A stretch of 64,000 bases of DNA from assembly GCF_026625845.1 (NCBI RefSeq), contig NZ_CP113066.1, forward strand, positions 2,046,001 to 2,110,000. Reading direction: 5' to 3'. This DNA comes from Agrococcus sp. SL85. Its GTDB lineage: Bacteria; Actinomycetota; Actinomycetes; Actinomycetales; Microbacteriaceae. Made by a program: the position numbers and the translations under genes. Position 1 is the stretch's first letter. Every line of letters starts with the position of its first letter. Below, in pieces: positions 1 through 64,000 of this stretch. The notes beneath the pieces were generated by a model, which worked only from the letters and a program-made list of their open reading frames with translations, searched no databases and had not been told where the DNA came from.

Positions 1-1
1 G

Positions 2-691
2 TCAGGGCGCGGGCGCGACGAGCTCGGGACCGTTCGCGCGCACGTTGCCGACCGCGCGGCCGACGGCGTGCATCGCCAGGCCGCCCGCGGCCTCCGGGGC
101 CTCGGCGACCACGGCCTCGAGCGCAGCCTCGCCGTCCTCCTCGGGGTCGAGCCAGGCATCGCGCATCGCGGGCGCGACGACGACCGGCATGCGCTCGTGG
201 ATCGCGGCGAGCGGCCCCTCGGCGGCGGTGGTCAGGATCGTCGCCGACAGCAGCCACGAGCCGTCGGGCTGCTTCCACCACGCGTAGAGGCCCGCGAGCG
301 AGAGCGGCGCCTCGCCGTGCACGTAGTGCGGCACCTTCGCCTCGGCGCCCTGCTGCCACTCGTACCAGCCGTCGGCGGGCACGAGCGCGCGGCGCGACCG
401 CACGCCGTCGCGGAACATCGGCTTCTCGGCCGCCGACTCGACGCGCGCGTTGAACGCGCGCTGACCGACCGAGACGTCCTTCGCCCACGCCGGCACGAGG
501 CCCCAGCGGGCCGCCTCGAGACGGCGGATCGGCGGGCGCTCGTCGCGGGGCGCGGGCTCGACGACGACCGCCACGCGCGTGGTGGGGGCGATGTTCCAGC
601 TGGGCTCCGGGAGGCCCTCGCCGATCTCGTCCACCTCGAACAGCGCCACGAGATCGGTCGACGGGGTCGCGAGCACGTACCGACCGCACAT
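2..691 (-). CDS. SOS response-associated peptidase (SRAP/YedK/HMCES family)
   Basis: The 229-residue protein begins MCGRY, so removal of Met exposes the catalytic Cys2 that in this family forms a covalent crosslink to abasic sites in single-stranded DNA and shields them from error-prone processing. The other family active-site residues are present: Asn81 in FNARVES, Glu111 in GWYEW and His165 in IHERMPV. Length matches complete family members. The gene is divergent from the TetR gene, with only 23 bases between start codons, so the promoters must overlap; on this strand GAGTAT lies 7 bases before the ATG, suggesting a leaderless mRNA. Assignment is firm; abasic-site crosslinking is taken from the family. 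Confidence 0.93.
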   Translation of the reverse strand: MCGRYVLATPSTDLVALFEVDEIGEGLPEPSWNIAPTTRVAVVVEPAPRDERPPIRRLEAARWGLVPAWAKDVSVGQRAFNARVESAAEKPMFRDGVRSRRALVPADGWYEWQQGAEAKVPHYVHGEAPLSLAGLYAWWKQPDGSWLLSATILTTAAEGPLAAIHERMPVVVAPAMRDAWLDPEEDGEAALEAVVAEAPEAAGGLAMHAVGRAVGNVRANGPELVAPAP

Positions 692-714
692 GCAGGGGAT
701 ACTCTCATGACCAG

Positions 715-1428
715 GTGGACCTCAGCAGGAAGGCGGCGCCGGTGGACGAGCACGACGCGGGCGGCACGACCGGCGGCACAGGGGGATCCCCCGACGCCGC
801 GAGCTGGCAGTCCGCAGCCGTCACCGTGCGCAACGAGCCCGTGCAGGCGCGCGCCGCGCAGCGCATCGAGGCGCTGCTCGACGCCGCGGCGGCGGTGGTC
901 GAGTCCCACGGCATCGAGCACCTGACGACCGCGCTGGTCGCCGAGCGCGCGGGCGCCTCGATCGGCACCGTCTACCGCTACTTCCCCGACCGCGTCGCGG
1001 TGCTCGTGGCGCTCGCGGCGCGCAACCAGGAGCGCATGCGCCTCGCGCTCGAGCGGGTGGCGCAGGACGAGCACGCGACGTGGCTGCACGCGATCGACGC
1101 CATGATCGACGCGATGGTCGAGGTCTGCCGCACGGAGCCCTCGTTCCGCACGGTGCGCGCGGGGGAGTCGCTCGACCTCGGCCCCGCGGTCAAGGAGCCC
1201 GTGACGGCGCCCATCCTCGAGGACGTCGAGCGCTACCTCGCGCTGCGGTGGTCGCTGCCCTTCGATCCGGCGAAGCGGGAGGCGCTCGAGCTCTCGATCG
1301 GGGCGGTCGACGCGTTCGTCTCCTACGCCTTCCTGCGGGCCGCCGACGGCGACGAGCGCTACATCGCGCTCGCGCACGAGTGCGCCCGCACGCATCTCTT
1401 CACGGCCTGGCCCGACCCCACCGCCTGA
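715..1428 (+). CDS. TetR family transcriptional regulator
   Basis: A 237-residue protein with a disordered Gly/Asp-rich N-terminus and a TetR helix-turn-helix at about residues 48-93 (ERAGASIGTVYRYFPDR), followed by an all-helical ligand domain. The GTG at 715 is the first in-frame start; an ATG at 707 is in another frame. A GATACT -10-like box lies at 698-703. It lies just upstream of cydA in the same direction, and a 15-bp AT-rich palindrome at 1487-1501 separates them, so it may regulate the cytochrome bd operon, itself or the divergent SRAP gene. The ligand is not predictable. Confidence 0.88.
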   Translation: MDLSRKAAPVDEHDAGGTTGGTGGSPDAASWQSAAVTVRNEPVQARAAQRIEALLDAAAAVVESHGIEHLTTALVAERAGASIGTVYRYFPDRVAVLVALAARNQERMRLALERVAQDEHATWLHAIDAMIDAMVEVCRTEPSFRTVRAGESLDLGPAVKEPVTAPILEDVERYLALRWSLPFDPAKREALELSIGAVDAFVSYAFLRAADGDERYIALAHECARTHLFTAWPDPTA

Positions 1429-1486
1429 GGTCCGAGCCCGGCCGCCCGGCCCGGCCGCCCGGAGCGGGCGCCGAGGCTTATGGATT

Positions 1487-1501
1487 CGCTATCAGATAGC
1501 G
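1487..1501. promoter_or_regulatory. 15-bp perfect palindrome upstream of cydA (putative operator)
   Basis: CGCTATC-A-GATAGCG is a perfect inverted repeat with 7-base arms. It is AT-rich within a very GC-rich intergenic region and lies 61 bases before the proposed cydA start. TAGCGT at 1497-1502 could be a -10 box, so a bound protein would block transcription. The neighbouring TetR protein is the obvious candidate ligand, by inference only. It does not resemble the Rex operator consensus. Confidence 0.5.
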
Positions 1502-1561
1502 TCTCCGGCTTGCTCCACGCCACCTGTGAGAGTTGGATGGAACTGTCGAAAGGTGGCCCCG

Positions 1562-2989
1562 TTGAGCTCCGTCGTCCCGCTCGCCCAGCAGCTCGATCCG
1601 CTCGTCCTCTCGCAGTGGCAGTTCGGCCTCACGACGGTCTACCACTTCCTCTTCGTGCCCATCACGCTCGGCATGGTGTGGCTCGTGGCCGGCTTCCAGA
1701 CCGCGTGGGTGCGCACGGGCAACGCCGAGTGGCTGCGGCTCACCCACTTCTTCGGCAAGCTCTTCCTCATCAACTTCGCGATCGGCGTCGCGACCGGCAT
1801 CGTGCAGGAGTTCCAGTTCGGCATGAACTGGTCCGACTACTCCCGCTTCGTCGGCGACGTCTTCGGCGCCCCGCTCGCGTTCGAGGGCCTCATCGCCTTC
1901 TCGTTCGAGGCGACCTTCATCGGCCTCTGGATCTTCGGCTGGGACAAGCTCTCGCCCAAGGTCCACCTGCTGACGATCTACATGGTCGCGCTCGGCACGA
2001 TGGCGAGCGCCTACTTCATCCTCGCCGCGAACGCCTTCATGCAGAACCCCGTGGGCTTCGTCGTCAACGAGGCCCGCCAGCGGGCCGAGCTCACCGACAT
2101 CGGCGCCGTGCTCACGAACCCGGTGCTGCTCGCCTCGTTCCCCCACACGATGTTCGCGTCGATCATGGTGGCCGGCGCCGTCATGGTGGGCGTGAGCGCG
2201 TGGCACCTCAAGCGCTCCCAGCACCTCGAGTCGATGCGCCGCTCGCTGCGGGTGGGCCTCCTCGCGGTGCTCGGCGGCGGCATGCTCACCTTCATCACCG
2301 GCGACATGGTCTCGCTCGCGATGGTGGCCGCGCAGCCCATGAAGATGGCGGCGGCCGAGGCGCTCTACACGACCTCATCGGGCTACGACGCCTCGTTCTC
2401 GCTCTTCAGCCTCGGCACGCCCGACGGCCAGCACGAGATCTTCTCGGTGCGCGTGCCCTACCTCCTCGCCCTGCTGTCCACCCACGATCCGCTCGGCACG
2501 GTCGAGGGCATCAACGACCTGCAGGCCGAGTACACCGCGCTCTACGGCCCCGGCGACTACACGCCGATCATCTGGGTGACCTACTGGTCGTTCCGCTGGA
2601 TGATGGGCCTCGGCTTCCTCTCCTTCGGCATCGCGCTCGTGGGCCTCTGGCTCACGCGCAAGGGCCGCATCGACCTGCCGCGGTGGGTCTGGAACGTGGC
2701 CATCTGGAGCCTCCCGCTGCCGCTGCTGGGCATGACCGTGGGCTGGATCTTCACCGAGATGGGCCGCCAGCCCTGGCTCGTCTTCTCGCAGATGCGCACC
2801 GCCGACGGCGTGAGCCCCGGCGTGACGGGCCTCGAGGTGCTGCTCTCGCTCGTCGCCTTCACGCTCATCTACGGCATCCTCGGCGTCATCGAGTTCCGCC
2901 TCATGCAGAAGGCAGCGCAGAAGGGGCCGGCCGAGGCGCCGGAGCTCGACGACGCCGGCAAGCCCGCCAAGCCCGTGACGGTCTACTAG
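1562..2989 (+). CDS. cydA: Cytochrome bd ubiquinol oxidase subunit I
   Basis: Haem-binding subunit of the high-affinity cytochrome bd terminal oxidase in the plasma membrane, oxidising quinol and reducing oxygen to water. The protein (about 475 residues) has the multi-span CydA pattern: a conserved N-terminal block (QWQFGLTTVYHF, His28 as probable haem ligand), the acidic haem pocket in LAFEGLIAFSFEATF, and the quinol-loop region followed by GRQPW. The open frame extends to a GTG at 1526, but TTG at 1562 is preferred because AAAGG at 1549-1553 is 8 bases before it and the encoded N-terminus matches the family. First gene of cydABDC; cydB starts 10 bases after its stop. Confidence 0.96.
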   Translation: MSSVVPLAQQLDPLVLSQWQFGLTTVYHFLFVPITLGMVWLVAGFQTAWVRTGNAEWLRLTHFFGKLFLINFAIGVATGIVQEFQFGMNWSDYSRFVGDVFGAPLAFEGLIAFSFEATFIGLWIFGWDKLSPKVHLLTIYMVALGTMASAYFILAANAFMQNPVGFVVNEARQRAELTDIGAVLTNPVLLASFPHTMFASIMVAGAVMVGVSAWHLKRSQHLESMRRSLRVGLLAVLGGGMLTFITGDMVSLAMVAAQPMKMAAAEALYTTSSGYDASFSLFSLGTPDGQHEIFSVRVPYLLALLSTHDPLGTVEGINDLQAEYTALYGPGDYTPIIWVTYWSFRWMMGLGFLSFGIALVGLWLTRKGRIDLPRWVWNVAIWSLPLPLLGMTVGWIFTEMGRQPWLVFSQMRTADGVSPGVTGLEVLLSLVAFTLIYGILGVIEFRLMQKAAQKGPAEAPELDDAGKPAKPVTVY

Positions 2990-2999
2990 GAGCCCCGCC

Positions 3000-4031
3000 G
3001 TGGATCTCGCCCTCGTCTGGTTCGCCATCGTCGGACTCATGTTCGTCGCGTACTTCGTGCTCGACGGCTTCGACTTCGGCGTCGGCCTCTCGCTGCCGAT
3101 CCTCGGCCGCTCCGAGAGCGACCGCAGGCGCATCATCAACGCCATCGGGCCCGTCTGGGACCTCAACGAGACGTGGGTGATCGTGGCAGGCGCCGCCCTC
3201 TTCGCGGCCTTCCCCGAGTGGTACGCGACGATGTTCTCGGGCTTCTTCCTGGCGCTGCTCGTGCTGCTGCTGGGCCTCATCGCACGCGCCGTCTCGTTCG
3301 AGTTCCGGCACCAGCGCGACTCCGCGCGCTGGCGCGCCGGCTGGGACGCCTGCATCGTCGCCGGCTCGGCGATCCCCGCCGTCATCTGGGGCGTCGCGTT
3401 CGCGAACCTCGCCCAGGGGCTGCCGATGGAGGCCCACCAGGGCGGCGCGCTCGTCACGGGCGGCCTGCTGACGCTGCTGAACCCGTACGCGCTCCTCGGC
3501 GGCGCCACGACGCTCGTGCTCTTCCTCGCGCACGGCGCGGTGTTCCTCGCGCTCAAGACCGACGGCGAGCTCAAGGCGCGCGCGCACGCCCTCGCGAACC
3601 GCGCCCTCCTCGGCGCGCTCGCGCTCGCGGCGCTGTTCCTCGGCTGGACGGTGCTGCAGCACCCGCAGCCGCTCGTCGTCGTGCTCGCGGCGCTCGCCGC
3701 GGTCGCGCTCGCCCTCGCGTGGGTCGCGAACCGCGCCCAGCGCGACGGCCGCGCCTTCGTCGCCACGGCCGTCACGGTGGCGCTCGCGGTCGGCACGCTC
3801 CTCGGCACGCTCCTCGTGCGCGAGGGCGGGCCCTTCGTGATGCCCGCCTCCAACCCCACGGGCGACTTCGTGGGCCTCACGGTCGCCAACGCCTCCTCGA
3901 GCCCGTACACGCTCGAGGTGATGAGCTGGGCGGCGCTCTTCTCGCTGCCGGTGATCGCGGCCTACCAGATCTGGACCTACTGGGTCTTCCGCAAGCGCAT
4001 CACGGCCTCGCACGTCGAGGTCGCGCACTGA
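3000..4031 (+). CDS. cydB: Cytochrome bd ubiquinol oxidase subunit II
   Basis: Second structural subunit of cytochrome bd oxidase; 343 residues with about eight or nine hydrophobic segments. The N-terminus (FVLDGFDFGVGLSLP) and the segment IGPVWDLNETWVIVAGAALFAAFPEWYA are typical CydB signatures. The GTG start is preceded by AGGAG at 2988-2992, overlapping the cydA stop. Its TGA stop sits inside CTGA, and the CTG appears to open cydD, so the two are probably translationally coupled. Confidence 0.96.
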   Translation: MDLALVWFAIVGLMFVAYFVLDGFDFGVGLSLPILGRSESDRRRIINAIGPVWDLNETWVIVAGAALFAAFPEWYATMFSGFFLALLVLLLGLIARAVSFEFRHQRDSARWRAGWDACIVAGSAIPAVIWGVAFANLAQGLPMEAHQGGALVTGGLLTLLNPYALLGGATTLVLFLAHGAVFLALKTDGELKARAHALANRALLGALALAALFLGWTVLQHPQPLVVVLAALAAVALALAWVANRAQRDGRAFVATAVTVALAVGTLLGTLLVREGGPFVMPASNPTGDFVGLTVANASSSPYTLEVMSWAALFSLPVIAAYQIWTYWVFRKRITASHVEVAH

Positions 4032-5690
4032 CCGAGCAGCTCGCGCCCGAGCGCGCCGCCGGGGCCGGGCGCGACGACGCGGCGCCCGCGCGCACGCCGC
4101 GCGCGCCGCTCGATCCGCGCCTCCTCCGGCACGCGCGCGCGATCCGCGGGCACCTGGGCGCGGAGGCGCTCGTCGCGCTCGTGCAGGCGGTCGCGACGGT
4201 CGCCTTCGCGTGGTTCGCGGGCCACGCGGTCGCCGGCGTCGTCCGCGCCGCCGAGCCCGCCCTCATCGCGCCCGACCTGCTCGCCGCCGCGGGCGCGGTG
4301 CTCGTGCGCGCCGCCTGCGCGTGGCTGTCGGGGTCGATGGCGCCCGCCGCCGCGGCGCGCGTGCAGTCGCAGCTGCGGGAGGCCGCGCTCGCCCGGATCG
4401 GGTCGCACGGCAGCCCCGTCGGGGCGGCGGACGCCGCGACGGCGCTGGGTCCTGGCCTCGCTGCCCTCGACGGCTGGTTCGGGCAGTTCCTGCCGCAGCT
4501 CGTGCGCACGGTCGTCGTCACGCCCGTCGTCGTCGCGGCGCTGTGGCTGCAGGACGCGTTCAGCGGCATCGCCGTGCTCGTGTGCCTGCCGCTCATCCCC
4601 GTCTTCATGGTGCTCATCGGCCTCGCGACCGAGCGCGTGCAGCGCGACCAGTGGACGGCGACGCGGCGCCTCGCGCGCTCGTGGCTCGACACGCTCGAGG
4701 GCCTCGCGACGCTGCGCCTCTACGGCCGCGACCGGCGCGCCGAGCGCCGCGTCGCGCAGCTGGGCGACGAGCACCGCACCCGCACGATGGCGGTGCTGCG
4801 CGTGTCGTTCGTGTCGTCGCTGGTGCTCGAGCTCGCCGGCAGCCTCGCGGTCGCGATCGTGGCCGTCTCGGTGGGCGTGCGCCTCGTCGAGGGCGACATC
4901 GCCATCGCCCTCGCCTTCAGCGTCCTGATCCTCGTGCCCGACGCCTTCCTGCCCGTGCGGGCCGTGGGCGCCGCCTTCCACGCCTCCACCGAGGGGCTCG
5001 AGGCCTCGCGCGCGGTGCTCGACCTCGTCGACGCGCCGGAGGCGCCCGCGCGGCCCGAGCCGGCGCGCGGCGCGGGTCTCGTCGTCGACGCGCTGGAGGT
5101 GCGCCGCGGCGAGCGCTGGTTGCCGCCCGTGTCGCTCGCGGCCGCGCCGGGCGAGCCTCGTCGTGCTCGCGGGACCCTCGGGCGCGGGCAAGACGAGCGT
5201 GCTCGCGGCGCTCCTCGGGCTCGCGGCCTCGCGCGGCCGGGCGGGGCTCGACGGCCGCGCCGTCACGGCCGCCGACCTCGCGTGGGCGCCCCAGGGCGCC
5301 TGGGATGCGGTGGTCACGGGCAGCGTGCGCGACAACCTCGCGCTCGGCACCACCGGCGCCTCCGACGGCGCGCTCCTCGCCGCGCTCGACCGCGCGGGCG
5401 TCGAGGTGCCGCTCGACGCGAGGCTCGAGCCCGCGACGGGCGGCTCGCTCGGGCTCTCGGGCGGGCAGGCGCAGCGCGTGGTGCTCGCGCGCGCCCTGCA
5501 CCGCGTCGCCTCGGGCGCGCGCATGCTGCTCGCCGACGAGCCCACGAGCGCGCTCGACGCGGCGGCGGAGGCGCGCGTGCTGCAGGGCCTGCGCGCGGCG
5601 GCCGACGAGGGCGCGATCGTGCTCGTCGCGAGCCACCGGGCGGCGGTGCTCGCCGAGGCCGACCGCGTCGTGCGGGTGGGGGAGCGATGA
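4028..5690 (+). pseudogene. cydD: CydD ABC exporter subunit for cytochrome bd assembly, frameshifted
   Basis: CydDC exports cysteine/glutathione and is needed to assemble cytochrome bd. The membrane domain (to about residue 375) is in one frame; the ATPase domain (GPSGAGKTS Walker A, LSGGQAQR signature, LLADEP Walker B, ASHRA H-loop) is in the next. The break is at 5156-5157, where GAGCCTCGTCGTG carries one extra C: removing it gives GELVVLAGPSGAGKTS. The total of 1663 bases is one more than 554 codons, and 553 residues is a normal CydD length. No ATG/GTG/TTG exists near the expected N-terminus; CTG at 4028 overlaps the cydB stop and is the likely start. True mutation or sequencing error cannot be told apart here; the intact flanking operon favours error. 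Confidence 0.85.
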
Positions 5691-7417
5691 GCGCCGCCGC
5701 AGGACCGGACGCGGACCGCTCGAGCGCGGCCGCCCTCGTCCACGACGGAACGCACGGGCCCTCGGGCGCGCGCCGCGTCGACCTCTCGAGCGGCCGCGCC
5801 CTGCTGCGCTCGCTCGGCGGGGGCCGGGCGACGAGCGCGGGCATCGCGGCGGCCGCGCTCACCGCCGTGCTCGCGATCGCGCTGCTCGGCACCGCCGGCT
5901 GGCTGCTCGCCGCAGCCTCCTTCCAGCCGCCGATCCTGCACCTGCAGATGGCGATCGTCGGCGTGCGCGCGTTCGCGATCGGTCGCGCCGCGGGCCGCTA
6001 CCTCGAGCGGCTCGTCTCGCACGACGCGGCCTTCCGCATGCTCGGCGCCGCGCGCGGCGCGGCTTTCGCGGCCCTCCGGCCCGTCGCGCCCGTGGGCCTC
6101 GGCCGCTCGAGCGAGCTCATGCCGCGCCTCGTCGGCGACGTCGACCGCCTGCAGGACCACCCGCTCCGCGTCGTCGGGCCGCTCACCGCGAGCGGCATCG
6201 CCGTGGGCCTCGCGATCGCGACCGTCACGTGGATCCTGCCCGCGGCGGGCCTCGCGCTGCTCGTCGCGGTCCTGCTCGCGGGCGGGGCCGCGGCGCTCCT
6301 CACGGCGCGCATCGCCGGCCGCGCCGACGCGACGCTCGGGCCGCTGCGGTCGCAGCTGTCGGCGATGCTCGTCGACCACGTGCGCGCGCTCGACCTGCTG
6401 CGCGCCTACGGCGCCGAGGAGGGCCGCCGCGCCGCGATCCTCGCGCTCGACGGCCGCATCGCGCGGCTCGCGCGGCGCCAGGCGGTCGCCGCCGGCGCCG
6501 GCGCCGCGGTGCTCGCGCTCGCCGCCGGCGGCAGCGTGCTCGTGGCCACCTGGATCGCCGCGCCCGCCGTGGTCTCCGGCGGCCTCTCGGCGCCGCTCGC
6601 GGCGCTCGTCGCGCTCGTCGGGCTCGCGGTCTTCGAGGTGTGGGGCGCGGTGCCGCCTGCGGTCATCGCGTGGCGCGAGTCGCGCGCGGCGGCCGAGCGG
6701 GTCGTCGGCGCGATGCCCGGGCCTGCGGCGATCGCTGCCGTGCCGGCCGAGGAGGGCGACGACGAGGCGCCCGCGGGCGCGCTCGAGCTCGACGGCCTGC
6801 AGGCTGCGTGGCCGGGCGCCGGGCCCGCGATGGCGCCCGTGTCGCTCCGCGCGGACCCGGGCGAGACGATCGCGGTCGTGGGCGCCTCGGGCGCCGGCAA
6901 GTCGACGCTCGCGATGGCGCTCGTGCGGCTCCTGGAGTCGAGCGGCGGCTATCGCATTGGCGGCCGCGACGTGCGCGGCATCGCGCCCGATGCGCTGCGC
7001 CGCACCGTGCTGCTCGTCGAGCAGCGGCCGCACGTCTTCGACGAGGACCTCGAGCAGAACCTCCGCTTCGCCCGGCCCGAGGCGACCGAGGAGGAGCTCT
7101 GGACTGTGCTCGCGCGCGTCGGCCTCGACGGGTGGGCGCGCGAGCGCGACGGCCTCGCGACGCCGCTCGGGGAGCGCGGCGAGCTCGTCTCGGGCGGCCA
7201 GGCGCAGCGCATCGCGCTCGCCCGCGCGCTGCTGGCCGAGGCCCGCGTCCTCGTGCTCGACGAACCCACCGCCTCCGTCGACCCCGAGCTCGCCGAGCCG
7301 CTGCTGCGCGAGATCCTCACCGCCGCGCGGGGCGAGGGCCGCATCGTGCTCGCGATCAGCCACGTGCCGCTGCCCGCGGGGCTCGCGCACCGCGAGCTGC
7401 GCGTCGAGGCGGCGTAG
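5687..7417 (+). CDS. cydC: Thiol reductant ABC exporter subunit CydC
   Basis: The 576-residue half-transporter pairs with CydD. After an N-terminal extension, six hydrophobic segments are followed by an ATPase domain with Walker A GASGAGKST, Q-loop VEQRPHVF, signature SGGQAQR, Walker B VLVLDEPTASVD and H-loop AISHV. ATG at 5687 overlaps the cydD stop as ATGA. It is in the same frame as the first half of cydD, so an uninterrupted frame crosses both genes, a consequence of few stop codons at this GC content. Last gene of the cyd operon. Confidence 0.93.
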   Translation: MSAAAGPDADRSSAAALVHDGTHGPSGARRVDLSSGRALLRSLGGGRATSAGIAAAALTAVLAIALLGTAGWLLAAASFQPPILHLQMAIVGVRAFAIGRAAGRYLERLVSHDAAFRMLGAARGAAFAALRPVAPVGLGRSSELMPRLVGDVDRLQDHPLRVVGPLTASGIAVGLAIATVTWILPAAGLALLVAVLLAGGAAALLTARIAGRADATLGPLRSQLSAMLVDHVRALDLLRAYGAEEGRRAAILALDGRIARLARRQAVAAGAGAAVLALAAGGSVLVATWIAAPAVVSGGLSAPLAALVALVGLAVFEVWGAVPPAVIAWRESRAAAERVVGAMPGPAAIAAVPAEEGDDEAPAGALELDGLQAAWPGAGPAMAPVSLRADPGETIAVVGASGAGKSTLAMALVRLLESSGGYRIGGRDVRGIAPDALRRTVLLVEQRPHVFDEDLEQNLRFARPEATEEELWTVLARVGLDGWARERDGLATPLGERGELVSGGQAQRIALARALLAEARVLVLDEPTASVDPELAEPLLREILTAARGEGRIVLAISHVPLPAGLAHRELRVEAA

Positions 7418-7516
7418 CGCGGGAGGGTGCCCGTCACGATCCGATGACGATGCGGCACCGCCGCCTGCGCCGACGGCGCGGCTCCCGCATCCTGGGAGCG
7501 ACAGGGGGAGGCACGC

Positions 7517-7804
7517 ATGCGCAGGGATCGCACCGCCGTCGCGCTGATCGTCGGCGCCGCCCTCTCGGGCCTCGTCGGCTGCGCGGGCCCGGCGCCCGCC
7601 GCCGCGACGGATGACCGCCGCATCACGAGCGCCGGCGAGCACGGCATGGAGGCGCTCCTCGAGGGCGTGACCTTCGAGGTCGACGACGGCTGCGTGGTGC
7701 TGCACGTCGGCGGCGGCACCGGCAGCGGCGTGCCCGACCACGCGATCGGCGGCGCCTGCCGCGAACGGCCCGAGGACGACTGGCTCGTGAGCTCCGAGCT
7801 CTAG
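7517..7804 (+). CDS. Small putative lipoprotein, unknown function
   Basis: A 95-residue protein with an Arg-rich N-terminus, a hydrophobic stretch and a lipobox (GLVGC, Cys22), predicting a membrane-anchored exported protein. The mature part has two Cys (in DDGCVV and GACRER) that could form a disulfide, plus a Gly-rich segment. GGGGAG lies about 7 bases before the ATG. I do not recognise the family. It converges on the DedA gene with only 13 bases between stops, so the ends probably share a terminator. Confidence 0.75.
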   Translation: MRRDRTAVALIVGAALSGLVGCAGPAPAAATDDRRITSAGEHGMEALLEGVTFEVDDGCVVLHVGGGTGSGVPDHAIGGACRERPEDDWLVSSEL

Positions 7805-7835
7805 GTCGTTCGCTGCGCTACGTCGTTCGCTCGTC
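7802..7835. repeat. Two 17-bp tandem repeat units at a convergent junction
   Basis: Units 7802-7818 and 7819-7835 share 13 of 17 positions (core TCGTTCGCT). They cover both stop codons of the converging lipoprotein and DedA genes. Similar short-period repeats with other sequences lie at several other gene-end junctions in the window. Confidence 0.45.
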
Positions 7836-8546
7836 GCGGCTCGGCGCGTCGACCGGTCGGGCGTCGCGCTCGGCCGCGTCGCGCTCGGCCGCGGCCGGCT
7901 CGTCGTCCTCCAGGTGCCGCGCCTCGAGCCGCGACAGCAGCCGCTTCACGAGGTAGACGCCGACGACGAAGACGCCGATCACGGCGACCATCACGTAGCC
8001 CGCGCCGTGGAGGCGGTCGGCGAGCTCGCGGTACGTGCCGCCCGCGAGCCAGCCCGCCGTCGCGTAGGCGGTGCCCCAGAGGAGGCACGCGGGGATCGTC
8101 CAGGCCAGGAATCGCCGGTAGGGCATGCGCGAGGCGCCCGCGATGAGCGGCACGAGCGAGTGCGCCACGGGCAGGAAGCGCGAGAGGAAGATGGCGATGC
8201 CACCGCGGCGCGAGAGGTAGCGCTCGGTGCGCGCCCACCGCAGCGCCGCCTTCGGCCAGCGCCTGCCGAGCCAGCGCTCGATCCGCGGCCCCAACCAGCG
8301 GCCGATGGCGAAGCCGATGCTCTCGCCCGCGATCGCGCCCGCGAGGGTCGCCCCGATGAGCGCGAGCCACCACGGCCACTCCTCGATCGCGAGCGCAGCG
8401 ATGATGACGACGGTGTCGCCCGGCACGAGGAGGCCCAGCAGCACGCTCGTCTCGAGCAGCATCGCGAGCCCGGCGAGGAGCGTGCGGGTGAGCGGGTCGA
8501 TCGAGCCGACGAAGCCGAGCAGCGCGTCGACCCACTGGTCGATCAC
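7818..8546 (-). CDS. DedA family integral membrane protein
   Basis: A 242-residue DedA/SNARE-associated protein with an N-terminal re-entrant region (LLETSVLLGLLVPGDTVV), the conserved cytoplasmic and membrane block around GESIGFAIGRWLG and FLSRFLPVAHSLVPLIAGASRM, and an acidic charged tail. DedA proteins include undecaprenyl-phosphate and lipid flippases; the substrate here is unknown. The GTG start overlaps the stop of the upstream pabC-like gene as GTGA, so the two are translationally coupled. The frame stays open far upstream, but only this start gives the family N-terminus. Confidence 0.9.
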   Translation of the reverse strand: MIDQWVDALLGFVGSIDPLTRTLLAGLAMLLETSVLLGLLVPGDTVVIIAALAIEEWPWWLALIGATLAGAIAGESIGFAIGRWLGPRIERWLGRRWPKAALRWARTERYLSRRGGIAIFLSRFLPVAHSLVPLIAGASRMPYRRFLAWTIPACLLWGTAYATAGWLAGGTYRELADRLHGAGYVMVAVIGVFVVGVYLVKRLLSRLEARHLEDDEPAAAERDAAERDARPVDAPSRDERTT

Positions 8547-9415
8547 GACCTGCCCCCGCGGGGGCGGGTGCGGAGGCCGTCGAGCCGGGCGCGCCACGCG
8601 TCGACGCGCGTCGGGGGCGCGAGCTCGGGACCGCCGTGCCAGCGCGCGACGCCGCGGATGCCGCGGAGCGCGTTCGCGAGCCACACCTCGCAGCCCGCGA
8701 GGTCGTCGGGCGAGGCGGCCTCCTCGACGAGCCGCACGCCGTCGATGCGCGCGACCTCGGCGAGGACGGCCGCGGTCACGGAGGGGAGGCGCACGACCTC
8801 GGCGGCGGGCACGTGCAGCGCGTCGCCGCGCCACCACAGGAGGGCCGACCAGGCGCCCTCGGCGACGCGCCCGCCGGGGGCGAGGATCGGCTCGACCGCC
8901 GTGCCGACGCGCGCGGACTCCTCGGCCTGCAGCGCAGCGAGGGCGACGAGGTCGGGCCCCTTCGTCAGCGGATGCGCGCGCGGGTCGCGCGCGGCCGTCA
9001 CGACCTCGACGGAGCGCTGCGCGGGCGGCGCGGGGCGCAGCCGCAGGCGGAGGCCCTCGGGCGTGAGGTCGACCCGCGGCGACCAGCGGCCGTCCGGCAC
9101 GACCGACGCGGCCCGACGCACGATCGAGCGCGCGTCGAGGCGGTCGCCGCCGACCGCGGCGACGGCCTCCTGGAACCGCTGCGCGTGGCGGTCGAGCGCG
9201 AGCACGCGGCCGTCGACGACGAGCCACGAGTCGGCGGCGAGCGTGCGGGCCGCCGCGGCGTCGGCGTCGTCGACCGGCTCGAGCGCCGAGCCCGTCCACG
9301 CCCATCCAGGGGTCGCCCTCGGAGCCGCGGCGTCGGCCGAGGGCGCCGCCGCGTCGGTCGCGGCGCCCTGCGCCTGCGCGGGCGCCGCGGCGGGCGGACG
9401 GGCGGGCGCGCTCAT
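8543..9415 (-). CDS. pabC: Aminotransferase class IV, probable aminodeoxychorismate lyase
   Basis: A 290-residue PLP fold-type IV protein. After an Ala/Pro-rich N-terminus the domain shows DRHAQRF, the probable PLP lysine in HPLTKGPD and the VAEGAWSALLWW segment equivalent to the family's cofactor-binding loop. Divergence from pabB, 12 bases away, supports the lyase role releasing 4-aminobenzoate for folate; branched-chain aminotransferase-like activity is the alternative. A TACGCT -10 box lies 7 bases before the ATG, suggesting leaderless translation. No pabA glutaminase is seen in the window. Confidence 0.82.
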   Translation of the reverse strand: MSAPARPPAAAPAQAQGAATDAAAPSADAAAPRATPGWAWTGSALEPVDDADAAAARTLAADSWLVVDGRVLALDRHAQRFQEAVAAVGGDRLDARSIVRRAASVVPDGRWSPRVDLTPEGLRLRLRPAPPAQRSVEVVTAARDPRAHPLTKGPDLVALAALQAEESARVGTAVEPILAPGGRVAEGAWSALLWWRGDALHVPAAEVVRLPSVTAAVLAEVARIDGVRLVEEAASPDDLAGCEVWLANALRGIRGVARWHGGPELAPPTRVDAWRARLDGLRTRPRGGRS

Positions 9416-9428
9416 AGGATCGAGCGTA
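9415..9428. promoter_or_regulatory. Divergent pabC/pabB leaderless promoter pair
   Basis: On the plus strand TAGGAT (9415-9420) is 7 bases before the pabB ATG at 9428. On the minus strand TACGCT (9428-9423) is 7 bases before the pabC ATG at 9415. Each -10 box therefore touches the other gene's start codon, and both transcripts should begin at or next to their ATG. The boxes are seen directly; promoter activity is inferred from spacing. Confidence 0.65.
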
Positions 9429-10743
9429 TGCCAGGCACCTCGGCGCCGCTCCTGCCGCACCTCGGCGCCCGCTGGGCGACCGATGTCGCGACGACCCCGG
9501 AGGCCGCCTTCGCCGCCCTCGAGGCGGCCGCCGAGGGCGGCGACGTCGTGTGGCTCGACTCCTCCTCGGAGGGCTCGCACGTCATCGGCGTGGGGGCGCA
9601 CCGCCTGCTCGTGGAGGACGGGGCCGCCCGACTCGACGGCGAGCCGATCGCCGGCGACGCGATCGCGGCGCTCGAGGGAGCCCGCTCGGCCCTGCCGGGC
9701 GCCTGGGTGGGCTGGCTCGGGTACGAGGCGGGCGTGCGGATGCTCGGGCTCGACCCTTCCGCGCCATCGCGCTTCCCCGAGGCGGCCTGGCTGCTGCTCG
9801 ACCGCTGGGTCGTGGTGGCCGAGGGCCGCGCGCGCTGCAGTCGCGTGACGGCGTCGCCTGGGCGCTGCCCACGGCGCCCGCCCCGGCCGATGGCCGGCTC
9901 GCGCCCGGGTCCGCCTCGCCCATGGACCCGCGCCTCCTCGCCTGGCGCGACGCCGACGACGCCTACGCCGCGGAGGTCGAGCGCTGCCGCGACCTCATCC
10001 GCGACGGCCACTCCTACGTGCTGTGCCTCACGACCGCGATCGAGGCCCCGCCGATCGATGCGATCGCGACCCACGCGCGCCTCCGCGCCGCGAGCCCCGT
10101 GCACCACGGCGGGCTGCTGCGCATCAGCGGCACGACGCTCTCGAGCGCGAGCCCCGAGACCTTCCTGCGGGTCGAGGGCGGCACGGCCACGACGCGGCCC
10201 ATCAAGGGCACGCGGCGCCGCGGGGCGGCCGACGACGCGGCGCTCGCGCGCGAGCTGCACGAGAGCGTGAAGGAGCGCGCCGAGAACGTCATGATCGTCG
10301 ACCTCTGCCGCAACGACCTCCAGCGCGTGTGCGAGCCGGGCTCGGTGGCGGTGACGAGCCTGCTGGCGATCGAGAGCTACCCGACGGTGCACCAGCTCGT
10401 CTCGACCGTCGAGGGGCGCCTGCTGCCGGGGCTGGGCCCGCTCGACGCGGCGCGGGCGCTCTTCCCCGCGGGCTCGATGACGGGCGCGCCCAAGCGCCGC
10501 ACGGTCGAGCTGCTCGCCGAGCTCGAGGGCGCGCCGCGAGGCGTCTACTCGGGATGCTTCGGCGTCGTCGCGGGGGAGGCCTGCCAGCTCGCGATGGTGA
10601 TCCGCTCGGTCGTCTCGGACGCGAGGGGCACGCACATCGGCGTCGGCGGCGGCATCACGGCGCTCTCGGAGCCGGCAGCCGAGGTCGAGGAGCTGCACGT
10701 GAAGGCCGCGGCCCTCCTCGCCTCCCTCGTCCCCGCCTCCTGA
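9428..10743 (+). pseudogene. pabB: Aminodeoxychorismate synthase component I, frameshifted
   Basis: Adds ammonia to chorismate for 4-aminobenzoate (folate). Residues 1 to about 135 (MPGTSAPLL through LLLDRWVVVAEGRA) are in one frame and the chorismate-binding domain in another. The shift falls in the GC-dinucleotide run near 9829-9838; adding one base restores the frame, and 1316 bases is one short of 439 codons. The catalytic half has the expected motifs: PIKGTRRRG (the Lys typical of aminodeoxychorismate rather than anthranilate synthase), SVKERAENVMIVDLCRND, YPTVHQLVSTVEG and GSMTGAPK. Sequencing error in the repeat is a strong alternative to true inactivation. Confidence 0.85.
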
Positions 10744-10796
10744 CTCGATCCGCTGGACCGCTCGCCGATCCGGCTGTGGTCACCTGCGGCCCCGCC

Positions 10797-10849
10797 TGTG
10801 GTCGCTTCGCGTCCACCGCAGGCCTGCCGGAGGGCGCGAACCGACCACA
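10797..10849. terminator. Long inverted repeat between convergent pabB and SRPBCC genes
   Basis: TGTGGTCGCTTCGCG (10797-10811) pairs with CGCGAACCGACCACA (10835-10849) with one mismatch, and the loop contains the palindrome GCAGGCCTGC. Another TGTGGTC copy lies 22 bases upstream at 10775. Position between two facing genes suggests a bidirectional terminator, although there is no U-tract. Confidence 0.6.
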
Positions 10850-10864
10850 CCCGGGCCGCGCGGC

Positions 10865-11335
10865 TCAGGCAGCGAGGCCCTCCGCGAGCTCCACGAGCTC
10901 GTCGAGCTCCACCGTCCAGCCGGCCGCGAGCGCGCGCAGCGCCTCGCGCTTCGAGGCGTCGTCGCCCTCGAGCGGGAACCCCGACTCCACGAGGTGCACC
11001 TGCGTCGCGCCGTGGAGCTCCTGCAGGTCGATCTCGACGACCGAGGCGCGGTCCGAGAGGATGCCCTCCGCCCACGAGAACGCCACGCGGCGCTCGGGCT
11101 CCACCGCGAGGAAGCGGGCGGCGAGCACCACCTCGCCCGTCCAGGCGAAGCGGCCCGTCGCGCCCTCCACGACGCCCTCCGGGAACGCGGCGATGTCGCC
11201 GAGCCAGCGCGCCAGGAGGTCCGGCTCCGTCAGGCAGCGCCACACGGCCGAGCAGGGCGCGTCGACCGAGACGATGCGCGTGACCCGCGCCGCGGGCACG
11301 TCGACGGTCGCGGGCGGGTTCTCGAACTCCGGCAC
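10865..11335 (-). CDS. SRPBCC / AHSA1-like domain protein
   Basis: A 156-residue protein with the START-like SRPBCC fold of the Aha1 C-terminal (AHSA1) family: TRIVSVDAPCSAVWRCLTEPDLLARWLGD at the N-terminus, then strands including FAWTGEV and RRVAFSWAEG, and a long C-terminal helix. Such proteins bind hydrophobic ligands and are often of unknown role. The frame opens earlier at 11386, but GTG at 11335 has GGGAGGT at 11347-11341 at good spacing. Stand-alone gene between pabB and leuS. Confidence 0.82.
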   Translation of the reverse strand: MPEFENPPATVDVPAARVTRIVSVDAPCSAVWRCLTEPDLLARWLGDIAAFPEGVVEGATGRFAWTGEVVLAARFLAVEPERRVAFSWAEGILSDRASVVEIDLQELHGATQVHLVESGFPLEGDDASKREALRALAAGWTVELDELVELAEGLAA

Positions 11336-11408
11336 CGACGACCTCCCCTCGGTGTGCGCGACGGCTCTGGCACTCGATCCTGCCACGCCCCCGAGGCTCG
11401 CGCCGCCG

Positions 11409-11414
11409 TAGGAT
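11409..11414 (+). promoter_or_regulatory. Probable leuS -10 box
   Basis: TAGGAT lies 48 bases before the chosen leuS start, giving a short leader of about 40 bases with AGGAG before GTG. The leader is too short for a T-box riboswitch. Confidence 0.45.
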
Positions 11415-11461
11415 GGTGAGTCGTCGTGCCGCCTCCGGCCGACGTCATCCAGGAGCTACGC

Positions 11462-14005
11462 GTGACCGACGAGACCTACGACTTCGCCCGCATCCAGCAG
11501 CGGTGGCTGCCCGTGTGGGACAGCATCCGACCCTTCGCGACCGACGACGAGACGGATGCGCGCCCGCGCAAGTACGTGCTCGACATGTTCCCGTACCCCT
11601 CCGGCGACCTCCACATGGGGCACGCGGAGTCGTACGCGTACGGCGACGTGCTCGCGCGCTACTGGCGCCAGCAGGGCTTCAACGTGCTGCACCCCATCGG
11701 CTGGGACTCCTTCGGGCTGCCCGCCGAGAACGCCGCCATCAAGCGCGGCATCGACCCGAAGGCGTGGACGCTCGACAACATCGAGCAGCACAAGCGCTCG
11801 ATGCGGCTCTACGCGACGGCGTTCGACTGGGACCGCATCCTGCACACGAGCGACCCCGGCTACTACAAGTGGAACCAGTGGCTCTTCCTCGAGCTGCACA
11901 AGGCGGGCCTGGCCTACCGCAAGCCCTCGAACGTCAACTGGTGCCCCAAGGACCAGACGGTGCTCGCGAACGAGCAGGTCGTCGACGGCCTCTGCGAGCG
12001 CTGCGACACCCCCGTGGTGAAGAAGAAGCTCACCCAGTGGTACTTCAAGATCACCGAGTACGCCGACCGCCTGCTCGACGACCTCAACCAGCTCGAGGGC
12101 CGCTGGCCCGAGAAGGTGCTGCGCATGCAGCGCAACTGGATCGGCCGCTCCGAGGGCGCGGAGGTGGAGTTCGAGATCGAGGGCCGCAGCGCCCGCGTGC
12201 CCGTCTTCACGACCCGCCCCGACACCCTCCACGGCGCCACCTTCCTCGTCGTCGCGCCCGACTCCGACCTCGCCGCCGAGCTCGCGGCCGGGGCCGAGGA
12301 CGCGGCCGTGCGGATGCGCTTCCAGGACTACCTGGAGCAGGTGGGCCGCATGACCGAGATCGACCGGCAGAACGCCGAGCGCCCGAAGACGGGCGTCGAG
12401 CTCGGCCGCTTCGCGATCCATCCGCTCACGGGCGAGCGCCTGCCGATCTGGGCCGCCGACTACGTGCTCGCCGACTACGGCCACGGCGCCGTGATGGCCG
12501 TGCCCGCGCACGACCAGCGCGACCTCGACTTCGCGCGCGCCTTCGACCTCCCGGTCAAGGTCGTGGTCGACACGAACGCGCCAGTCACGGGCGTCATGCC
12601 GATGATCCCGCTCGACGACGACGGCAACGCGATCTGGCCCGAGGAGGCGCCGGCGCTCGACCCGGCCACGACCGGCGAGGCGCTCACGGGCGACGGCCGC
12701 CTCATCAACTCGGGCGAGCTCGACGGCCTCTCGAAGGCGCACGCGATCGGCCGCATGATCCAGCTGCTCGAGGCGAAGGGCGTCGGCCGCGCGGCCAAGA
12801 CCTACCGCCTGCGCGACTGGCTCATCTCGCGCCAGCGCTACTGGGGCACGCCCATCCCGATCATCCACACCGCCGACGGGCAGGAGGTGCCGGTGCCGCT
12901 CGAGCAGCTGCCCGTGGTGCTGCCCGAGGCCGAGGGCCTCGACCTGACGCCCAAGGGCGCGAGCCCCCTGGGCGCGGCCGAGGAGTGGGCCACGGTGCCC
13001 TCGCCGATCGACGGCACCCCCGCGCGCCGCGACCCGGACACGATGGACACGTTCGTCGACTCGTCCTGGTACTTCCTGCGCTTCCTCAGCCCGAACGACG
13101 ACACGCAGGCGTTCGACAAGCGCGAGGTGGACCGCTGGGCGCCCGTCGACCGCTACGTCGGCGGCGTCGAGCACGCGATCCTCCACCTGCTGTACGCGCG
13201 CTTCATCACGAAGGTGCTCTTCGACCTCGGCCACGTGTCGTTCACGGAGCCCTTCGAGTCGCTGCTCAACCAGGGCATGGTGATCCTCGACGGCGGCAAG
13301 ATGTCGAAGTCGAAGGGCAACCTCGTCACGCTCTCGGAGGAGCTCGACCGCTTCGGCGTCGACGCGATCCGCGTGACGATGTCGTTCGCGGGCCCGCCCG
13401 AGGACGACATCGACTGGAAGGACGTCAGCCCCGCCGGCGCCCAGAAGTTCCTGGCGCGCGCGTGGCGGCTCTCGAACGAGGCGCTCGCGAAGCCCGGCAC
13501 CGACCCGAAGGGCGGCGACCGGGGCCTGCGCCGCGAGACGCACCGCTTCCTCGCGGATGCGCCGGGCCTCGTGGAGTCGCTGAAGTTCAACGTCGTCGTC
13601 GCGCGCCTGATGGAGCTCGTGAACGCCACCCGCAAGGCCGTCGACGGCACCGTGGGCGCGGGGGATCCGGCCGTCCGCGAGGCGGTCGAGACGATCGCGC
13701 TGGGGCTGTCGCTCTTCGCTCCGTACACGGCCGAGGACATGTGGGCGAACCTGGGCTTCGAGCCCTCGGTCGCGAACGCCGGCTGGCGGAAGGCCGACCG
13801 CTCGCTGCTCGTGGAGCAGACCGTCACCGCCGTCGTGCAGGTGAACGGCAAGGTGCGCGACCGCCTCGAGGTGGCCGCCGACATCGACGCCGACGAGCTC
13901 GAGCGCCTCGCGCGCGCCCTGCCGGGCGTGGCGCGCACGGTGGGCGACTCGGAGGTGCGGCACGCGATCGTGCGCGCGCCGCGGCTCGTGAACCTCGTGG
14001 TCTGA
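11462..14005 (+). CDS. leuS: Leucyl-tRNA synthetase
   Basis: Charges tRNA-Leu. The 847-residue class I synthetase has the HIGH-type motif HMGH at residues 51-54 within [15 protein letters not shown], the tRNA-binding and editing (CP1) region in the middle, and KMSKS at about residues 613-617. The C-terminal anticodon-binding domain is complete and ends near [10 protein letters not shown]. The frame opens at GTG 11426, but GTG 11462 is preferred because CAGGAG is 7 bases upstream. A strong hairpin at 14025-14054 follows. Confidence 0.97.
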
Positions 14006-14024
14006 GGCGCTTCTCCACACGCTC

Positions 14025-14054
14025 GCGCCCCGTCTGCTCCGGCAGGCGGGGCGC
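14025..14054 (+). terminator. Hairpin terminator after leuS
   Basis: GCGCCCCG-T-CTG and CAG-G-CGGGGCGC form a 12-bp stem with one G-U pair and a 6-base loop, starting 20 bases after the leuS stop. No U-run follows, as is common at this GC content. Its 3' edge abuts the comEA promoter. Confidence 0.7.
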
Positions 14055-14059
14055 GGCCG

Positions 14060-14065
14060 TACGGT
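14060..14065 (+). promoter_or_regulatory. comEA leaderless promoter (-10)
   Basis: TACGGT with exactly 7 bases to the comEA GTG, the geometry repeated before many genes in this window. Confidence 0.5.
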
Positions 14066-14072
14066 CGCCCGC

Positions 14073-14675
14073 GTGGTCGGAGCGGCATCGGGGTTCGGGG
14101 GCGAGGGCGGCTCGCGCTGGCGGTTGGGCGCGGGCGCGGCCGTCGTGCTCGTGCTCGGCGCGGTCGCGGGCGGTGTCGTGCAGCAGGTGGCCCAGGACGT
14201 CGCGCCGCCGCCCGTCGCCGTCTCGGCCGCGCCGGCCGTGACCTCCGCGGCCTCCTTGATCGTCGACGTGCAGGGCGCCGTGGCCTCGCCGGGCGTCTAC
14301 ACGCTGCCCGAGGGCGCTCGGGTGCTCGACGCGATCGCCCGTGCCGGGGGAGCGGCGGAGGGCGCGGCGCCCGGCGGCCTGAACCTCGCGCGGCCTGTCG
14401 TCGACGGCGAGCAGCTGCTCGTGCCGACCGAGGAGGAGGCGGCGGCGGGTGCGGCGGGCACGCCGGCGATGGGCGGGCCCGGTGGGCTCGTCTCGCTCAA
14501 CCGCGCCGACGCCGCGACGCTCGAGACCCTGCCGCGCGTGGGCCCGGCGCTGGCCGGCGCGATCCTCGCCCACAGGGAGGAGCACGGCCCCTTCACCGAC
14601 GTCGCGCAGCTCGACGACGTGCCCGGGATCGGCCCGGCGCTGCTCGCGCAGCTGACGCCGCTCGTGACGCTCTGA
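14073..14675 (+). CDS. comEA: ComEA family competence DNA-binding protein
   Basis: A 200-residue membrane-anchored protein: one transmembrane helix at about residues 20-45, an SLBB domain (LIVDVQGAVASPGVYTLPEG) and tandem helix-hairpin-helix motifs (SLNRADAATLETLPRVGPALA and DVPGIGPALLAQL) that bind double-stranded DNA. In transformable bacteria it hands external DNA to ComEC, which follows 3 bases downstream, so the pair is one operon. Natural competence in this lineage is not established; the genes may be conserved for nutrient DNA uptake. Confidence 0.92.
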   Translation: MVGAASGFGGEGGSRWRLGAGAAVVLVLGAVAGGVVQQVAQDVAPPPVAVSAAPAVTSAASLIVDVQGAVASPGVYTLPEGARVLDAIARAGGAAEGAAPGGLNLARPVVDGEQLLVPTEEEAAAGAAGTPAMGGPGGLVSLNRADAATLETLPRVGPALAGAILAHREEHGPFTDVAQLDDVPGIGPALLAQLTPLVTL

Positions 14676-14678
14676 GCC

Positions 14679-16907
14679 GTGCACGACCTCCGGCTCGCGA
14701 TCCCCGTGGGCGTGGCGTGGGCGGTGCTCGCCGTGCTGACGACCACGGGCCACCTGGGCGTCGGCGCGATCGCGGCGGCGCCCGTGGCGGTCGTCATGCT
14801 GATCGGCGCGTCGTGGCTGCCGGAGCGGGCCGCGTCGGGCGTGCGGCTCGGCGCGGTCGGCGTCGCGCTCTCGGCGGCGCTGCTCGCCGGCGCGGTGGGC
14901 GCCGCGGAGGCCGGGCTCGATGCCTGCGATCAGCTGACGCTCGTGCTGCTCGGGGAGGCACCGCCGGCCGAGGTGGTGGTCGTCGGGTGCGACGGCGCCG
15001 GGGCGGTGCGGTCCGCGATGCTGCTGCGCGCGCCGGAGGCCGTCGACGGCGCCGCGCTCGCGATCGGCGCGACCGCCGTCGGCTCCTGCGACGCGTGGCT
15101 CGACGGCGCGCGGTGGCTGCTCGCGTGCGACGCGCTCGAGGTGGGGGAGCCCGAGGCGTGGGCGGCGTGGGCGAGCCCGCTGCGCGACGGGCTGCTCGCG
15201 GCCTCCGCGTCGCTGCCCGGTGGCGGCGGCGAGCTCGTGCCGGGGCTGTCGATCGGCGACACCCGGCGGCTCTCACCCGGGCTCGAGGCGGCGATGCTGG
15301 AGACGGGCCTCAGCCACCTCACCGCCGTCTCCGGCGCCAACTGCGTCATCGTGGTCGGGGCCGCGTTCCAGGGGATGGCGGCGCTCGGCGCGCCTCGCTG
15401 GGCGCGGGTGCTCGTCGCGGCCGCCTCGCTCGCGGGCTTCGCGCTGCTCGTCACGCCGGAGCCGAGCGTCGTCCGCGCGGGCGCGATGGCGGCGATCGCG
15501 CTGCTGGGCATCGCGACGGGGCGCCGCACGGGCGCGCTCGCGCTCCTCGCGCTCGCCGTGCTGGTCGTGCTCGCGGTGCAGCCGCACCTCGCCACGAGCC
15601 CCGGCTTCGCGCTCTCGGCCCTCGCCACCTGCGGCCTCGTCGTGCATGCGGCACCCATCGCCCGCGCGCTCGCCCGCTGGCTGCCGATGCCGCTCGCTGC
15701 GCTCATCGCGGTGCCGACGGCCGCGCAGCTGTGGTGCCTGCCCGTGCTCGTCGTGCTCGATGCGCAGGTGAGCCTCGTCGCGGTGCTCGCCAACCTCCTC
15801 GCCGGCCCCGCCGCGCCGATCGCGACGATCGCGGGCCTCGCCGTGTGCCTCGCGGCGCCGCTCGCGCCCGGCGTCGCCGCAGCGCTTGCCTGGATCGCGT
15901 GGGTGCCGGCCGCGTGGATCGCGGGGGTCGCGGAGGCCTCGCGCACGCTGCCCGCCGCGCAGGCGCCCTGGCCCGCGGCGCCGTGGGGCGCGGTCGCCGC
16001 CGCCGCGGTGCTCGCCGCGATCGTGCTCGGGCACGCGCGCGGGCGACTGCTGCGCGGCGCCGCGATCGCGACGGCGATCGGCGTGGTCGCCTCCGGCACC
16101 GCCGCGCTGCCCGGCCTCCGGATGGGTGCGGTCTCCGACTGGCGCATCGCGCAGTGCGACGTCGGGCAGGGGAGCGCGACGCTCGTGCGCGAGGGCGGCG
16201 CGACCGTGCTCGTCGACGTCGGGCCGGACCCGGCGCCCCTCGCTGCCTGCCTCCGGATGCTCGGCGTCGCCCGCGTCGACCTGCTCGTGCTCACGCACTT
16301 CGACCGCGACCACGTGGGCGGCGTCGACGCGGTCGTCGGTCGCGTCGGGGCGGTGGTGCACGGGCCGCTCGACGAGCGCGCGGCTCCGGTGACGGAGGCG
16401 CTCGCCGCGGGCGGCGCGACCGCGGCCGAGGCCGATCGCGGCGACGCCTGGCACGTCGGCGCGATCCGGGTGGAGGCGCTGTGGCCGACGGGTCAGGACG
16501 AGCCCGGCAACGACGCGAGCGTCGCCGTCGCGCTCGACCTGCCCGGCGAGGGCCTCGAGCTCGTCGTGCTCGGCGACCTCGGGGCGGAGGCGCAGGCGAG
16601 GCTGCTGCGCGAGGGCGCCCCGCGGGCCCGGGTCGTGGTGGCGGCCCACCACGGCTCCGCCGACCAGCTGCAGGCGCTCTACGGGGCGATCGGCGCATCC
16701 GTCGGGCTCGTGGGCGTCGGGCCCAACGACTACGGGCACCCGACCGGCGAGGCGCTCCGCATCCTCCGTGACACCGGCGCCGAGCCGCTGCGCACCGACG
16801 AGCGCGGCACGATCGCGCTCGAGCTGTCGCCCGAGGGCGTGCGTGTGTGGTCGGAGCGCGAGCCGTCGGGGCCACCAGGATCGGGCGACGTCGGCGGCCC
16901 GCCCTAG
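14679..16907 (+). CDS. comEC: ComEC/Rec2 DNA uptake channel
   Basis: A 742-residue polytopic membrane protein. N-terminal hydrophobic helices and a soluble OB-like loop are followed by the Competence core (LSHLTAVSGANCVIVV, about residues 208-223), more helices, and a C-terminal metallo-beta-lactamase domain with THFDRDHVGG (His540 region) and AHHGS. The channel admits single-stranded DNA; the C-terminal domain is thought to be the nuclease that degrades the other strand. GTG start, tightly coupled to comEA. Both domains appear intact. Confidence 0.94.
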   Translation: MHDLRLAIPVGVAWAVLAVLTTTGHLGVGAIAAAPVAVVMLIGASWLPERAASGVRLGAVGVALSAALLAGAVGAAEAGLDACDQLTLVLLGEAPPAEVVVVGCDGAGAVRSAMLLRAPEAVDGAALAIGATAVGSCDAWLDGARWLLACDALEVGEPEAWAAWASPLRDGLLAASASLPGGGGELVPGLSIGDTRRLSPGLEAAMLETGLSHLTAVSGANCVIVVGAAFQGMAALGAPRWARVLVAAASLAGFALLVTPEPSVVRAGAMAAIALLGIATGRRTGALALLALAVLVVLAVQPHLATSPGFALSALATCGLVVHAAPIARALARWLPMPLAALIAVPTAAQLWCLPVLVVLDAQVSLVAVLANLLAGPAAPIATIAGLAVCLAAPLAPGVAAALAWIAWVPAAWIAGVAEASRTLPAAQAPWPAAPWGAVAAAAVLAAIVLGHARGRLLRGAAIATAIGVVASGTAALPGLRMGAVSDWRIAQCDVGQGSATLVREGGATVLVDVGPDPAPLAACLRMLGVARVDLLVLTHFDRDHVGGVDAVVGRVGAVVHGPLDERAAPVTEALAAGGATAAEADRGDAWHVGAIRVEALWPTGQDEPGNDASVAVALDLPGEGLELVVLGDLGAEAQARLLREGAPRARVVVAAHHGSADQLQALYGAIGASVGLVGVGPNDYGHPTGEALRILRDTGAEPLRTDERGTIALELSPEGVRVWSEREPSGPPGSGDVGGPP

Positions 16908-16910
16908 GCT
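16905..16910 (+). promoter_or_regulatory. holA leaderless promoter (-10)
   Basis: TAGGCT overlaps the comEC stop codon (TAG) and lies 6 bases before the holA ATG. Confidence 0.5.
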
Positions 16911-16916
16911 GGAGGC

Positions 16917-18071
16917 ATGGCGGCGGCGAGCATCCCGAAGATCGGGTGGGACCAGATCTCGCCCGCGCCCGTCGTGCTCGTGTTCGGCAAGGAGGGCTTC
17001 CTCGCCGATCGCGCCGTGCAGCGCCTCAGGGCGCTGCTGCTGCAGGAGGATCCGGAACTCGAGGTCAGCGACCTCGATGCCGGCCAGTACAGCGACGGCG
17101 CGCTCGAGCTGCTCGCGAGCCCGTCGCTGTTCGACGAGCCGCGCCTCATCCGCGTCGCGAACGGCGTGAAGGCCACCGACGCCTTCATCGAGGACGGCCT
17201 GCGCTACCTGCAGGCGCCCGTCGACGGCACGACGCTCATCATCCGCCACGACGGGTCCACGGTGCGCGGCAAGAAGCTGCTCGACGCGATCCGCAGGACG
17301 CCCGGCGCGCTCGAGGTCGTCTGCCAGCCGCTCGGCCGCGGCGACATGATCCCCTTCGCGCGCAACGAGCTGCGGCTGCTCGAGCGCGACGCGACGCCCG
17401 GCGCCATCGCGGCGCTCGTGGACGCCTTCGCGAGCGACATCGCCGAGCTCGCGAGCGCGATCCGCCAGGTGGCGGTCGACACGGAGGGGCAGATCACCGA
17501 GCAGACGGTGCGCACCTACTACGCCGGCCGCGTCGAGACCACGGCCTTCGCGGTCGTCGACGCCGTCATCGCCGGCGATGTCGCACGTGCGCTCGTCACC
17601 CTCCGCCAGGCGGTCGCGACGGGCGCCGATCCCGTGCCGATCGTCGCCGCGTTCGCCATGCGGTTCCGGCAGCTCGCGAAGGTCTCGGGCGCACAGGGCG
17701 GCGACGGCCAGGCGGCGCGCGCGCTCGGCATGCAGGAGTGGCAGCTGCGGAACGCCCGCCGCGACCTGCGCGGCTACACCGACGCCACGCTCTGCGACGC
17801 GATCGAGCAGATCGCCGTCGCCGACGCGGCCGTCAAGGGCGCCGAGCGCAGCCCCGCCCACGCGGTCGAGCGCCTCGTGCGGCAGGCTCGCCGCCCGCGC
17901 GGCCTGACCCCGCCGGCGCACCCCCGACCTGCCCGCGGGCGACGCGTCCGCGATCGATCGGCGACTCCGGCCACCGTGCGGCGCCCCCTGCCCCCGATTG
18001 GCGACCTCTGCCACCGATTGGTGCTATCTGCCATCGACTGGCGCCTTCTCGTCGACTGTGGCGCCGTTTGA
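16917..18071 (+). CDS. holA: DNA polymerase III subunit delta, with odd C-terminal extension
   Basis: Clamp-loader delta subunit that opens the beta clamp. Residues 1 to about 325 match HolA: VLVFGKEGFLADRAV at the start, a RuvA-like helical middle and a C-terminal AFAMRFRQLAKV ... EWQLRNARRDL region. The family usually ends soon after AVERLVRQARR. Here the frame runs on for about 55 residues rich in Arg and Pro, reading the 20-bp repeat array. A stop in the next frame at 17905-17907 would give 329 residues, a normal length, if one base in the CGCCGCCCGCGC run is extra, so a frameshift near 17890-17900 is likely. Function certain, 3' end uncertain. Confidence 0.88.
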   Translation: MAAASIPKIGWDQISPAPVVLVFGKEGFLADRAVQRLRALLLQEDPELEVSDLDAGQYSDGALELLASPSLFDEPRLIRVANGVKATDAFIEDGLRYLQAPVDGTTLIIRHDGSTVRGKKLLDAIRRTPGALEVVCQPLGRGDMIPFARNELRLLERDATPGAIAALVDAFASDIAELASAIRQVAVDTEGQITEQTVRTYYAGRVETTAFAVVDAVIAGDVARALVTLRQAVATGADPVPIVAAFAMRFRQLAKVSGAQGGDGQAARALGMQEWQLRNARRDLRGYTDATLCDAIEQIAVADAAVKGAERSPAHAVERLVRQARRPRGLTPPAHPRPARGRRVRDRSATPATVRRPLPPIGDLCHRLVLSAIDWRLLVDCGAV

Positions 18072-18261
18072 CGACCATTCGGCGCCACTCAGCGTGAGAC
18101 GTCGCCGATCACGAGCCACTCGTCGCCACTCATGGGCGATTCGCCGCCACTCGCGAGCCCTTCAGCGCCAGTCAGCGTGAGACGTCGCCGATCAGCAGTC
18201 GTTCGTCGCCACTCAGCGCCAGACCTCGCCGATCACGAACAGATCGGCGCCGCTCGTCGTG
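17951..18261. repeat. Degenerate tandem array, about 15 units of 20-21 bp
   Basis: Consecutive units can be aligned by eye at a 20-21 base period, for example ACGACCATTCGGCGCCACTC, AGCGTGAGACGTCGCCGATC (present twice, 18091-18110 and 18172-18191) and AGCGCCAGACCTCGCCGATC. The first half has variants such as CCACCGATTGGTGCTATCTG. The common core is GGCGCC or GTCGCC at a fixed place in each unit. It fills the space between convergent holA and rpsT. Units are not identical and have no unique spacers, so this is not a CRISPR array. No protein-coding gene is evident apart from the holA read-through. Confidence 0.75.
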
Positions 18262-18302
18262 AGGCGACCCCGGCCGACGGCGCGAGGAGCCCCGGGGACG
18301 AC

Positions 18303-18330
18303 GAAGGGGACCCCGCCAGGGGTCCCCTTC
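18303..18330 (-). terminator. rpsT intrinsic terminator
   Basis: GAAGGGGACCCC and GGGGTCCCCTTC form a perfect 12-bp stem with loop GCCA, 16 bases beyond the rpsT stop on its strand. No U-tract follows. Confidence 0.8.
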
Positions 18331-18346
18331 GGTCAGACGGCTCGGA

Positions 18347-18607
18347 TCAGAGCGCTGCGACCTGCTTCGCGATGGCCGACTTGCGGTTCGCGGCCTGGTT
18401 GCGGTGGATCACGCCCTTCGAGACGGCCTTGTCGAGCTTCTTGCCCGCGATCGCGAGCTTCTGCTCGGCGACGGCCTTGTCGCCCGCGGCGACGGCCCTG
18501 CGAGCCTCGCGCACGGCGGTGCGGAGCTCCGACTTCACGGCGCGGTTGCGCTGCGTCGCCTTCTCGTTGGTGAGGATGCGCTTGATCTGCGACTTGATGT
18601 TCGCCAC
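18347..18607 (-). CDS. rpsT: 30S ribosomal protein S20
   Basis: The 86-residue basic helical protein of the small ribosomal subunit binds 16S rRNA early in assembly. It starts [17 protein letters not shown] and contains [15 protein letters not shown], both diagnostic for S20. The GTG at 18607 gives the family N-terminus and normal length, with AAGGA upstream; the longer open frame to 18871 is not coding. A promoter at 18763-18735 gives an untranslated leader of about 120 bases. Confidence 0.97.
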
Positions 18608-18734
18608 GTGGGTGTCCTTCTTCTGGTCGAGGATGGTTCGGCGGCGGCCGTGCGTCCCGTCCGGGACCCCGCCGCGACCCGCTCCTCGCTCGAGGCGCAC
18701 CTGCGCACGCGAGGAAAGGGGAAGCCAGCGGACA

Positions 18735-18763
18735 ACGATACCAGCGAGCCAACCCGCCTGCAA
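18735..18763 (-). promoter_or_regulatory. rpsT promoter
   Basis: On the minus strand TTGCAG (18763-18758) and TATCGT (18740-18735) are separated by 17 bases, a good sigma-70-type promoter and the clearest -35/-10 pair I found here. The resulting leader of about 120 bases could allow S20 autoregulation, which is inference. Confidence 0.6.
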
Positions 18764-18846
18764 TGCGGCCGCCCGGCACGGCGCGATCCCGCCCGCTCGG
18801 CTGTGGGAAGATGGGGAGTCCCGCATCCGACCCCGAGAAGGACCCA

Positions 18847-20693
<1,847 letters not shown>

Positions 20694-20697
<4 letters not shown>

Positions 20698-21332
20698 GCC
20701 GCCCCATCGCGGAGCGCCCCACGAACTACGGCGCGGTCGGCGCGACCGCGCACTTCGACTTCCACCGCTTCCCGCCGAAGGGCTTCGAGGTCGTGCAGCG
20801 CCGCGCGCGCATCGGCCACGGCCGCTCGCGCTACGAGGCGGCGATCGCGGCCCTGCGCACCTGGAAGGTGCAGCGGCTCTCGGGCATCGAGATCGATGTC
20901 ATGGGCACGGAAGAGGGCACGGTCTACCGGCCCGTGGGCTTCGAGGGCCAGGAGGCGACCCGCGCCGCGAGCATCGAGCCGCAGCAGACCTTCGGGCCCG
21001 ACGGCGAGCCGTTCCTGCAGCCGGGCGACTCGGTCGACCAGCGGATCCGCGTGGCCGGGGTCACCTTCCACGCCCCGATGCGCGTCATCGCGGTCGAGGA
21101 GGAGGCGACGAGCCACGGCGTGATCCTCGGCTCGCTCGACGGCCACCCGCTCGCGGGCGAGGAGCGCTTCACGATCGAGATCGCCGAGGACGAGTCGGTG
21201 TTCCTGCACTTCCGCGCGATCGTGCGCAACCAGGCATGGTGGGCGCGCGCCGCCGCGCCGATCGCCGACGCCGTGCGCCGTCGCCACCACGAGCGCTTCA
21301 TGGACGTGCTGCGCTCGATCGACGTGCCCTGA
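20694..21332 (+). CDS. DUF1990 family protein
   Basis: A 212-residue protein. The N-terminal [22 protein letters not shown] and the patterns [21 protein letters not shown] and [14 protein letters not shown] fit DUF1990, a beta-rich SRPBCC-like family of unknown function found in actinobacteria and plants. The start overlaps the lepA stop as GTGA and hemW follows 2 bases after the stop, so it lies in a lepA-DUF1990-hemW operon. No catalytic residues can be assigned. Confidence 0.85.
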
Positions 21333-21334
21333 CG

Positions 21335-22552
21335 ATGGGTCGCCTGCCCGAGGGCGTGCCCGCGCCCGCCGACGGCCGGCTGCCTGCGTCCGCGGCACCC
21401 GACGCCGCTGCGCCCGCGCCCTTCGGCGCCTACGTGCACATCCCGTTCTGCAGCGTGCGTTGCGGCTACTGCGACTTCAACACCTACACGGCCGATGAGC
21501 TGCGCGGCGCGACGCGCGCGGGCTACCCGGCCGACGTCGCCGCCGAGATCGCGCTCGCCGCGGAGGTGCTCGCGGAGCTCGGCCCGCAGCGTCCGCTGCG
21601 CACGGTCTTCTTCGGCGGGGGGACGCCGACGCTGCTGCCGGCCGCCGACCTCGTGGGGATGCTCCATGGGCTCCGCGAGGCGTTCGGGATCGAGCCGGGG
21701 GCCGAGGTGACGGTCGAGGCCAACCCCGACTCGATCGACGCCGCGGGCCTCCGCGCGCTCCGCGAGGGCGGCGTCACGCGCGTCTCCTTCGGCATGCAGT
21801 CGGCGGTGCCGCACGTGCTCGCCGCGCTCGACCGCACGCACGACCCGGCGCGCGTCCCGGTCGTCGCCGCCTGGGCGCGCGAGGCGGGGCTCGAGGTGAG
21901 CCTCGACCTCATCTACGGCGCGCCGGGGGAGTCGCTCGACGACTGGCAGCGCTCGCTCGATGCCGCGGTCGCGATCGGCCCCGACCACGTCTCGGCCTAC
22001 GCGCTCATCGTCGAGGAGGGCACGGCGCTCGCGCGCCGCATCCGCCGCGGCGAGCTCTCGGTGCCGGACGACGACCTGCAGGCGTCGATGTACGAGGCGG
22101 CGGAGGCGACCCTCTCGGCCGCGGGCTACGCCTGGTACGAGGTGTCGAACTGGGCGCGCGGCGACCGCGTCGCCCGGCACAACCTGGCCTACTGGCGCGG
22201 CCACGACTGGTGGGGCTTCGGCCCCGGCGCCCACAGCCACGTCGGCGGCGTGCGCTGGTGGAACGTCAAGCACCCCGCGGCCTACCGCGACCGCCTGCAC
22301 GCGGGCTCCTCGCCCGCGCTCGCGCGCGAGGAGCTCGACCCCGAGACGCGCCGTGTGGAGCGCGTGCTGCTCGAGACGCGCATCGCCGACGGCCTCGACG
22401 TCGCCGTGCTCGACGCCGAGGGGCGCCGCGCGGTCGCGGGGCTCGTGGCCGAGGGTCTCGTCGACGGCCGCGCCGCGATCGGCGGACGCGTCGTGCCGAC
22501 GCTCCGCGGGCGGCTGCTCGCCGATGCGGTGGTGCGGCGCCTGCTGCCCTGA
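21335..22552 (+). CDS. hemW: Radical SAM haem chaperone HemW
   Basis: A 405-residue radical SAM protein with the cluster motif CSVRCGYC (Cys39, Cys43, Cys46), the SAM-binding FFGGGTPTLL and the C-terminal HemN/HemW domain (GFGPGAHSHVGGVRWWN). HemW binds and inserts haem into respiratory proteins; older annotation as coproporphyrinogen dehydrogenase is less likely for this subfamily, since the motif is CxxxCxxC without the extra Cys of HemN. A haem chaperone is relevant to cytochrome bd 18 kb away. Downstream lies a 16-bp repeat cluster. Confidence 0.93.
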   Translation: MGRLPEGVPAPADGRLPASAAPDAAAPAPFGAYVHIPFCSVRCGYCDFNTYTADELRGATRAGYPADVAAEIALAAEVLAELGPQRPLRTVFFGGGTPTLLPAADLVGMLHGLREAFGIEPGAEVTVEANPDSIDAAGLRALREGGVTRVSFGMQSAVPHVLAALDRTHDPARVPVVAAWAREAGLEVSLDLIYGAPGESLDDWQRSLDAAVAIGPDHVSAYALIVEEGTALARRIRRGELSVPDDDLQASMYEAAEATLSAAGYAWYEVSNWARGDRVARHNLAYWRGHDWWGFGPGAHSHVGGVRWWNVKHPAAYRDRLHAGSSPALAREELDPETRRVERVLLETRIADGLDVAVLDAEGRRAVAGLVAEGLVDGRAAIGGRVVPTLRGRLLADAVVRRLLP

Positions 22553-22554
22553 AT

Positions 22555-22618
22555 CTCAGCGGCCCCGCGCCTCAGGAGCCTTGAGCGTCAGCTGCCCCGC
22601 GCCTCAGCGGCCCCGCGC
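22555..22618. repeat. Four 16-bp tandem repeat units
   Basis: CTCAGCGGCCCCGCGC (22555-22570), CTCAGGAGCCTTGAGC, GTCAGCTGCCCCGCGC and again CTCAGCGGCCCCGCGC (22603-22618) follow each other exactly. They fill the junction between convergent hemW and the membrane-protein gene and encode the latter's last codons. Confidence 0.7.
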
Positions 22619-23206
22619 CGCCCAGACGGCGACGGTGACGAGCTGCACGACACCCGCCGCGATCGCGGCGGCCGAGCCCCAGGGCTGCCCCGCGAGCACG
22701 CCGGCGACCGTCCCCACGGCGCCGACCGCGGCCACGGCGAGGCCGAGCCGCACGAGCATCCGCTCCCGGAACGCCCACGCGAAGGGCAGGAAGTGGAGGC
22801 CGACGCACACCGCGATCCACGAGGGGCCCGCGTGCGCCGCGCCGAGCGCCTCGAGCGCCGCCCGACCGAGCGCGATCGCCGCGAGCATCGCCAGGACCGA
22901 CGCGGCGTAGGCGAGGCCCGCGAGGCGCCGCGGCGTCGCAGGAGGCCCCATGGCCCTGCGACGTACGAAGAGGAGCACGATGCAGCCCACGGCGAGCACC
23001 GCGATCGCGGCGCGCAGCGCCACGAGCAGGCCCGCCGACAGCTCGCCGTCGCCGTTCGCGAACCCGAACACGACGCCGCCGACGACTGCGACGAGGGCGC
23101 CGACGCGCCTCGGATCGGCGGGGTGCTCGCCCCGCGCCATCGCCTGCCTGGCGCCGTCGGGCATGCGTCGCATCCAGTCGGGCTCGTGCGTCGTCGCGGG
23201 ATCCAT
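22604..23206 (-). CDS. Hypothetical multi-pass membrane protein
   Basis: A 200-residue protein with a polar N-terminus (MDPATTHEPDWMRRMPDG) and five or six hydrophobic helices, e.g. VGALVAVVGGVVFGF and IAVLAVGCIVLLFVRRR. No recognisable catalytic motif. ATG at 23206 is chosen because upstream in-frame sequence lies inside a terminator hairpin. The C-terminal codons are supplied by the 16-bp repeats. Function unknown. Confidence 0.7.
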   Translation of the reverse strand: MDPATTHEPDWMRRMPDGARQAMARGEHPADPRRVGALVAVVGGVVFGFANGDGELSAGLLVALRAAIAVLAVGCIVLLFVRRRAMGPPATPRRLAGLAYAASVLAMLAAIALGRAALEALGAAHAGPSWIAVCVGLHFLPFAWAFRERMLVRLGLAVAAVGAVGTVAGVLAGQPWGSAAAIAAGVVQLVTVAVWAARGR

Positions 23207-23235
23207 CCGCCGAGCATGCCATGCCGGGACGCGAC

Positions 23236-23267
23236 GACGCCCCGCGCCACGAGGGGCACGGGGCGTC
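23236..23267 (-). terminator. Terminator after the DUF4870 gene
   Basis: GACGCCCCG (23236-23244) and CGGGGCGTC (23259-23267) form a perfect 9-bp stem beyond the stop of the upstream minus-strand gene. Confidence 0.65.
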
Positions 23268-23280
23268 CGCCGGCGCTCGG

Positions 23281-24093
23281 CTACTTCACGAGCCGCCAGT
23301 TGAAGGGATAGCGGTACGAGCCGCCGCCGTTGACGCGCACGGCGCCGATGATCGAGAAGATCACCTGGACGAGCGCCGGCACCCAGTAGATGCCGAGCAG
23401 CAGGAACCCGATGCCGATGACGCTCGTGATGGTGCCGACGATCAGGATGCCGATCGCGAGGATCGCCGAGAAGATGCCGAAGTTCAGCGCCTCCCTTGCC
23501 TCCTGCTTGGCGAAGGCGCTGCGGTCCTTGTAGATCATGAAGACGATGAGCGGCCCGATCCAGCCGCCGAATCCGCCCGTGACGATCGTGGAGAGGCCGG
23601 ACAGGTGGCCCCACATGCCGGCGTTCTTCTCGTCGACCGGCGACATCGGGGGCGCAGAGGCGTACTGCGGCTGGCCCGGGGCGCCGTACTGGCCGCCCTG
23701 CGGCGGCGGGTAGCCGCCCGCGGGCGGGTAGGCGCCCTGCGGCGGCTGGTGGCCCTGCGGCGCGCCGTACTGGGGCGGGGCGCCGTGGGGCGGCACGCCG
23801 TGGGACGGGGCGCCGTGCTCGCCCTGCGGCGCACCGTAGGGCGGCGCCGCGGGCGCGGAGGGCTGCTGGGGCTGCTGCCGGCCCTGGCCGTCGGCGGGCG
23901 GGGCGGAGAACGCGGGGTTGCCGGCCGCGGCGTCGGGCGAGTGGCCGGTGAACGGCTGCGCGGGCTGGCCGACGCCGGGCGCCGCCGGCGCGCTGGGCGC
24001 GGCGTGCTGCTCGTGGGTCACGGAGAAGCCGTCGCCGGGCTGCGCGGCGGGGTCCGGCTGATCCTCGCGGCGGGGGGCGTTGGGGTCGGACAT
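23281..24093 (-). CDS. DUF4870 domain membrane protein with Pro/Gln/Gly-rich N-terminus
   Basis: The 270-residue protein has about 150 residues of low-complexity Pro/Gln/Gly/Ala/Tyr sequence (repeated GAPQG and PPQ units) followed by a DUF4870/Tic20-like domain: a cytoplasmic MWGHLSGLSTIVTGGFGGWIGPL segment, MIYKDRSAFAKQEAREALNFGI, and membrane helices ending in RYPFNWRLVK. Such proteins are common in actinobacteria and of unknown function. AGGAAGG precedes the ATG. The Tyr/Pro-rich tail may drive condensate or protein contacts, which is speculative. Confidence 0.85.
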   Translation of the reverse strand: MSDPNAPRREDQPDPAAQPGDGFSVTHEQHAAPSAPAAPGVGQPAQPFTGHSPDAAAGNPAFSAPPADGQGRQQPQQPSAPAAPPYGAPQGEHGAPSHGVPPHGAPPQYGAPQGHQPPQGAYPPAGGYPPPQGGQYGAPGQPQYASAPPMSPVDEKNAGMWGHLSGLSTIVTGGFGGWIGPLIVFMIYKDRSAFAKQEAREALNFGIFSAILAIGILIVGTITSVIGIGFLLLGIYWVPALVQVIFSIIGAVRVNGGGSYRYPFNWRLVK

Positions 24094-24196
24094 GACGTGC
24101 CTTCCTGTGGGGGCTCGGGCGGAGGTCCCGCGCCGTGCAGGTTCATTCTGCGCCGCCCCGGCTGGGGATCGGCTTCGAGGCGAGGGCGCGATAGGA

Positions 24197-24223
24197 TTGG
24201 CAGTCAGTCCTGACGAGTGCCAG
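24197..24223 (+). promoter_or_regulatory. CIRCE operator upstream of hrcA
   Basis: TTGGCAGTC-N9-GAGTGCCAG matches the HrcA-binding CIRCE consensus TTAGCACTC-N9-GAGTGCTAA at 14 of 18 arm positions with the exact 9-base spacer. A TAGGAT -10 box at 24192-24197 abuts it, so bound HrcA would cover the transcription start. This predicts autorepression of the hrcA-dnaJ operon, relieved by heat. Confidence 0.82.
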
Positions 24224-24275
24224 AGACGCGTGCAAGAGCGGAGCGAGGAGTCGCCCGCACGACGAGAGGAGCGGG

Positions 24276-25292
24276 ATGGTCTCCGACCGCGGCCTCGAGG
24301 TCCTCCGCGCGATCGTGCAGGACTACGTCGCGCTCCGCGAGCCGGTCGGCTCGAAGTCGATCGTCGACCGTCACGCCTTCGGCGTCTCGGCCGCGACCAT
24401 CCGCAACGACATGGCGCTCCTCGAGGAGGAGGAGCTCATCGTCGCCCCGCACACGTCGTCCGGGCGCGTGCCGACCGACAAGGGCTACCGCGTCTTCGTC
24501 GACCGCCTCCAGCGCATGCAGCCCCTCACGGGCGCCCAGCGCCAGGCGATCGCGCGCTTCCTCGAGGCCGAGACCCACGACCGCGACGAGATGCTCGCCC
24601 GCACGGCGCGGCTGCTCTCGCAGCTCACGAACCAGGTGGCGCTCGTGCAGGTGCCGGTGCGCCGCCAGGCCGCCGTGCGCCGCGTCGAGCTCGTCGCGAT
24701 CGCCGAGGCCCGCGTGCTGGCCGTGCTCATCCTCGACTCGGGGCGCGTCGAGCAGCGGATGGTCGACGCCCAGCAGCGCATCGAGCCCGAGGAGGCGATG
24801 GCCCTCGGCCGCGCCTTCACCGAGACGATCGCCGAGCTGCCCGCGGCGGCCGCCGCCGAGCGCCTCGCGGGCGTCGCCGCCGACGCGCCGCCCGCGCTGC
24901 ACGCCGCGACCGCGGCGATCGCGCGGGCGCTCGCCGACATGCTGCTCGGTGCGGGCGGCGAGCGCCTCTACATGGCGGGCGCCTCGCACCTCGTGCGCGA
25001 GGAGCGCGACTTCCCGCGCACCGTGACGCCCGTGCTCGACGCGATCGAGGAGCAGGTGACCCTCCTGCGCCTCTTCGACGAGATGGGCGCCGAGGGCGAG
25101 GTCGCGACCCGCATCGGGCGCGAGCTCGCCGGGCCCCTCGGCGAGACCGCCGTCGTCGCCTCGACCTACTCGGCCGACGGCAGCGACGGGCACGTCGGGG
25201 TGCTGGGCCCGACCAGGATGGACTACGCAGGCAACATGGCCGCGGTGCGCGCCGTCGCGCGCTACCTCACGCGGCTCTTGAGCGAGGACTGA
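24276..25292 (+). CDS. hrcA: Heat-inducible transcription repressor HrcA
   Basis: The 338-residue repressor of class I heat-shock genes binds CIRCE. The N-terminal winged helix is clear (RGLEVLRAIVQDYVALREPVGSKS, then AATIRNDMALLEEEELI), followed by SSGRVPTDKGYRVFVD and the GAF-like dimerisation core. ATG with GAGAGGA upstream. A CIRCE element lies 53 bases before the start. dnaJ starts on the base after the stop codon. Confidence 0.95.
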   Translation: MVSDRGLEVLRAIVQDYVALREPVGSKSIVDRHAFGVSAATIRNDMALLEEEELIVAPHTSSGRVPTDKGYRVFVDRLQRMQPLTGAQRQAIARFLEAETHDRDEMLARTARLLSQLTNQVALVQVPVRRQAAVRRVELVAIAEARVLAVLILDSGRVEQRMVDAQQRIEPEEAMALGRAFTETIAELPAAAAAERLAGVAADAPPALHAATAAIARALADMLLGAGGERLYMAGASHLVREERDFPRTVTPVLDAIEEQVTLLRLFDEMGAEGEVATRIGRELAGPLGETAVVASTYSADGSDGHVGVLGPTRMDYAGNMAAVRAVARYLTRLLSED

Positions 25293-26384
25293 GTGACCGA
25301 CCACTACGAGACCCTCGGCGTCGCCCGCGACGCCGGCCAGGACGAGATCAAGAAGGCGTACAGGAGGCTCGCGCGCGAGCTGCACCCGGACGTCAACCCG
25401 AGCCCGGAGGCCGCAGAGCGGTTCAAGGACGTCACGCACGCCTACGACGTGCTCGGCGACGCCACCTCCCGCGCCGAGTACGACCGCGGCCCGCAGCCCG
25501 GCATGGGCGGCGGCTTCGGCTTCGGCGACATCTTCGAGCAGTTCTTCGGCGGCGGCGGCCGCGGCCAGGGCCCCCGCCCGCGCCGCCAGCCCGGCCAGGA
25601 CAGCCTGCTGCGCGTCGACCTCGACCTCGGCGACGTCGTGTTCGGCGTGCACCGCGAGCTGCGCGTGCAGACCGCCGTGCTGTGCGGCAGCTGCCAGGGC
25701 GCGTGCACGTCGCCGGGCACGAGCGAGGAGCGCTGCACGATGTGCGGCGGCTCCGGCCACGTGCAGCGCCAGGTGCGCTCGCTGCTCGGGAACGTCGTCA
25801 CGACGCAGCCGTGCCAGCACTGCCAGGGCCACGGCACGACGATCCCCTCGCCGTGCCCGACGTGCGCGGGCCACGGGCGCGTGCGCGCCGAGCGCAGCAT
25901 CCCCGTCGACATCCCCGCGGGCGTCGACACGGGCCTGCGCATCCAGCTGCCCGGGCAGGGCGAGGTGGGCGAGGCCGGCGGCCCCGCGGGCACGCTCTAC
26001 CTCGAGATCAACGTCAAGCACCACGACGTCTTCAGCCGCAGCGGCGACGACCTGCTCGGCACCCTCGAGGTGTCGATGCCGGACGCCGCGCTCGGCACGA
26101 GCGCCACGGTCGAGGCGATCGACGGCCCCGTCGACGTGGAGGTGCGCGCCGGCGTGCAGTCGGGCGACGTCATCACGGTCGGCGGGCGCGGCGTGACGCG
26201 GCTGCGCGGCGCCGGTCGCGGCGACCTGCGCCTGGGCGTGCAGGTCGTGACGCCGACGCGCCTCGACCGCCGCTCCGAGGAGCTGCTGCGCGAGCTGCGC
26301 GACCGCACGAAGGCGCCCGCGCCCACGCTCGGCCACTTCAAGCAGGGGCTCTTCGCCAAGATGCGCGACCGCCTCCGCCTCTGA
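25293..26384 (+). CDS. dnaJ: Molecular chaperone DnaJ (DnaJ2 type)
   Basis: DnaK co-chaperone of 363 residues: J-domain with the HPD motif (LHPDVNP) at the N-terminus, G/F-rich linker ([16 protein letters not shown]), a four-repeat zinc domain and the substrate-binding C-terminal domains. The zinc repeats read [24 protein letters not shown] and CPTCAGHG: the first has lost the last Gly of CxxCxGxG but keeps both metal Cys. GTG start directly abuts hrcA, so it shares CIRCE control. Its stop overlaps the rsmE ATG. Confidence 0.95.
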
Positions 26385-27109
26385 TGGCGCACTGCTACTG
26401 GCACGACGCGCTCGCGGCGCACGCCGAGGGCGACGTCATCGCGCTCGAGCGCGACGAGGCCCACCACGCGGCGGTCGTCAGCCGGATGCGGCGCGGCGAG
26501 CGCGTGCTCGTGAGCGACGGGCGCGGCACCCTCGCGGAGGGCGTCGTCGAGCGCGCCGAGCGCGACGGCGTCGACGTCGTGCTGCACCGCCTGGAGCGCG
26601 TCGCGGCGCCGAGCCCCCGCATCGGGCTCTCGCAGGCCCTCGCGAAGGGCGACCGCGCGGAGCTCGCGGTGCAGGCGGCGACCGAGCTGGGCGTCGACGC
26701 GATCGTGCCGTGGCAGGCGCGCCGCAGCGTCGTGCAGTGGAAGGGCGAGCGCGGTGAGCGCTCGCTCGAGCGCTGGAGGAAGGTCGTGCGCGAGGCCGGC
26801 AAGCAGGCCATCCGCCCGTTGCTGCCCGAGGTGCTGCCCGTCGTCGACGCCGAGGGGCTCGCGGCCCTCGCGGACGACTGGCTGCTCGTCGTGCTCGACC
26901 CCACGGCCGAGGGCTCGATCGCCGAGGTGCCGCTCGAGCGCGACCTGCTGCTCGTCGTGGGCCCCGAGGGCGGCATCGAGCCGGGTGAGCTCGAGCGGCT
27001 CGACGCCGCCGGCGCCGTGCGTGCGAGGCTCGGCGACCACGTCCTGCGCACCTCGACCGCCGGGCTCGCCGCATCGTCCGCGCTCTCGGTGCGCCTCGGT
27101 CGCTGGTGA
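26384..27109 (+). CDS. rsmE: 16S rRNA (uracil1498-N3)-methyltransferase
   Basis: A 241-residue SPOUT methyltransferase with an N-terminal PUA-like domain (EAHHAAVVSRMRRGERVLVSDGRG) and the trefoil-knot catalytic domain: QALAKGDRAELAVQAATELG, WRKVVREAGKQAIRP and the SAM-binding VGPEGGIEPGEL, ending LRTSTAGLAASSAL. ATG overlaps the dnaJ stop (TGATG). The dnaJ-rsmE-HIT-phoH-ybeY order is conserved in actinobacteria. Confidence 0.95.
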   Translation: MAHCYWHDALAAHAEGDVIALERDEAHHAAVVSRMRRGERVLVSDGRGTLAEGVVERAERDGVDVVLHRLERVAAPSPRIGLSQALAKGDRAELAVQAATELGVDAIVPWQARRSVVQWKGERGERSLERWRKVVREAGKQAIRPLLPEVLPVVDAEGLAALADDWLLVVLDPTAEGSIAEVPLERDLLLVVGPEGGIEPGELERLDAAGAVRARLGDHVLRTSTAGLAASSALSVRLGRW

Positions 27110-27150
27110 GCCCCGGAGCCGCGCCCCGGATCCGCCCCGCGACCGGCCGG

Positions 27151-27156
27151 TAGGCT
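27151..27156 (+). promoter_or_regulatory. HIT gene leaderless promoter (-10)
   Basis: TAGGCT, 6 bases (GGAGCC) before the ATG. The GGAG could also act as a weak ribosome-binding site, so leaderless translation is not proven. Confidence 0.5.
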
Positions 27157-27162
27157 GGAGCC

Positions 27163-27507
27163 ATGGCAGAGCCCTCCGTGTTCGAGCGGATCGTGGCGCG
27201 CGAGATCCCGGCGGAGATCGTGCTCGAGACCGACACGATCATCGCCTTCGTCGACATCGCGCCCAAGGCGCCCATGCACGTCCTCGTCGTGCCGAAGACG
27301 GCCCGCTACCGGGACGTCGTCGAGCTCGCCGCCGGAGACCCCGCGCTGCTGGCCGAGATGGTGCAGGCCGCGCAGGCGATCGCGCGCGAGCGCGCCGAGG
27401 GCGACTTCCGACTCGTGTTCAACACCGGCGAGCAGGCGGGGCAGACGGTCTTCCACGCCCACGCCCACGTGCTCGCCGGATCCCTGGGAGAGGACTCGCT
27501 TGCCTGA
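27163..27507 (+). CDS. HIT family nucleotide hydrolase/transferase
   Basis: A 114-residue histidine-triad protein, starting VFERIVAREIPAEIV and carrying the catalytic triad in FHAHAHVLAG. This HinT-like subgroup hydrolyses adenosine phosphoramidates. phoH begins at TTG inside its last codons (8-base overlap). Confidence 0.93.
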   Translation: MAEPSVFERIVAREIPAEIVLETDTIIAFVDIAPKAPMHVLVVPKTARYRDVVELAAGDPALLAEMVQAAQAIARERAEGDFRLVFNTGEQAGQTVFHAHAHVLAGSLGEDSLA

Positions 27508-28522
27508 CGCCACCCGCTCGATCGAGATCGACGGCATCGAGATGGTGCGGCTGCTGGGGCCGCAGGACCGGCTGCTGACGCGCCTCGAGCGCGAGCACCC
27601 CGAGGTGACCGTCGCCGTGCGCGGCAACCTCGTGACGCTCGAGGGGCCCGAGGACGACGTCGCGCTCGCCGGCAGGCTCGTGCAGGAGCTCGTCGACCTC
27701 GTGCGCCACGGCGCCGACCTCGGCCAGAGCGAGGTCTCGGAGGGCGCTCGCATCCTCCGCGCCGACCCGGGCCGCAGCCTCACCGACGCGATCGGCGAGG
27801 CCATCCTGACCGCGCGCGGCAAGTCGGTGCGCGCGAAGACCGAGGGCCAGCGCGCCTACGTCGACGCGATCGACGCGCACACGATCACGTTCGGCATCGG
27901 TCCCGCCGGCACGGGCAAGACGTACCTCGCGATGGCGAAGGCCGTGCAGGCCCTCCACCGCAAGGAGGTCAACCGCATCATCCTCACGCGCCCCGCGGTC
28001 GAGGCGGGCGAGCGGCTCGGCTTCCTGCCGGGCACGCTCACCGACAAGATCGACCCGTACCTGCGCCCGCTGTACGACGCGCTCAACGAGATGATGGATC
28101 CGGAGCTCGTGCCCAAGCTGCTCGCGACGGGCGTGGTCGAGGTCGCGCCGCTCGCGTACATGCGCGGGCGCACGCTCAACGACTCCTTCATCGTCCTCGA
28201 CGAGGCGCAGAACACGACGCCCGAGCAGATGAAGATGTTCCTGACGCGCCTCGGCTTCGGCTCGCGCATGGTCGTCACGGGCGACGCGACGCAGGTCGAC
28301 CTGCCCGCGGGCACCTCGGGCCTGCGGATCGCGGAGCGCGTGCTCCGCGCGGTCGACGACATCCACTTCTCGCGCCTCACGAGCGCCGACGTCGTGCGGC
28401 ACACCCTCGTGGGCCAGATCGTCGACGCCTACACGCGCGACGACGAGCAGCAGGGCCAGAAGCTGGCCAGGGCGCAGCAGCGCAGCCACGGGCCGCAGGG
28501 CCAGCGGGGTCGGAGGGCCTGA
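27500..28522 (+). CDS. PhoH family ATPase
   Basis: A 340-residue protein with a short KH-like N-terminal region and a PhoH P-loop domain: Walker A GPAGTGKT (residues 134-141), RPAVEAGERLGFLPG, Walker B FIVLDEAQNT and the sensor-like VVTGDATQVDLP. Its constant position before ybeY suggests a role in ribosomal RNA metabolism. TTG start with GGGAGAGG upstream; overlap with the HIT gene implies coupling. Biochemical role not settled for the family. Confidence 0.93.
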   Translation: MPDATRSIEIDGIEMVRLLGPQDRLLTRLEREHPEVTVAVRGNLVTLEGPEDDVALAGRLVQELVDLVRHGADLGQSEVSEGARILRADPGRSLTDAIGEAILTARGKSVRAKTEGQRAYVDAIDAHTITFGIGPAGTGKTYLAMAKAVQALHRKEVNRIILTRPAVEAGERLGFLPGTLTDKIDPYLRPLYDALNEMMDPELVPKLLATGVVEVAPLAYMRGRTLNDSFIVLDEAQNTTPEQMKMFLTRLGFGSRMVVTGDATQVDLPAGTSGLRIAERVLRAVDDIHFSRLTSADVVRHTLVGQIVDAYTRDDEQQGQKLARAQQRSHGPQGQRGRRA

Positions 28523-28998
28523 TGTCGATCGACCTGCTCAACGAGTCCGGCCACGAGGTCGACGAGGCGCAGCTCGTGCGCCTCATCGCCTTCGACCTCG
28601 ACCGGCTCTTCGTGCACCCCGACGCCGAGGTGTCGGTCGTGCTCGTCGACGTCGCTGCGATGGAGCAGCTGCACGTGCAGTGGATGGACGAGCCCGGCCC
28701 CACCGACGTGCTCTCGTTCCCGATGGACGAGCTGCGCCCCGGCTCGCCCGAGCGACCCACGCCTCCGGGGCTGCTCGGCGACATCGTGCTCTGCCCGGAG
28801 GTCGCGCAGGCCCAGGCGGTCGAGGCCGGCCACCCGCTCATGGCGGAGCTGCGCCTCCTGACCACCCACGGACTGCTGCACCTGCTGGGCTTCGACCACG
28901 CGGAGCCCGCCGAGCGCGACGAGATGTTCGGCCTGCAGGACCAGCTGCTCGCGGGCTTCGCCGCGCACGAGGCGGGCGCGCCCGGGCGCGCCGGCTGA
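28522..28998 (+). CDS. ybeY: Endoribonuclease YbeY
   Basis: A 158-residue metal-dependent RNase for 16S rRNA 3'-end maturation and ribosome quality control. The zinc-binding signature HGLLHLLGFDH is at residues 116-126 (His116, His120, His126), and GPTDVLSFP is the conserved upstream block. ATG overlaps the phoH stop (TGATG) and its own TGA overlaps the next ATG. Confidence 0.95.
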   Translation: MSIDLLNESGHEVDEAQLVRLIAFDLDRLFVHPDAEVSVVLVDVAAMEQLHVQWMDEPGPTDVLSFPMDELRPGSPERPTPPGLLGDIVLCPEVAQAQAVEAGHPLMAELRLLTTHGLLHLLGFDHAEPAERDEMFGLQDQLLAGFAAHEAGAPGRAG

Positions 28999-30275
28999 TG
29001 TTCGAGCTGCTGCTGTTCGCGGCCGCGGCGCTGCTCATCGCCTTCGGCGCCTGGCTCGCCGCGTGCGACGCCGCGCTCGGCGTCGTCTCCCGCGCCGAGC
29101 TCGCCGAGCTCGCGGCGGGGTCGCGCCGCTCGTCGTCGATCGCGGCGATCGCCGACGACCTGCGCGGCCACGTCATGACGCTGCAGTTCGGGCGCATCGT
29201 GTGCGAGACGGTCGCGGCCGTGCTCATCACGCTCGCGCTCGACTCGCTGCTCGTGGAGTGGTGGATCACGCTGCTCGTCGCGGGCGGCGCCATGATCGTC
29301 ATCTCGTTCGTGCTCGTCGGCACGAGCCCGCGCGCCGTCGGCCGCACCCACGCGCTCGGCCTCCTCCGCGCCTCCGCGGGCTTCGTGCGCTTCTGGCGCA
29401 TCCTCATGGGGCCGATCGCGAGCCTCGTCGTCACCGTCGGCGACAAGGTGACGCCCGGCCGCCAGCGCGAGACGGCGTTCACGACCGAGGCGCAGCTGCT
29501 GTCGATGGTCGACGCCGCCGCGGAGTCGGACGTGCTCGAGGACGACGACCGCGAGCTCATCCACTCGATCTTCGAGTTCAACGCGACGCTCGTGCGCGAG
29601 GTGATGGTGCCGCGTCCCGACATGATCACGATCGAGCGCGACGTGACCGCGGGCGAGGCGCTGCGGCAGTTCCTCGACAACGGGCTCTCGCGCATGCCCG
29701 TGGTGGGGGAGTCGACCGACGAGATCGTCGGCATCCTGTACCTGCGCGACGTCGTCCGCTCGCGCACCTGGCGGCCCGACGAGGTCGAGCTCGCCGAGCA
29801 GCTCGCGCGCCCCGCGATCCTCGTGCCCGAGTCGAAGAAGGCCGACGACACGCTCGCGCTCATGCAGGCGGAGCGGATGCACGTGGCGATGGTCGTCGAC
29901 GAGTACGGCGGCATCGCGGGCCTCGTCACGCTCGAGGACCTCGTGGAGGAGCTCGTGGGCGAGATCCGGGACGAGCACGACCGCGGCCGCCGCGAGGCGA
30001 TCGAGGCGGGGGAGGGCGTGTGGCTCGTCTCCGCGCGCCTCCAGATCGACGAGCTGGGCGACCTGTTCGACCTGCAGCTCGAGGACGAGGACGTCGACAC
30101 GGTCGGCGGGCTCGTGCAGAAGGAGCTCGGGCGCATCTCCGAGGTGGGCGACGTCGTCCACGTCGGGGGCCTGCGCATCGAGGTGCGCTCGATCGACGGC
30201 CGCGGCCGCTCGACGGGCGAGATGGAGGTCTCGCGGCTCCCGGAGCCCGAGCTCGTGGAGGAGGGCGCCGAGTGA
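28998..30275 (+). CDS. CNNM/CorC-type CBS-domain transport protein (hemolysin family)
   Basis: A 425-residue membrane protein: an N-terminal DUF21/CNNM transmembrane domain, the linker EDDDRELIHSIFEFNATLVREVMVPRPDM, a CBS pair (DNGLSRMPVVGESTDEIVGILYLRDV and MHVAMVVDEYGGIAGLVTLEDLVEELVGEI) and a CorC C-terminal domain. Family members export or sense magnesium or cobalt. In the ybeY-CNNM-era operon, with ATG overlapping the ybeY stop. Confidence 0.93.
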   Translation: MFELLLFAAAALLIAFGAWLAACDAALGVVSRAELAELAAGSRRSSSIAAIADDLRGHVMTLQFGRIVCETVAAVLITLALDSLLVEWWITLLVAGGAMIVISFVLVGTSPRAVGRTHALGLLRASAGFVRFWRILMGPIASLVVTVGDKVTPGRQRETAFTTEAQLLSMVDAAAESDVLEDDDRELIHSIFEFNATLVREVMVPRPDMITIERDVTAGEALRQFLDNGLSRMPVVGESTDEIVGILYLRDVVRSRTWRPDEVELAEQLARPAILVPESKKADDTLALMQAERMHVAMVVDEYGGIAGLVTLEDLVEELVGEIRDEHDRGRREAIEAGEGVWLVSARLQIDELGDLFDLQLEDEDVDTVGGLVQKELGRISEVGDVVHVGGLRIEVRSIDGRGRSTGEMEVSRLPEPELVEEGAE

Positions 30276-31168
30276 GCGACCAGCAGCACCGCAGCGGATT
30301 CGTGACGTTCGTCGGCCGGCCGAACGCCGGCAAGTCGACGCTCATGAACGCGCTCGTCGGCGAGAAGATCGCCATCACGTCGTCGAAGCCGCAGACGACG
30401 CGGCACGCGATCCGCGGTGTCGTGCACCGCGACGACGCGCAGCTCGTCATCGTCGACACCCCCGGCATGCACAAGCCCCGCACGTTGCTCGGCAAGCGGC
30501 TGAACGCGGTGGTGCAGACGACGCTCGGCGACGTCGACGTCATCTGCCTCTGCATCCCCGCCGACGAGCCCATCGGCCCCGGCGACCGCTTCATCGACCA
30601 GCAGCTCGACGGCTTCCCGCGCGCGAGGAAGATCGCGATCGTGACGAAGACCGACGCCGCGTCGAAGCAGCGCGTCGCCGAGCAGCTGCTCGCCGTCGCC
30701 GAGCTGCGGGAGTGGGACGCGGTCGTGCCGCTCTCGTCGCTCCGCGGCACGCAGCTCGACGTGCTCGTCGACCAGCTCGTGGCGCTCCTGCCCGAGGGCG
30801 AGCCGCTCTACGAGGCCGCGACGACCACCGAGGAGCCGCTCTCGGTGCGCATCGCCGAGCTCGTGCGGGAGGCGGCGCTCGAGGGCGTGCGCGACGAGCT
30901 GCCGCACTCGATCATGGTGACGGTCGACGACATCGTCGAGCGCGAGGACCGCGACCTCGTCGACGTCTACGCGAACCTCTGGGTCGAGCGCGACAGCCAG
31001 AAGGGCATCATCATCGGCAAGGGCGGCTCGCGCCTGCGCCAGGTGGGTGCGGATGCGCGGGCCGAGATCGAGCGCATCGTCGGCGCGCAGGTGCACCTCG
31101 ACCTCCGCGTGAAGGTCGCGAAGGAGTGGCAGGGCGACCCGAAGCAGCTGGGCCGCTTCGGCTTCTAG
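30272..31168 (+). CDS. era: GTPase Era
   Basis: A 298-residue ribosome-assembly GTPase that binds the 16S rRNA 3' end. G1 GRPNAGKST is at residues 15-23, the switch is QTTRHAIRG, G3 is DTPGMHKP, G4 is TKTD (a variant of NKxD) and the C-terminal KH domain contains QKGIIIGKGGSRLRQVG. GTG start overlaps the upstream stop as GTGA. YbeY, PhoH and Era together form a ribosome-maturation module. Confidence 0.95.
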   Translation: MSDQQHRSGFVTFVGRPNAGKSTLMNALVGEKIAITSSKPQTTRHAIRGVVHRDDAQLVIVDTPGMHKPRTLLGKRLNAVVQTTLGDVDVICLCIPADEPIGPGDRFIDQQLDGFPRARKIAIVTKTDAASKQRVAEQLLAVAELREWDAVVPLSSLRGTQLDVLVDQLVALLPEGEPLYEAATTTEEPLSVRIAELVREAALEGVRDELPHSIMVTVDDIVEREDRDLVDVYANLWVERDSQKGIIIGKGGSRLRQVGADARAEIERIVGAQVHLDLRVKVAKEWQGDPKQLGRFGF

Positions 31169-31242
31169 CGCGGGATCGCCCGCGGCGTCCGCCGCGAGGA
31201 TGATTCCGGAGGCGCGAGGGCGCCGGGGCCGTGGCGCCGCCG

Positions 31243-31248
31243 TAGCGT
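31243..31248 (+). promoter_or_regulatory. Histidine kinase leaderless promoter (-10)
   Basis: TAGCGT, 7 bases before the GTG at 31256. Confidence 0.5.
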
Positions 31249-31255
31249 AGAGGGC

Positions 31256-32521
31256 GTGAGCGCCGCCGAGACCCGGGCCGCCGAGACCTCGGCAGCCGAG
31301 ACTCAGGCCGCCGAGCCCGTGGCGTCGGCGGCGACCGAGGACGCCGCGCGGTCGCGCCTCGATCCGCGCGCGCTCCGCGTCGACGCGATCCTCGCGATCA
31401 GCACCTCCGTCCTCACGGGCGTGCCGAGCGCGATCATGTGGGTGCTCGCCGCGGTCGGCACGCCGGGGCAGTGGGCCTTCGGGGCGCTCGTGGGCGTCGC
31501 GATCGCGGGCGCGATCCTCGTCCGCCGCACGCGCCCCGTGCTCGCGCTCCTCGCGCTCACCGGGCTCGCGGCCGTGCACGTCGCGATCGCCGCGCCGATG
31601 TTCCCGGTCTGGTTCGGCGTGCTCGTCGTGCTCTACTCGGCCGGCCGCTGGAGCCGCTGGCCCGGCCGCCTCGGCGCGCTCGCGCTCGCGCTCCTCGCCG
31701 CGCTCCTGGCGGCGACGTGGCTCGCGACCGCCGGCGGGCTCGCGGCGGCGCCCGGCGCCATGCCGAGCCTCACCGAGGTCCTGCGGCTCGTCGCCTTCGC
31801 GTGGGTGCCGCCCATGCTCCTGTTCTCGATCGCGGTGCTCGTCGGCTGGGGCGTCGCCGCCGTGGCGCGCTCGGAGGCCGCCTCGAGCGAGGCGATGGCC
31901 TCGACCCGTCGCGCCGACGAGCAGGAGGAGCGCGCCGCGCTCGCGCGCGACATGCACGACGTCGTCGCCCACTCGCTCGCCGTGGTCATCGCCCAGGCCA
32001 ACGGCGCCCGCTACACGCAGGATCCTGCGGCGAAGGACGCGAGCCTCGAGGCGATCGCCGGCACCGCCAAGCAGGCGCTCGGCGACGTGCGCCTGCTGCT
32101 CACGCAGCTGCGCCACAGCCAGGCGCCCGACCCCGTCGCCTCGCTCGACGGCGCCCACGACCTCATCGACCGCATCCGCGCCTCCGGGCTCGACGTGCGG
32201 CTCGAGGAGCTCGGCACCCCCGTGCCGCTGCCGCGCACGGCGGACATCGCCGCCTACCGGATCCTGCAGGAGGCGCTCACGAACGCGCTGCGCCACGGCG
32301 ACCGCTCGCAGCCCGTGCACGTGCGGCTGCAGGGCGTGCACGGGCCGCAGCCGGGCATCGTGCTCGACGTGCACAACCGGCTCCGCGCCGACCCCGGGGT
32401 CGCCGGCCACGGCGTGCGCGGCATGCACGAGCGCGCGCGCCTGGCGGGCGGCGATGCGTGGACGGGCGTGCAGGACGGCTGGTTCCGCGTGCGGGCCGCG
32501 TTCCCGGCGGGCGCGCGGTGA
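31256..32521 (+). CDS. Two-component sensor histidine kinase (HisKA_3, NarL-partner type)
   Basis: A 421-residue kinase. The cytoplasmic N-terminus has four AAET/AAEP repeats; five or six transmembrane helices (residues about 40-205) with almost no external loop follow; then the dimerisation domain ARDMHDVVAHSL with phospho-acceptor His234; then the ATPase domain (YRILQEALTNALRHG N-box and GHGVRGMHERARLAGG). The sensor resembles intramembrane kinases that monitor the envelope or an ABC transporter. Its partner regulator and an ABC pair follow in the same direction. Confidence 0.92.
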   Translation: MSAAETRAAETSAAETQAAEPVASAATEDAARSRLDPRALRVDAILAISTSVLTGVPSAIMWVLAAVGTPGQWAFGALVGVAIAGAILVRRTRPVLALLALTGLAAVHVAIAAPMFPVWFGVLVVLYSAGRWSRWPGRLGALALALLAALLAATWLATAGGLAAAPGAMPSLTEVLRLVAFAWVPPMLLFSIAVLVGWGVAAVARSEAASSEAMASTRRADEQEERAALARDMHDVVAHSLAVVIAQANGARYTQDPAAKDASLEAIAGTAKQALGDVRLLLTQLRHSQAPDPVASLDGAHDLIDRIRASGLDVRLEELGTPVPLPRTADIAAYRILQEALTNALRHGDRSQPVHVRLQGVHGPQPGIVLDVHNRLRADPGVAGHGVRGMHERARLAGGDAWTGVQDGWFRVRAAFPAGAR

Positions 32522-32542
32522 GGCGGGTCGTGGCTCGGGTGG

Positions 32543-32548
32543 CAGGAT
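32543..32548 (+). promoter_or_regulatory. Possible response-regulator promoter (-10)
   Basis: CAGGAT lies 7 bases before the GTG at 32556. The regulator could instead be expressed by read-through from the kinase, 34 bases upstream. Confidence 0.35.
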
Positions 32549-32555
32549 CGCTCCC

Positions 32556-33209
32556 GTGATCCGCGTGCTCATCGTCGACGACCAGGCGCTCTTCCGAGGC
32601 GGCATCCGGATGCTGCTGGAGTCGCAGCCCGACATGACGTGCGTGGGCGAGGCCGCCGACGGCGCGCAGGCCGTGCGGCTCGCCGACGAGCAGCAGCCCG
32701 ACGTCATCCTCATGGACGTGCGCATGCCCGTGCTCGACGGCATCGCCGCCACCGCCCGGATCGTGCAGGCGCGGCCCGAGTCGCGGGTCGTCGTGCTCAC
32801 GACCTTCGACCTCGACGAGGCGGCCGCGCGCGCGATCCGCGCCGGCGCCTCCGGCTTCATCCTCAAGGACGCCGAGCCCGAGCTCGTGCTCGCGGCCGTC
32901 CGCACGGTGCACGCGGGCAACGAGGTCGTGGCGGCGAGCGCGACGCGCGAGCTGTTCAAGGCCTTCGGCGCGCAGCGCCGGCAGGTGCCGCCCGCCTTCG
33001 CGGCGCTCACCGAGCGCGAGCGCGAGATCTTCGGGCTCGCGGCCAAGGGGCTCTCGAACACCGAGATCGCCCGCAGCGAGTTCGTGTCGGAGGCGACGGT
33101 CAAGACCCACGTCTCGCGCGTGCTGGGGAAGCTCGGCCTCCGCGACCGCGTGCAGCTCGTGGTGTTCGCCTACGAGCACGGCCTCGTCGGGGATCAGCCT
33201 CGAGGATGA
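32556..33209 (+). CDS. Response regulator, NarL/LuxR family
   Basis: A 217-residue regulator with a receiver domain (IVDDQALFRGGIRMLLE, phospho-acceptor Asp54 in LMDVRMP, switch Thr in LTTFD, Lys in ILKDAEP) and a C-terminal LuxR helix-turn-helix (LTEREREIFGLAAKGLSNTEIA, then EATVKTHVSRVLGKLGLRDRVQ). Partner of the preceding kinase. The ABC exporter genes 49 bases downstream are the most likely targets. Confidence 0.95.
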   Translation: MIRVLIVDDQALFRGGIRMLLESQPDMTCVGEAADGAQAVRLADEQQPDVILMDVRMPVLDGIAATARIVQARPESRVVVLTTFDLDEAAARAIRAGASGFILKDAEPELVLAAVRTVHAGNEVVAASATRELFKAFGAQRRQVPPAFAALTEREREIFGLAAKGLSNTEIARSEFVSEATVKTHVSRVLGKLGLRDRVQLVVFAYEHGLVGDQPRG

Positions 33210-33258
33210 CGGCGGATCCGACGACCGCCTGACGACCCGGCGGCGCGATCCGGATTGC

Positions 33259-33990
33259 ATGGAGGGCATGCAGACCTCCCTCTCCCTCTCGGGCGCCACC
33301 AAGCGCCACGGCACCGGCACCGGCGCCGTCACCGCCCTCGCGGGCGTCGACCTCGACATCCAGCCCGGCACGCTCACGGCGGTCATGGGCCCCTCGGGCT
33401 CCGGCAAGTCGACGCTGCTGCACCTCGCGGCCGGGCTCGACGCGCCCACGAGCGGCGACGTGCGGATCGGCGGCCGCTCGGTCGTGGGCCTCGACGACGA
33501 CGCGCTCACCGCCCTGCGCCGCGAGCAGGTGGGCGTCGTGTTCCAGGCGTCGAACCTCGTGCCGAGCCTCACGGCGCTCGAGAACGTGCAGCTGCCTGCG
33601 CTCCTCGCGGGGCGCGAGCCCGACCGCGCCCGCATCCGCGCGCTGCTCGACGACCTCGGGCTCGCGGGCCTCGGCGGGCGCCGGCCGCACGAGCTCTCGG
33701 GCGGGCAGCAGCAGCGCTTCGCGATCGCCCGCGCGCTCGCGCACCGGCCCGCGATCGTGCTCGCCGACGAGCCCACGGGCGCCCTCGACTCCCGCGCCTC
33801 GCTCGAGGTGCAGGAGATCCTCGTCGCCCAGGCCGCCGCGGGGCAGGCGATCGTCGTCGTCACGCACGACCCGGTCGTGGCCGCACGCGCCGAGCGGATC
33901 GTCCTGCTGCGCGACGGCCGGATCGACGGCGACCTGCCGCGCACCGACGCGGCGGGGATCGCGCAGCGGATGCTGGCGGTCGCGCGGTGA
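33259..33990 (+). CDS. ABC transporter ATP-binding protein (MacB/LolD-like)
   Basis: A 243-residue ATPase with Walker A GPSGSGKST (residues 44-52), Q-loop VVFQASNLVPSLTALENV, signature LSGGQQQR, Walker B IVLADEPTGALDS and H-loop VTHDP. It belongs to the group that partners FtsX-type permeases, often resistance or envelope-stress exporters under a neighbouring two-component system. ATG 33268 is an alternative start. Its stop overlaps the permease GTG as GTGA. Confidence 0.93.
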   Translation: MEGMQTSLSLSGATKRHGTGTGAVTALAGVDLDIQPGTLTAVMGPSGSGKSTLLHLAAGLDAPTSGDVRIGGRSVVGLDDDALTALRREQVGVVFQASNLVPSLTALENVQLPALLAGREPDRARIRALLDDLGLAGLGGRRPHELSGGQQQRFAIARALAHRPAIVLADEPTGALDSRASLEVQEILVAQAAAGQAIVVVTHDPVVAARAERIVLLRDGRIDGDLPRTDAAGIAQRMLAVAR

Positions 33991-35421
33991 CCGCGGTCGC
34001 CGCCGCGCCCGCGCGCGCCGCCGCAGACCCATCGGCCGGCTCGAGCACGGGCATCAGCCTCGCCTTCGCCGTCACAGCGCTCGCGGCGGCCTTCGGCACG
34101 GCCCTCTCGACCGTCATGGAGCACGCGGCGCTGGCGATCTACGGCGACGCCTTCATCGCCGGCTCCGGCACCGGGCGCCTCATGCTCGCGCTCGCCGGCG
34201 TGCTGCTCATCGGCACCTCCGTGGTCGTGGGCGCGATCGTGGCCCGCCAGGCGCTCACGGGCGCGGTGGAGGACCGCCGCGCCGAGATCGCGCTCCGCCG
34301 GCTGCTCGGGGCGTCGGCGCGGGCGGAGCGGCGCCGGGTGCTCTCGCGCTTCGCGCAGGTCGGGATCGGCGGCGCCGCGCTCGGCTGGGCGGTCGGCGTG
34401 CTCGCCGCGATGCCCGTCGAGGCGCTGCTCGCGTCGCTCCCGGACGGCCTGCCGCTCTCGGGGCTCTCGCCGATCGTGCCCGCGGCGCTCGTGCCGCCCG
34501 CCGCCGTGCTCGTCGCCGCCGTCGGCGCGGCCTGGCTCGCGACCCGCGCGGTGCTCGTCGTCTCGCCGATCGAGGCGCTCCGGGACTCGGGGGTCGACAT
34601 CGAGACGACGGGGCCGCGGCGCGGGCGTCGCGGCCCGCTCGTCGCGCTCGCGCTCGGCTCGGCGCTCCTCGCGGGCGCGGTGGTGCTCGGTGCGCTGACG
34701 CCGCTCGCCGTGCTCGTCGGCTTCGCGGGCGGCGTGGTGCTCGTCGTCGGCATCGTGGGCATCGCGCCGGTCGCGGCGCCGCCGCTCGTCGCGCTCGCGG
34801 CGCGCACGATGGGGCGCTCGGTCCCGGCGCGCGTCGCGCGCGGCAGCCTCGCCACCCACCCCGGCCGCACCGCCTCGCTCGTGCTCGCGCTCTTCGTCGG
34901 CGCCGCGGTCGTGACGATGATGGTGACGGCGGGCGCCTCGCTCACGACCGCCGCCCTCACGATCGAGCGCGACCCGGTCTTCCGCGCCGAGCTCGCGTCG
35001 GTGCTGCTCGGCGCCACGACGATCGTGTCCGCGATCGTCGGCTTCTCGGCCGTGCTCGGCGTGCTCGGCTTCGTCGCGGCCATGCTCCTCGCCGTGCGCC
35101 GGCGCACGCGGGAGATCGGGCTGCTCCGCGCCCTGGGGCTGCGCAGGGGGCACGCGATGCGCATGCTGCTCGCGGAGGCGGGTGCCATCACCGCCGTCGC
35201 CGTAGCGGCCGGCTTCGCCGTCGGCGCGCTGCTCGGCTGGATCGGCGTGCAGTCGATGGTCGGGTCGGTGCGCGGCATCGCCTCGACCGCGCCGACGATC
35301 CCGTGGCTGCTCCCCGTCGGGCTGCTCGTGGCGGGCCTCGCGGTGGCCGTCGCTGCCAGGCTGGCCCGCGGGTCGGCGCGCGAGCCGCATCCCGCCGCTC
35401 GCGGCCGTCGCCGAGGACTGA
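33987..35421 (+). pseudogene. FtsX-like ABC transporter permease with apparent 3' frameshift
   Basis: About 477 residues with an FtsX architecture: N-terminal helix, first FtsX domain (AVEDRRAEIALRRLLGAS), central helices, second FtsX domain (RRRTREIGLLRALGLRRGHAMRMLLAEA) and a last helix pair. The frame as written does not stop at the gene end: it runs through the terminator and into the leucine leader peptide to 35537. Dropping one base from GGCGCGCGAG (35375-35384) gives SRIPPLAAVAED then TGA at 35419-35421, a natural FtsX ending. The gene is 1435 bases, one more than 478 codons. Sequencing error or a real loss of the stop are both possible; the core protein is intact. Confidence 0.78.
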
Positions 35422-35439
35422 GCGGGGCGCCGCGAGCCG

Positions 35440-35480
35440 CGCCCGAGGCCGGATGCCCAGCCGGCATCCGGCCTCGGGCG
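35440..35480 (+). terminator. Strong hairpin terminator after the ABC permease
   Basis: CGCCCGAGGCCGGATGCC and GGCATCCGGCCTCGGGCG form a perfect 18-bp stem with a 5-base loop (35458-35462). It ends on the base before the TATAGT box of the leu promoter, so terminator and promoter are packed together. Confidence 0.85.
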
Positions 35481-35486
35481 TATAGT
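35481..35486 (+). promoter_or_regulatory. leuA leader promoter (-10)
   Basis: TATAGT, a near-consensus -10, 6 bases before the leader-peptide ATG. The mRNA should therefore start at or beside the ATG and the leader be translated without a ribosome-binding site. Confidence 0.65.
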
Positions 35487-35492
35487 GAGGGC

Positions 35493-35537
35493 ATGCACAG
35501 CGCGCGGCTCCTCCTTCGTCGCCGCGGCGAGGCCTGA
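35493..35537 (+). CDS. leuA leader peptide (14 residues)
   Basis: MHSARLLLRRRGEA, with three consecutive Leu codons (CTC CTC CTT) followed by Arg codons. Position between a strong promoter and leuA, and hairpins downstream, mark it as a ribosome-mediated attenuation sensor: stalling at Leu codons when charged tRNA-Leu is scarce would favour leuA expression. The frame is also the end of the read-through permease frame, probably by coincidence. Confidence 0.75.
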   Translation: MHSARLLLRRRGEA

Positions 35538-37367
<1,830 letters not shown>

Positions 37368-37378
37368 GCCGGCCGCCG

Positions 37379-37415
37379 CAGAGCCGTCCGTCACAGAGCC
37401 GTCCGTCACAGAGCC
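37379..37415. repeat. 15-bp tandem repeat, 2.5 copies
   Basis: CAGAGCCGTCCGTCA occurs at 37379-37393 and 37394-37408, followed by a partial third copy CAGAGCC, in the short leuA-recO gap. Copies are identical, unlike the more diverged arrays elsewhere. Confidence 0.75.
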
Positions 37416-37427
37416 GCAGCCCGCACC

Positions 37428-38159
37428 GTGCCCACCTACCGCGACGAGGGGGTCGTCCTCCGCACCCACCTGCTGGGGGAGGCCGACCGCATCGTGACGC
37501 TGCTCACCCGTGAGCACGGCAAGGTGCGGGCCGTGGCGCGCGGCGTGCGCCGCACCTCGTCGCGGTTCGGCGCGCGGCTCGAGCCGTTCATGGTCGCCGA
37601 CCTGCAGCTCGCGGTGGGCCGCAGCCTCGACATCGTGACGCAGGCCGTGACGCTCGGCGCCTACGCGCCCGAGATCGTCGCCGACTACCGCGCCTACACC
37701 GCGGCGACGGCGATGGTCGAGACCGCCGACCGGCTCACCGAGGAGGACGCCTCGCGGCAGCAGTACCTGCTGCTCGTCGGCGCCCTGCGCAGCCTCTCGC
37801 GCCGCGAGCACGACCCCTCGATGACGCTCGACGCCTACCTGCTGCGGGCGCTCTCGGTCGCGGGGTGGGCGCCCTCGTTCGGCGACTGCGCCGTGACGGG
37901 GGCGCCGGGCCCGCATCGCGCGTTCTCGCCGCAGCTCGGCGGCATGGTCTGCGACGAGGCGGCGCCGCCGGGGGCGATGCGCATCGATCCCGGCACGCTG
38001 CTGCTGCTCGCCGCGCTCCTCACGGGCGACTGGGAGACCGCGGACGCGAGCCCGCAGGGCGTGCGCGAGCGGGCCTCCGGCGCCGTCGGCGCCTATGTGC
38101 AGTGGCACCTGGAGCGGGGCCTGCGCAGCCTCGAGCACGTCGACCGGGGAGGTCGCTGA
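37428..38159 (+). CDS. recO: DNA repair protein RecO
   Basis: A 243-residue RecF-pathway mediator that anneals DNA and loads RecA. The N-terminal OB-fold is clear ([36 protein letters not shown]), followed by the helical domain and a degenerate zinc site: FGDCAVTG lacks the second Cys of the usual CxxC, while VCDEA keeps a later one. GTG start. uppS begins inside the stop (TGATG). Confidence 0.93.
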
Positions 38160-38965
38160 TGGCGAGGATCGGCAGGCACGACCCGAGCGAGACGCTGCGA
38201 CCCGTCGACTGGACGGGCGAGCAGCCGCCCGCGTACGCGCCCGGGACGGTGCCCGCGCACGTCGCGATCATCATGGACGGCAACGGCCGCTGGGCGAACC
38301 AGCGCGGCCTCACGCGCACGCAGGGGCACGCGGCGGGCGAGGCGGTGCTGCTCGACGTCGTCGCCGGCGCGCTGCAGGCGGGCGTGCGGCACCTCTCGGT
38401 CTACGCCTTCTCGACCGAGAACTGGAAGCGCAGCCCCGACGAGGTGCGGTTCCTCATGGGCTTCAACAAGGACGTGCTGCGCCGCCGCCGCGATCAGCTC
38501 GACGCCTGGGGCGTGCGCGTGCGCTGGGCGGGCCGGCGTCCGAGGCTGTGGGCCTCGGTCATCAGGGAGCTCGAGGAGGCGGAGCGCCGCACCGCGGGCA
38601 ACGACCGGATGACGCTGCAGATGTGCGTCAACTACGGCGGCACGATGGAGATCGCGGATGCGGTGCGCTCCATCGCCGACGACGTCGCGGCGGGGCGGCT
38701 CAAGCCCTCCGGCGTCACCGACCGGCTCGTGCGCTCGCGCATGTACAACCCCGACGTGCCCGACGTCGACCTCTACATCCGCTCCTCGGGCGAGCAGCGG
38801 ATCTCGAACTTCCTGACGCTCCAGGGCGCCTACGCCGAGATGGTCTTCCTCGACCGGCTGTGGCCCGACTTCACGCGGCAGGACCTCTGGCGCGCGCTCG
38901 ACGTCTACACGGGACGCGACCGTCGCTTCGGCGGCGCTGTGGACGCGCCCGAGCCTGACGCGTGA
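38159..38965 (+). CDS. uppS: Isoprenyl transferase (undecaprenyl/decaprenyl diphosphate synthase)
   Basis: A 268-residue cis-prenyltransferase making the lipid carrier for peptidoglycan precursors. Active-site motifs: [10 protein letters not shown] (catalytic Asp40), [36 protein letters not shown] and the C-terminal FLDRLWPDF. Chain length cannot be read from sequence. In a recO-uppS-lipoprotein operon with overlapping ends on both sides. Confidence 0.95.
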
Positions 38966-39819
38966 GGCGTCGGGCCGCGGCTGCGCTCGCGTCGCTCCTC
39001 GCGGCCGCGCTGCTCGCGGCCTGCGGCGCCCAGCCGCCCGGCGGCGCCGCCGGCGGCCGCGCCGCCTTCGACGAGTCAGCCTTCGCGGCGCTCTGGGCCG
39101 AGGCCGAGGCGGGCGGGCTCGACTACCAGCTGGGCGGCGCCTACGAGCCCGACCGGGGCGTCACCGTCGTCGCGCGCGACCGCGAGGCCACGCCTGCGGG
39201 CGTCGTCATCGACGTCTGCTACGTCAACGGCTTCCAGACGCAGCCGGGCGAGCTGGCCGAGTGGGAGGCCGAGCATCCCGAGCTGCTGCTGCGCGATGCG
39301 GCGGGCGAGCCCGTCGTCGACCCCGCCTGGCCCGACGAGCGCATCCTCGACACCTCGACGGCCGAGCGGCGCGAGGCGATCGCCGAGGTCGTGGGCACGT
39401 GGATCGACGGCTGCGCCGACGCGGGCTACGAGGCGGTCGAGCTCGACAACCTCGACACGTGGACGCGCGCGGAGGGCCTCACCCAGGAGGGCAACCTCGC
39501 CCTCGCGGCCCTGCTCGTCGATCGCGCGCACGCCGCGGGCCTCGCGGCGGCGCAGAAGAACGCGCTGGAGGCGGGGGAGGCCGGACCTGCCGCGGGCTTC
39601 GACCTCGTCGTGACCGAGGAGTGCGCCGCATTCGACGAGTGCGCCGCCTACTCGGCGCTCCACGAGCGGCACCTCGCGGTCGAGTACGACTCGGCGCTGC
39701 CCGTGGGGGAGACGTTCGCCGACGTCTGCGCGCGGGAGGACCAGCCGGTGCTCACCGTGCTGCGCGACATCGACCTCGCGGTGCCGGGCGATCCCGCCCA
39801 CGTCGTCGAGCGCTGCTGA
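38962..39819 (+). CDS. GH114-like (endo-alpha-1,4-polygalactosaminidase family) lipoprotein
   Basis: A 285-residue exported lipoprotein (lipobox LLAAC, Cys21). The mature part has an N-terminal segment [12 protein letters not shown], then the TIM-barrel marks of glycoside hydrolase family 114: [12 protein letters not shown], a catalytic-type acidic segment [20 protein letters not shown] and [11 protein letters not shown]. Family enzymes cut galactosamine-containing polysaccharides, but many homologues are untested. GTG overlaps the uppS stop (GTGA), linking a surface-glycan hydrolase to cell-wall lipid synthesis. Confidence 0.82.
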
Positions 39820-39847
39820 CGGGGTCGGCGGCGCGCGCCCCGCTCAG
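39816..39847. terminator. Bidirectional hairpin spanning both stop codons
   Basis: CTGACGGGG (39816-39824) pairs with CCCCGCTCAG (39838-39847) with one bulge. The stem includes the stop codons of the converging lipoprotein and nucleotidyltransferase genes. Confidence 0.55.
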
Positions 39848-40449
39848 GAGGCGAGCAGGAGCGGCTGCCAGGGGTGGTCGTGGGGGATGCGCTCGGCGAG
39901 CCACGCGCGCTCGGCGTCGCCGAGCGCGGGCAGCGCGGCCTCGAGGTCCGCGGCCTCGTGCGTGTGGGCGGCGGCGTAGGCGAGCACGATCTCGGGCTTC
40001 GCGTAGCGCACGCCCCGGTGCTCGACGAGGGCGCTCGTCAGCGGCATCGTGACCGCGGTGTCCCGGCGGAAGCGCCAGGTCTCCGGGTCGGAGGGGTCGA
40101 GGATGACCGCGTACTCCCAGCGGGAGTAGGCGCTGCGGCGCAGCCAGATGCTCGTCGTGCCCATCGGCAGCACGTCGGAGTCGTGGGGGAGCAGCGGCTT
40201 CAGCGCGCCCTGGAACGCGCTCCACAGCTGCCAGCGGCCGCCGAGCCAGCCGCGCAGCAGGCTCAGCTCGCCGCGCGGGATCACGAGGTCGAGGTCGCCG
40301 TGCGGGCGGTCGTGCCCGATCGCGCGGTCGAGCGCCCAGCCGCCGCCGATCCACCAGGTGCCGGAGTAGCCGTCGAGCAGCTCCGCGGCGTCGGCGGGCC
40401 AGCTCTCCGCCCAGCCGCCATAGAGCTCCAGGTGCTGCTCGCTCTGCAT
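39844..40449 (-). CDS. Nucleotidyltransferase domain protein (aminoglycoside/lincosamide adenylyltransferase-like)
   Basis: A 201-residue protein with the minimal nucleotidyltransferase signature: WWIGGGWALDRAIG then HGDLDLVI, giving the metal-binding pair Asp52 and Asp54. A third acidic residue may lie in EYAVILDPSD. This fold includes LinA/LinB and ANT resistance enzymes, but also uncharacterised housekeeping members, so no resistance function is claimed. The frame opens at 40542; ATG 40449 has GAGGGAGGG upstream. Confidence 0.8.
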   Translation of the reverse strand: MQSEQHLELYGGWAESWPADAAELLDGYSGTWWIGGGWALDRAIGHDRPHGDLDLVIPRGELSLLRGWLGGRWQLWSAFQGALKPLLPHDSDVLPMGTTSIWLRRSAYSRWEYAVILDPSDPETWRFRRDTAVTMPLTSALVEHRGVRYAKPEIVLAYAAAHTHEAADLEAALPALGDAERAWLAERIPHDHPWQPLLLAS

Positions 40450-40593
40450 CGGCCCTCCCTCGACGTGGCTCGGGGCGCGGGCTCGCAGTGCGTGCGTCTC
40501 GGCGCGCGTGCGCCCCGGACGGAGCCTATCCCAGCGATCCATGCCCTCCCTCAGCGCCCGCGCGAGCGCGCACGGGCGCCCGCCCCGGCTCGG

Positions 40594-40599
40594 TAGGAT
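40594..40599 (+). promoter_or_regulatory. Probable glyS operon promoter (-10)
   Basis: TAGGAT at 79 bases before the glyS GTG, giving a leader of about 70 bases, too short for a classical T-box. Confidence 0.4.
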
Positions 40600-40677
40600 C
40601 GAGGTTCACGTGCCGCGCTTCCGCCCGTGCAGCATCCCGGCTGCACGCACGCGCGCGGCGACCCGAGGAGCAGCTCC

Positions 40678-42057
40678 GTGGCACAGACCCGACTCGACGC
40701 CGTCATCAACCTCGCGAAGCGCCGTGGCTTCGTGTTCCAGGCGGGCGAGATCTACGGCGGCTCCCGCTCCGCGTGGGACTACGGGCCCCTGGGCGTCGCG
40801 CTCAAGGAGAACATCAAGCGCCAGTGGTGGAAGGCCTTCGTGCAGGGCCGCGACGACATGGTCGGGCTCGACTCGTCGATCATCCTGCCGCAGAAGGTGT
40901 GGCACGCCTCCGGCCACGTCGCCACCTTCACCGACCCGCTCGTCGAGTGCACCCAGTGCCACAAGCGCCACCGCCAGGACCACCTGGAGGAGGCCTACGA
41001 GGCCAAGAAGGGCCGCCCGGCCGAGTCGATGGCCGAGATCACCTGCCCCGACTGCGGCACGACCGGCCAGTGGACCGAGCCGCAGCAGTTCTCGGGCCTC
41101 ATGAAGACCTACCTCGGCCCCGTCGACAACGAGGCGGGCCTCCACTACCTGCGCCCCGAGACCGCGCAGGGCATCTTCGTCAACTTCTCGAACGTGCTGA
41201 CGGTCTCGCGCAAGAAGCCGCCGTTCGGCATCGGCCAGGTCGGCAAGGCCTTCCGCAACGAGATCACGCCCGGCAACTTCATCTTCCGCACGCGCGAGTT
41301 CGAGCAGATGGAGATCGAGTACTTCACGCACCCCGACGAGGCGACCGACTGGTTCGACCGCTGGGTCGAGGCGTGCTGGGACTGGTTCGTCGACCTCGGC
41401 CTCGACCCGGCGAACATGCGCCGCTTCGACGTGCCCGAGGACGAGCGCGCCCACTACTCGGCCGGCACGATCGACGTCGAGTACCGCTTCGGCTTCCAGG
41501 GCTCGGAGTGGGGCGAGCTCATGGGCATCGCGAACCGCACCGACTACGACCTCTCGTCGCACTCGGAGGCCTCCGGCAAGGACCTCGTCTACTTCGACCA
41601 GGCCTCGGGCGAGAAGTACACGCCCTACGTCATCGAGCCCTCCTTCGGCCTCACGCGCAGCCTCATGGCGTTCCTCGTCGACGCCTACGAGGAGGAGGAG
41701 GTGCCGAACAGCAAGGGCGGCACCGACACCCGCACCGTGCTGCACCTCGACCCGCGACTCGCGCCCGTGAAGGTCGCGGTGCTCCCGCTCTCGCGCAACG
41801 AGCAGCTGTCGCCGCTCGCGCGCGATCTCGCCGCGAAGCTGCGTCGCCACTGGGCGATCGACTTCGACGACGCGGGCGCCATCGGCCGCCGCTACCGCCG
41901 CCAGGACGAGGTGGGCACGCCGTTCTGCGTCACCGTCGACTTCGACTCGCTCGAGGACGGCGCGGTCACCGTGCGCGAGCGTGACTCGATGGCGCAGACC
42001 CGCGTCGCGATCGACGAGCTCGAGGCGCACCTGGCGCAGGGGCTCATCGGCGCGTGA
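40678..42057 (+). CDS. glyS: Glycyl-tRNA synthetase (dimeric, single-chain type)
   Basis: A 459-residue class II synthetase of the archaeal/eukaryal and Gram-positive alpha2 type. It starts [27 protein letters not shown]; class II motifs include [38 protein letters not shown] and the [19 protein letters not shown] region, with an anticodon-binding C-terminus. Two CxxC pairs (ECTQCHKR and CPDCGTT) probably bind zinc. GTG at 40678 has GAGGAG 7 bases upstream. Stop overlaps dusB as GTGA. Confidence 0.96.
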
Positions 42058-43205
42058 GCACCACGAGCATCCGACCGGGGCTGTCGATCGGGCCCATCGC
42101 CCTCGACGCCCCGGTCGTGCTCGCGCCCATGGCGGGCATCACGAACACCGCCTTCCGGCGGCTCTGCCGCGAGTTCGGCGCCGGCCTCTACGTGAGCGAG
42201 ATGGTGACGGCGCGCGCGCTCGTCGAGCGCACCCCCGAGACGATGCGGCTCATCGGCCACCACGAGTCCGAGACGCCGCGCTCGGTGCAGCTGTACACCG
42301 TCGACCCCAGGACGGTGGGCGATGCGGTCGACATCATCGTCGGCGAGGACCGCGCCGACCACATCGACCTGAACTTCGGCTGCCCCGTGCCCAAGGTGAC
42401 GCGGCGCGGCGGCGGTTCGGCGCTGCCGTGGAAGCGCGAGCTGTTCGGCGCGATCGTCCGCCGCGCCGTCGAGCGCGCGGGCGACATCCCCGTCACCGTC
42501 AAGATGCGCAAGGGCATCGACGACGACCACCTCACCTACCTCGATGCGGGCCGCATCGCCGAGGACGCGGGCGTCGTCGCCGTCGCGCTCCACGGGCGCA
42601 CGGCCGCGCAGCACTACTCCGGCGAGGCCGACTGGGAGGCGATCGCGCGGCTCAAGCAGCACGTCACCTCCATCCCTGTGCTCGGCAACGGCGACATCTG
42701 GCAGGCGGAGGACGCGCTGCGGATGGTCGAGCAGACCGGCGTCGACGGCGTCGTCGTCGGGCGCGGCTGCCTCGGGCGGCCCTGGCTCTTCGGCGACCTC
42801 GCGAACGCCTTCGCGGGCAGCGACGAGCGCCATCGACCGGGTCTCGGCCAGGTGGCCGACGCGTTCCGCCGGCACGCGGAGCTGCTCGTCGAGTTCTTCG
42901 GCGAGGAGGATCGCGCCTGCCGCGACATCCGCAAGCACGTCGCCTGGTACTTCAAGGGCTACCCGGTGGGCGGCGACGCCCGCCGCGCGCTCGCCGCCGT
43001 CGAGTCGCTGCAGCACCTCGACGACCTGCTGGGCGGCCTCGACCGCTCTGTGCCGTACGTCGCCGAGGGCATCGAGGGGCAGCGCGGCCGTGCCGGCAGC
43101 CCCCGCACCCCCGCGCTGCCCGACGGCTGGCTCGACAGCCCCGAGCTGAGCGACGCGCAGCGCGCGCTGCTCGTCGAGGACGAGAGCGACACCCGCGGTG
43201 GCTGA
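42054..43205 (+). CDS. dusB: tRNA-dihydrouridine synthase
   Basis: A 383-residue FMN enzyme reducing uridine to dihydrouridine in tRNA D-loops. The TIM barrel shows [20 protein letters not shown], the catalytic Cys110 in [38 protein letters not shown] and GNGDIW with the phosphate-binding [12 protein letters not shown]. The C-terminal helical tRNA-binding domain ([11 protein letters not shown]) is present. Coupled to glyS and overlapping dgt by 8 bases. Confidence 0.95.
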
Positions 43206-44433
43206 GCGCGGCTACGGCGAGCACGACGCGGAGCGCAGGCTGCCGGAGGTCCACCACTCGGCCCGCACCGACTTCGCGCGCGACCGCGCCCGGCTGCTGC
43301 ACTCGAGCGCGTTCCGTCGCCTCGGGCAGAAGACGCAGGTGCTCTCGCCCACCATGGGCTTCGACGACTCGCGCACGCGCCTCACGCACTCCCTCGAGGT
43401 CGCGCAGATCGGGCGCGAGATCGCGGGCGAGCTCGGCCTCGACCCCGACGTCGTCGACACCGCGTGCCTCGCGCATGACATCGGGCACCCGCCCTTCGGC
43501 CACAACGGCGAGCGCGGCCTCAACGAGTGGGCGCTCGCCATCGGCGGGTTCGAGGGCAACGCGCAGACGCTGCGCGTCATCACGCGCCTGGAGCCCAAGG
43601 TGCTGCGCGAGCGCTCCTACGGCCTGAACCTCACGCGCGCCTCGCTCGACGCGGCGACGAAGTACCCGTGGCCGTCCGCGGCCGCGGTCGAGGACCCCTC
43701 CGGCCGCATGAAGTTCGGCTGCTACGCCGACGACCGCGAGGTCTTCGAGTGGATGCGCGAGGGCGCGCCCGAGGGCCGCCCGAGCATCGAGGCGCAGGCG
43801 ATGGACCTCGCCGACGACATCGCCTACTCCGTCCACGACTTCGAGGACGCGGTGGTGGGCGGCTACGTCGATGTCGCGAAGCTCGCGAGCCGCGTCGGCC
43901 ACGACGAGCTCGTCGCGACGATGATGGCCTGGCTCGGCCCCGCCTACGAGCGCGACGAGCTGCTGGCGGCCTTCGACCGCCTCGACGACCTCGAGACCTG
44001 GATCCGCTCCTACGACGGCTCGCGCGGCGACCAGGCGCGGCTGAAGAACCTCACCTCCAAGCTCATCGGCCGCTTCGCGAAGGCAGCCGTCGCGCGCACG
44101 CGCGCCAGCCACGAGGGGCCGCTCGTGCGCTTCGACGGCGACATCGTCGTGCCGCGCGAGGTGCGCGCCGAGATCGCGGTGCTCAAGGGCACCGCCGCGA
44201 GCTTCATCCTCTCCGAGCGGCGCCAGCCGGTCTACGCGAGCCAGCGGCGCATCCTGCAGGAGCTGTGCGACGCGCTGCTGCGGCTCGGGCCGGAGGCGCT
44301 CGACCGCGCCTACGCGGACGACTGGGCGGCGGCGCGCGACGACGCCGCGCGGGCGCGGGTGGTCGTCGACCAGGTGGCGAGCCTCACCGATCGCGGCGCG
44401 TTCGCCTGGCACGAGCGGCACGTCGGGGACTGA
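43198..44433 (+). CDS. dgt: Deoxyguanosinetriphosphate triphosphohydrolase-like protein
   Basis: A 411-residue HD-domain dNTPase that lowers or balances deoxynucleotide pools. Motifs: SSAFRRLGQKTQV, RTRLTHSLEVAQIGREI, the HD core LAHDIGHPPFGHNGE, and MDLADDIAYSVHDFED. Placed directly before dnaG, so it may be expressed with the primase, a common actinobacterial arrangement. GTG start within the dusB end. Confidence 0.95.
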   Translation: MAERGYGEHDAERRLPEVHHSARTDFARDRARLLHSSAFRRLGQKTQVLSPTMGFDDSRTRLTHSLEVAQIGREIAGELGLDPDVVDTACLAHDIGHPPFGHNGERGLNEWALAIGGFEGNAQTLRVITRLEPKVLRERSYGLNLTRASLDAATKYPWPSAAAVEDPSGRMKFGCYADDREVFEWMREGAPEGRPSIEAQAMDLADDIAYSVHDFEDAVVGGYVDVAKLASRVGHDELVATMMAWLGPAYERDELLAAFDRLDDLETWIRSYDGSRGDQARLKNLTSKLIGRFAKAAVARTRASHEGPLVRFDGDIVVPREVRAEIAVLKGTAASFILSERRQPVYASQRRILQELCDALLRLGPEALDRAYADDWAAARDDAARARVVVDQVASLTDRGAFAWHERHVGD

Positions 44434-44443
44434 GGGAGGGGCG

Positions 44444-46294
44444 ATGGCGGGTCGGATCCTGCGCGCGGACATCGACGAGGTGCGCGCCCGAGTCTCGATC
44501 GTCGACGTCGTCGGCGCCCACGTGACGCTGAAGACCGCGGGCGTGGGCTCCATGAAGGGGCTCTGCCCGTTCCACGACGAGCGCACGCCCTCCTTCCACG
44601 TGCGCCCCGCGGTGGGCCGGTACCACTGCTTCGGCTGCGGCGAGGACGGCGACGTCTTCCAGTTCGTCATGGCGATGGACCACACGTCCTTCCAGGAGAC
44701 CGTGGAGCGCTTCGCCGCGCAGATCGGCTTCACCCTGCGGTACGAGGACGGCAAGCCGCAGGAGGAGACGAGCGGTCGGCTGCGCCTGCTCGAGGCCTCG
44801 AAGGCCGCGGAGGCGTACTTCCGCGAGCAGCTGCTGACGCCCCAGGCGGCGCTCGGCCAGCGCTTCCTCGGTGAGCGGGGCTTCGACCTCGCGGCGGCGG
44901 AGCGCTTCGGCGTGGGCTTCGCGCCGCAGTCGTTCGACGCGCTGCGCTCGCACCTGAAGGGCCGCGGCTTCAGCGACCAGGAGCTCCTGGGAGCGGGCCT
45001 GCTCTCGGAGGGCCAGCGCGGCCCCTACGACCGCTTCCGCGGCCGCCTCGTCTGGCCCATCCGCGACGTCGCCGGTGCGACGATCGGCTTCGGCGCGCGC
45101 CGCCTCTCGGACGACGACAAGGGCCCGAAGTACCTCAACTCGCCCGAGACGCCGATCTTCCGCAAGAGCCAGGTGCTCTACGGCCTCGACCTCGCCAAGC
45201 GCGACATCGCGCGCAGCCACGAGGCGGTCGTCGTCGAGGGCTACACCGACGTGATGGCATGCCACCTCGCGGGGGTGCCGACGGCGGTCGCCACGTGCGG
45301 CACCGCCTTCGGCGTCGACCACATCAAGGTGCTCCGCCGCGTGCTCGGCGACGTCTCGACCTCCGACACCCGCGCGCTCGGCCGCGTCGTCTTCACGTTC
45401 GACCCCGACGAGGCGGGCCAGCAGGCGGCGGCGCGCACCTTCGCCGAGGAGCAGCGCTTCGCCGCGCAGACCTTCGTGGCGGTCGCGCCCGGCGGCCTCG
45501 ACCCCTGCGACCTGCGGCTCGAGCGCGGCGACGACGCCGTGCGCAAGCTCGTGCAGCAGCGTCGCCCGCTCTTCGAGTTCATGCTGCGCCGCATCGTCGC
45601 CGAGCACGACCTCGAGACGGTCGAGGGGCGCGTGGCCGCGATGCGCCGCGCCGCGCCCGTGCTCGTCTCGATCCGCGACCGCGCGCTCGCCGACGGCTAC
45701 GTGCGCACCGTCGCCGGCTGGCTCGGCGTCTCGCCCGACGAGGTGCGGAGGGCGGTGCGCCAGGCGACCCCGCGGCAGGCGCAGGGCGGCGCCCAGGAGG
45801 CCGCGCCCGCGCATCCGCCCGCCGACGTCGCGCTGCGCCAGCTCGAGCGGGATCCCGCATCGCGCCTGGAGCGCGACGCGATCGCGGCGATCCTGCAGCA
45901 GCCGGCGGTCGTCGGGCGCGAGCTCGCCGTGCGCGGGGCGGTCGCCTACGTGGCGAACCCGTCGCTCGCCATCGTGCGCGACGGCGTGCTGGCCTCGCTC
46001 GACGCGATCGAGGCGCCCGACTTCTCGGAGCGCGTCGCCGAGGCCGTGCCGGCCGAGATCGTGCCGCTCGTGCGCACGCTCGCGATGACGCCGATCCCGC
46101 AGTCGACGAAGGGCGTGACCGCCTACGTGCGGGGCATCGTCGGCTCGCTCGTCGACCGCGACATCCTGCGCCGGAAGGCCGAGCTGCTGGGCTCGCTGCA
46201 GCGGCTCGGCGGCGGCGACCCCGAGGGCTCCAAGCGGCTGCAGGAGCAGCTCGTCGAGCTCGAGCGGGAGCGGCGGACGCTCCGCCAGGAGTGA
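44444..46294 (+). CDS. dnaG: DNA primase
   Basis: A 616-residue replication primase: CHC2 zinc finger (Cys41, His44, Cys62, Cys65 in LCPFHDE and YHCFGCGEDGD), the primase core with GRLVWPIRDVAGATIGFGARRL, the Toprim domain (VVEGYTDVMACHLAG, FDPDEAGQQAA) and a C-terminal helicase-binding domain. The glyS-dusB-dgt-dnaG order is conserved in actinobacteria. It converges on a lipoprotein gene with 7 bases between. Confidence 0.96.
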   Translation: MAGRILRADIDEVRARVSIVDVVGAHVTLKTAGVGSMKGLCPFHDERTPSFHVRPAVGRYHCFGCGEDGDVFQFVMAMDHTSFQETVERFAAQIGFTLRYEDGKPQEETSGRLRLLEASKAAEAYFREQLLTPQAALGQRFLGERGFDLAAAERFGVGFAPQSFDALRSHLKGRGFSDQELLGAGLLSEGQRGPYDRFRGRLVWPIRDVAGATIGFGARRLSDDDKGPKYLNSPETPIFRKSQVLYGLDLAKRDIARSHEAVVVEGYTDVMACHLAGVPTAVATCGTAFGVDHIKVLRRVLGDVSTSDTRALGRVVFTFDPDEAGQQAAARTFAEEQRFAAQTFVAVAPGGLDPCDLRLERGDDAVRKLVQQRRPLFEFMLRRIVAEHDLETVEGRVAAMRRAAPVLVSIRDRALADGYVRTVAGWLGVSPDEVRRAVRQATPRQAQGGAQEAAPAHPPADVALRQLERDPASRLERDAIAAILQQPAVVGRELAVRGAVAYVANPSLAIVRDGVLASLDAIEAPDFSERVAEAVPAEIVPLVRTLAMTPIPQSTKGVTAYVRGIVGSLVDRDILRRKAELLGSLQRLGGGDPEGSKRLQEQLVELERERRTLRQE

Positions 46295-46301
46295 CGCGGC
46301 C

Positions 46302-47018
46302 TCAGGGGCCGTCGAACGAGACCTGCACGTGCTCGGCGACGACCGCGTCGATGTGGTCGACGTCGCCCTGGCCTGCCGGGCAGCGCGCGTCGATCGCCTG
46401 CTCGGTGCCCGTTGCCGCGTAGGCGCGCGCGAAGACCGCACGGACGCCGCCGTCGTCGAGGTCGGCGACGATCGAGAGGAACTCGACGGCCGATCCCTGC
46501 AGCGGGGCCTCGACGGTCACGACGTCGGCCTCCCAGTCGTCGGGCGAGGTCGACGTGAGCGCGGCGAGCACGGCCTCGCTGTCGGCCTGCTCGTCGCCGG
46601 TCGGCTGCTCGGCGTAGCCCTGGTAGGCCCAGAAGGTGCAGCCGGTCGCGGTCTCCAGCACCGAGATCGTCGGGCCGACGGGGAAGTCGCTCTCGGGCTG
46701 CACCTCGAACGCGGCGTCGGTCGTGAGGCTCGACTGCCAGCCGGCGAGGAGGCCCTCGGGCGCCGCGTCGCCGATCGCGAGGAGCGCGGGCAGCGCGCCG
46801 GGCGCGGCCGTGTCTCCTGGCGAGGCCGTCCCGGCCGGCGTCGGCGCCGCCGTGGTGCGCTCGGGCTGCGGCGACGGATCGACGGTGGCCTCGGGCGCGA
46901 TCGGCGGTGGCAGCGGGATGCAGCCGGCGAGCGCGAGCGCGGCTGCGGCCACGCCGAGGGCGGGCAGCGCGCGGCGCGCGGCGCGGAGGGGAGCGGGGCG
47001 GGACGAGGTGCGTGGCAC
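46302..47018 (-). CDS. Putative lipoprotein, unknown function
   Basis: A 238-residue exported protein with a long signal peptide and lipobox LAGC (Cys33). A Pro/Thr/Ser-rich linker precedes a C-terminal globular domain of about 165 residues containing two Cys (ATGCTFW and DARCPAG) that could form a disulfide. I do not recognise the domain. GTG start with GGAG upstream; a TAGCGT -10 box lies at 47059-47054 on its strand. Confidence 0.78.
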   Translation of the reverse strand: MPRTSSRPAPLRAARRALPALGVAAAALALAGCIPLPPPIAPEATVDPSPQPERTTAAPTPAGTASPGDTAAPGALPALLAIGDAAPEGLLAGWQSSLTTDAAFEVQPESDFPVGPTISVLETATGCTFWAYQGYAEQPTGDEQADSEAVLAALTSTSPDDWEADVVTVEAPLQGSAVEFLSIVADLDDGGVRAVFARAYAATGTEQAIDARCPAGQGDVDHIDAVVAEHVQVSFDGP

Positions 47019-47123
47019 GGGGGCTCCAGAGGGTCTCGCGGCGGGACCCTCGCACGCTAGCCGCGGATCCTGCGAGGCGCCGGGCAGCGCGCCGCGAGGT
47101 CGAGGGCACCTGCTGCGAGGTGC

Positions 47124-47129
47124 TACGCT
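47124..47129 (+). promoter_or_regulatory. tRNA-Asn promoter (-10)
   Basis: TACGCT, 20 bases before the mature tRNA 5' end. Confidence 0.5.
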
Positions 47130-47149
47130 GGTTGTCGCTCCTGCAGCGA

Positions 47150-47222
47150 TCCTCGATAGCTCAATTGGCAGAGCAGCCGGCTGTTAACCGGCAGGTTGAT
47201 GGTTCGAGTCCATCTCGGGGAG
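47150..47222 (+). tRNA. tRNA-Asn (anticodon GTT)
   Basis: A 73-base cloverleaf: acceptor TCCTCGA/TCGGGGA (one G-U), D arm AGCTCAATTGGCAGAGC, anticodon loop CTGTTAA with GTT, T arm GATGG-TTCGAGT-CCATC and discriminator G. CCA is not encoded. A terminator follows 6 bases later. Confidence 0.96.
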
Positions 47223-47228
47223 CGATCG

Positions 47229-47254
47229 AAGGCCCCGCCTCACGGCGGGGCCTT
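47229..47254 (+). terminator. tRNA-Asn terminator
   Basis: AAGGCCCCGCC and GGCGGGGCCTT form a perfect 11-bp stem with loop TCAC and a following short T-run, a classical intrinsic terminator. Confidence 0.9.
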
Positions 47255-47292
47255 TCGCGTGTCCGGGCGCCGCTGCGCGCGCCGCCTCTTCC

Positions 47293-47364
47293 CGCGAGCG
47301 GTACGCCTCCACCCGAGAGGTACGCGAAGACCCGTACCTCTCGGGCGCACCCGTACCCCTCGCG
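47293..47364. repeat. Four-unit inverted repeat array, about 20-bp period
   Basis: CGCGAGCGGTACG (47293-47305) and CCCGAGAGGTACG (47312-47324) are followed by CGTACCTCTCGGG (47333-47345) and CGTACCCCTCGCG (47352-47364). Units 2 and 3 are perfect inverted copies; 1 and 4 pair with one mismatch. Starts are 19-21 bases apart. The set can fold as a nested hairpin downstream of def and of tRNA-Asn, in the 150-base gap between their terminator and the def stop; no gene is visible there. Confidence 0.8.
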
Positions 47365-47404
47365 CGTCGCCGACAGGTGCTGCTCCGGCCGGCGAGCGAG
47401 CGGC

Positions 47405-47968
47405 TCAGCCCTCGAGGTCGTCGACGCCGGGCAGCCAGCGGTTGCCGGGCACGCCCCAGCGGTTGCGCTTGATGGCCTTCGCGACGCCCTTCGAGCCGTA
47501 GGCGTCGAGGCGGTCGGCGTAGAGCACGCCGTCGAGGTGGTCGTACTCGTGCTGCAGGATGCGCGCGAGCCAGCCCGAGGCCTCCAGCTCGTAGGCCTCT
47601 CCGTGCTCGTCCTGCGCCCGCAGGATGGCTCGCTCCGAGCGCTTGAGCGCGAAGCGCTCGCCGGGGATCGAGAGGCAGCCCTCCTCCTCGTCGTCCTCGG
47701 CGATGCCGACGGGCGGGGGAGCGATCCACAGCTCCGGGTTGGCGGCGACGCCGCGCGTGCGCACGCCCTCCTCGTCGGTCCAGTCGTAGACGAAGATGCG
47801 CTTGGCGAGGCCGATCTGGGGTGCCGCGAGGCCCACGCCCGGGGCAGCCTCCATCGTCTCGAACATGTCGGCGACGAGGGTGCGCAGCTCCTCGTCGAAG
47901 GCGCGCACGGGGTCCGCGACGCGGTGGAGGACCGGCTCGCCGGTGATGCAGATGGGCAGGACGGTCAT
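47405..47968 (-). CDS. def: Peptide deformylase
   Basis: A 187-residue metalloenzyme removing the formyl group from nascent N-termini. All three motifs are present: GVGLAAPQ (residues 44-51), EEGCLSIPG and HEYDHLDGVL, giving the Cys/His/His metal site. The C-terminal tail is longer than in E. coli, usual for actinobacteria. TACGCT at 47981-47976 lies 7 bases before the ATG, so the mRNA is probably leaderless. Confidence 0.96.
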   Translation of the reverse strand: MTVLPICITGEPVLHRVADPVRAFDEELRTLVADMFETMEAAPGVGLAAPQIGLAKRIFVYDWTDEEGVRTRGVAANPELWIAPPPVGIAEDDEEEGCLSIPGERFALKRSERAILRAQDEHGEAYELEASGWLARILQHEYDHLDGVLYADRLDAYGSKGVAKAIKRNRWGVPGNRWLPGVDDLEG

Positions 47969-47975
47969 GTCGTCC

Positions 47976-47981
47976 AGCGTA
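47976..47981 (-). promoter_or_regulatory. def leaderless promoter (-10)
   Basis: TACGCT on the minus strand with 7 bases to the def ATG; divergent from the transporter promoter 17 bases away. Confidence 0.5.
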
Positions 47982-47997
47982 TCGACGCCGCGGGCCG

Positions 47998-48003
47998 TAG
48001 GGT
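47998..48003 (+). promoter_or_regulatory. DMT transporter leaderless promoter (-10)
   Basis: TAGGGT with 6 bases to the GTG at 48010. Confidence 0.45.
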
Positions 48004-48009
48004 TTCCTG

Positions 48010-48951
48010 GTGCTCTTCACCGCCCTCGACGACCTCGCGGCTGAGATCTCGCTCACCCCGATGCAGGCGCTGGGCATCCCCATCGCCATCGTCGGCGCGA
48101 TCTTCCTGAGCGTCGGCACGCAGTTCCAGCACCGCGGCGTGGGCCACTTCGAGGGCGGCGACCAGCGCGGCGCCTCGCTCGGGTGGCGCGCCGTCGCAGC
48201 GCTGCTGCGCAACCGCGCCTGGGTCGTCGGCACCCTGCTGCTCGGCCTCGCCGTCGTGCTGCAGCTGGGTGCCCTCGCGCTCGCGCCGCTCATCGTCGTG
48301 CAGCCGCTCGGCGCCGTCGCGCTCGTCGTGACCGCGGTGCTCAACGCGCGCCTCGCCAAGATCCGGCTCGACCACCGCACGATCCGGGCGGTGGCGCTGT
48401 GCCTCGCGGGCATCGGCGTCTTCGTGACCGTCGCGGCGGTCTTCGCGGTCGAGCGCCCCATCCGCGACCAGCAGCTGCTCACGGTGCTCGCGCTGCTGCT
48501 CGTCGCGCTCGTGGGGCTCGGCGCGCTGTGGTGGACCTTCCGCGAGCGCGCGAACGCGATCTTCTACATCGTCGCCGCGGGCGTGCTCTACGGCTTCGTC
48601 GTGACGCTGTCGAAGGTGGTGCTGAACCGCATCATCTCGGGCCAGTTCGAGTGGCTGACGGTGCTCTGCGGCGCCGCGCTCGTCGTCGCGATGCTCGTCG
48701 GCAGCTACTTCGTGCAGCTCGCGCACGCCTCCGGCCCGCCCGACCTCGTGATCGCCGGCCTCACCGTCGTCGACCCGCTCGTCGCCGTCCTCATCGGCGT
48801 GAGCGTGCTGGGCGAGGCCGCGGAGACGCCGCCGTGGGCGATCCTCGTCTTCGCGGCCGCGGGCGCGGTCGCCGTCTACGGCGTCTTCCAGCTGGCGCGC
48901 CACCACCCCCAGATCCGAGCGCTCGACGACGTGCTCGAGGAGGACGAATGA
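48010..48951 (+). CDS. DMT superfamily (NIPA/EamA-like) membrane transporter
   Basis: A 313-residue protein with nine or ten transmembrane helices. The first repeat contains LSVGTQFQHRGVGHF and LALAPLIVVQPLGAVALVVTAVLNAR, and the second VVDPLVAVLIGVSVLGE, the proline-containing helix typical of drug/metabolite and NIPA-like magnesium transporters. Substrate unknown. The glycosyltransferase gene starts within its stop (ATGA), so they are co-expressed. Confidence 0.85.
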   Translation: MLFTALDDLAAEISLTPMQALGIPIAIVGAIFLSVGTQFQHRGVGHFEGGDQRGASLGWRAVAALLRNRAWVVGTLLLGLAVVLQLGALALAPLIVVQPLGAVALVVTAVLNARLAKIRLDHRTIRAVALCLAGIGVFVTVAAVFAVERPIRDQQLLTVLALLLVALVGLGALWWTFRERANAIFYIVAAGVLYGFVVTLSKVVLNRIISGQFEWLTVLCGAALVVAMLVGSYFVQLAHASGPPDLVIAGLTVVDPLVAVLIGVSVLGEAAETPPWAILVFAAAGAVAVYGVFQLARHHPQIRALDDVLEEDE

Positions 48952-50147
48952 CCGACCGGCCCCTGCGGATCCTCATCGCGACGGACACCTTCGCGCCCGA
49001 CGTGAACGGCGCCGCGAAGTTCACCACGAGGCTCGCCGCGCGCCTGCAGCGCCGCGGCCACGAGGTGCACGTGGTCGCCTCGTCGCTCGGCCGCGGCCGG
49101 CACGGCACGCGCGTCGAGGAGCACGAGGGCCAGCGCTTCACGGTGCACCGCCTCCGCTCGATCCTGTACCCGGGCCACGAGTGGCTGCGCTTCGCCGAGC
49201 CGTGGCGCATGTTCTCGAACGCCTCGTCGCTGCTCGACGCCCTGCGGCCCGACGTCGTGCACTTCCAGTCGCACCTCGTGCTCGGCCGTGCGTTCTCGAC
49301 CGAGGCGAACAAGCGCGGCATCCGCGTCATCGGCACGAACCACCTCATGTTCGAGAACGTCATGGACCACTCGAACCTGCCGCGCGCGATCCACGGCACC
49401 GCCGTAGACATCGCCTGGCGCGACGCCGCGACGGTCTTCGGCCGCTGCGATGTCGTGACGACGCCGACGCGCCGCAGCGCCGACTACCTCGAGCGGAAGA
49501 CGGGCCTCCGCGGCGTCCACGCGATCTCGTGCGGGCTCCCGGGCGACGAGTACGCGCCGAACCCCGAGCGGCAGCGCGGCCGGATCGTCTTCGTCGGCCG
49601 CGTCACCACCGAGAAGCGGCTCGACGTGCTCGTGCAGGCCGTCGCGCGGCTGCCGAAGGACCTCGACTGGCACCTCGACATCGTCGGCGGCGGCGACCAG
49701 ATCGACGAGCTGGGCGCGCTCGCGCGCTCGCTGTCGGTCGCCGATCGCGTGACCCTCACGGGCTTCGTGAGCGACGAGGAGCTGCGCGATCGCCTCCGCC
49801 ACGCGGAGGTCTTCGCGATGCCCTCGACCGCGGAGCTGCAGTCGATCGCGACGATGGAGGCCATGGCGACGGGCCTGCCCGTCGTCGCGGCCGACGCCAT
49901 GGCGCTGCCGCACCTCGTCCGCGACGGCGAGAACGGCTGGCTGCACCGCCCCGACGACCCCCAGGACCTCTCCGAGAAGCTCGAGCGCATCCTGCGCCTC
50001 AGCGACGAGGAGTACGCGCGCTACCAGGGCAACAGCCTGCAGATGGTGGCGCCGCACGACATCGAGACGACGATCACGGCGTACGAGCGGCTCTACCGCG
50101 GCGAGGACATCGTCGACCCCGACACCCGCGTCGAGCTGCACGACTAG
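48948..50147 (+). CDS. Glycosyltransferase family 4 (GT-B)
   Basis: A 399-residue GT-B enzyme. The N-terminal acceptor domain begins LRILIATDTFAPDVNGAAKFTTRLA, and the C-terminal donor domain has VFVGRVTTEKRLDVLV and the sugar-nucleotide contact ELQSIATMEAMATGLPVVA. Nearest in pattern to mannosyltransferases acting on phosphatidylinositol or diacylglycerol. Acceptor unproven. Followed by a tRNA-Met promoter 7 bases after the stop. Confidence 0.88.
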   Translation: MTDRPLRILIATDTFAPDVNGAAKFTTRLAARLQRRGHEVHVVASSLGRGRHGTRVEEHEGQRFTVHRLRSILYPGHEWLRFAEPWRMFSNASSLLDALRPDVVHFQSHLVLGRAFSTEANKRGIRVIGTNHLMFENVMDHSNLPRAIHGTAVDIAWRDAATVFGRCDVVTTPTRRSADYLERKTGLRGVHAISCGLPGDEYAPNPERQRGRIVFVGRVTTEKRLDVLVQAVARLPKDLDWHLDIVGGGDQIDELGALARSLSVADRVTLTGFVSDEELRDRLRHAEVFAMPSTAELQSIATMEAMATGLPVVAADAMALPHLVRDGENGWLHRPDDPQDLSEKLERILRLSDEEYARYQGNSLQMVAPHDIETTITAYERLYRGEDIVDPDTRVELHD

Positions 50148-50154
50148 CGACGGC

Positions 50155-50160
50155 TAGGCT
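50155..50160 (+). promoter_or_regulatory. tRNA-Met promoter (-10)
   Basis: TAGGCT, 23 bases before the mature tRNA. Confidence 0.45.
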
Positions 50161-50183
50161 CGGCGGATGGGCCGGAAGGCCTC

Positions 50184-50257
50184 GGGGCGGTAGCTCAGCT
50201 GGTTAGAGCACACGACTCATAATCGTCAGGTCACGGGTTCAAGTCCCGTCCGCCCTA
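50184..50257 (+). tRNA. tRNA with CAT anticodon, probably elongator tRNA-Met
   Basis: A 74-base cloverleaf with acceptor GGGGCGG/CCGCCCT (G-U at 1-72), D arm AGCTCAGCTGGTTAGAGC, anticodon loop CTCATAA, T arm ACGGG-TTCAAGT-CCCGT and discriminator A. CAT could also be the Ile2 lysidine tRNA, but the acceptor lacks the C4-G69/C5-G68 pairs typical of that tRNA, and the D-arm and variable region resemble elongator Met. No encoded CCA. The 3' 19 bases overlap the end of a minus-strand gene. Confidence 0.9.
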
Positions 50258-51039
50258 CTCCCGTCCTCGTTCTCATCCTGAGGGAACGGTTGCCATCGCC
50301 ATCCCGCGGCATCGCAGATCAACGAGCGGTGCCAGAACCTTGACCAGACCCACAGCGCGTCGATCCCTTCGTAGCCCCTCGGTGCGCGAGACGGTGCTTC
50401 GAAGTCGTCGGTGAGGAAGCGGGACGATAGCACCTCCTCGACTGGTACGACGAACAGGTGGCGCTGGTCGACGTCGGGGGCATCACGAGTCTTCGCGATG
50501 TGCGAGGCGATGTGGGGCAGCCGGAGCCAACTCTCGACCGTGTCGGTGAACGAAGGGCTGGTGGCCTCGGGGAAGTCTGCCCAGACAGCCTGGTTGAGGT
50601 CGATGCCACCGGGTCGGAGGCCCTCGTAGAGATCTCCTGCTCTCGTGACGAGCGCCAACGCCTCTGCCGTCGCAGCGTCGATCTCGGAGAGGCCGTCGAT
50701 GGATGACGCTCCAGCCTGGTCGCAGGCTGCCGCAACCCGCACGGCGGCATCGCGGGTGATTCGGTAGGAGAAGCTTCCGCGTCGAGGGCGAAACTGCCAC
50801 GCCCCTTTCGCTGGCCAACGCCAGCCGTCCCGCATCGCCATCCCTTGCCACGCCGCGGAAGCAGGATCGGTGATCAGCGTCACTTCGAGAGCGACACGCC
50901 CGCCGGCAGCGGTGGAGAACGTGAAGTCGATCGCGGAGTTGGGCCCTTCGGACTGCGCCGCACTTCCGAGATACCCGCCGACCAGATGGGCGGCGATCTG
51001 TTCAGCGCGTTCGGCCAGCGGATTCATGACCGCAATCAT
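50239..51039 (-). CDS. Hypothetical protein of lower GC, possible PD-(D/E)XK-like domain
   Basis: A 266-residue protein of unknown family. The N-terminal half has AIDFTF followed 12 residues later by ALEVTLIT (Asp39, Glu52, Thr54), reminiscent of PD-(D/E)XK nuclease-like folds in which Lys is replaced by Thr; this is a pattern match by eye only. Other features are WQGMAMRDGWRWPAKGAWQFRPRRGSFSY and a Trp-rich C-terminus. Two 60-base lines counted give 63-65 percent GC against 78 percent nearby. Its stop lies inside the tRNA-Met T arm. Both suggest acquisition by integration at the tRNA. ATG 51027 is an alternative start. Confidence 0.7.
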   Translation of the reverse strand: MIAVMNPLAERAEQIAAHLVGGYLGSAAQSEGPNSAIDFTFSTAAGGRVALEVTLITDPASAAWQGMAMRDGWRWPAKGAWQFRPRRGSFSYRITRDAAVRVAAACDQAGASSIDGLSEIDAATAEALALVTRAGDLYEGLRPGGIDLNQAVWADFPEATSPSFTDTVESWLRLPHIASHIAKTRDAPDVDQRHLFVVPVEEVLSSRFLTDDFEAPSRAPRGYEGIDALWVWSRFWHRSLICDAAGWRWQPFPQDENEDGSRADGT

Positions 51040-51105
51040 GTGGCCTGCCACCGACACGTGCAGTGCCGCGCCCGCTAGCGTCGTACCGACGGAAGCGGAG
51101 GCGAC

Positions 51106-51957
51106 ATGACGGACGCACGCAGGTGGACCGGCGACGCGACCGAGCACGGCGCCGAGGGCGAGCGGCGCCGCGACGCGCGCGTCGGCCGCACCGATCTGAC
51201 CCACTGGGGCACGGTCGCCGGGCGCGCGCTCGCGCGCGTCGGCACGTGGGTCGGCGACCGCCTCGGGCCCTACGCCGCGCTCCTGCTCACCCTGGCGATC
51301 GGCGCCGCGATCGTCGCCGCGCTCACCGCCGCCGCCGTCGGCGTCTACGACGCGGTCACCGACGAGGACGGCGTCGCCGGCGTCGACCGCCCCCTGCTCG
51401 ACGCGATCCTCACCATCCGGAGCCCGGGCGCCGACGCCGCCGTGACCGCGTTCACCGACCTCGCGGGCACCGTCGGGATGCCCGCGATCGCGATCCTCGC
51501 ACTGCTCGTGCTCTCGATCCGGCGGAGGTCGTGGACGCCGGTCGTCCTCATCGTCGCGGCTGGGGCGGGCTCGCTCCTGATGACGGTCGTCGGCAAGTCG
51601 CTCATCGGCCGCGATCGCCCGCCGCTCGCCGACGCGGTGCCGCCCTACGAGGTCTCGGCCTCGTTCCCGAGCGGCCACACGCTCAACGCCGTCGCGATCC
51701 TCGGCGTCATCACCTACCTGCTGATCCTGCGCCGCTCGAGCGCCAGGGCCCGCGCGGCGATCGCCATCGCGGCCTCCCTCGCCGCCGCGCTCGTCGCGGC
51801 CAGCCGGGTCTACCTCGGGCACCACTGGCTCACCGACGTGCTCGCCGGCTACGCGCTCGGCGCCGCGTGGCTCGCGCTCATCATCACGGCCCACCGCATC
51901 TACCTGACCGTGCGCACGCGGCGGGCGGGGCGCGAGCGGGAGCCCGCGACGGCGTAG
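51106..51957 (+). CDS. PAP2 family membrane phosphatase
   Basis: A 283-residue type 2 phosphatidic acid phosphatase with five or six helices. The three catalytic motifs are present: KSLIGRDRPP, SASFPSGHTLN and SRVYLGHHWLTDVLAGY. Likely substrates are lipid phosphates such as undecaprenyl diphosphate or phosphatidic acid, on the outer face. About 30 polar residues precede the first helix. ATG with GGAGG upstream; TAGCGT at 51076-51081 may be the -10. Confidence 0.93.
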   Translation: MTDARRWTGDATEHGAEGERRRDARVGRTDLTHWGTVAGRALARVGTWVGDRLGPYAALLLTLAIGAAIVAALTAAAVGVYDAVTDEDGVAGVDRPLLDAILTIRSPGADAAVTAFTDLAGTVGMPAIAILALLVLSIRRRSWTPVVLIVAAGAGSLLMTVVGKSLIGRDRPPLADAVPPYEVSASFPSGHTLNAVAILGVITYLLILRRSSARARAAIAIAASLAAALVAASRVYLGHHWLTDVLAGYALGAAWLALIITAHRIYLTVRTRRAGREREPATA

Positions 51958-51966
51958 CCGCGGCGG

Positions 51967-51972
51967 TACGCT
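51967..51972 (+). promoter_or_regulatory. D-amino-acid enzyme leaderless promoter (-10)
   Basis: TACGCT, 6 bases before the ATG at 51979. Confidence 0.5.
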
Positions 51973-51978
51973 CCGGGC

Positions 51979-53049
51979 ATGGCACCCAGCACGCCGTACC
52001 TCGCGATCGACCTCGAGCGCATGCAGGCGAACATCGCCCGCGTCGCCGACGCCGCCACGGCGCGGGGCGTGGCGCTGCGGCCGCACGCGAAGACCCACAA
52101 GTGCATCGAGATCGGACGCATGCAGCTGGCCGCCGGCGCAGCCGGCCTCAGCGTCGCGACGGTGGGGGAGGCCGAGGTCTTCGCGGCCGCGGGCCTCGAC
52201 GACCTCTTCATCGCCTACCCGCTCCGGGTCGATGCGGATCGCGCGGCGCGGCTCAGCGCGATGGTCGCGCGCGGCGCCGCGATCTCGGTCGGCGCCGACT
52301 CCGTCGACGGCGTCGCGCGGCTCGCTCGCGCGGGCCTCGCCGGCCGCGTCGCGATCCGCGTCGAGGTCGACGCTGGCCACCACCGCTCCGGCTGCGACCC
52401 GGCCGACGCGGGCGACGTCGCCGCGGCAGCCGCGACCGCGGGCTTCGACGTCGAGGGCGTGTTCGCCTTCCCCGGGCACGCCTACGCGCCCGACGCGCGC
52501 GAGGTCGCCGCGCTCGAGGAGGCGGAAGCGCTCACGGCGGCGGCCGCGTCGATGTGGGCCGTGGGGCTGCCGCCCGGCGTCGTCTCCGGCGGCTCGACGC
52601 CGTCGTACGACGCCGCGCTCGGCATCCCCTCGCCCGTCACGGAGCTGCGACCGGGCGTCAGCGCGCTCGGCGACGCCCAGCAGTGGGAGCTCGGCGTCCT
52701 CGCGGCCGACCGGATCGCGCTCACGTGCCACGCGACGGTCGTCTCGGCGCGGCCCGGCCGGATCGTCGTCGACGCGGGCTCGAAGGCCCTGGGGGCCGAC
52801 CGCGCGCCGTGGGCGAGCGGCTTCGGGCGCCTGCTCGACCACCCGGACGCGCGCATCGTGCAGCTGAGCGAGCACCACGCGGTCGTCGAGCTCGACGACG
52901 CCCCGCCGCTCGGCGCGCGCGTGCGCGTCGTGCCCAACCACGTCTGCAGCGCCGTGAACCTCGCCGACGACCTCCACGCCTTCCACGCACCGGAGGACGT
53001 CGAGCCCGCCGCGCGCTGGCGCGTGGCGGCGCGCGGTCGCAACAGCTAG
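51979..53049 (+). CDS. PLP-dependent alanine racemase-fold enzyme (D-serine dehydratase / D-threonine aldolase type)
   Basis: A 356-residue fold-type III PLP enzyme. The barrel begins TPYLAIDLERMQANIARVADAA and holds the PLP lysine in RPHAKTHK (Lys38). The C-terminal D-serine dehydratase-like domain ends with PNHVCSAVNL, whose His and Cys bind a metal in eukaryotic-type D-serine dehydratase and D-threonine aldolase. It therefore probably degrades a D-hydroxyamino acid. The two activities cannot be told apart by sequence. Its stop overlaps that of the converging LLM gene by 4 bases. Confidence 0.88.
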   Translation: MAPSTPYLAIDLERMQANIARVADAATARGVALRPHAKTHKCIEIGRMQLAAGAAGLSVATVGEAEVFAAAGLDDLFIAYPLRVDADRAARLSAMVARGAAISVGADSVDGVARLARAGLAGRVAIRVEVDAGHHRSGCDPADAGDVAAAAATAGFDVEGVFAFPGHAYAPDAREVAALEEAEALTAAAASMWAVGLPPGVVSGGSTPSYDAALGIPSPVTELRPGVSALGDAQQWELGVLAADRIALTCHATVVSARPGRIVVDAGSKALGADRAPWASGFGRLLDHPDARIVQLSEHHAVVELDDAPPLGARVRVVPNHVCSAVNLADDLHAFHAPEDVEPAARWRVAARGRNS

Positions 53050-53846
53050 GCGGCGCCCGCGATCGTCGCGATGAGCGCCGGGATCGCGTCGCCGCGATCG
53101 GGCGTGCCGTCGGCGGCGAGCGCCAGGATCGGGATGCGCGTCGCGTGCGGGTACGTGCCCCGCAGCGCCCGCACGGCCTCGAGATCCGCCGAGGCGGCGA
53201 TGCTCGCGAACTCGACGACGTCGAACGCGCCCTCGACGCCCGCAGCTGCGCGCGCCTCGAGCGCGATCCGCGCCGCCTCCGCCTCGGCCTCCGGCCCCTC
53301 GTCGCCCGCCAGGATCAGGCCGTCGCCCACCTCGCCCGCGAGCGCGAGCGTGCGCGGCCTCGTGGCGCCCACGAGGACCGGCGGCACGGCCTCCGGCGGC
53401 CAGCGCAGCCGCACGCGGTCGAGCCGCACGTACTCGCCCGCCGTCGTCACCTCGTCGCCCGCGAGGAGCGCCCGCAGGGCGACCGCCTGCTCGCGCAGCA
53501 GCGTGAGCGGCGAGCGCGCCCGCGCGCCCGCCTGACCCATCCAGTCGAGCACGCCGTGGCCGATGCCCGGCAGGAACCGGTGGGGGAACATGCGCGCGAG
53601 CGCCGCGATCTCCATGGCGGTGAGAGCGACGTTCCGCAGCGGCACCGGCATGAGGCCGAGGCCCACCCGGATGCGCGAGGTCGCGGCCAGCACCGCGGCC
53701 GAGGGGCCGAGGCCCGACTGCGCGAAGCAGTCCTCCCACAACCACACCTCCTCGACGCCAGCGGCCTCCGCCTGCTGCGCGAGGCCGATGAGGCGCTCGG
53801 GCGCCACGTCGGGAGGGAGGATGATGCCGAGCGTCGCTGCTGCCAT
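53046..53846 (-). CDS. LLM class F420/flavin-dependent oxidoreductase
   Basis: A 266-residue luciferase-like monooxygenase-fold protein: TLGIILPPDVAPERLIGLAQQAEAAGVEEVWLWEDCF, LGLMPVPLRNVALTAMEIAALARMFPHRFLPGIGHGV and PPVLVGATRPRTLALAGEVGDGLIL. Family members use F420 or FMN; the cofactor is likely F420 in actinobacteria but not provable here. TATCGT at 53859-53854 lies 7 bases before the ATG (leaderless). Substrate unknown. Confidence 0.9.
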   Translation of the reverse strand: MAAATLGIILPPDVAPERLIGLAQQAEAAGVEEVWLWEDCFAQSGLGPSAAVLAATSRIRVGLGLMPVPLRNVALTAMEIAALARMFPHRFLPGIGHGVLDWMGQAGARARSPLTLLREQAVALRALLAGDEVTTAGEYVRLDRVRLRWPPEAVPPVLVGATRPRTLALAGEVGDGLILAGDEGPEAEAEAARIALEARAAAGVEGAFDVVEFASIAASADLEAVRALRGTYPHATRIPILALAADGTPDRGDAIPALIATIAGAA

Positions 53847-53853
53847 GGGGACG

Positions 53854-53859
53854 ACGATA
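53854..53859 (-). promoter_or_regulatory. LLM oxidoreductase leaderless promoter (-10)
   Basis: Minus-strand TATCGT, 7 bases before the ATG at 53846. Confidence 0.5.
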
Positions 53860-53896
53860 GGCGAGGCCGGTGACGTCTGCGGTGGGTGGGCGTGGC

Positions 53897-53902
53897 TACG
53901 CT
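53897..53902 (+). promoter_or_regulatory. DUF1684 gene leaderless promoter (-10)
   Basis: TACGCT, 6 bases before the ATG at 53909; divergent from the LLM promoter 37 bases away. Confidence 0.5.
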
Positions 53903-53908
53903 GGGAGC

Positions 53909-54748
53909 ATGACCGAGACCGTGACGTCACCGGCCGCCGACCAGCACGCGGCCTTCCTCCGCAAGCGCGACGCGAGCGTGCGCGGCGCACAGGGCGCCCT
54001 CGCGCTCGTCACCACCGCGTGGGTGGGCGAGGAGACCTCGATCGAGGGCGTGCCCGGCACCTGGGCCCCCGCGCCGACGCAGGACGGCCTGCAGGTCGTC
54101 GCGACCGCTGAGGACGGCATCGTCGTCGACGGCCAGGAGGTCGACGGCGCCGCGACGGTCTACGGCCACGACTCCATGACGCCCAGCCAGATCCGCTTCG
54201 ACGAGAGCCGCACGGGCTTCGTCATCGGCCCCGACTTCCACGGCCGCTACGCGCTGCGCGTGTGGGACGCCGAGTCGGAGGCCAACCGCGCCTTCCGCGG
54301 CATCGAGGCGTACGACCACGACCCGGCCTGGGCGAAGCACGGCACCTTCGAGGCCGTGGAGGGCGGCGTGGGCTTCGAGTACGGCAAGTCGCGCGGCGGC
54401 TCGCTGCGGCAGGGCGTCTCGCCCGGCATCATCCGCTTCGAGCACGAGGGCGAGCAGGTCGAGCTGCTCGCGCTGCCCGACGGCGACAGCCTGCAGATCG
54501 TCTTCGCCGACGCCACGACGGGCGACGAGACCTACGACGTCGGCCGCTTCCTCTTCGTGCGGCCGCGCCACGACGGCACGGTCGAGCTCGACTTCAACCG
54601 CGCGATCGTGCCGCCGTGCTCGATGAGCGACCAGTTCAACTGCCCGCTGCCGCCGGCGGGCAACCGCCTCGCCTTCCCGATCCGGGCAGGGGAGCGGCGG
54701 CCGCGCTTCGAGCGCGAGGAGGACGCGGGCGCAGCCGCCGAGGGCTGA
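53909..54748 (+). CDS. DUF1684 family protein
   Basis: A 279-residue protein with no signal peptide. Helical N-terminus (DQHAAFLRKRDASVRGAQGALALV), a beta-rich middle with RFDESRTGFVIGPDFHGRYALRVWD, and the family's characteristic C-terminal GDETYDVGRFLFVRPR ... ELDFNRAIVPPCSMSDQFNCPLPPAGNRL, in which Asn, Cys and Pro residues are conserved. DUF1684 has no established function. The frame opens at 53870, but ATG 53909 fits the promoter geometry. Confidence 0.85.
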   Translation: MTETVTSPAADQHAAFLRKRDASVRGAQGALALVTTAWVGEETSIEGVPGTWAPAPTQDGLQVVATAEDGIVVDGQEVDGAATVYGHDSMTPSQIRFDESRTGFVIGPDFHGRYALRVWDAESEANRAFRGIEAYDHDPAWAKHGTFEAVEGGVGFEYGKSRGGSLRQGVSPGIIRFEHEGEQVELLALPDGDSLQIVFADATTGDETYDVGRFLFVRPRHDGTVELDFNRAIVPPCSMSDQFNCPLPPAGNRLAFPIRAGERRPRFEREEDAGAAAEG

Positions 54749-54871
54749 CGCCCGCCGCGCGCCGCGGGATGACAGCCTTGTCGTCCGTCAGCCGCGTGTG
54801 GCAGACTCGGGCGCATCGTCGCTGAGTCGTTCGACCGATGGGGAAGTCGCATCGAACGAGGGAGAGTGACG

Positions 54872-55399
54872 ATGACTGCTGCGAACACGCTCAGGCGACG
54901 TCCCGTCACCACGACCGGGGTCGTCTGGATCCACGCGTCCCAGCGCGCCCTGCGCACCCACCTGGAGTGGGCCGTCGGGCACGCGGTCGGCGACGCCCTG
55001 CGCTTCGTCTGGCAGCCGCAGCCGGCCGAGGCTGGCGCCGAGCGCTCCGAGGTGCACTGGTCGGGTCCCGTCGGCACGGGCGCCGCGATCGCCTCCGCGC
55101 TCGCCGGCTGGACGGACGTGCGCTTCGAGGTGGCGGAGGACCCGCAGGCCGGCAGCGACGGCATGCGCTGGATGCACACGCCGCGGCTCGGCCTCGCCTC
55201 GTTCCGCATCGACGCCGCGGGCGGCATCCTCGTGCCCGAGGAGCGCCTCCGCAGCGCCGTCGAGTCCGCCGGCCCCGACGCGCGGGCGCTGCTCGCCGAG
55301 CTCGACCACGCGATGGGCGGCGCGTGGGACCGCGAGCTCGAGGCCTACCGCCACGCCTCCGACGCCTCTCCGGTCGTCTGGCTGCACCGCGTCGGCTAG
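54872..55399 (+). CDS. DUF3145 family protein
   Basis: A 175-residue actinobacteria-specific protein: TTTGVVWIHASQRALRTHLEWAVG, the WQPQPAEAGAERSEVHWSGPVGTGAAIASALAGW block, MRWMHTPRLGLASFRIDAAGGILVPEERL and a C-terminal WDRELEAYRHASD helix. Function unknown, but it commonly faces the fab operon, as here. GTG 54866 is in frame 6 bases earlier; ATG 54872 is better placed after GAGGGAGAG. Confidence 0.88.
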   Translation: MTAANTLRRRPVTTTGVVWIHASQRALRTHLEWAVGHAVGDALRFVWQPQPAEAGAERSEVHWSGPVGTGAAIASALAGWTDVRFEVAEDPQAGSDGMRWMHTPRLGLASFRIDAAGGILVPEERLRSAVESAGPDARALLAELDHAMGGAWDRELEAYRHASDASPVVWLHRVG

Positions 55400-55415
55400 C
55401 CGAGCGCACGAACGC

Positions 55416-55447
55416 CGAGGGCCCCGCTGCGAACAGCGGGGCCCTCG
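55416..55447. terminator. Bidirectional terminator between DUF3145 and fabF
   Basis: CGAGGGCCCCGCT (55416-55428) and AGCGGGGCCCTCG (55435-55447) form a perfect 13-bp stem with a 6-base loop between two converging genes. Confidence 0.85.
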
Positions 55448-55477
55448 ATGCGTGCCGGCCCTGTCGGCCGCACAGGC

Positions 55478-56713
55478 TCAGACCGAGCGCAGCGCGACGA
55501 CCGCGTTGTGACCGCCGAAGCCGAACGAGTTCGACACCGCGAGCTGCGGTCCCTCGCCGAGCGCCACGGGCGTCGCCGAGATCGACAGCGGCGCATCCGG
55601 GTCCTGCTCGGTGACGTTGATCGTCGGGGGAGCGGTGCGCTCGTGCAGCGCGAGCGCCGTGAAGGCCGCCTCGAGGGCGCCCGTGCCGCCGAGGAGGTGG
55701 CCGTGGGCCGCCTTGGTCGCCGAGACGGGCACGTCCTTGACGCGGTCGCCGAAGACGCGCAGCAGCGCCCGCACCTCCGCGACGTCGCCGACGGGGGTCG
55801 ACGTGGCGTGCGCGTTGATGTGGGTGACCTCGTCCGGGGTCGCGCCGGCCTGCTCGAGCGCGGCGAGCACCGCGCGGCTCGCGCCGAGGCCCTCGGGCTC
55901 GGGCGCGGTGATGTGGTGCGAGTCGGCCGTGACGCCCGTGCCCGCGAGCTCCGCGTAGATGCGGGCGCCGCGCGCGAGCGCGTGCTCCTCGGTCTCGAGC
56001 ACGAGCGCCGCGGCGCCCTCGCCCATGACGAAGCCGTCGCGCGTCACGTCGTACGGCCGCGACGCGGTCGCCGGCTCGTCGTTGCGGCGCGAGAGCGCCT
56101 GCATCGACGCGAACGACGCGATGGTGACGGGGTGGATGGCCGCCTCCGAGCCGCCGGCGATGACGACGTCGGCGAGGCCCTGCTGCAGGTGCTCGTAGGC
56201 CATGGCGAGCGACTCGGTGCTCGAGGCGCAGGCCGAGGCGACGGTGCGCGCGAAGGCGCGGGCCTCGAAGTGCATGGAGACGGCCGCGGAGGGCGCGTTC
56301 GGCATGAGCATCGGCACCGTCATCGGCATGACGCGGCGCGGGCCCTTCTCGCGCAGCGCGTCCCAGGCGTCGAGCAGCGTCCACACGCCGCCGATGCCCG
56401 TCGCCCAGTCCACGCCGAGGCGGATCGGGTCGACCTCGGGGGAGCCCGCGTCGGCGAACGCCTCCTTGGCGGCGACGAGCGCGAGCTGGCTCGACGGGTC
56501 GAGCCGCTTGGCCACCGGGCGCTCGAGCACGGTGTCGGGTCGCACGGCGACCTGGGCGGCGAAGGTGACGGGCAGCTCGTACTTGGCCACCCACTCCTGC
56601 TCGAGCGGGCGCGCGCCGGAGGCGCCGGCGAGCAGCGCCTCCCAGCTCTCGCGCATGGTGCCGCCGAGCGGCGACGTCGCTCCCAGGCCGGTGATGACGA
56701 TCTTCTTCGTCAT
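55478..56713 (-). CDS. fabF: Beta-ketoacyl-[ACP] synthase II
   Basis: A 411-residue condensing enzyme that elongates acyl-ACP with malonyl-ACP. It begins MTKKIVITGLGATSPLGG; the catalytic Cys162 is in SACASSTESLA, and the two His are in INAHATSTPVGD and KAAHGHLLGGTGALE. ATG 56713 is chosen over the longer frame (to 56758) because it gives the family start. Last gene of the fab operon, ending at a bidirectional terminator. Confidence 0.96.
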   Translation of the reverse strand: MTKKIVITGLGATSPLGGTMRESWEALLAGASGARPLEQEWVAKYELPVTFAAQVAVRPDTVLERPVAKRLDPSSQLALVAAKEAFADAGSPEVDPIRLGVDWATGIGGVWTLLDAWDALREKGPRRVMPMTVPMLMPNAPSAAVSMHFEARAFARTVASACASSTESLAMAYEHLQQGLADVVIAGGSEAAIHPVTIASFASMQALSRRNDEPATASRPYDVTRDGFVMGEGAAALVLETEEHALARGARIYAELAGTGVTADSHHITAPEPEGLGASRAVLAALEQAGATPDEVTHINAHATSTPVGDVAEVRALLRVFGDRVKDVPVSATKAAHGHLLGGTGALEAAFTALALHERTAPPTINVTEQDPDAPLSISATPVALGEGPQLAVSNSFGFGGHNAVVALRSV

Positions 56714-56774
56714 GCTTCTCCTCGCTGGTGCGTCGTGCGGCCGGTCTCCCGGCCGCACGCGCGGGTCGGCAGGC

Positions 56775-57023
56775 TCAGGCCTGGGCGCCGACGATGTACG
56801 TGACGGCGTCGCCGACGGTCTTGAGGTTCTTGACCTCGTCGTCGGGGATCTTCACGTCGAACTTCTCCTCGGCGTTCACGACGATCGTCATCATCGAGAT
56901 CGAGTCGATGTCGAGGTCGTCGGTGAACGACTTCTCGAGCTGCACGTTCTCGGTGGCGATGCCGGTCTCGTCGTTCACGAGCTCGGCGAGTCCGGCGAGG
57001 ACCTCGTCCTGGGTGTAGGCCAT
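56775..57023 (-). CDS. acpP: Acyl carrier protein
   Basis: An 82-residue acidic four-helix protein carrying the growing fatty acyl chain on phosphopantetheine attached to Ser41 in DLDIDSISM. The usual DSL is DSI here, a common actinobacterial form. Between fabH and fabF in the operon, with 44 bases upstream and 61 downstream. AAGGAGACACCCC precedes the ATG, a strong ribosome-binding site fitting high ACP demand. Confidence 0.96.
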   Translation of the reverse strand: MAYTQDEVLAGLAELVNDETGIATENVQLEKSFTDDLDIDSISMMTIVVNAEEKFDVKIPDDEVKNLKTVGDAVTYIVGAQA

Positions 57024-57067
57024 GGGGGTGTCTCCTTGTGTCGTCTGGTGGACGGGGATGAGTCTAG

Positions 57068-58063
57068 TCAGGGGAGCGTGACGACCTGGGCGCCGTACAC
57101 GAGGCCGGCGCCGAAGCCGATCTGCAGCGCGAGGCCGCCGCTGAGCTCCGGCCGCTCCTCGAGCAGGCGGTGCATCGCGAGCGGGATCGATGCCGCGCTC
57201 GTGTTGCCGGTCGTCGCGATGTCGCGGGCGATCGCGACGGAGTCCGGCAGCTGCAGCTGCTTGGCGAACTCGTCGATGATGCGCATGTTCGCCTGGTGCG
57301 GGATGAAGGCGGCGAGGTCCTCGGGACGGATGCCCGCGGCGTCGAGCGCGCGCTTGGCGACCTTCGCCATCTCCCACACCGCCCAGCGGAAGACCTTCTG
57401 GCCGTCCTGCCGGAGCGTCGGCCAGGCGGCGCCGTCGCGCATGGAGCCGAGAGGGTTCGTCATGCGGATGGTCTCCCAGTGGGAGCCGTCCGACCCCCAC
57501 ACGGAGGCGCTGATGCCGGGCTCGTCGGAGGCGCCCACGACGACGGCGCCCGCGCCGTCGCCCAGCAGGAAGCTGATGGAGCGGTCGGTCGGGTCGACGA
57601 CCTCCGAGAGCTTCTCGGCGCCCACGACGAGCACGTGCTCGGCGAGGCCCGCGCGCACGAGCGCGTCCGCCTGCGCGACGCCGTAGGCGTAGCCCGCGCA
57701 CGCGGCGGAGATGTCGAACGCCGGGGCGGGGGTGGCGCCCAGCCGCTCCGTGAGCAGCGCGGCCATCGAGGGCGTCTGCACGGTGTTCGAGATCGTCGAG
57801 ACGATGACCGCATCGATCTGCGAGCCCTCGAGCCCGGCGCGCTCGATCGCCTCCCGCGCCGCGGTCTCGGCCAGGTCGACGGCCTCCACGCCTTCGGAGG
57901 CGCGGACGCGCGTGATGATGCCGGTGCGCTGGCGGATCCACTCGTCGGAGGAGTCGATGGGGCCCACGAGGTCGTCGTTCGGCACGACGAGGTCGCCGCG
58001 GGCGGCGCCGACGGCGAGGATGCGCGAGCCGGCGCGGGTGGCGGTGCTCTGGATGGTGGTCAT
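57068..58063 (-). CDS. fabH: Beta-ketoacyl-[ACP] synthase III
   Basis: A 331-residue enzyme starting fatty-acid synthesis from an acyl-CoA (branched primers in most actinobacteria) and malonyl-ACP. The Cys-His-Asn triad is visible: Cys122 in ISAACAGYAYG, His in AFIPHQANMRI and Asn in TTGNTSAASIP. ATG overlaps the fabD stop (ATGA). Confidence 0.96.
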   Translation of the reverse strand: MTTIQSTATRAGSRILAVGAARGDLVVPNDDLVGPIDSSDEWIRQRTGIITRVRASEGVEAVDLAETAAREAIERAGLEGSQIDAVIVSTISNTVQTPSMAALLTERLGATPAPAFDISAACAGYAYGVAQADALVRAGLAEHVLVVGAEKLSEVVDPTDRSISFLLGDGAGAVVVGASDEPGISASVWGSDGSHWETIRMTNPLGSMRDGAAWPTLRQDGQKVFRWAVWEMAKVAKRALDAAGIRPEDLAAFIPHQANMRIIDEFAKQLQLPDSVAIARDIATTGNTSAASIPLAMHRLLEERPELSGGLALQIGFGAGLVYGAQVVTLP

Positions 58064-58980
58064 GCGGCGTCTCCGCTCTCGAGCAGCTCGATGGCAGCCG
58101 GAAGGTCGTCGGGGGTGCTGATGCCGACCGCGGGCACGCCGCGGAGGCCGCGCTTCGCGAGGCCCACGAGCGCGCCGGCGGGCGCGAGCTCGACGATGCC
58201 CGTGACCCCGGCCTCCTGGAACGACGCCATGCAGCGGTCCCAGCGCACGGGGCTCGACACCTGGCCGACGACGAGGTCGAGGAAGGCGGGGCCGGACGCG
58301 ACCGCGCTGCCGTCGCGGTTCGTCCAGAGCGTCGCCACCGGGTCGGCGGCGGCGGTGGCCTCCGCCTTCGCGCGGAAGCGCTCGACGGCGGGGGCCATGT
58401 AGGAGGTGTGGAAGGCGCCCGCGGTCTGCAGCGGGATGACGCGCGCCCGCTCGGGCGGTGCCTCGGCGAGCGCCGCGAGGGCGTCGGCGGGGCCCGCCAC
58501 GACGATCTGGCCGCCGCCGTTGTAGTTCGCGGGCTGGAGGCCCAGCTCGGCGAGGCGCGCCTCGAGCGCCGCCTCGTCGCCGCCGAGCACGGCGGCCATG
58601 CCCGTGGGGGTCTGCGCGGCCGCGTCGGCCATCGCGCGGGCCCGCTCGCCCACGAGCGCCATCGCGTCCTCGGCGGTCAGCACCCCGGCGCCGACCGCAG
58701 CCGTGATCTCGCCGACCGAGTGCCCGGCGAAGCCGCCCGCGAGCGCGGCGCGGTCGCCGAGCGCGTCGAGGGCGAGGATGCCCGCCGCGACGATGAGCGG
58801 CTGCGCCACGAGCGTGTCGCGGATCGTGTCGGCATCGCTCTCGGTGCCGTGCTGCACGAGGTCGACGCCCGCGGCCTCGCCGAGCGCGACGAGCCGCTCG
58901 CGGGCCTCAGGGCGCTCGATCCACGGGGTGAGGAAGCCGGGCTTCTGGGAGCCCTGGCCGGGCGCGACGATGACGATCAC
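58060..58980 (-). CDS. fabD: Malonyl-CoA:ACP acyltransferase
   Basis: A 306-residue acyltransferase loading malonyl groups onto ACP. It begins IVIVAPGQGSQKPGF, with the nucleophile Ser88 in GHSVGE and the active-site His in the GAFHTSYM segment. The frame continues to 59019; GTG 58980 has AGGAT 7 bases before it and lies 4 bases after the fasR stop. Fab operon order fabD-fabH-acpP-fabF is classical for actinobacteria. Confidence 0.96.
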   Translation of the reverse strand: MIVIVAPGQGSQKPGFLTPWIERPEARERLVALGEAAGVDLVQHGTESDADTIRDTLVAQPLIVAAGILALDALGDRAALAGGFAGHSVGEITAAVGAGVLTAEDAMALVGERARAMADAAAQTPTGMAAVLGGDEAALEARLAELGLQPANYNGGGQIVVAGPADALAALAEAPPERARVIPLQTAGAFHTSYMAPAVERFRAKAEATAAADPVATLWTNRDGSAVASGPAFLDLVVGQVSSPVRWDRCMASFQEAGVTGIVELAPAGALVGLAKRGLRGVPAVGISTPDDLPAAIELLESGDAA

Positions 58981-58984
58981 CGGA

Positions 58985-60271
58985 TCATCCTGCCACCGGG
59001 TCGCCGCCGCGCGGGGCATGGCGGGGGTCTGTCGCGCGACCGGCCGTCCGCGGGGCGGGGGCCTGGGGGACCCGGTGCGCGCGGTCGCGCGACGACTCGT
59101 GGATCGAGCCGAGGATGATCGCGGTGTGCAGCGCGAGCGCCTCCCTCGCGCCGGTCGCGTCCCAGCCGATGATCTCCCCGATGCGCTTCAGCCGGTAGCG
59201 CACGGTGTTGGGGTGCACGAAGAGCTCGCGGGCGGTCGCCTCGAGCGAGCGGCCCGTGTCGAGGTAGCAGGCGAGGGTCGCGAGCAGGTCGCTCGAGTGG
59301 TCGCGGAGCGGCTGGTAGATCGTGCGGATGAGCGCCTGGCGCGCGAGCGGGTCGCCCGCAAGCGCGCGCTCGGGCAGCAGGTCGTCCGCGCGCACCGGGC
59401 GCGGCGTGCGGCGCCAGGCATCGGCGACCGCGAAGCCCGCGAGGGCGGCCTTGGCGCTCCGGGCCGCGTCGACGATGCTCGGCACCGCGGGCCCCAGCAC
59501 GAGCTGGCCCTCGGCGAAGCCCTCGGCGAGCGTCTCGGCGACCGCGAGGAACGCGATGGGCTCGGCGCCCGCGCCCTCCTCGTCGACCGCGGCGCGGCCG
59601 ATGACGACGACGAGGCGCGCGCCCTGCACGCCCACGAGCACGTCGCACCCGACGTGCCGCGCCTTGCGGCGGATGACGTCGACGTCGAGCTGCCGCGGCG
59701 CGATGCCGACGAGCACGGCGCACTCGCCGCGCCCGTGCCAGCCGAGCGCCGCGGAGCGGCTGGGCAGCTCGTCGTCGTGCTCGCCCGTGAGGATCGAGTC
59801 GACCACGAGCGCCTCAAGCCGCGCGTCCCACAGGCCGCGCGACTCCGCGGCGCGCGCGTAGACGTCGGCGGCGGCGAACGCGATCTCGCGCGAGTAGAGC
59901 AGGATCGGCTCGCGCATCGATGGATCGGCGCCGCCGATGCGGTCCTCGAAGACGTCGACGACCGTGCGGATGAGCTGCAGCGTCTGCTGCAGGCTCACGC
60001 TCCGCAGGAGCTCCCTGGGCGCCGCGGCGAAGACGTCCGCGGCGATCCAGGGCTGCGCCTCGGGATCCTCGTGCCAGGCGATGAAGGAGGTGATGCCCGA
60101 CTGCGCCACGAGCCCCACCGCGCTCCGCCGCGAGGGCGGCATCGTGCGGTACCAGGGCAGGCGGTCGTCGAGCGCCCGCATCACCTGCGTCGCGAGGTCG
60201 CCGGAGATGCGCCGCAGCCACGCGAGCTGCCGCGCCTTGAGCTCCTCCTCGGCGCCCAGGGCCGACCTCAG
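58985..60271 (-). CDS. fasR: PucR-type regulator, FasR-like
   Basis: A 428-residue protein: N-terminal [37 protein letters not shown] and [15 protein letters not shown], a GGDEF-like middle, and a C-terminal PucR helix-turn-helix ([31 protein letters not shown]). In Streptomyces the FasR of this family, encoded just before fabD, activates the fab operon. No ATG, GTG or TTG lies near the expected N-terminus; CTG at 60271 overlaps the aceE stop as CTGA and is the likely start. A tail of about 30 disordered residues follows the HTH. Confidence 0.85.
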
Positions 60272-62982
60272 GCGTCGCCGCCGACCGTGCCGGACTCGCC
60301 CGCGTTCACGTCGTGGATCCGGTACTTGTCGATGGCCTGCTGCACCATGCCGAGCGGCACCGAGCCCTGCTTCGCGAGCGCGTCGAGCGCGCGGACGACG
60401 ACCGAGTGGCTGTCGATCGCGAAGAAGCGGCGCGCGGCCGCGCGGGTGTCGGAGAAGCCGAAGCCGTCGGCGCCGAGCGTCGCGTAGTCGCCCGGGACCC
60501 ACTCGCGGATCTGGTCGGGCACGGCGCGCATGTAGTCGGTCGTGGCGACGAACGGGCCCTCGGCCTCCGAGAGGCGCTGCGTGACGTAGGGCACGCGGGC
60601 GTCGTCCTGCGGGTGCAGCAGGTTGTGCTCGTCGGCCTCGAGGGCGTCGCGGCGGAGCTCGCTCCACGACGTCACCGACCAGATGTCGGCCGAGATGCCC
60701 CAGTCGTTCGCGAGCAGCTCCTGCGCGTGGTGGAGCCACGGCAGCGAGACGCCCGAGCCCAGCAGCTGCACCTTGACGCCCTCGCCCTCGCCGACCGAGA
60801 CGCGGTGGATGCCGCGGCAGATGCCCTCGACGTCCACGCCCTCGGGCTCCGCGGGCTGCAGCATCGGCTCGTTGTAGACGGTGAGGTACATGATGATGTC
60901 CTCGCTCGTCTCGCCGTACATGCGCTCGAGGCCCATCTGCATGAGGTGCGCGATCTCGTAGCCGTACGCGGGGTCGTAGGCGAGCACGGCCGGGTTCGTC
61001 GACGCGATGAGCGGCGAGTGGCCGTCGGCGTGCTGCAGGCCCTCGCCCGTGAGCGTCGTGCGGCCCGCGGTCGCGCCGATGAGGAAGCCGCGCGTCATCT
61101 GGTCGGCGGCCGCCCAGATGGAGTCGGCGGTGCGCTGGAAGCCGAACATGGAGTAGAAGACGTAGATCGGCACGAGCGGCTCGCCGTGCGTCGAGTACGA
61201 CGTGCCCGCGGCGATGAACGCCGCCATGGCGCCGGCCTCGTTGATGCCGACGTGCACGATCTGGCCGTCGGGCGCCTCGCGGTACTTCAGCAGCAGGTCG
61301 CGGTCGACCGAGGTGTAGTTCTGGCCCTTGGGGTTGTAGATCTTCGCCGTCGGGAAGAACGCGTCGATGCCGAAGGTGCGCGCCTCGTCGGGGATGATCG
61401 GCACGAACCGCTCGCCCCAGCCCTTGTCGCGCAGCAGGTCCTTGAGCAGGCGGACGAACGCCATCGTCGTGGCGACCTCCTGCTTGCCGGAGCCCTTCTT
61501 GGGCAGCGCGTAGGTCGCCTCGCCCGGCATCGGGATGACGGTGTGCTTCGTCCGGCGCTCGGGCGTGTAGCCGCCGAGCGCGCGGCGGCGCTCCTGCAGG
61601 TACTCGAGCTCCGGCGAGCCCTCGCCCGGGTGGATGTACGGCGGGCGGTACGGGTCGGACTCGAGCTGCTGGTCCGAGATGTCGAGCTGCAGGTGGTCGC
61701 GGAAGGCCTTGAGGTCGTCGAGCGTCAGCTTCTTCATCTGGTGCGTGGCGTTGCGCGCCTCGAACGACTTGCCGAGGCCGTAGCCCTTGATCGTCTTCGC
61801 GAGGATGACGGTGGGCTGGCCCTTGTGCTCGCTCGCGGCCTTGTACGCCGCGTAGACCTTGCGGTAGTCGTGGCCGCCGCGCTTGAGGCCCCAGATCTCG
61901 TCGTCGGTCATGTCCTTGACCATGGCGGCGGTGCGCTCGTCGCGGCCGAAGAAGTGCTCGCGGACGAACAGGCCCGACTCGGCCTTGTACGTCTGGTAGT
62001 CGCCGTCGGGCGTCGCGTTCATGAGGTCGCGGAGCGCGCCCTCGTGGTCCTGCTCGAGCAGCGAGTCCCACTCGCGGCCCCACACGACCTTGATGACGTT
62101 CCAGCCCGCGCCGCGGAAGAACGACTCGAGCTCCTGGATGACCTTGCCGTTGCCGCGCACCGGGCCGTCGAGGCGCTGGAGGTTGCAGTTGATGACGAAG
62201 TTGAGGTTGTCGAGGCCGTCGTTCGCCGCGAGCTGCAGCGCGCCGCGCGACTCGACCTCGTCCATCTCCCCGTCGCCGAGGAACGCCCACACCTGCGAGT
62301 CGTTGTCCTTGATGCCGCGGTTGGCGAGGTACTTGTTCGCCTGCGCCTGGTAGATCGCGTCGATCGGGCCGAGGCCCATCGAGACGGTGGGGAACTGCCA
62401 GAACGCCGGCATCGAGCGCGGGTGCGGGTAGGAGGGGAGGCCGTTGGGGGCCTTCGACTTCTCCTGACGGAAGCCGTCGAGGTGCTGCTCGCTCAGGCGG
62501 CCCTCGAGGAACGCGCGGGCATACATGCCGGGGGAGGCGTGCCCCTGGAAGAAGATCTGGTCGCCGCCGCCCTCGTGGTCCTGGCCGCGGAAGAAGTGGT
62601 TCAGGCCCACCTCGTAGAGCGACGCCGACGAGGCGTACGTCGAGATGTGGCCGCCCACGCCGATGCCGGGCGCCTGCGCGCGGTGCACCATGATGGCCGC
62701 GTTCCAGCGGATCCAGCGGCGGTACGTGCGCTCGATCGCCTCGTCGCCGGGGAACTCCGGCTCGTCCTCGGCCGCGATGGTGTTGATGTAGTCGGTGGTC
62801 GGCACCATCGGCACGCCCAGGTGCAGCTCCTTGGAGCGCTTGAGCAGGCTGAGCATGATCTCGCGACCGCGCTGCGGGCCGTTCGCCTCGACGAGCTGCG
62901 ACAGCGACTCCTGCCACTCCGCGGTCTCGCTGGGGTCGGGGTCGCTCGTGTGGCCCGAGTAGGGGTCCTGGTCGTTCAGCAC
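60268..62982 (-). CDS. aceE: Pyruvate dehydrogenase E1 component, homodimeric
   Basis: A 904-residue thiamine-diphosphate enzyme decarboxylating pyruvate for acetyl-CoA. The cofactor motif begins GDGEMDE (residues 236-242) and closes at NFVINCN; other typical segments are [22 protein letters not shown] and the histidine loop around [19 protein letters not shown] at 62982 has GAGGAG 6 bases upstream. TAGAGT at 63046-63041 on its strand is a plausible -10. The stop overlaps the CTG start of fasR, so E1, regulator and fatty-acid operon appear joined. E2 and E3 are not in the window. Confidence 0.96.
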
Positions 62983-63046
62983 CGATGCTCCTCGTCGTGT
63001 GGGGGTGGGGCGCGGCCTGGGTGCGCGGCGCCCTCCGTCCACTCTA

Positions 63047-63061
63047 GTCCGGGCCCCGGAC
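63047..63061. promoter_or_regulatory. GC-rich palindrome in the aceE/peroxiredoxin promoter region
   Basis: GTCCGGG-C-CCCGGAC is a perfect 15-bp palindrome next to the putative aceE -10 (TAGAGT, 63046-63041), near where a -35 or operator would lie. The rest of the 150-base divergent gap shows no other clear element. Confidence 0.4.
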
Positions 63062-63132
63062 GTGCTCCGGCGTGCGCTCTGGCACGATGGAGCGGCGGCC
63101 GATCCGGGCCGCGCGCAGCGGCGGGAGGCCCC

Positions 63133-63615
63133 ATGGCGGAGCAGGTCATCGAGCAGCGGCAGGCGCCTGAGATCGGGGCGCTCGCGCCCGACTTCACGCT
63201 CAGCGACCACACGGGCGAGGCCGTGACGCTCTCCGAGCTCCGCGGCGCGCCCGTCGTGCTGGTGTTCTACCCGAAGGCCTTCACCGGCACGTGCACGGGC
63301 GAGCTCTGCGCGATCCGCGACGAGCTCGCCGCCTTCGAGGAGGCCGATGCGCACGTGCTCGCGATCTCGTGCGACACCTCCGCCTCGCTCGCCGTCTACG
63401 CCGAGCAGCAGGGCTTCCGCTTCCGCCTGCTCAGCGACTTCTGGCCGCACGGCGCGGTCGCCCAGGAGTACGGCGCCTTCCTTCCCGAGCGCGGCTTCGC
63501 CACGCGCGCCACCTTCGTCCTCGACCGCGAGGGCCGCATCGCCGCGCACTTCCGCGTCGGGCCCGCCGAGTCGCGCGACCTCGACGCCTACCGGGAGGCC
63601 CTCGCGCGCGTGTGA
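63133..63615 (+). CDS. Peroxiredoxin (AhpE/BCP-like)
   Basis: A 160-residue thiol peroxidase removing hydrogen or organic peroxides. Thioredoxin-fold motifs: [15 protein letters not shown], then [15 protein letters not shown] with peroxidatic Cys54; Cys59, five residues later, could resolve as in atypical two-Cys BCP enzymes, whereas AhpE has one Cys. C-terminal [19 protein letters not shown] is typical. ATG with GGGAGG upstream. Divergent from aceE. Confidence 0.93.
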
Positions 63616-63621
63616 CGTGCG

Positions 63622-63638
63622 GCGGGGCCCCGCCCCGC
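63622..63638 (+). terminator. Hairpin after the peroxiredoxin gene
   Basis: GCGGGGC-CCC-GCCCCGC, a 7-bp all-GC stem with a 3-base loop, 6 bases after the stop and 4 bases before tRNA-Val. No separate tRNA promoter was identified. Confidence 0.5.
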
Positions 63639-63642
63639 TGAC

Positions 63643-63716
63643 GAGCCTGTAGGCTCAGCTGGCAGAGCGCCTCGCTTACACCGAGGATGTCGGCGGTTCG
63701 ATCCCGTCCAGGCTCA
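63643..63716 (+). tRNA. tRNA-Val (anticodon TAC), one extra base before the D arm
   Basis: Acceptor GAGCCTG/CAGGCTC is perfect, the anticodon loop is CTTACAC, the T arm is GGCGG-TTCGATC-CCGTC and the discriminator A. Between acceptor and the D stem GCTC/GAGC there are three bases (TAG) instead of two, making 74 bases where 73 are expected. Either a real variant or a one-base insertion. Confidence 0.88.
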
Positions 63717-63754
63717 CGATCCGCGGCGTCGGCCGCGGCGACGAGGAGGTCGAT

Positions 63755-64000
63755 GTGGACATCAGCGGTGCATCCGCGCTCGTGACGGGCGCGGCGTCCG
63801 GGCTCGGCGCGGCGACGGCGGCGGCCCTCGCCGCGCGGGGCGCGCACGTGGTCGGGCTCGACCTGCCCGGCGCGGTCGAGCGCGCGGGCGGCGCGGCGCC
63901 CTCGGGCGTCGTGCTCGTCGCGGGCGACGTCACCGCCGAGGCCGACGTGCGGCGGGCCGTCGAGGCGGCCTCGGCGCGCGGACCGCTGCGGGTCGCGGTC
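63755..64000 (+). CDS. Short-chain dehydrogenase/reductase, truncated by window end
   Basis: The first 82 codons of an SDR enzyme. The Rossmann cofactor motif ALVTGAASGLGAATAAALAARGAHVVGLDLP and GDVTAEADVRRAVEAA are classical and suggest NAD(H) because an Asp follows the second beta strand. The pattern resembles 3-hydroxyacyl-CoA dehydrogenase type 2 proteins, but the catalytic YxxxK lies outside the window. GTG with GAGGAGG upstream; the ATG at 63753 is out of frame. Confidence 0.88.
   Translation, partial: MDISGASALVTGAASGLGAATAAALAARGAHVVGLDLPGAVERAGGAAPSGVVLVAGDVTAEADVRRAVEAASARGPLRVAV

Follow-up and report, generated by a model that had tools for sequence, protein, structure and literature searches.

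The tandem repeat array between holA and rpsT in Agrococcus sp. SL85 is probably a dispersed copy of a repeat family partnered with a DUF559-type nuclease-like gene, in a REPtron-like arrangement in which the nuclease would spread the repeats. Judged from sequence comparison, a nuclease-like protein with dispersed repeats of its own suggests an unrecognised partnership in actinobacteria. The array lies within a stretch of 64,000 nucleotides of the SL85 genome (labelled G000), hereafter the window.

The initial annotation described about fifteen degenerate units of 20-21 bp between convergent holA and rpsT genes. Indeed, fifteen such units span 17956-18255 (matches with at most three mismatches, chosen by their 20-21 bp spacing; the loose match list also contains chance matches off that spacing). 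What had not been described is that the units run in two directions, six rightward and nine leftward, and converge on a 55-bp centre. The features of the locus are as follows.

17956..18065, plus strand: left arm, GAGTGGCGVC-like words at 17956, 17976, 17996, 18016, 18036 and, as the central unit, 18056, spacing 20.
18081..18255, minus strand: right arm, nine inverted units at 18081, 18101, 18122, 18143, 18164, 18184, 18205, 18225 and 18246, spacing 20-21.
18036..18090, no strand: 55-bp centre (20+15+20), the meeting point of the arms, from the inverted-pair pattern and the single-stranded DNA fold.
18089..18111, plus strand: exact 23-base repeat, second copy at 18172-18194.
16917..18071, plus strand: holA (DNA polymerase III delta), whose reading frame enters the left arm.
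18347..18607, minus strand: rpsT (ribosomal protein S20), convergent with holA.
18302..18331, no strand: perfect 13-bp inverted repeat with a 4-base loop between the array and rpsT, a candidate terminator.

Autocorrelation of 17951-18261 against shuffled controls upheld the proposed period: peaks stood at lags 41 (z 5.9), 20 (z 5.4), 10 (z 4.9) and 21 (z 4.1), and none of 2000 dinucleotide-preserving shuffles attained any of them. Taken separately, the left arm gives its strongest signal at lag 20 (z 7.6); in the right arm lag 41 is the strongest (z 7.1). The raw fraction of matches at lags 20/21 is not special to the array, other 311-bp segments attaining about 0.45, perhaps through codon periodicity, 21 being a multiple of 3. 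The GGCGCC/GTCGCC core named in the initial annotation is conserved, but it is the inner half of a longer word of 10 bp (GAGTGGCGVC, or the complement), which forms the conserved portion of the unit beside a drifting 10-bp spacer. The exact repeat, first read as 20 bases recurring after 81, measures 23 bases at a distance of 83. The centre of the window copy has one mismatch and folds as single-stranded DNA at z -3.3.

Since rpsT lies on the minus strand, the holA-rpsT pair is convergent, as had been annotated. Relatives of the flanking gene are Agrococcus species. Compared by eye with A. terreus, holA carries one extra base near its 3' end (17880-18071), with the frame running about 50 codons into the array; the base may be a sequencing error or real. 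The hairpin at 18302-18331 is, from its sequence, a probable terminator.

The layout is unlike CRISPR, as the initial annotation held: the spacers of any one arm are related to each other, and the units stand inverted about a centre. The arrays had no matches in phage or plasmid records, so that we rejected CRISPR and an origin in phages or plasmids alike; a single viral-contig match was a simple CACTCGCGCC repeat. No Rfam family scored above its gathering score, and the two sub-threshold matches had E values of 0.14 and 0.88. The BOX elements of pneumococcus are modular, with tandem inner units that vary in number, features that the present array would share.

The array belongs to a family dispersed over the chromosome. 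BLAST of the array against its own chromosome gave 12 places, the window array included, and the pattern GAGTGGCGNC-N6-16-GAGTGGCGNC matched 35 times, against none in a reversed control. Pattern and BLAST places together define at least 16 arrays, most with arms pointing inward (a few chance clusters given by the loose array-reading script were discarded); two-armed arrays point inward, with stray units reversed in a few. Words on the same strand are spaced by 20 (59 pairs) or 21 (4 pairs), then near 40 and 60, with two aberrant values, 35 and 58, and one of 81. When the gap between inverted pairs was left free from 10 to 40, it was exactly 35 in all 13 matches in SL85 (the window copy, with its mismatch, falls outside these exact matches), in 7 of 7 in A. 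terreus (genome G023, identified by sequence identical to L039) and in 3 of 3 in genome G008. The constant gap in SL85 gives the centre its 20+15+20 geometry. Four centres from SL85 and A. terreus fold as single-stranded DNA at z -1.8 to -4.3; for two G008 elements and the Tsukamurella and Arthrobacter elements described below, z was -7.7 to -9.9.

Adjacent units in SL85 differ at 0.077 of sites in the word versus 0.467 in the spacer (43 pairs); in the other genomes the values are 0.081 versus 0.246 (359 pairs). Positions 1-6 of the word had served to find the units, and the independent positions 7 and 8 are 99% C and 100% G in SL85. A short conserved word held in phase would fit recognition by a protein, in line with the phased protein-binding array that the initial annotation entertained. 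Ordinary tandem repeats arising from replication slippage, with neither partner nor function, would explain why units are alike within an arm and why copy number varies between species, but not why the word is conserved while the spacers drift or why the length of the centre is constant at many sites, and they leave the link to a gene, presented below, unexplained. This slippage-only reading is already disfavoured, and we consider it very improbable.

The arrays sit at the 3' ends of genes. Neighbouring genes were called with a simple gene finder, for which the window served as training sequence; by the orientation of these neighbours, 51 arrays fell into 21 convergent, 29 tandem and 1 divergent gaps, as opposed to 10, 35 and 22 among 67 background gaps (longer than 80 bp, at the SL85 loci examined); the 51 are not independent, some being orthologous and a few adjoining the nuclease-like partner gene. 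There is thus an excess at convergent junctions, where the initial annotation had proposed to look. Such placement, convergent and tandem, could mean that the array is an element useful to the host, acting as a bidirectional terminator, an mRNA stabiliser or a roadblock that insulates convergent genes. The inward-pointing arms would suit that role, since transcripts from both sides then read the units in the same sense, and REPs are similarly placed according to passages of PMC3733652. However, a separate hairpin exists besides the array, the same junctions occur in many relatives without a detected array, and complementarity between left-arm and right-arm spacers does not exceed chance; altogether we regard a host-useful 3'-end element as distinctly unlikely.

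The ilvA-greA junction speaks to the insulator that the initial annotation suggested. An array was detected there solely in SL85 among 24 Agrococcus genomes (the detector requires three GAGTGG-type units, and the G012 locus is truncated by a contig end), and the seven relatives inspected have the hairpin alone, which argues against a required insulating element. The simplest reading of these sequences is a gain in the SL85 lineage. The small paired hairpins once proposed for the arms fared no better. Identity between left and right spacers was no higher within than between loci in any of four sets: 0.404 versus 0.423 (11 loci, p 0.85), 0.393 versus 0.420 (8 loci, p 0.86), 0.451 versus 0.533 (6 loci, p 0.98) and 0.468 versus 0.481 (10 loci, one common to the preceding set, p 0.70). 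As spacers of opposite arms do not match, the arms do not form one long hairpin, and we rejected that candidate.

Across Agrococcus the family is widespread. The looser two-unit pattern is present in 21 of the 24 genomes, with 0 to 67 matches each, although several of the low counts are no higher than in the reversed control, which itself reached 13 in G021, presumably because some array spacers fit the reversed pattern. Fifteen genomes are array-rich (at least 13 matches), and counts of GAGTGG underestimate clades using another word. Arrays downstream of rpsT were detected in 12 of 24 genomes, to which G016 adds one by eye with the word GAGCGG. The centre varies by clade: it is 55 bp in SL85, A. 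terreus and G008; several G013 arrays have an overlapping palindrome as their centre, and examples from G010, G011 and G017 read word-4-word. Among the loci compared, 9 of 14 array loci of A. terreus share an array-bearing junction with SL85, and five of those nine have a TCAC-type word versus CGNC in SL85. A motif-agnostic survey at lag 20, which is weak, gave per 400 kb one peak in SL85, three in G007 and three in G004 (two of the latter at one locus and one doubtful); 800 kb of G006 gave three peaks, none array-like by eye.

A broad family pattern search matched 59 of 349 genomes, in many of them no more often than chance would give. Outside Agrococcus, among the places listed, short runs occur in genus g50 (G072, G141) and genus g85 (G314), next to CCCTTCGACAAGCTCAGGGACC-type repeats. 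In g50, which belongs to the Microbacteriaceae, 20-bp tandem units are joined to the CCCTTCGACAAGCTCAGGGACC repeat (L105, L106), and these units may have a partner gene of their own.

In four genomes (G011, G013, G016 and G002) plus and minus arms stand about 1.1 kb apart around one gene. The SL85 counterpart lies at the pdtaR locus, roughly 200 kb from the window array.

G000:C1:2262264-2263139: partner gene at the pdtaR locus, 292 residues.

The partner protein of about 290 residues matches DUF559 (PF04480) with 25.8 bits in SL85 and 21.7 in G002, against a cut-off of 20.6. It scores 34.7 and 28.7 bits, respectively, with REase_MTES_1575 (PF18741), below the cut-off of 38.2, and PF18741 is precomputed on most homologs among the 120 matches listed. 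Passages of PMC3710099 count the MTES_1575 domain among novel REases of Vsr type. A profile built from 28 relatives matched the PDB entry 3hrl, 'Endonuclease-Like Protein', at E 5e-5, and more weakly PvuRts1I (4oky, E 0.027) and the 'Mobile intron protein' 3r3p (E 0.06); gamma-tubulin chains came next at E 0.13, likely by chance. Residues invariant in the 28 proteins include E189, D222, E233, H239 and D249, and E189, D222, H239 and D249 may correspond to the EDxHD motif of Vsr-fold nucleases. On these profile matches the C-terminal part is a nuclease-like domain of DUF559/MTES_1575 type with a putative Vsr fold; the N-terminal half is putatively an AbiEi-like DNA-binding part, as the names of homologs indicate. 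The likeness to Vsr-like/EDxHD nucleases and DUF559 proteins (3hrl, 3r3p) resides in the profile matches, whereas the Agrococcus protein differs from them in its added N-terminal half and its link to dispersed cognate repeats. NCBIfam contains no family covering the protein. PADLOC gave no significant full-length model (best E 0.0027, over 40 residues), and with no convincing match there we set aside a role in anti-phage defence.

Gene and repeats go together. A homolog of the partner, 58-100% identical, is present in all 15 genomes with at least 13 pattern matches; the plus arm lies upstream of it in 15 of 15, and a minus arm was detected downstream in 11. In one of these genomes, G010, the gene and pdtaR are on separate contigs. 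Three further genomes (G007, G008 and G014) carry a homolog at the pdtaR locus, enclosed by repeats of GATTGG type that show a clear 20-bp period solely in G007. In the gene tree the 15 copies form one group (85/94) and these three another (100/99), and the groups are not joined (2 changes on the tree; 0% of 200 bootstrap trees had 1). Because the two groups are not one clade, a common locus need not mean simple orthology.

In G004 a broken copy of the gene sits between GAGCGG-type repeats; arrays are nonetheless retained in that genome. The pdtaR locus of G005, G006, G012, G019 and G022 carries neither gene nor array, the assemblies of G012, G019 and G022 being incomplete. In G006 and G019 a single palindrome takes the place of the gene, and that of G006 belongs to the family of the L234 paralog, treated below. 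The pdtaR-paaI junction of G019 (L261, 2170-2232) bears a 24+15+24 palindrome where relatives carry the nuclease-like gene. GreA of G006 and G019 is 92% and 90% identical to that of array-bearing genomes, and their closeness suggests that partner gene and array were lost in both.

For 13 of 14 genomes, the class of word in the arms around the gene agrees with the one that prevails at the other loci, which is what recognition in trans would predict. Ten of the 14 share the common class CG, and three of the four others match; five of the 14 have just one other locus, and G001 and G004, with no units on one side, were dropped. The mismatch is G018, whose gene arms read TC versus CG in the single other array read.

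The strongest rival to a spreading nuclease is an autoregulator with many stray sites: the protein would bind repeats beside its own gene, and the dispersed arrays would be a regulon or titration sites, no cutting-driven spread being involved. The arms do stand immediately 5' of the gene, conservation of the word is strict, and P0117, a homolog with 36% identity, bears the name AbiEi-family antitoxin domain protein; AbiEi antitoxins bind operators. However, the position of the arrays at gene 3' ends, with 1 of 51 between divergent promoters, the similar elements on both flanks of the gene and the invariant acidic residues retained in the nuclease-like domain all count against it. We judge an autoregulator unlikely.

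The favoured nuclease-repeat partnership extends to paralogs of the gene. We scored flank pairs by local similarity, in either orientation, between the 350 bp upstream and the 350 bp downstream of a gene; in 1773 control genes the 99th percentile was 22.1 and the 95th 17.5. From 30 family genes offered, G022 was excluded for a short flank, and 27 of the remaining 29 exceeded the 99th percentile and 28 the 95th (G019b, 16.5, and G019, 20.5, fell below 22.1); 17 of the 29 are pdtaR-locus copies, so that the independent cases are fewer. Inspection of 13 other family members revealed palindromes on both flanks of most, some of them 20+15+20 by eye; the G022 member had no palindrome in its upstream flank. 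Two further full-length paralogs met in the surveyed stretches scored 37 and 27, and two pieces of a broken G006 paralog 12 and 15. Six paralogs had been chosen before reading: four surpassed the 99th percentile, one barely (22.5), L384 lay between the 95th and 99th (19.5), and L379 had palindromes downstream only. As a separate observation, a nuclease paralog at G000:C1:1799841-1800710 was matched in three pieces and is an apparent pseudogene.

Among the top-scoring controls, as judged from their translations, L372 resembles the same kind of protein and L279 resembles an IS110 transposase; others bear a different dispersed repeat. At L279, L304 and L324 (G006, G007 and G004), several genes, including an IS110-like one, have repeats of the form GTCTCGTGACGCG...CTCGACC on their flanks, which would be a separate REP-like family.

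Elements of several paralogs recur within the genome parts compared. That of a G007 paralog recurs at two more sites, that of L234 in G006 at four, the pdtaR junction included, and that of an SL85 paralog at one, in the window itself.

10791..10855, no strand: lone palindrome where two genes converge; it represents a second family (TGTGGTCGC type) and has a 23-bp match to the flank of a paralog.

From that match, the likely partner of this element is the nuclease-like paralog at G000:C1:1540900-1541745. The G004 element and one SL85 element showed no recurrence in the parts compared, and the L383 palindromes had one weak site there. GGTACC-type repeats at the rpsT junction of G006 match the flanks of the L383 paralog in exact words of 20-21 bp (best E 3e-6). 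The rpsT junctions of G012 and G022 (L129, L130) both carry a large palindrome with arms like CACACTTCTCGGTC, possibly another such family in a different clade.

A tblastn search of a plasmid collection returned five records, four of them long matches covering 77-97% of the query: Arthrobacter ERGS1:01, two Arthrobacter StoSoilB13 records and Tsukamurella tyrosinosolvens. All four have matching palindromes on both sides, scoring 24.5, 24.5, 34 and 43.5 against the Agrococcus-control value of 22.1; a partial match in Nonomuraea had no flanking palindromes. The Tsukamurella element was found at 18 places on 7 records of the strain and an Arthrobacter element at 11 on 2 records, and since palindromes are counted on both strands, the real sites number about half of these.

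REP-type repeats have been linked to a single enzyme family, that of the RAYT transposases, which are proposed to copy REPs (passages of PMC3733652; outline of PMC8266576). From the same parts of these sources, the likeness lies in short multicopy palindromes that occur mainly in convergent or tandem gaps and also flank an enzyme gene. Dispersed intergenic palindromes that are rare between divergent genes, and an enzyme gene flanked by such repeats, are likewise found in Agrococcus, though the enzyme is different: it is nuclease-like, not a Y1/HUH transposase, and the arms consist of tandem 20-bp units. A search with PF01797 (Y1/HUH, RAYT) found no match in the 24 Agrococcus genomes, whereas the control search matched 5 of 14 known genomes; a RAYT partner is thereby rejected, and the Agrococcus system is not a REPtron by descent. 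TIRtrons, as presented in passages of PMC3733652, also place a gene between inverted repeats, some of them dispersed, but their TIRYT is a tyrosine transposase. Among the open-licence PMC papers listed by searches, a set without preprints, no description was apparent of the repeats in Agrococcus or Microbacteriaceae, of a DUF559/MTES_1575 link or of an AbiEi/RAYT-like equivalent; the sources include passages of PMC3710099, PMC9879509 and PMC3733652 and the outline of PMC8266576.

We infer that the nuclease-like protein binds, cuts and spreads its repeats. It would recognise the 10-bp word recurring every 20 bp and nick or cut the palindromic centre or the arms, and repair from another copy would then carry the element to new places and lengthen its arms. 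Copies would persist where they are least harmful, downstream of genes, and paralogous genes would drive parallel families, each with palindromes of its own.

A wider proposition seems to us evenly poised: that a family of Vsr-like nucleases, spread over several actinobacterial orders, powers many selfish palindromic repeat lineages in parallel. The REP/RAYT arrangement would then have been invented a second time around an unrelated enzyme, and lineages sharing one genome would compete for gene-end sites. G006, which has no GAGTGG gene, carries a palindrome of the L234 family at the pdtaR junction and L383-type repeats at the rpsT junction. If an unrelated nuclease does act in this way in actinobacteria, unassigned palindromic repeats of GC-rich genomes could find an explanation. 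A common protein family of 'unknown function' could also gain a role, and the co-evolution of enzymes with their cognate repeats could be tested directly on such pairs.
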